Below, in pieces: positions 1-64,000 of a stretch of 64,000 bases of DNA (positions are counted from its first letter, which is position 1; the number at the start of each line of letters is the position of its first letter). This stretch comes from Daphnia carinata (taxonomy: Eukaryota; Arthropoda; Branchiopoda; Diplostraca; Daphniidae). Location: contig NC_081333.1 of assembly GCF_022539665.2 (NCBI RefSeq), forward strand, positions 2,976,001 through 3,040,000. The letters are read 5' to 3'. The notes beneath the pieces are model-generated. The model did not search any database. It was not told where the DNA came from and saw only the letters and a list, made by a program, of their open reading frames with translations. The position numbers and the translations under genes were made by a program.

Positions 1-3000
1 AGATCATCGTTTAGATCAGCTCTACCAGCGTAAATTGAACGATTCGATCGCCTCTGTTATCCAAGGCGAAGGTTCCCTTGAAGAAATCGACGAAGACAAG
101 CTACTGCACTCATTATCTGAATTAAAGATTAACGAAATTGAGCCACAAATTCAATCGCTTGTTCATCGGTTAACGTCCACAGCCGACGACGTTTGCCTGC
201 GTTATCTGAATGTTTTTCTTCAGTTAGCTGGTAGACTGCGACTAGAAGGTGTAATGCAACGGATCTCGTGGTCAGTTTTTTCACAAGCCCTTCAGCTTTT
301 TGTTTCCTTCGAGGCCACTCCAATTTTGAAGAAAGGCATCTACGATGTTGCCAGCGTCTGCCCAGAATTTCTCGATGCAATCGACGACTTCACGTCTGTT
401 TTAAACGCTTGCCTCAAATCCAAGTGGGATTACACATCCTTCTGCCTTCTTTTGGTTACTTCATCGAGCCAATTGTGCACTGCATTCGGTCAGTGGTGTC
501 TGGGACACAAAAAACGTTTAAAAGATGTCAACTGGAGGTTGCAAATCGTTCCAGCTTATCTCGCGCATGCTGCAGCCGACGACAAAGTTTTGGACATGAT
601 CCATCGATATATTTCTCCAGTACTGAAACAGCTGTTGGTCAATCGCTCCGATTTCCTTAAAGTATGTGAAGAAATTCCAAAATTAACGGAATTTCTCAGC
701 TTCATAATACCGAAACGTTGGAATGTGGAGGACTGCCATGAATTGGCCACACAACTGTTGGCAAACACCAAAAAAGGTTTCAGTTGTTCGCAGTTTGTTG
801 AAGCCGGTAGGCATGGCACCCATTATGATCTTCATGCCAAACTATGTCTCCATGCAACTGTTCGGCAGTTCAAATCGGAGAACCCAGAACCAAGTGAAGT
901 GCAGCGGCTCACCCAAGAATTCGATTGGCTATCCAAACAGACACAAGCTGATCTCCCTACCTTGGCCAAATGCATTGTTGAAGATGATGTTTGGGATAAA
1001 TTCCTCAAGTATACGCTGCGTATCGGTCTTCGTGCTCTCACTATTAGTGAATCACCTCTACCACCTTTGGCCCTGGGACTCATGACTAACGTTTGGCATT
1101 TACTTTTGGCCGGCCAAGGAGAAGAAGTGGCGACAGCATCACAAAAGGTACTTTATCCAAGGAAAAACAACGCGAACTGACCTTTAACATTTTCTGAATT
1201 TCGAGTGCAGGTCCATGAGATGGTTATCAGCCATTCGGAATTTATGACTGTTATAATGGACGAAAGGGAGACGTATACTGAGCAAAAGAAAGCAGTTTTG
1301 CAACTCTTGACCGTATTGATACAAGTGAATCCAAAAATTTGTCAAGGCAGTCAAATTCCTTTGCTGTTGTCCTCTTATTACGCAACCAGATCGACTTCCG
1401 ATCAACTTATTTTAGGATTGTTGCGGACCTACGAGAAAAATGGCGTTGTACTGTCGCCTTTCAAGTAAGAATTTGAACTGCTAGTTTTCAAATCAGCTAA
1501 TGGGTAATTTATGTTTTTGATTTATTTACAAAGGCCTTATTTATGGGGACCAGCGGCCGCTGCTCATTATTCAATTCAAAGGGGTGTAGCAACTCGGGTT
1601 GCTAAATTGCCAGAAGCTACTGAAGTGCTAGCTTTATTGAATAGCAAAAAGCTACTTCACACCGCCTATAATTTCCCCATCGAACTCAGGCTCAATGGCA
1701 TGGAAATTACTCGAGAAAGTGAAGACTACGATCCGCGTTTCACTCTTTTGTCATTAGTTCACATTCTCTCATCACAGTATGACGTCCAGTGTAGCAGGTT
1801 CTCGCAATCTGGAGCCATATCATTACTTTTCGCTACTCTCAGCAGCCCATGCAGTGATGTATAAGTTTCATTCAAATGTGTGGTTTTATAGCGTTATTGA
1901 AATCCGCCGTTTTGCTTGTAGATGAGATCGATCGGTTGGCTCGGTCTGAGCCGCCTTTATGACCAGCTTCAAAGTGCGACCGCTTGGCCGGAACGTTGCT
2001 TGTGGATTCACCTTATCAATTGCGTCCGTTATGGGTCTGCCGAGTACTTCAGAGAGCGATTCAATGGTGCTCGCCAGTTGCCTCCAAAACTTCCCAATAT
2101 TATTGCCCTGTTTCTTGCTAAAGCTGCGGCCATCATTCGCGATCCATCTCACCCCATGTACCGTGCAATCAACAACTTTCTGCTGGTAAAATCTTTTGGG
2201 GTTATAAATCCATTTTCTTTATATTACTATACCCTATTTTTTATTACTATTATGTATTCTATGATTTGGTATATCCTTTTTTTTTTTTAACTTTTTCTTT
2301 CTTTTTTAAGGTAAAATCTGCCATGGATGTAACGCAGGTTCCCGAATTTTTCGTCATGCTTCACAATACTGAACTTCCCGAACAGAGAGCGATTCAAAGA
2401 AGCTTCCTTTTCAATCTTCTACGCGACGGCATCAAGAGTCGACAAGACTATTTAGTTTGCGCCAGAAGAAGAGTTTTCCGAATCCTTCTGTCTCTGGAGC
2501 CGTCGAAGCTGTTGACCGACAAATCCGAAAAGGTTCGATTACCATTCGCTTTATTTTGAAATGTTAAACTGACTTTATGTTTATTTTTTTTTATTATACA
2601 GCGGCTCATATTGGAAATCGTTCAATCGTCGCTTCAAAACTCGATCATTGCTTACGACTTGATCCAGCACCGTGGCTTAATCATGTGGCTGGACAGCCTG
2701 TTGCTAGCCGATACCCTTGTGGACGAACCTGTTCAGATGGTATCGGTGGTTACGACAATGTGGGACACTCTCTACAGCCACATGCAGAAGAAAAGGACAT
2801 TGAAAGAGAAGGATGACAAGGAAGCGATGACAAAACTTGAAGAGGAAGTAGCGATGATGGAAGCAGAAGACGAAGGTGACAGTAAAACAAATTCCACCTC
2901 GGGCAAACCAACTGGCGATAACAAGACGCAGCCGACCAAAACCAATAGCAGAAAACCGATTTGGGATCAACTTCCAATGCAACACCACGTGATACCCCCC

Positions 3001-3453
3001 TGGATCATGTGTGAACTGATGCAGCTTTTGGTCAGTTTGTGGCATGTAATCTATAAAGCTGAACCAAACCTCGACACTTTCAACAAATATGTTCGAGTTC
3101 TCTGCGCTGCCGCTTCGCATATTCACGAATCCAGAAAACTGATTCACGCAGCCCAGGACAAGGATATGAAGGCCGTCCGGTTTGTTACACCTCCTGGTAT
3201 GTTGACCGTCAAACTGATGCGCCAGCTTGTTGAAGTATCGTCCCGTTTCGTAAGCAAACTTCCCGATCTTAAGGATCATTTGGCAATTGTTGAAAGTTCA
3301 AAAGCACAATCATCAGTCGATCCTATAGAATTAACGCGTAGTTGGGAAAGAAGACACAGCTACATGCGAGAACTTATGAACCATGAAGAACCAAATACTT
3401 TAACCAGATATGATGTTCATATGTTACTTTCCTTAGCTGAATGTGGAATTTGA
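1..3453 (+). CDS. URB1: URB1/NPA1, C-terminal part (5' end outside window)
   Basis: Nucleolar pre-ribosomal-associated protein 1 (Urb1/Npa1), a large helical-repeat scaffold needed for early 60S ribosome assembly in the nucleolus. Exons read: <1-1147, 1211-1464, 1534-1858, 1922-2185, 2311-2532, 2602-3453; all junctions are GT-AG and keep frame, and the introns are 63-125 bp. The reading frame is open to the first base of the window, so the start lies upstream. Recognition rests on the C-terminal region around YRAINNFLL (near 2160) followed by a segment rich in VPEFF, RDGIKSRQDY and IMWLDSLL, which is the conserved Urb1 C-terminal domain. The last exon holds an acidic/lysine coiled segment (about 2785-2885). 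The stop is followed within 140 bp by the 3' end of the convergent OSCP gene. Family assignment is by remembered motifs, not by a search. Confidence 0.85.
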
Positions 3454-3588
3454 TTTTTAAAATGACTTTTTTTTTGCATACAACGAGAAACCCGTCATAC
3501 GGAATTTATTTTTATAATCCACTACAGCATAATTTTGCCATTTGATGTACATAATTTCTCCCACTATCACACAACCAATTAGAAACTT

Positions 3589-4633
3589 TTAGACGGGTTG
3601 CTTAAGAAGAGTGGTAAAACGGTCGATTTTGGAGGACAAACTCATGTCGATGTAACGATCTCCAATGGAAACTACAAGTCCACCAACGATGGAAGGATCT
3701 ATCTTGGTTGAAACGTTGAGAGTCTGTCCTTTTTGAAGGAAACCAGACAGCGCGGCAGTGACTTCCTTCAACGTGGCAGCATCCAAAGCCTGGAAAACGA
3801 GAAACACTAATCAATATATTCATAACAACTTCATGGATTAGATATACCTTGGCTGAGGTGATCTCACAAGTAACTTCACCCCTGAAGGCAGCCATCATGG
3901 TAAGAAAATGGTTAGTCACAACATCTAGCTTGGAAAGCCTTCCATTTTCAGCAAGAAGTTCTAGAATTTTAAAACCCCTAATTAATATTGAATGTGAAGG
4001 ATTGAGACCAAAACTACAAGCTTACGGAGAAAGTTTCCAGTTATGGAACTCATGTTCAACTTCTTGGCAACTGAACCAATAGCATCTTTCTTCAATGACC
4101 GCTTCAAGGTAGGATTGGAAATGAATTCCCCCAAGCGGGTATCTTTCGAAATGGTAGCTTGGAAGTCTTTCAACTCTTTTTCTACTTTATCCAAAGATTT
4201 TTGTTTGGAGGCAGCAGAGTAAAGAGCTGAAGCATAGCGACCATATAACCCAAAAACTTGGACTGGAGCCTAAAGAAACCTTGTAATTAGGTTACAACGT
4301 ACTTTTCATTGTATTCAAATGGTTTACCTTCACCAACTGGAGAGCTGATGAACTGGTGCTGAAGCTGCGAGCCTGAGAATATCAAAAGAGTTATTATTTT
4401 CTCTAATTAATTGCAATATATAACTATCTTCGAAAACAACCGGCTGTGGTCGCTAGCAATCAGCCGCTTTCACAAGCAAAACGGAATTCTATGTTAATAA
4501 ACTTAACTATTCGTTAAACGACGGATCCTTTCGCTACAATGCAAAAACAGTATTCTTACTATTGTAACCTCCCTATTTTGGTAATTAAAATGATTTTACT
4601 TACGAGCACTCCGAATTTCGTTGAGGCAGCCAT
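3589..4633 (-). CDS. ATP5PO: ATP synthase subunit O, mitochondrial (OSCP)
   Basis: Oligomycin-sensitivity-conferring protein, the peripheral-stalk subunit joining F1 to Fo in the inner mitochondrial membrane. Five coding exons on the minus strand: 4604-4633, 4328-4372, 4026-4269, 3848-3960, 3589-3789, giving 210 codons plus stop, the usual family length. The N terminus (MAASTKFGVL, then a Ser/Arg-rich stretch) looks like a mitochondrial presequence. The mature part shows GLYGRYASALYSAAS, LLAENGRL and, at the C terminus, DPSIVGGLVVSIGDRYIDMS, all OSCP signatures. It is head-to-head with AP2S1: the two start codons are about 180 bp apart. Splice phases are consistent throughout, and I see no breaks. 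Confidence 0.97.
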
Positions 4634-4815
4634 TTTAGTGGGTTCCAAAGTCAGTGTTGCCAGGTCGAGAAGGCACGATCTTGATGAAGAATTCACGATT
4701 CACGCCGTTAGGTGGCTTTTTGTCGGTGTTCCCAGCTGTGGTGGGTGTTTCATTTGACGGCATTTTTCCCGATATTCTTTTGTCGCATTCTTTCAAATTA
4801 CAAAGACTTAGCGAC
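4634..4815. promoter_or_regulatory. bidirectional promoter between OSCP and AP2S1
   Basis: This 182-bp interval separates the start codons of two divergently transcribed housekeeping genes, so it must hold both core promoters and both 5' UTRs. No TATA box is evident. A CAGTGTTGCCAGG stretch lies at about 4652-4664. The role is inferred from position. Confidence 0.6.
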
Positions 4816-5441
4816 ATGGTACGTGTTTTACATAAAACTAAGCACATTACAAATTACAAAAAGTTTAATTGTTATTTAACTTCAATCCAAGATTCGTTTT
4901 ATTTTGATCCAAAATCGTGCCGGCAAGACGAGGTTGGCAAAATGGTACATGAACTTTGATGACGATGAGAAACAAAAACTGATTGAAGAAGTGCACGCCG
5001 TTGTTACAGTCAGAGATGCAAAACACACAAATTTTGTTGAGGTAAATTTTATTACTTGACTGGTCCATGCATATATTAATACTTTGATCTCTGTTTCTAG
5101 TTTCGCAACTTCAAAATCATCTATCGGAGGTATGCTGGCCTTTATTTCTGCATCTGTGTAGATATCAATGACAACAACCTATGCTACTTAGAAGCCATTC
5201 ACAATTTTGTTGAAGTATTGAATGAATATTTCCACAATGTCTGTGAATTAGATCTGGTGTTCAATTTTTACAAGGTATAGCTATAATGGTTCCTGGAAAA
5301 TGTCAACCTAAATGATGAATTCTGCTATTTGCTCTATAGGTCTACAGTGTGGTTGATGAAATGTTTCTAGCTGGAGAAATCCGAGAAACCAGTCAAACCA
5401 AAGTTTTGAAGCAGCTTTTGATGCTCAGTTCTCTGGAGTGA
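4816..5441 (+). CDS. AP2S1: AP-2 complex subunit sigma
   Basis: Small (sigma-2) chain of the clathrin adaptor AP-2, which binds dileucine cargo signals at the plasma membrane during endocytosis. Exons: 4816-4818 (only the ATG), 4892-5041, 5101-5274, 5340-5441; 142 aa, exactly the usual length. The sequence follows animal sigma-2 almost residue for residue: [74 protein letters not shown] and a LLMLSSLE end. The first coding exon consists of the initiator codon alone, immediately followed by GTACGT. Confidence 0.98.
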
Positions 5442-6585
5442 ATCACAAACATTCTCATTTAAAATATTCCTTTAAACCCATCTGAATCGTTAGGTTGATG
5501 TCTCGATGATCGTTCGTCTCTGTATTTTTGTTTGTTTTGCTACCCTGTACAAGATGTTAAACTCAGTTCACCCATGTTATTTTAATTATTTTCTGAAAGT
5601 TTTGGTTTTTAGTGGCCATATCCTATGAAGATTAAACTAGGGGTATTCCGTGTTCAAGTTTACCGTTCACCCGGTAAATTATCATGGTTTGTGTAACTCA
5701 TCTGGAAATACTACATCCGAAGCCCAATGAAAATGGAGCAATTTTGCCGTTAACTCATCTGAGAGATAACATTTTCTCATTCGTAACTTTTATTTATTTT
5801 ACCGGTCTGATCAATGCCGTGTTTTGCTCTTGCACAATTGGTATCAACCCAATTTTATTTTCCTGTCCTTCCCCTTCCCTTTTTTTTTCTCCTGATTTCT
5901 TTATATACATTCCTGCAGTCTATTGTCGATCTGTTATTTTCGGTCAACCGCGTTGAAGAAAGAGAGCGTCTATTTTACATCAACAGATGGAGTAGTATGG
6001 TATAGAATGATCTGCTAGAACTAAGTTATATGTTATGTCACGTTTTATGTTTTCTTTTAGGATGAACAATACGAGAAGTGGACGATATGGGAATAGGCAA
6101 TTAGCCAACAGGTCATCTACAGACGATGTGTGAAATCGATGGCCTCATTACAATCGGCTGAAACTAGTTGACATTCCCACAATCCAAGTATCAGCAAGTC
6201 AACGTACGAGTTAAATTTTGTCTAGGACGTCAGGTGGTCGCAATTGTTTTCTTAGTTCTTTCCGCTTTCCAGTTACCGCGTGGGGCGGGGTTTCAACATT
6301 CGCCTGGGGTAGAGCCGGTTTACCTGGAGCAACCTTCAACAAAACCAAACTGCGTAGATCGTGGGCCCCGATTTTAATACTGGCAGTCGTCTAAATATCT
6401 CGCGACTCGAGTTCGATCCGGGGACCTGGTTAACACGGTCTCATCCTTGCAGTATTTCGTCTGTGTTTTCTTAAAAAGGGAAGATAACAGCATCACAGTG
6501 GTCCAACCTTGGTGAAGAGTGACGACTGCAATCAATTTTTCTTTTAAAAGGAAGAAGGAAGCCACCGTGTTGTACAATTGTTATA
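5442..6585. other. intergenic / AP2S1 3' UTR, no supported gene
   Basis: The start of this stretch is presumably the AP2S1 3' UTR. The rest has pyrimidine runs (about 5868-5890) and open frames of 60-90 codons that read as low-complexity or hydrophobic noise. A GTTCGATCC string near 6411-6419 resembles a Pol III B-box but does not fold as a tRNA. The end should contain the promoter of the next gene. Confidence 0.5.
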
Positions 6586-8436
6586 ATGGCTACCAAGCTG
6601 AAGGCAATCATTCCTCCAGTAACGATTTCGCAACGTCCGCCCTTCACTAGTCGCGACGATGGCCAACAGTTAATCCGGAAATCTGTTCGCACAGCAGCTT
6701 CTAGCCGGCCTAAATTTTCCATTCGTTCAAAAAAATCGACATCAAAACATTCTAAAAAAGTTAAAAAATCTGATAAAACTCAGCGTTCAACATCTACACG
6801 GCAACCACCAGATTGGGATGCATTTGAACAATCAGAACCGCCTAGTGAAAACGCGAAAAAATCGAAAACCAAAAGTAGAAAGAAGAGGATATCATTGAAG
6901 GTACGTCAGATTCGTTTATAAAACGCCTTTGATTCAATCGAGTCGGAACTAGTCGGAACAAAAAATTCAGTGATCGCTGAACTACGCTGCCCGAAGGACA
7001 TTGGAAAGTGATCCGAAAGCGTGTGGACTGTGGATCGAGTAGCAGTTGCCCTTCAAAACATAGGGCGCCCTTAAGCTATTCTTTGCCCTTTCTTTTTTCT
7101 TTTTCTTTTTTTTTTCTTCCCTCTTTTACGACTAAAAAAATCCAGCGTTGTGCACGCACACGAGTTGAACAACAAGTACGTTTGTCGTTCACACTCGAGT
7201 CACATTGAGAAAGCAAGCAATCTCTGGGACGCAAAGTTTTCTTGCAGAGCCAGCAACAAACTTGAGCTTTATTCAACATCCGACTTCTTTTCAGTCGAGT
7301 CTTTTTACTCGCTCCTGTTCTGAACTTCGTTAAAAACAATGCATTCCCATAAGGTAACAGACAACACGAAACGTACTACACGTCAAAAGTTAACTTCGTG
7401 ACCGTTGTTAAATTGCCGTTGCAAATTTTGACGTGACATGTTTTTAAACTCTTGGCAGTCACAACCGGTATGTGTGTGTTTGTTTAGAAGAGGTAGCCAT
7501 TTTCTGGTGTGATAGTGTCACGTACGTCGAGCTTTGGGTCTGCTGTATGGCTTCAGTAGTGTGGCCTACTTTCGTTCTGTGTGTGAAAGCAACACAGCGA
7601 TAGAAAATAGCTGCAGCAAAGTTTAATTGTTAATTGTTCGTTTTTATTTTGGGTGATTTTTTTAGATTGTGAGAAAGGCCGGCAAACGTATCGAATGGTT
7701 GCTAAAAAAAGGTGCCAATTACTTTGGAATAGCCATCATAAAAATCTTCAATCAGCCTGGATTATACACTGAAGAGTCACGTACGTGCGTCTGCTAATTC
7801 AATGCTAATGGTATGCAATTATTCAACAAAGCGTTGTACAGAATTGCTAATACCTTCCTAAATTTTCTCTAAACCCATTGCACCATGATCAAATTCTGTC
7901 AGGATTTGATCCCTGTCAGTTTGGTTGTCAAAAAATGCTGTTAATTATGCCTTACCTTTGAATCGCCTTGTGAATTGTACGCTTCGTGTTTTTTTAAATG
8001 TCTTCCCTATTTCCATGGAAAACCACACACACAAATGACGACATTCTTTTTACCTTCGCTTGATTCGTGCTTTTGTCGAACGAGGATTCCATTTTTAATG
8101 CCATTTGGTTCCTCGATGAAAATTCTTTATCGTGTAAATGTATATTTTGGAAACTATCAAAATGATTTTATCTGTGTCGTCGAGAGTAAGGAAAAGGGAA
8201 CAAATTTTAATACAATTCAATAAAACAAACTTCTTTCTTGTCCAACGTTTCTTACAGTGGAATCATTTAAAAAGAATTTTGGTAGATATGGAATTAACAT
8301 GTACAGCATCGAAAAAGGTTACAATGACAAAATCACATGTTTGATAGCCCTTTTTTTGTTTAAAAGGTCGGGTGTAGATCTGCATCGTCCCCAGCCCAAG
8401 TTGGGAGTGATCCTGACATTTCCTGAGTCATCGTAA
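6586..8436 (+). CDS. uncharacterised basic protein, three exons (orphan gene A)
   Basis: I do not recognise this protein. Three exons read in one frame: 6586-6900, 7666-7780, 8258-8436, giving 202 aa. Donors are GTACGT in both introns, and the second intron's acceptor is TTTCTTACAG. The ATG has a good context (ATAATGGCT). The first 105 residues are Ser/Lys/Arg-rich with a strongly basic end (KSKTKSRKKRISLK). The middle exon encodes an amphipathic stretch (KAGKRIEWLLKKGANYFG) and the last exon a segment including ESFKKNFGRYGINMYSIEKG. There is no signal peptide or clear membrane segment. The last exon could be an intron-containing region read through, so its C terminus is the weakest part. Gene B at 11.1 kb shares a similar motif at an equivalent exon start and may be a diverged paralogue. 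Confidence 0.5.
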
Positions 8437-11079
8437 AAGGCACACCCTTGGTAGGGTATAGGCAATTATTCTTTTCGTGGAAGAAACCATTATTTCCGTT
8501 CAGAACCATGTTGACTGTAACCATCCTGATTGTGTCAATCGTTTTACAAGGTTTTTTACTTCGCAATTTTGTTTTCTGGCGGGCATGCTGCTGGTAGATG
8601 CGCTATCTAGTGACCGTGAAGATAAACTATGGCTGGTGGCCAAACTTAATTTTCGTGCTTCTCAAAAACGTTTGAGTTTGACGTATTATGCAATAAGACA
8701 ACGACATTGAACTTTTTTAGGAAAATTACACTCATGGTAAATATCCTGCTAAACCTTGACAAGTTCGTATTACATGCCATTTGGCAATGTCGCTTGGCAT
8801 GTTCGATTTCACCCTTTGATGTTCGTGAGCTGTAACTGTAAGTCGGTATCAACACCGACCACCAAATTAGTGCGGATCACGCGTTTACCCGTCGTATCCT
8901 GTTTACCTCGCACCTACGAGATAAATTTAGATGCATTTACACAGATACCAAAATATCATGATCAGCTTATAGCCTGTAATGCAGACCTGGCAGTCCTTGA
9001 AAATTGGCAGAACGTCTTTCGTGCCAATAAATTTAGACAATTCGAACTTTTCCGGAACTTTCTGCCTTTTATTTACTCCTCAGACGAAGATATGTGATCT
9101 TTTCCTATGGGCTTTAGTTCTCATCCAACTTATTCCTCATATGCTACGTCATTTTTTTTTTGTCAGGTAATCCATGCGTCCTGAAAGGAATGGCAGACGA
9201 TATTCAATTTTGTCAGCCTTCTGCATAACGCGTTTTGGTCGTTTTCCTTGCTGCCAAATGGGAAATTTGAATCTACGATGGTTGTATGAGTCGCACAGGT
9301 ATGGTAAATTTTTATGCAAAATGTGGCAACTTTTGAACGACTGCCACCATTTCTGTTTCAAGGGTTAGGGTAAGGAATTACGTAAACAGACGACAGCCAT
9401 CAAAGCCCATTTTTCTTTCGAGAATGTCACAAATCGTACAGACTTCTGAGTTGCAACAAGTTTTCTGTCCTTAATTCAACATGTTGGCGGACACCAGGTG
9501 TATTAGCAGTTGGCACCCGGACTCTCAAGCTGCGTAACAGTGTACGTGGCTATGTAGTATGTATCTAATGCATATCGTCACGTGCGTGAATCACTATTTC
9601 GACATTCTTACGCGTCATACTCTAAATGCAATGCATTCGACACAGCTGCAGTAGGAGTACCAGACCTGGCTTTTCAATTCAATGCCGTGACTAAGAAGAA
9701 AGCTAAATGCATACTGAAAAGAATAACTGTAAGTTAGTTAACACTCTATACATAGACAAACAATCTATTTTGTGGCCATGGGCTTTTCAAGACCCGCCAC
9801 ACAAAAAGTGGTGAATCTTTTGTTAATCAACATGCCGATGGATTCTCTCGTGGTTTTGACATTTAAGAGGTATAATCTTACATTAAATAAGTTTTTTGGT
9901 CTTTATGGTGATATATATCAATTGATAATAGTAGGTTACAGGTTTTGAATGTGGCCAAGTTCATTACCAATTGCTAAGCAATTATTTTGCTGCAACAGTA
10001 AAATGACAGATATATTATGGACTTTTGACACCTTTGGGAAACCCGGAATCTTAGTGGATTTTTCACTGCTTTCTATTGTCCTATCGAGATTCAGTTGTTA
10101 CGGAGCATACGGTCATCGTTTTAGTCACAAAAAGAAAGGTAAGGATAAGACTTTCATTTCAACCTTAAGCTCTCATGGTCCTCGAATAGTCTGAAGAAAA
10201 GACGCGTAGCTACTTCCTGACCGCACTTCAGAAACTCCACATTAGTTGAAAGCTTGTTTTCAAGAAAAAGCTTATTAAAGGAGCTGGTAACGTGAATTTC
10301 CTAAGCAGCAAACAAAGTAATTTTGATTCGAGGTCAATTCTTCAGATCGTTTAAAAGCTATCACTATTTGCTGTCAGAAAAGAGCTTCTTGTTTTTGTTC
10401 TTTTCCTCTTAAAACACCATCTAGCGGTCCCAATAAAAAACGCCTTCTTCTAGTCCGTAAAGCGCCAAATTTTGTTTTCTTCCGTTTAGCCTTTTCGTAA
10501 CGAACTAAATCCTTGTGGTTTGTGTATTAGATACGGATGTCCCAGCATGATTGAAACTTACAAATTTATAAGATACAGAAAGAGACAAAAATGATAAGGA
10601 AGTGATACGAGCTGTCTCTGGGGATTACTCGTCTCCATGTCAGTAGTTGTGATTTAGGTACAAAGTTCAAACTTTTTCTATTCTAAAAACAATCCCCTTC
10701 CCTTTTGAATCGTCGGACTACGTGCGGTAGCATAACAATACCGATGGGAACCGCCCTTTTAGGGGTTAGTAAACACAGTGGTCGTAGATGACCACTCTGT
10801 CTTATGTGTTTCCAAGGCCTACTTGTGTTATCTGGGGGTTGTAATCAGTCATTCGACCTCCTGCGACCTTGCACCAACCTAATTCGTTTCTCCCCCTCTT
10901 TCAACAGTTTTATGGGGAAAAAAAAGTAAAAGCAAATAGTATGCGCCCTCTGTCCAGCTTGGTGTAGTAGCCAGTGTTGGTATATAGACGCAGTTACTTG
11001 CACTTTTCTCCATAAAACATTCGGAATTGACGACGTGAATTCCTCTGTGTTGCTCAAAAGTCATATAATTTGTGATATA
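8437..11079. other. 2.6-kb region with weak candidate exons only
   Basis: No gene can be assembled here with confidence. An open frame of about 78 codons runs 8477-8710 and one of 113 codons runs 8756-9097 in the same frame class. A possible exon at 10003-10138 starts with ATG and ends at a strong donor (AAAG then GTAAGG). No partner exons with matching phase were found. The sequence lacks the dense homopolymer runs seen further downstream. Confidence 0.4.
8756..9097 (+). CDS. candidate coding fragment, unrecognised
   Basis: This is a 113-codon open frame. From the conserved-looking Cys cluster (FVSCNCKS) onward it reads like real protein, with a charged helical stretch (VLENWQNVFRANKFRQFELF) and an acidic end (SSDEDM). 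The frame opens after a stop at 8750-8752, begins with TTG, and has no convincing upstream acceptor or ATG, so it may be chance or an exon of a neighbouring orphan gene. No function can be suggested. Confidence 0.2.
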   Translation: MTSSYYMPFGNVAWHVRFHPLMFVSCNCKSVSTPTTKLVRITRLPVVSCLPRTYEINLDAFTQIPKYHDQLIACNADLAVLENWQNVFRANKFRQFELFRNFLPFIYSSDEDM

Positions 11080-11699
11080 ATGGATATTTTCGGTAGTGCG
11101 TTGATAAGTCCAACTGTTTCCTGGGCTGTCAATCGTAACATCTCAACAAAGAGTCTCAAACGAAATCACGAACAAGACGACGAGGATAATGGTGAACCTG
11201 ATCAACAGGAACGATTGGGTAAATACCCGAATTATCGAACCGGTGGTAAGAAATGAAAAATTGTATTAGTTTTTTTTTGTTTGGTTTTTACATCTCTTCT
11301 TCATTTTAAGTTTTAGCGGAAAACCTGTTTAGGAAAAGTTCTTCGTTCCGAGGTAAATTTAAAGAATTATTTCGCCGGGCCGGTGGTTCTTCAGAAGAGT
11401 CTCAGTCGCTGCTCATTACTAGCAGATCGAAAAACACACCAGTCATCCCACGTGATGTAACTAGCGTAATCAGTTGTCTCCAATCAAGCGACGTTGTTAA
11501 TCCTGATATCTGTTGAATTTTCTAGAAAATCAAGATTGCCGGAAAGCGATTACGGAAAGCTCTTCACCAGTCAATCAAATATATGGCCATTGGGATGGAG
11601 AACATGGGCACGATGGTTTACATTTCAACTAATGTACCCAGTTCCGTGTACTATTGTCGCAATAATACCAGTTATGACCAAACTATGCCTTACTATTAA
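11080..11699 (+). CDS. uncharacterised basic protein, three exons (orphan gene B)
   Basis: I do not recognise this protein. Exons 11080-11245, 11311-11465 and 11526-11699 join in frame to 164 aa; the introns are 65 and 60 bp. The first donor is GTGGTAAGA (strong). The second donor could also be at 11457, which would drop three codons without changing frame. The N terminus (MDIFGSALISPTVSWAVNR) is followed by an acidic linker (EQDDEDNGEPDQQE), a basic Ser/Arg section (FRKSSSFRGKFKELFRR) and a third exon beginning KIKIAGKRLRKAL, then a Tyr/Asn-rich C terminus. The third exon is also open in another frame with a hydrophobic stretch, so frame choice rests on splice phase. The KxxxAGKR start of that exon resembles the second exon of gene A. 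Confidence 0.4.
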
Positions 11700-14600
11700 A
11701 GGCAAACCAAAGGTACTGATACGTTCAAAGTTATTCGAAAACTTCATGCTATAGTAGTATTTATTGTTTTGTTGTGTTGTAGCATTATTTCAGGCTTGGA
11801 AGCTAACACCACCTATCCTCAAGTAGACGAACTGGTTTACACGTTTTTTCCCCGAATGTTAGAAGTCTTTTTTTACTTTTGACGAAAAATGATAAACAAC
11901 TCATCCGATCTTGTAATATCAATAGTGTAGCAAAATACACGATATTTCTTTGTTTTATATAAATATTAGCAACCGTCTCATTTCTGTTTTGTCTCGAAAT
12001 AACGAATATTTGTAGAGGGTCCAGTTTTCCCCGTCAGTTATATTTAGCCACCACCCGGGTATACTTGGAGAATCTATGTGTGTGTATATATGTGTGTGTG
12101 TGAAGAGGTTGGGTGTTGCCTGTGTGTGTATCTCGAAGAGTTCTGTCAATGCCTCAATGGCTTCGCGTGACGAAGACGAGTCTGCGATTCGGCCAGTTCT
12201 GTTGTGTTGGTGACTGAACCTAACCGCCCCGTTCAGCCCATGGTATCACGATTTTGCCAAGTGATTGGAATGTTTTTGTTTAGATTGTTTTAGTGTTTTA
12301 ATTTATAACTACCGTGGGGTAGAACGGGGCCCCTTCCCTTAACTGCTGCGTGTATACTGCCAAAACATATAGAAAAAGAAGACCAGAGGGAAGAAAGGAA
12401 ATCTTCAGTGCTGAACGGTATTTCACTTCGTGCCTCTGTGTGACGGCTCCAGTATTTTCAGTTTGGATGTGTTAGTTCCATTTCCATCCAACACTTCTAG
12501 TGTGTTTGCGATGGACATTTCACATGACTGTTCCTAGGATGATGAGTTGATCAAGGCTTTTGCTTCTTTTGACTCTACTGCCAGCTGATCAGCCTACCAA
12601 TTTACGTCAGGTATAGCAACTTACTAACATCATTTTCAATTGTTGTTTTTTCACCCAGCACTGTCTGCCTTCAGCCGTGGTTGGCAAGGTGACTGAGACT
12701 AAACAAGATAGGTTGAAGTTTATTGGGAGCTCGCAAACAAGTGATTGTGTGACCTGCTAATCTAATCTTAAGCTCAGCCAGGAGGTGTCTGCCAGGGATA
12801 TCAGAAACCTGCCTGCATATTGTGATTCACTTGCAAAGCACCCACATTGTGCATCAATAGACAGATATGGTTGCTCCTGAAGTCTCGTAATCAATATTCC
12901 TGGCTGTCACGCCTGTGTGCTCTGAGGCCTTGCCAACTTTTCTCCTCTCTTGTTTTCTCACATTTATGAATCCTGTATATCGTCTGTTGATTGTGTGGCG
13001 AAAAGACGACGATGGGTTGTGTGTCAAGTGTCTAAAGGAAGTTGGAACGATTGGCTCGTCTGTGTTGATCATGTCTCCATAAGGTGATGTGAGAGTATAC
13101 ACCAAGTGCAGTGTGTGTGTGTATGTGTAAAAGGGGGAGGTGTAGGAAAACAGAGAAGAGGTTGGGGAGGGGGTGGGTAGCACTTGAATCGTGACTTTGC
13201 ATTCGGGAGGAAATAAAAAGGAAAAGAAAGAAAAATAGTTGGCCGTTCCGATGCGGGGGAGAGGAGGAGCGGTTATGCGGAAGAGTTGGTTTATTCCTTA
13301 GCTACGGATGATTTCTTTCTCCCTCTTTTTCTCTTTCTCTCTACGTACCTACCCGGTTTTACTCGTTTCCCTGGCGCCGTCAACAACAACAAAAAAAAAA
13401 AAACTTTAAATGTGGGAAAAAAAAAAAATCTTTTGAGTTTTTTTTTTGTTGTTGTTGTTGTTTCGATTACATTTAGCGCCCAAAGAATTGTAGCTGTTGA
13501 AGAACGAGATAACGGGAAAGAAAAAAAAAAGAATAGGGAAAACGAAAAACTTAAACCTGTGACTGGTTTGGATGACTATACGATGGATAGTCTTGAGGGA
13601 AAAAATTGTTGGCAAGTGCCTTATTCGAAGGAGCCCCCGTCAATGCCAATGCAATTATCGCCGAGGCAATTTATTTACTAGCCGCATTGCTATAGCAAAG
13701 CTGGCCGGTAGATATAGGGCAGTAGATGGCCAAAGAAGAAAGGGAGCAACAAAAAAAAACAAACAAAGTCCCTTCTGTACAATGAAGGAATGTCTCTGTG
13801 ACTCTTGACGATCTCCCCCCACCTAGTAGTGCGCAAGCCGAGAGCCAAAAAGAAAAGGGAGAAGTATATATATCTCTCTTACATCTAATACGTGTGCAGT
13901 ACATAAATACAAGGGGGCTGATGGGTCGAACCGGTCGGCATGCCCTGCTCCTCCCTTCTGGCTGCGCTACGGATAGGGGAGGAGTGATGTATAAATAAAT
14001 CGAGTTTGTTGTCGGGTGTAGGTGGAGGAATAGGAAGGGTAGCATGTGTGGGATATTTTTCTTTTGCCTCCCTTGAAAAACGAAAAAAAAAAAAAAAAAA
14101 AAAAAACCCAACTTGGCTAACGTAAAAGTTTTTCCTTCTTCTTATTCGTTCGTCCATTCAGACCGCCGCAAATGGGTTCTGCTGGCCCGGCTGTCGGACC
14201 CGGCGTGTCTCCCGCTGCGTGCGTGCGAGTGGTCGAGGGGGTGGTAGTGGGAGAGACAAGAGTCGAAACTGATCTTCCATAACTCTCTCTCTCTCTGCTG
14301 TTTGTAACGTAACGAGGAGGGGGGTCGTAACAAGAAAAAGAGTCAAAGAATAGCGGGAACTGTGCTCGTTACATGAGTTAATAGTGGCATACAGTACCTT
14401 AGAGATCTTGTCAAACCATTTCCTCTGTGTGTGTGTGCACTATGTAAATCCTTTTCCTTTTTTATTTAACTATTTTTTTTTTCTTTTTTAAATGTCTAAT
14501 GTTTTTCACGCGTTTTCCTATTTGCAGATTTCACGAAAGCTGAAGGAAGGAAGAATAACAAGGATGTGTCCAGTTATGACAGCCGCCAAGGATTAACGTT

Positions 14601-14737
14601 GACGATCCCCAGTGTGTGTGTGTGTGTGTGTTGTTTGTTTTTGTGCGCAAAAATTGTGCGATAAAAGAAGCTCGGTAATCGGGAAAAGGGATAAACACAA
14701 GAAAAACGGACTAGCGAAAGACAGTTCCGCTTGGCTA
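11700..14737 (+). promoter_or_regulatory. upstream and 5' UTR region of MRCK
   Basis: This 3-kb region has no supported coding exon. It contains GT/CA microsatellites (about 12076-12102, 13110-13122, 14611-14630), CT-rich blocks and A-runs that become dense from 13.3 kb. A strong acceptor (TATTTGCAG) ends at 14527, so 14528-14737 is probably the 3' end of the MRCK 5' UTR, with one or more noncoding leader exons upstream. The leader-exon donor could not be fixed. Confidence 0.45.
12076..12102. repeat. GT microsatellite
   Basis: Interrupted GT/AT dinucleotide run upstream of MRCK. Confidence 0.7.
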
Positions 14738-27790
<13,053 letters not shown>

Positions 27791-27961
27791 ACGTTTTGTC
27801 TACACTTCTTCATGGACGCATTCATTTTTCTTCGTTTCCACATCGAAAATACTAAAAACGAAAAGTGGCGTACTTATTTATTTGTCATCAGGACTCTTTA
27901 GAAATCAAACACACACAAAACAATAATAATGAAACAAACAAGAAAGGAGAGGAAAAACAAA

Positions 27962-27993
<32 letters not shown>

Positions 27994-29220
27994 CAACAAA
28001 CAAGTTAAGCAAAAAAAAAAAACGTGACGATATTGTGATTGTGTAGCGTATTGGACGCGATATGGAAAGGACGTACTTGTCACTATTTAAATTCCTTTTG
28101 TTGGTTTGGGTCATTGTTATTTGAACGAACCTTGTAGACCTCCTCCTCTCTTCGGCGGCGTGATTCGTCGAAACTGATGCATCAACCGCAACGTCACCGA
28201 CTTTCAAACACCTCCCTATTATTTTTTATTTTTTATTTTTTTTTTCTCAATTCGTTGTCTGTCTTGTGGTGCTTTTATAGACTATTCCTTCCCATTATTC
28301 TCAAGCGAATCAATCAATTATTTGGCCCCACGTACTTAATGCAATTTTTGACCCTCATTATTCTTTCCTTTAAAAAAAAAATGGCATTTAAAATTGCATT
28401 CATTTTTTTTTTTATGAAATTGCCGGCCATTCGTTTGTAGGATGGATAAAAAAAAAACGCTTGTACACTTTTGATGAGAGCTGGCGATTGCATAACATGG
28501 GTTTATCTACAGCGCCATTTTCTTTATTTGAATTTTTTGTGTTGTAATTCATTTTTTTTTTCTTCCCTCCCTTATCTACGTCCAGGGTCTGTTGTACAGC
28601 CTTGTAATATCGCCCTTTCTTACTATTATTTCTTGTTTTGTTACCTTTCTTATTATTTTGTGTACGTAGAGCGGCTGGTGACTACCCCTCGTCTACTTAT
28701 TAACTGGTCACCGGCCATTGGCGAGCGTAAGAGTGTCCCCTTTGTTACGAACACCTCCATCTTTTACCCCCCAGGTTCTCAAACTAATTTATCATTTCTT
28801 AATCTTGTCGACACTGTTGGATAGTGACTGTTTCCTTTGTTCACGCTAACCGTTCCGTCGTGGACTTCGTTTACTGAAACCTTTTCTTTTTTTTTTTTTT
28901 TTTTTTTCATCCTGATAATTTGCTTGACACTTTAGAAGAAAAGAAAAAACGCTGCCGCTCTAATAATCCCCAGACCTACATACTGTGAATGTTTACGTGC
29001 TCCCCAATTTAGGTCTTCTTTCATAGGAAATATACAATTTATCAAAGGCGGACTACGCCATTATTTCATAGGTACTATTGTGGATCAAAAGAGTTTCCTC
29101 CTGTATACCGAAATTAAGCCGTTTTTAACTAAATGAAAAAAAAATGCAGGTAGCGCATCAACTTTATTGTTTTCTTCCTATGTTTACTTCAAACACTATG
29201 GAGCCAAGGAGGAAAACTAT
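27791..29220. other. MRCK 3' UTR and flank
   Basis: No gene is seen. The region is rich in A and T runs (poly-A about 27967-27993, poly-T about 28885-28907) and probably contains a long MRCK 3' UTR. No canonical AATAAA on the plus strand was found near the stop. Confidence 0.45.
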
Positions 29221-29224
29221 GGAG

Positions 29225-29400
29225 CCGTGATTTCCATTCAATTTTGAATCGGAACCAGGTATTTTAAGTGAAATTAAAAATCTGGCCAAAAATGGAAAAG
29301 TAGGAAGGCTATAGGCTTCTCACTTTTTCAATTTTCGTCAAATTCTAGATTTGGTTAAAAATACATTATTCCGATTCAAAATTGATCGCTGATCACGAAA
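29225..29400. repeat. small imperfect foldback repeat
   Basis: GTGATTTCCATTCAATTTTG at about 29228 faces a related inverted copy (ATTCAAAATTGATCGCTGAT) at about 29374. The same ATTCCGAT...GCTGATCACGAA sequence recurs inside the larger palindrome, so this is another member of that repeat family. Confidence 0.6.
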
Positions 29401-29527
29401 ATGGGAAATGTTTTTATATCAGGCTTCTACTTTTTGAATTAACCGAAAAAAAAACAGAAAGTCGGGCTTATTTAGTCGGGCTTAAAATTTTTTTCGGTCA
29501 GTGTATGTAGAGAATTAACTAGAAACG

Positions 29528-29629
29528 TGACCGGTAGATGGCGATAGCAGTAAAACAGAAAAAAACGCCAAGAAAAAAAAAATAATCACACTTTTTCTTT
29601 TTTTTTCGACCCGTAGCCATCTACCAGTC
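29528..29629. repeat. short inverted repeat with GGTAGATGGC ends
   Basis: GTGACCGGTAGATGGC at 29528 pairs imperfectly with GCCATCTACCAGTC at 29616-29629. An A-rich and a T-rich core separate them; possible MITE remnant. Confidence 0.4.
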
Positions 29630-29865
29630 AGACTCGTTATTACAGGCATGTAGGCAATTTGAGTCCATTGGATTCCAATGGCAGTGAGTTGAGTAGCGTG
29701 GCTGGAGACAAACGCGTGGCTGGAGAAAAATATTTAAAAATGGGTAAGATAATAAAAGATAAGGATGGTAAGTATAAAGATTATTACATTGGTTTTAAAT
29801 TATTAATTATTGCTTATTAGATCATCGTTTTGGAAATATATCGAATTGAATAACTTTGATGTGTC

Positions 29866-30343
29866 ATGCTAGCGCTGTAGCGTACTGGCGCGCCAGTCGT
29901 TTTTTAATTCGGTGTATTTCCAAAATTGTTGATGTTATGAAAAAAATAGCAATTTTCTCGGAATCAGTTAAAAATACATTATTCCGATGTGAAATTGAAC
30001 GCTGATCACGAATATCGGCTTTGTTTTGACATTTAACTTAACAAAATGGAGAAAAACGAAGAAAATGACCGTGGGAAAATTGCCTCCAAAACCGTCAAAA
30101 ATTGACCATCGTTGGAATTGCTTGAAAATAACACAATATACTCAAAATTTAATGCTGATTCCGAGAAAATTGCTATTTTTTTCATAACATCAACCGTTTT
30201 GGAAATACAGAGGATTGAATAACTTTGATGTGTCACGCTAACGCTGTAGCGTACTGGCGCGCCAGTAGTTTTTAAATTCGGTGTATTCCCAAAACGGTTG
30301 ATGTTATGAAAAAAATAGCAATTTTCTCGGAATCAGTATTCGA
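29866..30343. repeat. two direct copies of a foldback unit with core ACTGGCGCGCCAGT
   Basis: Copy 1 (about 29866-29967) and copy 2 (about 30213-30343) share TGAATAACTTTGATGTGTCA, the perfect palindrome ACTGGCGCGCCAGT, a GTTGATGTTATGAAAAAAAT tract and TTTCTCGGAATCAGT. Sequence at 29967-30200 recurs inverted at about 30310-30530, so the units themselves form a hairpin. A third copy lies inverted in the right arm at about 34387-34520. Confidence 0.8.
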
Positions 30344-31896
30344 TTTTGAGTATATTCTATCATTTTCAAGCAATTCCAACGATGGTCAATTTTTGACGGT
30401 TTTTGAGGCAATTTTCCCACGGTCATTTTCTTCGTTTTTCTCCGTTTTGTTAAGCCCAGTGTCAAAACAAAGCCGATATTCGTGATCAGCGTTCAATTTC
30501 AAATCGGAATAATGTATTTTTAACTAAATTAAGCAAGGATTACGAAAATTGATATCTTTTACACGTGAACCTTATGGCATTTGAATTATTAGAAGTGAAA
30601 GTTGCTACAGCCCTTACTCTTGCCCCGGACGATCGCTGAAACCCAATGCAGAAAACTGAATATCGTACCAATAGGTGGCTATAGTGTTTGGGGGATCGTC
30701 TGCAGTAAAAATTCCTGATACGAAGTTGCTACTGATTTTTTATTCGACGCTTAATACTGTTAAATACTATGGCAATCCGTTTTACCCCCCCCCCCCAAAA
30801 AAAAAAATCACACTTTTTTCTTGTTTTTCTCGTTTGTGTTTTTAGCTCAAATTTTGAGTCTACAAGCAAGTAGTTACGATTGCGAACAGCAATCCTTTAT
30901 AGTTCTGTCACAGCTAGAAGCCTCAAATAATTCTGCTTCTCTTGCTAAAGAACAACTTGTCCTTTACATTCAGAGTGTTGGTGAAGCTGTGTACTTAAAT
31001 GGCCCTAAAGATGTTTCACTTTGCTGGTATTGCAGCGATGAACATCATACATGGACTCTTTAGGTATGAAAGGAATTTTCTTGAAAATTTTTTGAATTTA
31101 TGACAAAGCATTTCTCCTCCTTTTTGCCAACCATGTCTAATCTAAAAAAAAAATTTATCCAATAGGAAAGGATTTTCAGCATACTGGGAACACAACTATC
31201 AACAATGCAACATTCTACGGGTGCTATTTTATCATCCAAGAGCCTTATACAATGATTTTCATCTGCAATTTGTATGGCCTTTCTCAAATTTCTGCCAGAA
31301 GTTGAATCTATGAGTCGCGTAAGTCACATGAGCAACAATTGAAATGCTTAATGGTGTTCTTTTTCTTTTCTCAGTATAGGTTAATAGTAACATTGGATCT
31401 GAAAAGATTCTTGGTTGGGGCAAGACACTGAATAAATTGTATTGATTGGATGGATGACATGACATTTCTATACTTAATTCGGATTCCCCAGACGGTATTT
31501 GATATTTAAAAAATTGAAGTGCATATCTGGGCTCCCTTCTTTTCTGAAGCCCCGTTTCCCCTTGACTCATAATAAGCCCGTAGGGGGTCATGCCCCTACT
31601 GTACGGTATATATAAAAACAACATATACCGAGGTTTGGAGGGCTCTGGCCGGAAAGGGGACGTGGGGTGCCGCTTAGTCCGATGATGTGTTCACGGAGGG
31701 TGACGTGGCTGCCCACAAATCCGAACTAAAGGTTAATCGCTCCTGTAAAAATGTTCCAAATCTTCAGCTCTTCTTCCGGCTTCTCTTAGCCAATCACCGG
31801 GTAATCTCCCCGGTGGGTCAACAAGGCAGTGTCTCCCCCTGCCTGGGTTGACGGCAACTTTTGAAAGGGCCATTGTGCCTTTTTAAAGTTGCAAAA
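30111..31896 (+). repeat. left arm of giant inverted repeat
   Basis: Matches 32834-34616 in reverse complement. Paired coordinates sum to 64730 over most of the arm and 64727 in the outer part. The 3-base shift is fully explained by three homopolymer length differences near 30785-30820. No other difference was seen in the parts compared. The outer break is at 30111/34616 and the inner break at 31896/32834; past the inner break, similarity decays rather than stopping cleanly. Confidence 0.92.
30821..31063 (+). other. exon-like open frame inside the palindrome (mirror 33667-33909, minus)
   Basis: This is an 80-codon frame with a TTTTTAG acceptor near its start. The product reads like protein (SSYDCEQQSFIVLSQLEAS, a CWYCSDEHHTWTL end). 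No family recognised. Because it lies in the arm it is present twice. It may be a captured gene exon or part of an element. Confidence 0.25.
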
Positions 31897-32067
31897 TCAT
31901 TTATTTGTGCAGAGTAATGTCAATACAATTTATTTTTTAAAACAAAAAAGCAAACTTGTGTTTTTAACCCTTTTCTTACTGTGCGTTTTTTTTTCCACAC
32001 ATGTATGTATTATCATTGGTTATTGATACATACCTGAAATTTTTATTGATTTGGTTTGAGCTTTCAA

Positions 32068-32138
32068 CTCAGACTCGTTGGGGAATCGAACCCTGGATGT
32101 TCGGCATACAGCGCCGATGCTCTATCAATGAGCCATGA
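32068..32138 (-). repeat. tRNA-like SINE fragment
   Basis: On the minus strand an A-box-like TGGCTCATTGATAGAGCATC is followed by a B-box GGGTTCGATTCC at tRNA spacing. Arms pair too poorly for a working tRNA. It shares AGAGCATCGGCG with the segment at 32433. Confidence 0.55.
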
Positions 32139-32267
32139 AACATATGTTGATAAGTTGGCTCTTTTCTTGTCACTTACGGACTTACATTTACACTTAAAAT
32201 AAAATTGGAATGTAATGCTGCAATGTTCTTTTCTACAATTATTCCGTTTCATTTATCATACATCACC

Positions 32268-32330
32268 TGATGTTTGAACCCAGGGTAACAGGTACCGCAG
32301 CTAAAGGCTCTACCACAGAGCTATGGATCT
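32268..32330 (-). repeat. tRNA-like SINE fragment
   Basis: On the minus strand, CATAGCTCTGTGGTAGAGCC (D-arm-like) and CCCTGGGTTCAAA (B-box-like) are spaced as in a tRNA. The anticodon arm is not convincing. Confidence 0.45.
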
Positions 32331-32432
32331 TACGGAAACTGTAGAAAGATAAAATTATACTTGTGCAGGAATGCACAGACAGCCTAGATGATAACATAGT
32401 ATATGGGATAATAAGAAACTTTAGATATATCT

Positions 32433-32500
32433 CGTGGCTCAGCGTTAGAGCATCGGCGTTGCACGCTGAATGTCCGGGGATCGGTTCCCTTACGAGTAAA
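32433..32500 (+). repeat. tRNA-like SINE fragment
   Basis: CTCGTGGCTCAGCGTTAGAG, GCATCGGCGTTGCACGC and GGGGATCGGTTCCC occur in tRNA order. CTCGT and ACGAG could pair as an acceptor end, but the T-arm is broken. Same family as the copy at 32068, opposite orientation. Confidence 0.5.
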
Positions 32501-32856
32501 GTAAAATACAAATATAAAATTACTTCAGAAAATATCCTGGCATTACACGTTGTTCCTTGAATCTAAGTTGTAGAATTCAAAGAAGTATATAGAGTTCAAG
32601 TGTAAATATAATAATTGACTACTTACAGATAAATGATAAACCAATGGAAACAATGCTTACCATCAAAGGTGGCAAAAACAATAAAGTTGAATTGAGAAAG
32701 CTAAATAACAAAAAAAAAGGTTGATAAATGTAATGGATGAACACAGCGAACACAGACAATGAATGAAGCAAATTTTGAAAAAAATATTTTATAAAAAAAA
32801 CTTTATTGACAATTCTCTGCACATTACAATTATTTTTGCAACTTTAAAAAGGCACA

Positions 32857-32997
32857 ATGGCCCTTTCAAAAGTTGCCGTCAACCCAGGCAGGGGGAGACA
32901 CTGCCTTGTTGACCCACCGGGGAGATTACCCGGTGATTGGCTAAGAGAAGCCGGAAGAAGAGCTGAAGATTTGGAACATTTTTACAGGAGCGATTAA
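32857..32997 (+). other. 46-codon open frame in a hairpin-rich part of the arm (mirror 31733-31873, minus)
   Basis: Begins MALSKVAVNPGRGRHC and continues DPPGRLPGDWLREAGRRAED, an unusually GC-rich frame for this locus. The DNA here also folds: hairpins at about 32879-32912, 32915-32935, 33100-33126 and 33131-33150. It is unclear whether the constraint is protein, RNA or transposon related. Confidence 0.25.
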
Positions 32998-33105
32998 CCT
33001 TTAGTTCGGATTTGTGGGCAGCCACGTCACCCTCCGTGAACACATCATCGGACTAAGCGGCACCCCACGTCCCCTTTCCGGCCAGAGCCCTCCAAACCTC
33101 GGTAT

Positions 33106-33670
33106 ATGTTGTTTTTATATATACCGTACAGTAGGGGCATGACCCCCTACGGGCTTATTATGAGTCAAGGGGAAACGGGGCTTCAGAAAAGAAGGGAGCC
33201 CAGATATGCACTTCAATTTTTTAAATATCAAATACCGTCTGGGGAATCCGAATTAAGTATAGAAATGTCATGTCATCCATCCAATCAATACAATTTATTC
33301 AGTGTCTTGCCCCAACCAAGAATCTTTTCAGATCCAATGTTACTATTAACCTATACTGAGAAAAGAAAAAGAACACCATTAAGCATTTCAATTGTTGCTC
33401 ATGTGACTTACGCGACTCATAGATTCAACTTCTGGCAGAAATTTGAGAAAGGCCATACAAATTGCAGATGAAAATCATTGTATAAGGCTCTTGGATGATA
33501 AAATAGCACCCGTAGAATGTTGCATTGTTGATAGTTGTGTTCCCAGTATGCTGAAAATCCTTTCCTATTGGATAAATTTTTTTTTTAGATTAGACATGGT
33601 TGGCAAAAAGGAGGAGAAATGCTTTGTCATAAATTCAAAAAATTTTCAAGAAAATTCCTTTCATACCTAA
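33106..33670 (+). other. exon-like open frames in the right arm (mirror 31060-31624, minus)
   Basis: Two overlapping frames, 33106-33471 (121 codons) and 33443-33670 (75 codons). An acceptor-like CTCATAG at about 33421 precedes a protein-like stretch in the second frame (RKAIQIADENHCIRLLDD, then APVECCIVDSCVPSML). No family is recognised and splicing cannot be fixed. Both are duplicated on the other arm. Confidence 0.25.
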
Positions 33671-34616
33671 AGAGTCCATGTATGATGTTCATCGCTGCAA
33701 TACCAGCAAAGTGAAACATCTTTAGGGCCATTTAAGTACACAGCTTCACCAACACTCTGAATGTAAAGGACAAGTTGTTCTTTAGCAAGAGAAGCAGAAT
33801 TATTTGAGGCTTCTAGCTGTGACAGAACTATAAAGGATTGCTGTTCGCAATCGTAACTACTTGCTTGTAGACTCAAAATTTGAGCTAAAAACACAAACGA
33901 GAAAAACAAGAAAAAGTGTGATTTTTTTTTGGGGGGGGGGGGTAAAACGGATTGCCATAGTATTTAACAGTATTAAGCGTCGAATAAAAAATCAGTAGCA
34001 ACTTCGTATCAGGAATTTTTACTGCAGACGATCCCCCAAACACTATAGCCACCTATTGGTACGATATTCAGTTTTCTGCATTGGGTTTCAGCGATCGTCC
34101 GGGGCAAGAGTAAGGGCTGTAGCAACTTTCACTTCTAATAATTCAAATGCCATAAGGTTCACGTGTAAAAGATATCAATTTTCGTAATCCTTGCTTAATT
34201 TAGTTAAAAATACATTATTCCGATTTGAAATTGAACGCTGATCACGAATATCGGCTTTGTTTTGACACTGGGCTTAACAAAACGGAGAAAAACGAAGAAA
34301 ATGACCGTGGGAAAATTGCCTCAAAAACCGTCAAAAATTGACCATCGTTGGAATTGCTTGAAAATGATAGAATATACTCAAAATCGAATACTGATTCCGA
34401 GAAAATTGCTATTTTTTTCATAACATCAACCGTTTTGGGAATACACCGAATTTAAAAACTACTGGCGCGCCAGTACGCTACAGCGTTAGCGTGACACATC
34501 AAAGTTATTCAATCCTCTGTATTTCCAAAACGGTTGATGTTATGAAAAAAATAGCAATTTTCTCGGAATCAGCATTAAATTTTGAGTATATTGTGTTATT
34601 TTCAAGCAATTCCAAC

Positions 34617-35388
34617 CTTGCCTTACCACTTTTGTCAAAATCGGCCAAAATCGAAATCTCACGGAATTGGATGAAACTCGTATCGTTTAATCAAAATTTA
34701 ACGGTGATTTCGATTCTGCGATTGGTTTTGTCGCTAAGCCACCCATTTTTGAAATAAATGAAAAAAAGTGTTGTTACCTGCATCTTTCACACTGCTTTGT
34801 GGACAGTGCCAGCCTGCGGCGCTGAATATTGTACATAAATTCTCGTTATAACGTATAGCAATACCGAACATTTCGACCTCTGTTGGCTATTTCACTGACT
34901 GTGAAGGATTTCTCCGTGTATGATTGTTTTCGGGCCCTGTAATCCATTCACGTAACTGGAAACAAATTTATAGTTTATGGAATAAGTCGTTATTAGCTTG
35001 ATATCTTTTCGTAACTACAGCAGTACCTAGGAGAAAATACCTGGTTGGTTAATCCATAGGTAGTAACGTTAAAAGGGGTATTTAGACCTGTAACTGCAAA
35101 TATAAGGATCTTTAACCTATGTACACTAACACATTACAGGTACGGTGATAGATATTTATCCACACGTTCATCATTATATTTCTTGTACAATTCAAAATGG
35201 GAAAAGAAACGAAAAAAAGGTGGTGCTACAAAAAAAAACCCAGATGCTACACAGAAAAAAAATAATAAGAGAAAGTTTGGCTAAAGATAGGGTGAACCTA
35301 AACATTACATGAAATAACTGAGTTTTCTCTTTGTTACCGATTTGTTTAACGTTAGCTGGAAACCAACAGAAGTAAACCCCCCAAAAAA
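34617..35388. other. intergenic, nothing recognised
   Basis: Sequence between the palindrome and the 3' end of MSH6. No coding signal, RNA gene or clear repeat was found; its right part presumably includes the MSH6 3' UTR. Confidence 0.5.
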
Positions 35389-38300
35389 TCACAAAAGGCA
35401 ATTCCAATTTGGCTGGAAATCTACAGGCAACGACGTTTGCTTTCGAAACATATCTCGAAAAAGCTGAACAGAGAGCATCCTTGATTCCATTTGTTTGGCC
35501 TGCTGGAAGCCGCGACTAATAATAGTTCGCTCCAGACCAGCCAAACGAGCAGCGTGAAATCCATACGATTTGGGACAAGCTCCATCCACAAACTGGTAGA
35601 GGAAAATAATATTTTCCTGGCTAGGATCGTCCACTTCTTCGTCATTTTCCACCATACACGCCATGTGCCCTAGACGAACTTGGGGATGAGAAGAAAGGTC
35701 GTGAACTAAGCTGTGATAATGCGTGGAAAACAAGGTACGGCATTGACGACGCGCCAAGTAATCTACAACTGAGTAGGCAATAGCTGTTCCATCAAAGGTA
35801 GCAGTGCCTCGACCCAGTTCATCGAGCAAAACTAGTGAATGAAGTGTGGCATGTTTGAGAATCGCGGCTGTTTCACTCAGTTCGACGAAGAAGGTGCTTT
35901 CACCACCCAAGATATGGTCATTGGCACCCAATCGCGTAAAGAGCCGATCCACTGGAGTTAGCTCAAATTCTTCAGCGGGTACGAAAGATCCCATCTGGGC
36001 TAGAATGACACAGAGTCCAACTTGCCGCATCAAAGTCGATTTGCCGCCCATATTTGGACCTGTTACCAAAGTAAGGGAGTGATCTGCCTCGACAAGATGG
36101 TCGGTTTCACATGGAAGAGAAGATCCGATGCTGACATCATTCGGAATGAACTCGTTGTTAGCAAATAGCTGTGAATGAGCAGGATGCCGTCCTTGTACTA
36201 GCCGTAGAAATGGGCGTTGGTGGCTTCCAGGAGAAGCAATTCGAGGACGACAAACTTTCTGGTCAGCTGCAAAAGCGGTGAGAGCCAGTAGTACATCTAG
36301 TACGGCAAGACATTTAATGGCATTCTCCCACAAAACATGGTGACTATCAAACTGTTCGAAAATACGGCGGCTTATATCCTTAAGCGCCGCATTTCGCTGT
36401 TCTTCAGCTGCCAGCATTTGTTGAATTAAACCACGAGATTCCGCGGTGTAATAGCGCTTGAATCCTTTCCGTTGGCCTTGTAGCTCATAACTTGCACCTG
36501 CACGACCAGCGGCTGCCTCGCTGACTTCCAATTGAAACCGCTTTTTATCAGCGCCAACGAAAGTCACTTTTCCACCAAAGTGGCGCTTTTGATCTTGTAG
36601 GTATTTCTCAGCTTCAGCCTGGACTTCAGCAATCCTCTCCAAAGCTTGGTCATATTGCTTGTCGACACCTGGTCGAGGAATCATAGTTCCTTCCTTGGCT
36701 GCCTGTTGGTGATCAAAGGCGAGGCGAAAGAACTCCAGTTCTTTGTCCATATCCGGAAACTCCCCATCTTGGCTTTTTAGTTTGACCGATTGTCTCAATA
36801 GCTTGGAAGTAATGGTGGACTCGCGGAAATATTCTTCAATTTTCTGTGCTGACCGAAAGCCTTCCAATGTGAGCAAAAAGTCAGAAATCTTTTTCTTGCT
36901 GTAGATGTGACCATCGAAGAAAACGGCCCTACTATCGGGATGGTTCTTCGCTTTCAACGAACTGCCTTGACTATGTATCTTGTTAACCAATCGCTCGAGA
37001 TCGGGAAGGGATTTGAGTATTTTTCCCACTTCTTCAACAACAGATGCATCGTTTAAGAGATACTCTACTGCATCTAAACGGTCGTCAATGGCTTCCTGTT
37101 GACATAAGGGTGCACACAACCAATGACGTAGCATACGCTGACCAAAAGCCGTATTGCAGCGGTTAAGTCGTTCTAGCAGTGATCCCGTTGCTGTGCCCGT
37201 GGAAGAGTTCACAAGGACATCTAAATTGCGTAGTGTCATCCCATCCAAAACCATGTGGGAACCAATCAGAGCATCTTCTTGGGGTTCTTGATCAATAGGA
37301 CGGTAGATTTGAAAAGAACGGCGTGATAAAAGTTCTTGGTCAAGTTTACATTCCTTTAGATACCAACAAAGGGCACCTAAAGCTCGAATGGCTAGTTCGG
37401 ATTCTTCCTTGGCTGCCAAACCGAGTGTGCTCGTCTCATCTAGGAGAGGCTTAATGCCTTCTGGCCAGTTTAGATCCTCATTCACTTTAAAGCAATCACT
37501 TTCGGCTAAAGAGCGCAGAGTTTTCATTGGGTCCCAGCAATCGGCATTCGAACTCACCACCTCATGGAGTGCGGCAGGACAGGCAGCATTCCACACTTGG
37601 CTTGTATCTGTTGAGATTCCGCGTTTTGCAGAAATGATTTCTACTGGATTGTAACGGGTAAGGAGTGTGGATAGACGTGAGCGATAGCGATCATCTTCGA
37701 ATTGGCCCAAGTGAAAATTCCCAATGGATGTATCAACAAATGCTACACCAAATTCAACTTTTCCGCCAGCACCCTCTGGTCCACTCTTCTCCCAGACAGT
37801 CATCAAAAAATGGTGCTCAACCTACAATTTAAAATATCCCGTAAAACGGTTTGTTGAAATAAGGTACATCATGTAAAGATACACCTGCCAATTATCTCCC
37901 TCAATCGCGTTGTAGGTCCGAGTTCCGCGGGAAGTAATCTGACATAACTCGCGCTCCACGACGCGATCAAATTTGGTGGGGCGAGACATGCGTTTACAAC
38001 GCTCGATCATCATTTCCGGTGTTTCTGTCTGTTCGACTCGGGCCACCTTATATCCTTTTTCGATCAACTGAGAAGAGTATTTCGCAAAGCCTCGCTCGGG
38101 AAAACCGCAGTGTGCGTGATCGCCTTTCATCAAGATGATCCCCAGTTCCTTGACAGCAATCAGCGCGTCAGTATGGTATAGCTCATAAAATTTGCCCATT
38201 TTGAAAAATAGTATGACATCGAAGTTGTTGATTTTCATCTCCCACCACTGGCGCTGTTAATATAAACAATCATGAATGAAAGCTGAAAAGATAAATAGCT

Positions 38301-39433
38301 ACTAATTACGCGCAAGAAAATTACCATAGCTGGGGTGAGGCTTTGCTTGAACGAATCAGGTACATAGATAGTCCTCGGATCGTATTCGGGATCGTCAGGA
38401 CGGCGCCGTTGTGCATCACGAATTTTCTCTGGCTTAAGGAAATCGTACGACAAGTGGGAAAAACGTCTATCTTCACTTTGGCTATCGCAAATTGCACCAT
38501 CGGCATCTCTGCAACTAAAGTCAGACAACTTCTTTTTGGTACTATTACTGATGGCGGAAGGGGAATCACAAGCAAATGATTTTAGAGTAGACGGAGTACT
38601 TAAAACGCTTTTCGAATTCATAGCTGGTAATTTACGTTTCCTTTTCACGGGAGTCTCTTCCTCTTCTTCTGGACTTGCTTCTTCTTGCTCTTCTTCAATG
38701 AGGCTCTCCTCATCTTCTGATTCACTACTAGCAAGTTTTACTGGCTTATATTCTTCGTCTGAAACGTCATCATCGCTATCAACTTGCGCCAGTATACGCC
38801 TTCTTTTAGGTTTTGGACCTTCAGGTTTTTTAGATGATTTGCTTGATGTTTTGGGTGTAGATCCTTCACTTATACTATTCTCTTCATCAGATGGGAGCAA
38901 TTCAACTACTAGACTGTGCCTTTCTTCTAGTGGAATCTCTAACGCTTTATCAGCTTCTTTGCAGGCTTCATGCCAACTACTGTCTTGAGGTTTTCCAACA
39001 CCGAGTAATTCATAGCTTTGGCTACCTGTGTACGGTCTTGCAAATTTCATATGAATCCATGATCTTGTAGGGGGATTGTCAAAGAACTGAACATGAACTT
39101 CCCATTTTCCTTTTCAACTTTCTTAACAGGATGTAGACAAACAAGACTGGGCCACCAAGGAAAGCCATCAAGTTTCGACCAGACAAGACTGCCAAGTTCG
39201 TAGCCTTCTTTTTGAGGCAGAAGGGTTTTGGATATTCCTTGTTTAACCTTCAATTTTGGTGTATCATTATTAGAAGGAGTTAAAGCTGTACGGCGAGGTG
39301 TTGTATTTGCTGAAGGACTTGATAAGGACGGGGAAGACGCCAGAGCAGAGGAGCTCCGTGAAGGTGTTGTACTTCCAGTGGGGGACTTCACAAAGTAGTT
39401 AAATAAAGTATTCTTTTGTGAAGATTTGGACAT
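35389..39433 (-). CDS. MSH6: DNA mismatch repair protein MSH6 (one-base frameshift in PWWP domain)
   Basis: MutS homologue 6, partner of MSH2 in MutS-alpha, which recognises base mismatches and small loops. Exons on the minus strand: 38325-39433, 37885-38253, 37821-35389. The N terminus holds a PCNA-interaction-like [10 protein letters not shown] motif (residues 4-13), then a Ser/Thr-rich linker, a PWWP domain ([18 protein letters not shown]) and an acidic region. The MutS core follows, with the mismatch-binding segment ([19 protein letters not shown]), Walker [11 protein letters not shown] (about residue 1075) and Walker [17 protein letters not shown]. Exon 1 is 1,109 bp, one base short of a whole number of codons: the frame shifts at a GGG run near 39101-39103, between KENG and [16 protein letters not shown]. 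With one extra base the protein would be about 1,303 aa. Confidence 0.93.
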
Positions 39434-40011
39434 TTTTTAGTTCCTGCAGTTTCAGGAACTGTAATGTCTTCCAAATAGATACAATATATTTTTTATTAAA
39501 TTAGATCATAAAACCTTACTCGTGGAATAGAAAGAGGCAAGAGTTACTCTGTTGGCCATGAAACGGGACGTATTCGCGCCATAATAACAATTACCAGGGA
39601 TTAAAGGTTGCCGCCTAGTGCATTTAACCTGCTACTTCTCTCTAAACTACCAAGTACAAACAACTAGCAATATCAATAAATAAAACCTTAGATAAATTTT
39701 AAGGTTTTTTGCTTTCAACAAAAATTTAATTCCCAATGATAAAAAAAATTCTAAGGCACAATTGAACTTGGAGGACATGTATTTATTGATATTTACGATA
39801 GTAGAACATACCTTTGGTTCAGCAACTTGCCAGCTTCTGCTCCTTCAAAAACTGAAATATAAATTTGATTTCCATTTTGGATTTTGACACACGTGACGGA
39901 AATTTCGGTGTTGGCGCAACTGGCAACGTTCAGGATTCCCCCATCCCCCATTTCAAAGAATCCCCAGTAGAATTATATCAATTTGTTGTTTTATCAAATT
40001 TGTTAGGAAAT
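39434..40011. promoter_or_regulatory. divergent promoter region MSH6 / PPP5C
   Basis: This 578-bp interval lies between two start codons facing away from each other. It should contain both promoters and 5' UTRs; no defined core element was recognised. Confidence 0.5.
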
Positions 40012-41913
40012 ATGGAACAGAACACCGATGTGGAGAAGGCCGATACCCTTAAAGAAGAAGGAAATGAATTTTTTAAAAGTAATCTTTAAAGTTTATGAAT
40101 ACTGTGAGTAATTATGAATAACTTTTTGGCATTTTAGAACAAAACTACGTTAAAGCCATAACGCTCTACACTAATGCCATAGAGTGCAATCCTACCTCAG
40201 CTGTTCTGTATGCCAACAGAAGTTTTGCCTATTTAAGGACAGAATGCTTCGGTTATGCCTTAGAAGATGCATCAAAAGCCATCAGCTTGGATAAAACATA
40301 TGTTAAAGGCTACTATAGAAGAGGTATTGTAGCTACACTTCGTTGTGAAATAGTTTTATATGATGTTGAACTTCATTTTCTTTGAACAATTTGTAGCTGC
40401 ATCATACATGGCTTTGGGGAAAACCAAATTGGCCCTAAAAGATTATGATACTGTTTTCAAAGCCAGACCAAATGATAAGGATGCAAAATTGAAGTTTAAC
40501 GAGTGCAACAAAATTGTCAAGCAGCAGGCATTTGAGAGGGCAATCGCTGTTGATACTGTAAAGAAATCAGTGTCGGAATCTATCAATACTGATTCCATGA
40601 CTGTTGAAAGTACTTACACTGGTCCTCATTTGGTAAATGGAAAAGTCACATTGGAATTCATGCAAGAACTCATGGAAGCATACAAAGATCAAAAGAAACT
40701 CCACAGAAAATATGCCTTCCAAGTATCAGAAAATGATGTCTACCATGTGCACATAAAAATGACTTTTTTTTTCTCAGATACTATTAGATGTAGCAGAGTT
40801 GTTCAAAGCTCAGCCATCGCTTATTGATGTAACCATACCTGAGGACAGCAAGTTCACAGTGTGTGGGGACATTCATGGGCAATTTTATGATCTCATGAAC
40901 ATATTCAAGCTCAATGGGGCCCCGTCAACGGAAAACCCATTCGTGAGTTTTTGTCCCAGTTTCCAGATTATCAGTGATGCATTGCTAATTATTTAAATTG
41001 CACAGCTTTTTAATGGCGACTTCGTTGATCGAGGTTCCTTCTCGGTAGAGTGCATCTTTACGTTGTTTGGATTTAAATTACTCTATCCTAATCACTTTTT
41101 CATGGCGCGCGGTAACCACGAAAGTCAAACCATGAACCAAATGTATGGATTTGAAGGCGAAGTCAAGTCAAAATATTCGTCGCAAATGGCTGAACTTTTC
41201 ACGGAAGTTTACAATTGGCTTCCGTTGTGTCATTGCCTCAATCAGCGAGTTCTGGTAGGTTTCACTTTCGTTACTTCTTGTTTTAAAACGTGAAGCTTGA
41301 ATAAAGATACGTTTACCTCAGGTGATGCATGGCGGGCTTTTTTCCCGGGATGGTATAACCTTGGAAGACATCCGTACAACGGATCGTAATCGTCAGCCAC
41401 CGGAAGAAGGGATCATGTGCGAACTGCTATGGTCTGATCCTCAGCCGATGAAAGGGCGTTCTCCTTCTAAACGAGGTAAGTTAGAATTTGATTAGGTAAT
41501 AGTAAAAGTACATGGGAAACAAGACGAAAAACTTACATTGCTATTACAGGTGTGGGAATCCAGTTCGGTCCAGACGTCACAGCACGATTTTTGGAGCACA
41601 ATCACCTTGATTACATAATTCGCAGTCACGAAGTCAAAGCGGATGGCTACGAAGAAGCCCACGACGGAAAATGCATCACCGTTTTCTCCGCCCCCAACTA
41701 TTGGTGATTACCTTTTGTTTAAATCAGTCGTATTGTATGTTGACTAACTTTTCACTATTATTTCGTCATAGTGATACCATGGGCAACAAAGGGGCATTCA
41801 TTACCATGAATGGCAAGGATATGAAGCCTCACTTCACCACTTATGAGGCCGTCCCTCATCCGGATGTCAAACCGATGGCCTATGCCAATTCAATGATGAG
41901 TCTGTTCGGTTAA
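40012..41913 (+). CDS. PPP5C: serine/threonine-protein phosphatase 5
   Basis: TPR-containing PPP-family phosphatase that docks on HSP90 and dephosphorylates client kinases and receptors. Exons: 40012-40078, 40138-40323, 40397-40722, 40778-40942, 41006-41254, 41322-41475, 41550-41703, 41772-41913; 480 aa (family about 480-500). Three TPR units (about residues 7-110; [54 protein letters not shown]) precede the catalytic domain with GDIHGQF, GDFVDRG, GNHES and the late HGG motif. The metal ligands and SAPNYCD loop are complete. The ATG at 40012 is preferred over an upstream non-ATG extension because [18 protein letters not shown] begins just before TPR1. Confidence 0.96.
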
Positions 41914-42264
41914 TTCCTGATCTTCCAGACCTTTTGAAGGGGAGAGATTTAGGTGCACTATTATGTACAATCCACAAGCAACAGATTAAACGAAAGAAAA
42001 AAACAAACAAAAAAAAACTTACCTCTTCCTCCGCTTTATTTTGAAAAAGGATTCTTGTGAATCGTGAAGTTTGCTCTTCTATCCTCAGAGAGCTGCATGA
42101 AAACCTGATTTTACTGTTGGATTTTATTGAACCGGACCCGCAACCGTTCGTCTCTTGCGGATTCACAAATAGTTACGATATATTACAATGACCCCAATGG
42201 TTTTAGTTGTTTTCAAAATCAAAAGGAAAAGAAAGAAAAAGATGTTACACAATTTCTTTCGTAC
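41914..42264. other. convergent 3' ends of PPP5C and SEL1L
   Basis: No gene. On the minus strand an AATAAA (plus-strand TTTATT near 42035) could serve SEL1L. The interval is purine-rich in places. Confidence 0.5.
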
Positions 42265-45082
<2,818 letters not shown>

Positions 45083-45749
45083 TCTTCAAATAAGAAGTTT
45101 ATGAAGAATGCCTGTAAATTACTATAACATTCCAAACAATCTTCTCTGTGCTCTGGTTTGATTAACACTAAGAATAATCAATCACTTTGGCAAACAAACG
45201 TAAATGAGAAACTTCTCTCACTTTCGGTTGTGTATTCACCTCTGGTGACGTCTAGTTGTCTGCTTTTTTCGGCTACTCGTTAACCAATCAAATTCGTCCA
45301 AGTATATGTGGCGGGCATACAGAACACATTCAACACGCAGATCTTGAATCATCATAGTCGGTAGTTTGCATAAGCAAATACAGATAAAATTCTTAATTGT
45401 TCCCAACAATAATTCAAAATATTATGGCCTTAAGTTAAATTATCAATTCTTTCAAAACCTAAAACTGCATTAAAGCGTGAGTTGCCAATGCAAATACCAA
45501 CGAAATACCTTTACTGTAATAACTGATTACAGAGCGTACCTTATACGATTTCATAAACCTTATCTTAAAACTTTTTGTTCGCAATTATTACTTAAAACTG
45601 CCGGCTAGTGTTCTAATTTATTGGTCTCTCATGTAGGAGTCAAAATACAAACAGGCTCTCCCCAAAGCGTTACTAGGATGCACTACATGAAGCAGGTTTA
45701 AAGAAGCAACAAAGCAATCATACTTTTAAATCATAACATATAAAATATA
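45083..45749. promoter_or_regulatory. SEL1L upstream region and galectin 3' flank
   Basis: No gene is seen. It must contain the SEL1L promoter. If ER-stress controlled, an ERSE or UPRE would be expected here, but none was identified by eye. Confidence 0.4.
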
Positions 45750-46439
45750 TCAGCATTCTTTTATTTTGACCGACTTGATCTTGACATCTCCTTTGATTTT
45801 GATTATGTCTGCATTGCCGAGTGAAACACGATGATTGAAATCGAAATGATGGGCGTCGTTAAGCTCGACCTATTAACATATCCAAACAATTTTATTGTTG
45901 CGCAATCCTCAAACGCTGCGTGAGCAATATCTGTTTTATCTTATTACACTAAAACGATCCTCCAAAACTTTGATCTGAAGCTTAAAAGGTTCTCCTCTTT
46001 CAAGCGGATTATCGGCACGCTCTTCTGCACCCCAATTACCAGAAGGGAAATTGGTGTTGCGAACCACAGTTCGTTTGTAAGGTTCTTCCTCGTTGAAACG
46101 GAAGTCCAAATGAAAAATGCATTGTTCACTTGAATTTTCGATAAAGTTGATAGAAAATCTATTTTAAAGATGATTGTTAATTCACAGAAAACAATAAACA
46201 GGAGTAAAAGTGTTTTAATTTGAAAAATTCGAAAGTTAATACCGCACGGCGTTTTCTAGAGGCTCGCCCTTGACTTCAACTTTATCTCCAACCTCAAGCT
46301 TCCCATCAGTAATAGTATGCACAACTGGTACTTCCTTGAAAAGTATTATCGTTTGGAAGTAAAAAAAACACATGATCTTAGCAAAATATTTTAAAAATTT
46401 CTTAATTACCGGGTGCTTCAAAGATATTGTTTTGGACAT
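45750..46439 (-). CDS. galectin, single CRD (copy 2)
   Basis: Beta-galactoside-binding lectin family. Exons: 46410-46439, 46243-46334, 45948-46158, 45750-45869; 150 aa, one carbohydrate-recognition domain, no signal peptide, as in secreted-without-leader galectins. Signature parts: HLDFRFN, VVRNTNFPSGNWGAEER, PFKLQIKVLEDRF and HHFDFNHR. Of the sugar-contacting set (H-x-N-x-R, V-x-N, W-x-x-E-x-R), His, Arg, the V-x-N Asn, Trp, Glu and Arg are present, but the first Asn is Asp. The exon layout and phases match the copy at 47.1 kb, indicating tandem duplication. Confidence 0.88.
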
Positions 46440-47111
46440 CGTGTTGAATAGACGATCTATAGTATATGAACAATGAACGTTGTTAATGCTGTCGAAATAC
46501 TTAAGAAATGAAGTTAAAGCAGCACCCAAGGTTATGATTTGAACACAAAAATGTGTGGGTCTGTTTGCAACAGAATGGAAGTAATGTTATCGTTATCTGG
46601 CCGGAAGAGATAGCGTTGGCAACATCCGAAAGAAATGTCACCAGCTTAGCTTAGCGTTGATTACGAACACTAGCTCCATTTAGTTGTATAGCTAAAGCGT
46701 AATATTTACCAATGAAAACGAAAACTGGAACGACAGCTGGTGTGAACGTCCAGATGAATCAGTGAATCAGAAAGCAACCTTTCCACTCAAAAAGCAGACG
46801 AAAACTGTATGAATCAGACTCGTTTTAACCGCTGCGAGTCGTGGTTGTTCTGCGAAAGGATATGAACTAAGGTATGGAAAACCGATTATGCCGCCCACCT
46901 GGCGGTGTGACGAAGACGACCTTGGATGACGTAAGTTTCGCAGAATTTGAGGCTAGCAGACATGCATCCATCTTGAAAATGCATGGGATACAATCAAGTA
47001 CGTTTTGCCTCGTATCAGCTAAGCTTAGTAGGATTGTAGTGCAGGAATTTAGATTATTTATGACCTATTTCTATTGAAAATTTTAGTTCAACAATGAAAG
47101 TAACATCAGCA
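46440..47111. other. intergenic between galectins
   Basis: Promoter of galectin copy 2 and 3' flank of copy 1. It contains one possible plus-strand coding exon, annotated separately. Confidence 0.4.
46874..46930 (+). CDS. candidate first coding exon, unlinked
   Basis: An ATG followed by 19 codons ends exactly at a consensus donor (GATGAC then GTAAGT). The peptide (MENRLCRPPGGVTKTTLDD) has an RPPGG motif reminiscent of Jupiter/HN1 microtubule-associated proteins, but the match is short. No downstream plus-strand exon was found before the minus-strand galectin, so it could be chance, a nested gene or a gene with a long intron. Confidence 0.2.
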
Positions 47112-47744
47112 CTAATTAATTTGAACACTCTGAATATATACGTCGCCTTCAACCATCAATGTATCGGCCTTGTTCATGTCGAAACGAAATACAAATTCGC
47201 TATGGTACTGGAAATCAACAATGATCTAGCAAATGTTAAAAGAAATGTGAGTTGAAGATCGAGTCGTTAGTAAACTTACGGTTTCATACCACAAAACGAT
47301 CCATCGAGCATTTGACCTCGATGTTGAATTTCCTTCCCATCAAGAGTGGTAGAGGGTGACGTTCCTCTTGGCCCCAGCATCCCACTGGGAAATTTGAATT
47401 AAGGACTGTCTCGTTTTGGTCAAAACGAAATTCTAACTGAAAAAGCCGTGTCCCGGAACTTGTTTCGACGAAACTGATAGAGAACCTACAGACATTAAGG
47501 TAAAAATGTTTTCATTATACACATCTTCCTTTATTAAAATGATGCAATTTGCACAGGTAAATTGAGGACCTTTGAGCTCCGTAGAATGCGTCACCAACGA
47601 AAACAAAATCACGACCAGGAACAGACTGCTTCTCTGATAAACTAACAGTGAATGGAATGGTCTGTTGCAATAGATAACCAGTTACGTCATAAGAACGAGA
47701 CAGTTTAATCAAGTTTTTACCGGATTATTCCACATTAGTGTCAT
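47112..47744 (-). CDS. galectin, single CRD (copy 1)
   Basis: Exons: 47721-47744, 47570-47661, 47290-47485, 47112-47225; 141 aa. It has the same four-exon pattern and intron phases as the copy at 45.75 kb, and the shared core includes RFSISFVETSS, NFPVGCWGQEERHPLPL and the C-terminal VEGDVYIQSVQIN. Sugar-binding positions differ more: the H-x-N-x-R motif reads Q-x-E-x-R and the usual HF-x-F-x-HR strand is FVFRF, while the Trp-Glu-Arg part is kept. Galactose binding may therefore be weak or altered. The first exon (MTLMWNNP) is only eight codons. Confidence 0.85.
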
Positions 47745-48311
47745 TTTTTTTCTCCTTGCAATTCAATTGAATTTGTAGAAACACCGAGAACAAGCACGTA
47801 ACACCAGAATAAAATGAACAATATGGCGATTACTTCAACAAATTTTACACTTCACATCCAGGAAATTCAAACACTAGAAAATATGCCTCGGGTTTTACCC
47901 ATGAATGGGGCTGTGATTTGAAAATGCAACATAACTGGATTGTTCACGGATGTGGGAATGAAACGGAAATGAAATGCTTGTGTGCTAGAGAAACCCTAAT
48001 AACTAAGGAACTCAAGAACATTTCAGTAAAGAAGCTATGGCTCGGGAGTAGAGTGATCGCTTTTCACGCAGAAATCTTGTGTTCAAGGCCTATGAGGACC
48101 AAATATGTATTCCGTCTGATTATCAATGATTACAAGATGGATCCAATTACTGAGGCGATGACATTTTTCTTTTTGTCAGAAAGTTATTTCAACATTTTGA
48201 AATCTGAGATTTCATTCCTTCAGACATGTCCGAATGCCAGTAATATGGAAAATTAAAAGACGAAGACCGGAAATGTTACATTCCGATACGATCGGTTGAT
48301 ATATAATTCCA
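47745..48311. other. intergenic
   Basis: Galectin copy 1 promoter side. An open plus-strand frame at 47918-48256 (112 codons) has no recognisable content and no splice support. Confidence 0.4.
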
Positions 48312-48383
48312 TGGAGGAGTGGAGGATTGAACTCCAGACTTCTCGCATGCGAAGCGAGCACTCTACCACTGAGTTACACCCCC
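48312..48383 (-). tRNA. tRNA-Ala (anticodon CGC), possibly decayed
   Basis: The minus strand folds as a cloverleaf: acceptor GGGGGTG / CTCCTCC, D-stem ACTC/GAGT, anticodon stem CTCGC/GCGAG with loop TTCGCAT, T-stem TGGAG/CTCCA with TTCAATC loop, discriminator A. Anticodon CGC reads alanine, and the G3-T70 wobble pair is the known alanine identity element. D, anticodon and T stems pair perfectly. The acceptor has one T6-T67 mismatch, and the A-box is TAACTCAGTGG rather than TAGCTCAGTGG. No T-run terminator lies within about 40 bases, so it may be a pseudogene. Confidence 0.65.
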
Positions 48384-48452
48384 TATATTCATTATAAAAA
48401 TGTATTTGCAAATAATGCAAGTCCACAAATTTAACTAGCAACGAAAAATTAT

Positions 48453-49451
48453 TTAAGCACGAGAAATATGGGGCTTTAGCAACGTTAACGCCTCATCCAA
48501 TTTCATTCGTTCATGTGGTTCTCTTTTGATCATGTTTTCGATGATGGCCACAGCAAAATGTTGTTCTCCTAAAGCTGCAAATACAAACGAAACCATTTAT
48601 CTCTGCAAACTCATTTACGAAAGTAAGAAGGAACTTACAAGCCAAGTTGTATTTCCCTTCGATGATGTTGAGAGCGACAAAATGCCGCGATCCTCCACTG
48701 AGGAAAGGATGATCTCCTTTAGTTAGAAAACTGTACAACAGACACCCGAGCGAGAACGTATCGCTGGCTACATTATGTCTGGCATCACTTTTCTCTACAC
48801 TGGAATCCTCATCATCACTTTGAAGGATTTCAGGTGCTTGCATTTCCAGCGACGTCTTCTGACTACTACTCATGGAGAAACTAGCGCTAGCGGATATGGG
48901 CATTGTCAATCCGAAATCTGATATTTTAATTTGAATCGACAGTGAAATGAGAGCGTTTTCTGGCTTGATACTACGATGAATGAATCCCTGTGAATGGATA
49001 TAATGTAATCCGCTGATCATCTGGAAAAGGCCATCCGCTTGGCTAGGCACTTCTCCCTTGTACGTGTTGCAGCAGTAATCAAAAACACTTGCAATGCACA
49101 AGTCCATGACGTGATACCTTTGGAATACGAATAACAACAATTAATATGACGTATGCAATATTTAAGAAATGAATGTTCTTTTTCTTACCGAAAGTTGTCG
49201 TCATCGTAGATACCTATCATTTTTACAACGTTTGGATGATCTAATGCTGCTAGTTTGTTGAAACACTCGTCAAGTGTTCTCTTTTCCCAGTAAGAATGCA
49301 AATCTGAAGTCATCACTCGCTTTATGGCCACTTGAATACTGCCTCCAAACGTACCCCCAAAAATGATGGCTTTTCTGCTTCGACCAATCACATTCTTACG
49401 ATCTAATTCAACCTCTGAAACGGTAATGTTTCGTCTGGCTGCGTTAGTCAT
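48453..49451 (-). CDS. small kinase-domain protein, IRE1-like, catalytic Asp replaced
   Basis: A 287-aa protein that is almost only a protein kinase domain. Exons: 49189-49451, 48639-49117, 48453-48574. Seen: glycine-loop region IGRSRKAIIFGGTFGG, the lysine motif VAIKRV, a C-helix Glu candidate, HSQGFIHRSIKPENALI, SDFGLTM, APEIL, and a D-x-x-x-L-G-C-L-L-Y segment. The layout recalls the kinase half of IRE1 and related arthropod expansions, but the RNase domain is absent. The usual HRD is HRS: the catalytic-base Asp is Ser, which in other kinases abolishes phosphotransfer. Lys and DFG remain, so nucleotide binding is possible. The family call is tentative. Confidence 0.8.
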
Positions 49452-51463
49452 GACGTATTATTTTTTAGTTTTACTTAGTCAGTTACGCTTATTTAAAAAA
49501 AATCTTTAGAAGGGAGGAGTCGGCACGAAAGCCTGAAATGTCTGTGCCATGAACGTACCTTGCTGGAACTGAACAAGCCATCAATGGTCCTGTCTATTAT
49601 ACGTCCAACGTTATTCTTATCTTCACGAAGCAGCATTTCGTCATGTGAATCCATACACTAAAAATGTGAGAAATTACAAAAAATTTCATTCATCTGTCTT
49701 AGGATATTCTTACGGAAGTGTCGAGAAAACTATAGATTAGCGATTGTCTTAATTGTTTTCTGTTTGTTTTCCACACAACCAGATATTGAAATTCTCAGAA
49801 GAATTCCAAGACGTCTCCACAATGACGCCATACAAATAAACATTACATTATAGCATTGAAATATGTGATTTATCTTAAGGAATTGAGTCATTTTGGACTT
49901 TGGAATCAATTTTCACGTTAGGCAACAAAATGAACGAAATGGCCAAAGAATAATCTAGAAACATTGTTACAATAAAGAGGAATAAGAAAAAAAGTGACTT
50001 GCCCAGTAAGTTCCGCTGTTGCAAAGACAGGTACGTCACGTTCATTATGAATACTTTTACATCATGCTTGAAGTATTTCATTTCCTATTCGTTCCTGCAA
50101 TTTTAAGAATCCACCGAAAGCGGAAGCGAATACGACATTCCTACCTGGCTAAATTCAGTATAAGTTTCTCTTTTGATGCTAAGAGCAATCTGCCCAATTA
50201 TCACACGAAGCTCTCAACATAATCTACACATCAAACTGAAATATTGCAAAGAAAATTAAAAGGGACTTACTCCAGATGTTGGAAATGGAATTTTAACCAT
50301 ATTGTGTGAAATCCGTTGTGGCACCTGAAACTTCTGGAATTCAAGATAAATTCATTTCTTTTGCACACAACTAGGTGGTTCTCGAACTCAACTCCGAAGC
50401 CATCTCGAAAGTCTTCCTACCACTTTGTTCAATCTGTAATGGAAAACGTGACACCGGATTTTTCAGCCATACACATTAATAATATGATAATGACAACAGT
50501 ATATCGAAGATTGAAAGAGCAGGTCGATAGAAAACGAAGATGTAGAGCGACCACAGGGAAAGATAGGCTGATAAAAAATGATTCAACATAACAAACAAAG
50601 AAGTCAATGAGAAAGGTGAAAGTGAGGACCCGCGATAAGAATAAAGTGTTGGGCAGGAAGACAAATAGAAACGGCACACGGAGGTGAATAACTATGTCCG
50701 CAGGAAGGAAAATACGACGAAAAAGAAACGTGAGCCGCAATTTGAATTGGCAAGAAACAAAAGGCAGATAACACACTTATAAACACTTAAACCCCACCCA
50801 TCCTTCCCATTTCCACCACAATAATTGACAGGATAATAAATACGGACAAATTTTTATTAATTAATCAGGAAATTCATGTTGACTAGAATTTGTTGAAAGT
50901 TAAATGTATCGGTGAAAATCTAATACTTGCGTGGCCATCACATCAGCCGATCGTGGGTACCTAAAAGTGTGTGTGTAGTAAGGAACAAGAATTGTGACTA
51001 GGGCCAAAAAGGACAAACCAAACACAAGGAGATAAAAAAAATTTCGACGACATGTAAAGAGATATTTTCACAGTTAACACAGATGGCGTGGAAAACGAAT
51101 AAAATGAAACATTCCCAATCTCGAACATTCAACTCCGGATGTCCCCGCTTCACATCGACGAGGAAGTTTAAAGAGATACACAACATGAAGCCGAGGCTAA
51201 CGGGCGCACACCAAAATGAAATGAAATGCGGGTGGTCTTTCCATCGCTTTGAACTTACTTTTTTTGTTCCGAAAATGTGGGTAATAAATACGAACAGATC
51301 AAGAAGAAGCCGGCTCGACAAACTGGGAACTTCCTTTTTTTTTTTGTTGTCCTATGCAAATTTGTCCATCTGTTGGGCCCCCTTTTTTTTTCTTCTTCCG
51401 GATGTGAGATAAGCGGGTGTTTACTTTGGTTGATTTCCCCCTCTTTGTTGTGTTTACTTTCTT
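49452..51463. other. 2-kb gap with ATP8A 3' UTR and one candidate exon
   Basis: The kinase promoter lies at the left side and the ATP8A 3' UTR at the right; a minus-strand AATAAA (plus TTTATT, 50853-50858) is a plausible ATP8A poly(A) signal. The open frames seen here on both strands look like noise. Confidence 0.45.
49559..49654 (-). CDS. candidate 5' coding exon, unlinked
   Basis: A TTTTAG acceptor-like site is followed two bases later by ATG and 32 open codons (MDSHDEMLLREDKNN...), ending at AAG then GTACGT. It lies just upstream of the kinase gene on the same strand. Its phase-0 end does not join the kinase's first exon through any acceptor I can find, so it may be an alternative or a separate start. 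Confidence 0.25.
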
Positions 51464-54400
51464 TTACAGTTTGTCCATAAACCTCGAAGGCAAAGTGGTG
51501 TCGTAGGCTCGAACCATATCTCCTTGCCGTACCGCTCCGTGCTCTTCTTGTGAGAAAGCGTATCCGTCTGGAAATGAGATAGAAACAACAAGACAAACAC
51601 ACACACAAACAAACTGTATAGTGAACAATGGTTATCTGTATTAACTTAAAAAAAAAAGGAAAAAAAAAAGAAAAATTTTATCGAGGTTACTTTGTACAAA
51701 AACGAAACAAATAGCGCTTAAGTCGTAAAGTTGTTAATTTTTTAAAGAATTTGTTCAGAAAAATGAGGAAGATTACGAGAAAGTTCGAGTTCCGTTTGGC
51801 CGCGAGCTCCATCCGATGAAGTGTGCGGCCGTCGGAAAACATTGCGGACGCTGCGCATCAATCGGGCTGTCTCCACCAATCTGCATAAACGAACGTGTTG
51901 GAAAGGGACGAATGAATAAAAAAAAAAAAATGCATTTAATAATTACTTGGTCCTTGAGTCCCTCCGCTGACTATCCAACAGCTTCCCCGATTCGGATCGC
52001 TGTAGGTTTATCTCTCTTTCGCATACTTGGTCAGTGAATGACTTGAACATTGTGTTCCAAAACCTGTATCGCAATTGATGAATAATGATTATGTTTTTTA
52101 AAAAATAAATTATGTGAACGAATACGTTTTGATGGAAAAATCGGAAAGTAGGGCAGTGACTGGGGCCAGGATCAACCCGAACCAAAATACTGGCGAAGAC
52201 ATGAGCATGTGTGACATGCCGGCCATGTTGGCAGCAATGGGTAAACTCGGCCAGAAATGACTGTAGAAACCGATACAAATAAACATGACGATAAAAAAGA
52301 AATACAGTTAATGCAAAGGTTTTACCTGTAAAAAGCCAAAAAGAGGAACCAGGTCAAAACAGATCCCCCGATGGCCAATAAAGAAAGCCACGTCCATGAC
52401 GAGGTTTCCAGGGCCGCTTTCAGACACACTGTGACCACCACGTAAGTGTACACAGCATTGCCCAGTATCAGATAGCCACCATCTTTGCCGTTAGACCACA
52501 CAATATCCTCGCCAAAGGCCATCAACGGTAGCCAAAACAGCAACACGGAATGAAGCAGAGCTGTGCCAAAGCCAGAATTACAACTCGATCGTGTGGCAAT
52601 ACGAAACGCTGACTTACCTTTCAACATCCAGTACCAAAAGACCTTGACATTGAAATGTTGGGCAGTTTGGGAAGGTTTGTAGAGCTGAGGGTATCTGTAG
52701 GAAACCTCGGCGGTGCATCGGCGGTCAAAAAGTCCCAGAGCTAAAGGTGGTGCAGCTGTGAATAGTACATTGTAGAGACCGATGGTCCATCGCTCAAAGA
52801 GGATCTGCCCCGACCAGGCAGAGTAATGGGCGAACCAAAGTTCAATGACGTAGAGGGTAATGTTCTTGTAGAACGAGTAGAGAATGAGACGGCACATGCG
52901 GTAGTAGTTGGAGGCGCCGTGGACGAGGAGTAGCCGCCGTAGGAAGCGGAACTGGGCGATGGAGTAATCCGAAGCGCAGGCCGCTTGCAAGCCCTCCATT
53001 CCGGAGATGCCGACTCCGACGTGGGCCTTTTGGATCATGGCCACATCATTGGCACCGTCGCCGATGGCCAGCGTCACGGCTTGCGTCTCAACTGTCACGG
53101 CCTCGACAATCTCGGCCTTCTGACTGGGCGTAACACGGCAGCAAATAACTGCCCGACACTGCAGGCACAGTTGAAGGAAATCTTTCTTCAAATCGCAGCT
53201 CATGGCGTACTTCAGCGTCTGGCCGTCGACGACCAGGGCGGCCGATGAGGCCATCGTGATGCTGAGGGGTGAACTACCTTCAGATCGGGTGCTCAACCAC
53301 CGACCAATGACTTCCCTGGTCCCCTGCAATAAAAAGGTAAAACAATAAAAGTCAAAAGCCGGAACGAACCGGTTTAAGCGTGTCGACTTACATCGAGCGA
53401 ATCCTCATTCATGACCAATAATTCCATGTTCGAATTCAGAAGGCGACACGCGTGTCCGATATTAATGGCCGTTTCCTGCTTGTCACCCGTCAACATCCAA
53501 AGGCGGATGTCCGCCTCTAGTAATGCTTCAATTGTTTCCGGAACCTAGTCGACAAGTAGAAAACTTGATAAAAAATTTTGTATCCAAACAAAAGGAAAGG
53601 GATATCCCGCTAACCTCTTCTTGCAATTTGTCTTCAATGGCCGTAGCGCCAAGCAGGACCAAATTGTTCTCAATGAGGTTGGCCGCATCCGACAATTTCT
53701 CCTCTCGATTCTGCATCGAAGTGGACGCTCTGTGGTACGTGTGCTTCCATTCTTCGTAAATGTCGTGAGGGATCTCGGCCACTGCGCAGCACAGGGTGCG
53801 CAGGCCTTCACGGGCGAACGATTCCAAATGGCTTGTTGTCACCTGTTTCGAAACATTAAGCATAAAGAAAAAAAAAAAAAGGAATCGAATCTGACCGGAT
53901 ACCTGTCTGATGTATTGTTGGTGTTGTTGAGGGCCGGTAGGGACGACGTTGCCTAATCGCTCATAAATGACGGTATCGGCTCCTTTGCAAAAGAGCTTTA
54001 TCTTTCCGGAAGGCGTCCGGACAATGACCGACATGCGTTTACGGTCGCTGCTGAACTCGAGGATGTGAAGGAGTTGGTAACGATGTTCCATACCCTCGGC
54101 TGTGATCTATCGCAATCGAAAGCCCCAGGCATTAATCATCATGTGATGCATCACTGGCGTCGTAATACAAGGCAAAAAATCAATGCCATACAACGTACCG
54201 TGAGTGTTTCTGGTGTGCGTGACGACAGGACCCATCCTAAACGGGCGGCTCCTTGAATCAGAGCTCTTTCATCTAATAAAAAGAAAAAGGAAAAAGTCAC
54301 GAACGGAGAATGTAAGACGGGGGGAGATTAGCAATTCCCACATAAAACCAATCACGATAAGTGAGAACATGAGCATCTAGGGTGCTGCTTATAAATTGAT

Positions 54401-57400
54401 TAAAGACCTGGAGAAGCAGCGTGATAGTGTAGGATGTTCGGATTGGTTTCATCCTTTTCGGGTATGACCGTGTGACAGACAGCCAAAAGGGTAAGGAACT
54501 CTCGGATGTAGGGGGCGTTCGAATGTTTGGCCGTCAAATCCTGGATCATTGATGAAGCCATGCCCGAACTGTTGACGACCACATCGTTTTTGGCCGAGTA
54601 GATAGTACCACCCACTGAGCACTGCTGAAACTCCATTATATTTTGCGTCAACGTGCCCGTCTTGTCAGTGAAAACGTATTTAACTTGTCCGAGTTCCTCG
54701 TTCAAATTAGAAGTTCGGGCACACGCCGGCGTGTTCGTCGCTACGTGGTACATTTCCAAATCATTGTTGATGAATGTGGCCTACAAGAGAAATTGGACAT
54801 GAGTAATCTTATTTGAGAGCTAACAGCAGAACAAACATTTTGAACAGACTGTGTCCGACCTGAAAAAACCGCACCACTTCGATCGTGACTTGCAAGGAAA
54901 TGGGGATGAGGTTGTTAAAAAGAATGATGTACGTCAATAAATTGTAGCCGAAGTTGGCAGTTGGTAAATCTGGATAGAGAAAAAAAAAAGACATGCGATT
55001 CCATCAATCACAAACCGATGAAATGAAGCTTGGTAATCATAATTTCTTTGAAGTTAATTAAGCAAAGCAGTCCATAAGCGAACGGGGTACAACTGTTAGC
55101 TGAACAAAGGATGTTACTAGTTTTAAGGTTTTGTAATTTGTGTTTACCTTCTAATCCAATGTACCAATGTGAGAAGCCAAAATAGGAGGCCCAAAACTCA
55201 TTGAAACTGGAAGCCAGTAATGCGAGCATAACCAGCAAGAAAAACAGTAACAAGATTTGCATATTGGCCGCTTGATCTACAGTCGATCTCTACAGATTGC
55301 GTCCGCCCGCAAAAAAGAAAAAAAAATCGAAGCAACTGATTATTTTCAATGAATCACAAATGAAAATGTCATCCATTCAACTTTTAACGGCGCGGCTGCA
55401 GATGAATTTTGCAATAGTTTGGTCTCATGGCCGGTATAGAGGACGATTCCGGTTGCCCATTTGGTGTTTTGAAGCCGGGCTCCTCTCTGTAGCAATTGAT
55501 CCGGACCTAAACAACCCAAACGTCATTTACTATTATAAACGAGTATCTGCGTCAAGGGATATATATAGAAAAAAAAGGCGATCGCACATAAGTAGCTCAG
55601 CAACGATACCTAAGGCAAGCGGCTCATATTTGGCGAGTCGGAGCGTGCCATTGAATTCGTACAAGTGACGATTGGGTAGTTCGCAGTGGAGAATGCCTTG
55701 CAAATCCTTCAGAGCTGATACGCTCAACAGTTTGGCCGTTGTCGGCAAAGCTTGGCGGATCTTCAAGTTGGTTTCACCGTCCAAATTGGCCGTCTCGATA
55801 TAGCACAACGAATGTGGCTCACTGTGCCAAACATCCGTACAATAGGTCAATGTAGGATTAGTGACCTACCTCACGCACAAACAATAAATACAATAAAACA
55901 ATACATACCTTGAGGAAATCAAGATTAAATCAGCTGGGAAAAACGCCCCCGCTCTGACTCTGACGACATCTCCGACATTAATTTGCTGCCAAGCTAACCA
56001 GAGCCATTGGCCATCACGCAAGACTTCCACCTGCCTTTTATTGGTCTCCTGGTCAGCTTTATGTCGTTTCTGTTCAACGTTACAAAAATGTAAATATTAT
56101 TTAAAAATGCTTCCTATTTCAACATAATATACACTTACGACATCTTCGACAATTTCCTTAGTGGCCGACACGGCTAGGATGAACAGCAATGGAACGAGCG
56201 TCGTGTATCGACCCGTCGGTGAAACATCGGGAATTTGCTGCCATACGACGAACCAAAACATACGAGAAAAATCAAAACAAAGAAGAAAAAAAACGGGTCA
56301 GATAAAAGGGTGCCGCTGTGCAAGAAGATCAAATATGGAAAAGAACAAAATACCAGGAAGCAGAAAATATATACCAAAATAAAAGTTGGGCATAGCCAGA
56401 CATAGATCAATCAGATAGGTCACGCCGTGTAGTAGAGGACGACGGAAATTTGGACGCATTCAGCTGAAAGTTCCCAAAAAAGAATTTGGCCATTGTGTTT
56501 TCCTTGCCAACACGATTCTCGTCTGATGGTTCAAACCAACCAAGAAAAAAAAAAATCGGACAAGATTCTCTCTCTCCTCAAAACCCTGTGACAAAGCAAA
56601 AAAGACATATTGCTTTTTCTTTTCTTACCCCAACCCATTTCAAAGTGCGGTTTTCCCCTTCACTTGGTCATTAGTGTCGCAATTAGGCTTTCCACTAGAA
56701 GAATCATCCCATTCCAAGAAAACGCGAAAGGGTTCCTTGCACTCCAACAAAATGGGGCGGTTACGTGTAGGACATTAAGAAAGAAAGTGAACTTATTTTC
56801 TCAGAAACTCTTGTCTTCTTTCTCAATAGTCTCTAAAACAAATAGACTTCATACATGGCTACCGCTCTACAGCAACAAGGCTAATACGCATTGATTTTCC
56901 AGGACGGCTATAAACTTGCCCCTAGCTTCCCATTTCTTTGCAAGAAACTTGCACTGAGGAAAATGGTGAAACGATTTTAGAGCGTGCAACTTTGACATGA
57001 TTGGCTTTCGAGTAGGGGTGTACACGGTACGCCTCGCCGTCTCCTCCCAAAAAATCAATGAGATTAAGGTGTGCGACACTTGGTAGGGCCTACATTTTCC
57101 TGTTAACGCGGCTCAGACAAACTACACGATCAATTTCCCATCATCTGCTACGCCACAGGACATTTCACCATCAAATAGGATTGCGGCCGATTTGTAATAC
57201 ATGCTTTTCAACTGGAAATAAAGGTAAAATGAATGTTTTGATTTACCTGGAGTAGGGCGATGAATAGGAAAAAGCAGTTGGAGTAGCGTCGAAATTGCTC
57301 AAAGAGGAAGCAAGGTAGGAAGGAGAGGGCGTTGTATTTCGCCGTCGAGACCCGGTTGCTGCAAAAACGCTGTCCAGTCACCTGGATCCGGATGGCACGA

Positions 57401-58467
57401 AGTTCCACACATTCGGCCGCCTCGGTGGCGCCCGACGTCCGGTCGTCCTCCTCCTCTGTAACTCGCATATCACATCACAACTCGGATAGTTATCATCAAA
57501 TTATCCGATCAAGTGGGAGAAGAAGGAGAACTAGAAGTACAGGGAGGACTTTTTGCGTTTCCATTCGGCTCCAAACGCACAAAAATCATCGCACCAATCG
57601 ACTACAAGAACAAAAATAACCGAATTGAAGGACAAAAAGGAAACTAAATCACGCCCACTAGCATCAAACACAATCACTATGCAAATATCCTAGGAACATT
57701 GGATCCGTTAGTGTTCTTCAATAACAGCAAGAAAAAAACAAACAATGCCCCTCTTTAATATTCTCGAGTTCTTTCTTGTTCAGCAACAGGCGGCGGTGAT
57801 AGGGCAGGGTGACGACACCCGGCATCTGCCGTCGTTGTCGTCTTCGATTCTCCCTTGAAATGAGAAGGAAAAAGTGAAGCACACCAGTCGAGTAGTGTTC
57901 CTTATTCTTTTTCCTTCTGATGTTTCTAACCCCCGTTTTGCTTCTGAGGAAAACCCCCACGCAGAGAAAATTGTTGGAGAGCGCAAGCGTCGACCGCCGG
58001 TCAATAATTTTCTCTTCACGAAACGCACCAAAGATCTTACTTGTACAAACTGTAGTTCTGTACACTAGTATATTACTGTACATGCACAATACGGAAGAGA
58101 AACGGAAAAGAATAAAGGAAAAAGACCGGAAAACGTGCAGCCCTTACCAGAAAGCCATCAATAGCATGTCTACTACCGAGGTCGGCCATTCAACATATTA
58201 AAATATTAGGATTTGTTTTCTAGCACAAAGGATGGATTAATAGAATCCAAGGATGAACTCAGTCAATATTGAATAACACAACAGAGAAACGTGACGGAAA
58301 TAATCAAAGCTGAATGCATTTAAGATTATAATGGCGTATTGTTTTGAAAGAGAATAAAAAAGACGACACGAAACGAAGAGTCTATGAGTAGAGTCTAAAT
58401 TTTTGAATTCAAATGTTTGTTTGTGAACGTTACCGCTTAGTCGACTGATCATGCCAAAAGTTCCCAT
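51464..58467 (-). CDS. ATP8A: phospholipid-transporting P4-ATPase, ATP8A class
   Basis: Aminophospholipid flippase moving phosphatidylserine to the cytosolic leaflet, normally with a CDC50 partner. Nineteen exons: 58434-58467, 57247-57455, 56139-56237, 55909-56069, 55610-55821, 55382-55506, 55148-55289, 54860-54969, 54408-54780, 54199-54272, 53903-54106, 53615-53842, 53392-53544, 52618-53323, 52326-52560, 52126-52260, 51947-52063, 51777-51880, 51464-51567; 1,174 aa. Motifs: [39 protein letters not shown] (P4 PISL), phosphorylation site [29 protein letters not shown], and a C-terminal [13 protein letters not shown] regulatory motif as in vertebrate ATP8A1. The first exon ([11 protein letters not shown]) fits phase but is inferred; an ATG at 57468 is the alternative start. 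Confidence 0.94.
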
Positions 58468-59114
58468 TGGTATCGCTTTAATGGCGCGCAGAAAAGGTGC
58501 AGAGATGCAGCTGGTTCTTAAACCTTTCACTATTTCATGTAAACAAAATTTGAACAACGGGTTGACTCACACGCCGACGTAAACACAAACATCCAAACTG
58601 TAAAACGGGATTTCCAGTTTTAAAATGTCTTCCAGTTTAGCCTTCACTGTCGAACTGCATAACGCCACTTGGGGATAAAATTACCTTAGGCTGTTGTAGT
58701 TAAAAAAAAAGAACAGCTCAGAAATCCCAGAAAAGATAGACTTTTACTGTTTGTTTTTTAATCAGGTGAGTTTTCTTTCTGCAGTTGTTCTATCATTTCC
58801 CAACTGATATGAAATATAGCCACAAAAAGAGGTATTATATATATCTAGTTGGAATTCGCACTCGATGCCACTATGCAGCACACAGCACTGTATCTCCTTT
58901 ACCTTCGACACGAGAAAAGAACCGCCCTCCTCCAAGCGAAACACCAACTGCCATGCGCCATTTGTCTCAAAAGGGGATGTTTGAATGCAACAAGTAACAG
59001 AGCCATCTACTGATAAAAAGCTCTATTTCTTTTTTTTTTCGAATACGAATTTGAAAGCTCTTAACATCGTATGCTAAATTATTTCTATAAAATATCACGT
59101 TATCAAATATGGTG
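58468..59114. other. ATP8A upstream region and SMPD2 3' flank
   Basis: Probable ATP8A promoter and 5' UTR side. No other gene is seen; the short open frames are unremarkable. Confidence 0.4.
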
Positions 59115-60414
59115 TTATAAATTTTCGAGGAATTTTAATCGAGTCATAATGGCGAGTTTCCCTGCCAGAATGCCGTGTAACTCGATCCGGTTCCAAAGGG
59201 TGGCCATGATAAGGCAAAAAACGGCGACTAGAGTCATGAACAAATGGGTGACTGTCAAGGTGTAGTGAACAATGCGTGAGCCATCGTGGGAAAAAGGAAG
59301 AGTCGCTAACAGAACGATAAATAGACCAAAGGCCAGCCAATAGTTCCGTCTGTCATTGGAGAGATTCCTAAGCGCAGAATCACACACCTGTAAAGCTTCC
59401 TTCAATGACCAGATGGACAATTCTTTGCTCCGGCTTTCATCGGCAACATTAGGCTGGTTTTCCACAATTCTAAATTTGGCACAAACTGCTTCATGGTCTG
59501 AGTAACTAAAGGAATAGCCAGGAATGCGAGATGGAAGTGGAATGTTGACATTAACTGTCTCAATATGTAGGCCTTCTCTTGAACTACCCATGATGAAATC
59601 GATGCGTTTGCCATTAGGACAGGTATTCAGGCTTTCTATCGCTGTATACGAGTTGGCTGGTGTTTCACTAGTCGTACCTTCAGAGTCCGGCTGTAAATGA
59701 AAATAAGAATTATATTGTTCAAGTTAAAATTTAATCCATACAATTAAAATACTAGTACCTTTCCAGTGGTAAGATACAAATCTTGCAATGAGGTATGGTC
59801 GCAAATAAGTCGGTAGGCAAGACTTCCTGGCTCAGTATTTAAATCACCGCCAAGGATACAAACGTCAGCTTTGTTCCGCGTGTAGCGTATCATTTGTGAT
59901 GTTTCAAAGGCTTGTACTACCCGGTGGGCATGGTATTCATCACTTGCCGGGTTGTATTCTGCATGTAACTGAGAAAAATTTTAATAGTAGGCTACACTCA
60001 AACTAAACTGAATTACAAACTTACATGAGTTACATAAAGATTAATTTTCAGACCATGGTAAATAACTGTGCACAGACCAACACCTTTCCCTCCAAACCAG
60101 TCCCCATGCTGAATTTTGTGGATGTACCCATTAAGGCTCCAAGCATGGAAGTAAACATCCACAATCTTGGCTTTTGAGAGAATACAAACTCCACCACCAA
60201 TGACCCCACTGTGAAAGTAGTGACTGTAGGGCATGACATTCACCACCTTGTTGGCTATCAGTTGGAAATCTTCTTCTACCCAGACCTCTTGCAAGAACAC
60301 AAAATCATAACATCCTGATTGCAGATGGTTTGCTATTGCATCTATGCGAATCTTGCGATCTTTCGAAACTCCAGCAATGCCCCAGCAGTTTAAAGTCAAA
60401 GCCGTCAACTCCAT
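59115..60414 (-). CDS. SMPD2: neutral sphingomyelinase (SMPD2 type)
   Basis: Mg-dependent neutral sphingomyelinase, which hydrolyses sphingomyelin to ceramide and phosphocholine. Exons: 60025-60414, 59759-59968, 59115-59690; 391 aa (vertebrate nSMase1 about 420). It is an endonuclease/exonuclease/phosphatase-fold enzyme with LTLNCWGIAGVSKDR at the start, FLQEVWVEEDF (Mg-binding Glu), the GGDLNTEPGSLAY segment, and the catalytic SYSDHEAVCAKF. Two C-terminal hydrophobic segments (about residues 315-335 and 343-365) give the membrane hairpin typical of nSMase1. It is divergent from DCUN1D, sharing its promoter region. Confidence 0.93.
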
Positions 60415-61109
60415 TATCTGATATGCAAAAAGATAAGAACAGTAAGGGCACTTTGTTCTATGCTGTGAAGCTTACCTGCAGTGGCAAATGATACTTTTAT
60501 ATAGAATATGCAATTGTTTCAAAATGAATGAAATTACACAACAGATTTTAAAACAATGACAAAAACGGCAAAGGACGTGATTTAAGTATTAGGGTTTTTG
60601 CCACTTCTAGCTAAACACGTGAGATTGCCCTGTTGTCAACAAACAGTCAGCTGCTACTATCGATATTGAAGCAATCGATTTTTTCGCGCTTGGCTGAGTA
60701 TCGTCTGCGTCATAGGACGTTCTCCATGAAGACCTTGTTGATCAGCTGGTCATCTTTTTGTATCGATAGCTTTCCACTATCGATTACTTGTCTCGAAGAA
60801 GGTAAGGGTAAGCCCTAAAAGCCCATCGAAGGGTTTTCGTTTCACCGTCAGAAAGATAGAAATATAACGTTTGGAACGAACAAATCTAATTAGGATACCG
60901 TTGGTCAGAATAAACATATTACTCTTGCTTGTAATTCACCCTAAAAACCTTCGGTAGTTAATTGCCTTCAAAAACTCAAACTAGCTAACCTTTTCAAGGA
61001 CGTATACGAAACCCATCTGTATGCCCAGCCGTCAGATTCAATTGATTAGGAAATCGGTGAACACTTTTTTCGCCTCAATCCACGGGCGAAAAGGAAACAG
61101 GCAAGTGTA
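60415..61109. promoter_or_regulatory. divergent promoter SMPD2 / DCUN1D with DRE palindromes
   Basis: The interval between two opposite start codons contains perfect TATCGATA at 60658-60665 and 60762-60769. Two half-matching sites (AATCGATT about 60673, CTATCGATTAC about 60776) lie nearby. TATCGATA is the DNA-replication-related element bound by DREF in insects, common in housekeeping promoters. Function here is inferred. Confidence 0.65.
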
Positions 61110-62118
61110 ATGCCTCGCAATAGCAACAACAGTACCAAGAGGAAAATGGATCTGGGTGAGGATCTTAGCTCATTGTTTGGAAAACGGTCAAAAACTAGCA
61201 GCAGCAGCACTGTGAATCGCTCTAGAACCAAAGGGATGGAAGAGGCACCCACCTCATTTAACCAAAAAAAATGTGTTGCCTGGTTTCGACAATACAGCAC
61301 CCCCAGCAACACAGATACCATAGGTAATGTTTGTTGTTTTTCTTTTAGCTGACCTGAATAAACTTTTTATTTATGTACGTATATGTAGGGCCTGAAGGTG
61401 TTGAAGCATTTTGTCGGGATCTAAATGTGGAGCCAGAAAATATTGCATTGCTAGTCTTGTCATGGAAAATGGGAGCCAAACAAATGGGTTATTTCACGTT
61501 GCAAGAATGGCTACTTGGCCTTACAGATTTACAGTAAATATTTTTATTTGTCTCGTAGTTGCATTAAACTTTTTTAATAATTTTTTCCCACCTTAATTAC
61601 AGATGTGATTCATTAGTAAAGCTACAAGGGAAACTTAACTACCTTCATTCATTGTTGCTGGACAGTTCCCATTTCAAGTCCATCTACCGATATGCCTTTG
61701 ATTTTTCTAAGGTAATCTATAATTTTATGCTTCAACCACTTTGGACCAGTAATTACAACCATATAATTAGGATAAAGATCAGAGAAGTTTAGACATTGAA
61801 ACTGCCAAAGCAATGTTAGGTTTGTTGCTTGGAAGGCAGTGGTCGCTCTTGAATTCCTTTTTCCAGTTCTTAGATCAATCTCGGTACCGCGTTTTGAACA
61901 AAGACCAATGGTGCAACGTGCTCGAGTTTTCACGTGCTGTTGACGTAGATTTGAAGAACTACGATGTTGACGGAGCTTGTGAGTCTCACACTAAAATACA
62001 ATGGTTCAGATTACGGAGTTTTAATAATCATGTTCTTTGTCTAATTTCAGGGCCTGTGATGCTGGATGAATTTGTAGAATGGCTCAAGGTGAATAGAGGG
62101 GAATCGAACATTCAATAA
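61110..62118 (+). CDS. DCUN1D5: DCN1-like protein (DCUN1D4/5 type)
   Basis: Scaffold-type cullin neddylation factor: brings NEDD8-charged UBE2M to cullins. Exons: 61110-61323, 61389-61533, 61603-61711, 61771-61978, 62051-62118; 247 aa. A basic N-terminal region ([19 protein letters not shown]) typical of the DCUN1D4/5 group precedes the potentiating-neddylation domain, with [47 protein letters not shown] and the C-terminal [13 protein letters not shown]. Exon phases agree and no break is seen. DCUN1D4 and DCUN1D5 cannot be separated by eye; invertebrates usually have one gene for both. Confidence 0.92.
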
Positions 62119-62119
62119 A
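62114..62119 (+). terminator. AATAAA overlapping the DCUN1D stop codon
   Basis: The hexamer spans the TAA at 62116-62118. If used, the 3' UTR would be only tens of bases. Confidence 0.4.
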
Positions 62120-62366
62120 TACTTTTCTTAGAAAATTTCAATGCTCTGATCGTCCATATATTTCCCAACCATCCTTAATCGGAGGGGGTTTTAAGCCTGC
62201 TGTCTTTCGAGCTGCCAGCCCGGATTTCATCACTCCCCCCAGTGAGTGGAGCACAACTATTTGCCGAAAAAATTCACTTTTTTTTCTTTTTTCTGTTTGT
62301 TATTTTGATTTGAAACAATACAAAAAAGGCTCTACTCTTTTCAATCAAAAAGAATTGCGCGTCACA

Positions 62367-62372
62367 TTTATT
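62367..62372 (-). terminator. poly(A) signal of FRG1
   Basis: TTTATT on the plus strand, so AATAAA on the minus strand, about 45 bases after the FRG1 stop codon. Confidence 0.6.
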
Positions 62373-62414
62373 ACGTCAAACCCTTCCAACTTGCAAAAAT
62401 CTACTTGACTTGGT

Positions 62415-63674
62415 TTACTTACACATACGATCAGATTTCATTTTGCTGCGCCTATCTAATAGGGCTTCGTGTAGGTATCCTTCGGCCTTTGCAGATTTGA
62501 GAACTTCGCGACTCTCTGTATTAATCCGCATTTTCTTATCTTGAAATTTTTGAAACTGCTTCCTAAAAACAAAAAACAACAGTTCGTTATTAGCAAAATA
62601 GCTTGTACTAGCAGTGAAGTGTAATGGAAGATGTGGATAGACACTAACACGTAGTTTATCTCAATTTGCTCAACACTGCCCTTCTCCTCAATAGGTCCTT
62701 TATTCTTTTTCTTGCTTTCAATATCTGCTTCCAGGTTTTTATTACACCGCAACTATATGATAAAATCAGTGTAAGTTTTTCTTAATTTTTTTTTTTTTTA
62801 AATATACATTTTTCCTACTTTCAGTATTTCATCCGGTCCGGCAGTGATACTCTGGGCGTAAAAACTGTCATCTTCCGGGGAAACGGAAACGAATTTGCTG
62901 TTAGCAGCTTGTAAAGCTAGTTTTCCATCCTAATGCAGTAAGTTTATTACATATGTTTGATTTTTAAATGAAACAGGTTACACTTACTTGAAAAACAGGT
63001 TCAAACTGTTCTAGAGCACTTACAGCATCTGATCGACCAACAACTATGCCATTCTTGTCAATACCAAGGTACTTTCCATATCCAGATTTAAGCGTGATTT
63101 TGGTTTCACCAACTGGGAAAGCTGTAAAAATCTCTTCGGGTGCAGGTGGATCTCCTTAAAAACCATGTGAATCAATTCAACTGTCTACTTAGATATTCCT
63201 GTAAATGTATTCCATGTGAAATGCTATGGCAAGTCCCTACCTTCATCATGTGGTGGTCCTAATACAAACAAACCATTGTCCAGTGCTTTGATATAACATC
63301 GCTCGCCAAACTCGATTGCTAAAGCTCCTGATATTTGTGAAAAATTTTGCACAGCCCACCATCCACCTTTACATAATTTAAAATTGTAAATCCCACTGGA
63401 AATAAGACTTTTTTATCAAATTGTTACCATGCTTTATCATATCTTCTTTGTCTGATGCTGCTACAGCTTCCTCATGGGTGCGTTTCTTAGACTTATGTTT
63501 CTTGATTGGCCTTAAAATTATAAGGAAAAAATTAATTAATTTAAGAATACACATACATTTCAGCAAATTAATAACTATCTATTGATTAAAAGACAAAACT
63601 GAAATTTTTTACTTGAGATCCTTCTGCCCCTTCAATTTGAGTCTTCCTGTTCGAATTGCAGAATACTCCGCCAT
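62415..63674 (-). CDS. FRG1: FRG1
   Basis: FSHD region gene 1 protein, an actin-bundling, nucleolar/Cajal-body protein tied to pre-mRNA processing. Exons: 63613-63674, 63428-63510, 63241-63366, 62988-63154, 62819-62929, 62649-62752, 62415-62562; 266 aa (human 258). N-terminal lysine clusters (KKHKSKKRTHEE) serve as a localisation signal. A fascin-like beta-trefoil follows (GYGKYLGIDKNGIVVGRSDA, EQFEPVFQDGKLAL), then EQIEINYVKQFQKFQDKKM and HEALLDRRSKMKSDRMCK, all FRG1 hallmarks. Convergent with DCUN1D; the stop codons are about 300 bp apart. Confidence 0.96.
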
Positions 63675-64000
63675 AACGACAAATAATACTAAAAGAAAAT
63701 CAACAACTGATCGAATCAGAACGAGATACTATATGAATACTAATAAAATAAATTGGTTTTGCTTTCTCGTTCAGTACAAATAGCTTGAAATAAGAGTAAA
63801 ATGTCCAACAACACTGTTGTGATTCTCTATGCAGAGTTGCCAAAGGGTTGCTTGATAAACTGCAATTTAACCTTTAAACCTGTTTAAAAAGTTAATTAGT
63901 TAAACTTGTATCATAAAAGTGTGAATCACGAATCAAATTGCTTATTCATCGTGAAGCACAAAAAAGTATTATTAATTTATTGTTTTATTATAACAGTTGA
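63675..64000. promoter_or_regulatory. FRG1 upstream region to window end
   Basis: Presumed FRG1 5' UTR and promoter. No other coding signal was seen before the window ends. Confidence 0.4.

What the first reader, a model, noticed from the sequence alone, without database searches (positions are those of the whole stretch)
30111..34616. Near-perfect 1.78-kb-arm palindrome with a 0.94-kb spacer
The two arms match base for base over the parts compared, except for homopolymer lengths. Such identity means a very recent inverted duplication or active gene conversion. A transcript across it would form an exceptionally long hairpin dsRNA, a natural substrate for Dicer (hp-siRNA). It sits between MRCK and MSH6.
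Basis: partly seen in the sequence, partly recalled or inferred. Interest (0 to 1): 0.75.

Follow-up and report, generated by a model that had tools for sequence, protein, structure and literature searches.

The report
Foldback transposon with one rewritten arm
The perfect palindrome is a damaged copy of a common water-flea jumping gene shaped like a giant hairpin, in which one half seems to have been replaced by a copy of the other; two related copies suggest such repair can also turn neighbouring DNA into a mirror image.

Summary
The palindrome is real. Arms 30111-31896 and 32834-34616 show no substitutions, only two homopolymer length differences; spacer 937 bp. It belongs to a defective copy (about 29552-34616) of an abundant foldback transposon in a genome matching Daphnia carinata. 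An 18-bp terminus occurs 803 times, often as facing pairs about 5 kb apart. Termini are TA..TA; exact 6-bp target duplications flank 3 of 18 copies, a pattern reported for IS3EU/GingerRoot. No transposase was linked.

Arms are homogenised within copies: 15 of 31 loci had two full inner arms, differing by 0.33% on average against 4.1% between copies. Here both arms share a deletion junction not seen in the other 38 places listed, and a secondary repeat that two relatives carry on one side only. So one arm, probably the right, was rewritten from the other. In two other copies mirroring passes the termini by about 400-460 bp; in one, joining the outer flanks restores the target repeat.

Best explanation: a break near one end, fold-back synthesis on the opposite arm, end joining. 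The Dicer/siRNA idea is untested.

The parts
29552..34616 (.). Defective copy of the foldback transposon (about 5.07 kb); no outer terminal segment on the right
   Evidence: Left end by comparison with relatives
30111..31896 (+). Left arm of the palindrome
   Evidence: no substitutions against the right arm
32834..34616 (-). Right arm of the palindrome, inferred to be the copied arm
   Evidence: truncated secondary repeat and missing outer segment on this side
29552..29824 (+). Outer terminal segment T; no counterpart found on the right
   Evidence: Matches the ends of other copies
29826..30768 (.). Secondary foldback repeat OUT (centre about 30246, GGCGCGCC)
   Evidence: Many copies elsewhere; order T-OUT-terminus shared with the right side only of C1:5690500 and C4:879500
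30768..30877 (+). Terminus module: TATGGCAATCCGTTTTAC, homopolymers, TCACACTTTTTTC
30877..30885 (.). Deletion junction (about 590 bp present in two relatives is missing); the same junction at 33845-33853 in the right arm
   Evidence: The other 38 places listed start at query base 66 (=30885); C1:5690500 and C4:879500 keep 592-593 bp there
30885..31896 (+). Inner arm (ARM), left
   Evidence: 0 of 1012 differences from the right copy
31897..32833 (.). Spacer (loop)
   Evidence: related spacers in other copies, about 75-86% identity in the longer matches
32073..32145 (-). tRNA-like unit in the spacer, inverted relative to the next
   Evidence: Rfam tRNA 21.7 bits, below the gathering score of 29
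32425..32497 (+). tRNA-like unit in the spacer
   Evidence: Rfam tRNA 21.3 bits, below the gathering score of 29
32834..33845 (-). Inner arm (ARM), right
33958..34616 (-). Mirrored, truncated copy of OUT; junction with the right flank at 34616/34617
34620..34780 (+). Half of another foldback repeat (BC), starting at its central TATA

Best explanation
The palindrome is a defective copy of a roughly 5-kb foldback transposon with long inverted arms. One arm had a secondary foldback repeat (OUT) and lost about 590 bp. Later the other arm, probably the right, was rebuilt on it: a broken strand folded back, annealed to the left arm and was extended outwards through the inner arm, the deletion junction and about 660 bp of OUT, then was joined to the right flank. 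Shown: membership in a dispersed family, arms identical but for run lengths, the same changes on both sides, homogenisation within copies, mirrored flanks in two other copies. Inferred: the break (perhaps a transposase cut), fold-back priming, end joining, the left-to-right direction.
For: No substitutions between the arms. The deletion junction is in both window arms and in none of the other 38 places listed (40 scored of 1243 candidates). OUT lies on both sides here but on the right side only of two relatives. In 14 of 15 copies the two inner arms are closer to each other than to any arm of another copy in the set. Mirrored DNA passes the termini by about 460 bp in C3:8502509-8507530 and about 400 bp in C1:3695551-3700579. 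The C3 copy has 1 substitution over 2.5 kb outwards from the inner arm end, 6 mismatches over the whole 2.68-kb self-alignment; the 1.25 kb of arm read in the C1 copy has none. For C3, joining the outer flanks gives a sequence that aligns through the junction to 6 distinct copies of the target repeat, 5 of them in one array. The uninterrupted OUT palindrome expected for a centre insertion has 0 exact matches.
Against: For the window itself, joining the flanks did not rebuild a target repeat, so its original right flank is unproven. The C1 flank join is only 66-67% identical through the junction, to 2 distinct copies. One of 15 copies (C5) has arms less alike (2.8%) than some foreign arm (1.4%). 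The increase of differences away from the loop is not uniform: C1:12583174 lacks it and C5 is uneven. Only 1 of the 10 facing pairs sampled has long mirrored flanks. No reads or intermediates were seen. Plain gene conversion would give the arm identity; only the mirrored flanks call for synthesis beyond the element.
Confidence: 0.72

Rival explanations
1. The transposon inserted at the exact centre of an existing perfect palindrome of flanking repeats, so the mirrored outer parts are target DNA.
For: Foldback repeats are abundant, and one copy (C1:6712684) lies at the centre of such a repeat with a TATAGC duplication. In this window the terminus module at 30768/33958 can be read as the true terminus, with OUT as flank.
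Against: Three foldbacks of these families in the window have arms 73%, 89% and 93% alike, while the mirrored parts are about 98-100% alike. The empty OUT palindrome has 0 exact matches, its natural continuation 4. For C3 the target's other half lies outside the mirrored tract. It does not explain the deletion junction in both inner arms.
Confidence: 0.1
2. Simple youth: a recent insertion of a symmetrical master copy, with no arm-to-arm copying.
For: In 14 of 15 copies the inner arms differ by under 1%.
Against: C10 and C3:6994015 have ends of two subtypes but inner arms 0.3-0.4% apart. The deletion junction was not seen in another listed copy. Copies differ from each other by 4.1% on average. 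A capped list cannot exclude an unlisted master.
Confidence: 0.12
3. Assembly artefact: a fold-back chimeric read or a repeat error made the right arm.
For: No reads were available.
Against: The arms differ in two run lengths and enclose a 937-bp spacer; the mirrored flanks of C1:3695551 differ by 7 mismatches and a 4-nt gap over 420 bp, as separate loci would; many copies share the hairpin form.
Confidence: 0.06

Closest known systems
Foldback-type elements (Tetris, Galileo)
   Same: Long inverted arms with modules, rearranged copies, no transposase in Tetris. The Tetris paper suggests homogenisation of TIR repeats within two of three complete copies (passages of PMC4079207; passages on Galileo, PMC2775673).
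   Different: Tetris has 8-10 bp duplications and Galileo is of the P superfamily; here 6 bp with TA..TA termini. Mirrored flanking DNA was not described in the passages seen.
IS3EU/GingerRoot DNA transposons
   Same: TA..TA termini and usually 6-bp duplications (passages of PMC10045372); IS3EU is listed at 0.05% of the D. pulex assembly and 0.00 in D. magna (passage of PMC8594854).
   Different: No transposase linked to this family was found; very long arms.
Fold-back inverted duplications at inverted repeats in yeast
   Same: Annealing of inverted repeats in cis, flap removal and synthesis give inverted duplications (abstract and passages of PMC10164571; fold-back priming in passages of PMC7999016).
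   Different: There a dicentric chromosome forms and the duplications span about 24 or 100 kb; here short tracts inside and beside transposons.
Mu killer of maize
   Same: An inverted duplication of transposon sequence proposed to give a long hairpin RNA and siRNA (abstract of PMC3440606).
   Different: A transposase-gene piece in a plant; here no transcription evidence.

Membership tests
Foldback-type DNA transposon | Long inverted arms making up most of the element, in many dispersed copies | tested here: met
Foldback-type DNA transposon | Target site duplication | tested here: met
   Exact 6-bp duplication in 3 of 18 copies, 15 without; 0 of 306 pairings of flanks from different copies. I set the termini by hand; C1:6712684 has a second possible right terminus.
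IS3EU/GingerRoot | TA..TA termini | tested here: met
IS3EU/GingerRoot | Usually 6-bp target duplications | tested here: inconclusive
   3 of 18 copies
IS3EU/GingerRoot | IS3-like DDE transposase in an autonomous partner | tested here: inconclusive
   77 integrase-like matches listed, none over the cut-off, positions not compared with the termini.
Hairpin siRNA locus (Mu killer-like) | Hairpin transcript and 21-22-nt small RNAs | not testable with these tools
   No RNA data

The most novel reading that the evidence does not exclude
This transposon family is a palindrome-growing machine: breaks at its ends are repaired by fold-back synthesis on the opposite arm, which keeps its arms identical, often erases one target duplication, and at times copies neighbouring host DNA into a mirror image, so the element leaves growing palindromes in the genome.
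Probability: 0.45. Interest if true: 0.68.

Novelty: new variant of a known kind. Interest (0 to 1): 0.5.

Why it matters
Fold-back repair between inverted repeats is studied in yeast and in cancer genomes. If this reading holds, a dispersed transposon family offers many natural products of that reaction in an animal, so tract length, direction and junction type could be measured from assemblies. It would also suggest why foldback elements keep their arms alike and often lack target duplications.

Tried and rejected
Centre insertion into a ready-made palindrome: two exact patterns and flank joins; judged less likely, not excluded. Known structured RNA: no Rfam family at gathering score in the four relatives searched (L066, L040, L011, L013); in the window, miRNA and tRNA matches are all below gathering score. 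Protein coding in the arms: the five arm ORFs tried have no Pfam match. One outer-arm ORF of L067 matches 13 proteins, all named as uncharacterised D. carinata proteins; of three of them, two have no Pfam match and one only matches below cut-off; the one compared with the PDB had no match. Autonomous partner: not found, search incomplete. A TA-only (mariner-like) duplication was considered and dropped after the 6-bp duplications. A blast run with unsupported gap costs returned nothing and was repeated with defaults. The ten paper searches listed no description of this family; that is no proof. The Tm1 foldback paper was seen in a listing only.

Full report
Repeat finding and self-alignment give arms 30111-31896 and 32834-34616 with a 937-bp spacer. 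The arm alignment shows differences only at 30806-30814 (3 mismatch and 3 gap columns), which I read as two run-length differences: 11 A against 9 and 6 T against 5.

Genome. The window is C3:2976001-3040000 of a 108-Mb assembly. Proteins matching an outer-arm ORF are named Daphnia carinata and lie on contigs whose lengths equal those of this assembly, so I take the species to be D. carinata.

Family. The inner arm matches 40 listed places (40 scored of 1243 candidates), 38 outside the window, often as inverted pairs around a related spacer. Six copies whose self-alignment ran through the arms have arms of about 2.2-2.7 kb and a loop of about 0.5-0.7 kb. The terminus TATGGCAATCCGTTTTAC occurs 803 times, against 0 for the reversed control. 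Counted by eye, the 100 sites listed hold 20 facing pairs 4.3-5.6 kb apart. Of 18 copies with both termini set by hand, 3 have an exact 6-bp duplication (ATTTTC, TACCAA, TATAGC), against 0 of 306 pairings of flanks from different copies; 15 of 18 have none. The 18 are 10 of the 20 facing pairs, picked by me, and 8 joined loci. Left out were the window and the loci without a clear terminus at both ends (C1:12583174, C4:879500, C3:2524888, C8:6324500). TA..TA termini with 6-bp duplications are reported for IS3EU/GingerRoot (passages of PMC10045372). No transposase was linked, so this filing is tentative.

Anatomy here, from the left: an outer terminal segment (29552-29824), a secondary foldback repeat OUT (29826-30768), a terminus module (from 30768), a deletion junction (30877/30885), the inner arm, the spacer, and then the mirror image of the inner arm, junction, module and part of OUT as far as 34616. 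C1:5690500 and C4:879500 carry the order outer segment-OUT-terminus module on the right side only, and beyond the outer segment their sequence differs from the window's. I read OUT as lying inside an arm. Because the module at 30768 is a full terminus, OUT can also be read as flank, which would make the window a third case of mirrored flanks. OUT is also found to the right of two C8 copies, not next to the arm. The deletion junction is in both window arms and in none of the other 38 listed places. The left OUT is more complete than the right and the outer segment was found only on the left, so copying probably ran from left to right.

Homogenisation. Of 31 loci examined, 15 had two full inner arms. 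They were fetched as best matches to the window's arm, spacer or OUT, so they are no random sample. Within copies the arms differ by 0-0.6% in 14 and 2.8% in one (C5); mean 0.33%, against 4.1% between copies. In 14 of 15 the sister arm is nearer than any arm of another copy; C5 is the exception. In several long-armed copies without mirrored flanks (C1:5690500, C1:6712684, C10:7310219, C3:6994015, C8:7070500) differences are more frequent in the outermost few hundred bases of the arm. C1:12583174 does not show this and C5 is uneven. C10 and C3:6994015 have ends of two subtypes but inner arms 0.3-0.4% apart. That fits gene conversion between arms, favouring the part near the loop.

Mirrored flanks. 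In C3:8502509-8507530 the mirror passes both termini by about 460 bp. In C1:3695551-3700579, 1 of the 10 pairs sampled, it passes them by about 400 bp; over 420 bp there are 7 mismatches, 4 of them in the first 400 bp, and a 4-nt gap. One more of the 10 (pair 68) has a short inverted match of 19 bases; the other 8 have none to speak of. The C3 arms have 1 substitution over 2.5 kb outwards from the inner arm end and 6 mismatches over the whole 2.68-kb alignment. The 1.25 kb of arm read in the C1 copy has none, with a 1-nt gap. With transposon and mirrored tract left out, the C3 flanks align through the junction to six distinct copies of a foldback repeat at 71-77% identity; five of these are in one array, and L089 and L090 overlap and are counted once. 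So in C3 the mirrored tract lies between the transposon end and its old flank. The C1 join spans more weakly (66-67%, two distinct copies), and the window join does not span. The right flank of the window does start at the central TATA of the same repeat family. An insertion at the centre of a ready-made OUT palindrome would need a sequence with 0 exact matches in the genome, whereas the natural continuation of OUT has 4.

Mechanism. Fold-back annealing of inverted repeats followed by synthesis is described in yeast (abstract and passages of PMC10164571; passages of the review PMC7999016). The most likely history here is a break near the right end, annealing to the left arm, synthesis outwards and end joining. 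The break, its cause, the direction and the joining are inferred.

The dsRNA/Dicer idea has a plant precedent in Mu killer (abstract of PMC3440606), but nothing here tests it.

Noticed in passing
C7:5875934-5879150 (outside the window): The repeat half that flanks the palindrome on the right recurs ten times in a row with starts 341 bp apart, so a foldback half may have become a satellite.
   Followed up: no
L066 (C1:10925000-10934850) and L067 (C1:6382000-6391800): Two about 9.4-kb variants with the same termini but one arm only; their interiors share similar ORFs.
   Followed up: partly
window 32073-32145 and 32425-32497: Two tRNA-like units inverted to each other in the spacer, with counterparts in many rows; they might act as Pol III promoters.
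   Followed up: no
L067:8634-8972: An outer-arm ORF matches 13 proteins annotated as uncharacterised in D. carinata, so transposon sequence is probably counted as genes there.
   Followed up: partly
window 48312-48383: A tRNA-Ala gene on the minus strand.
   Followed up: no
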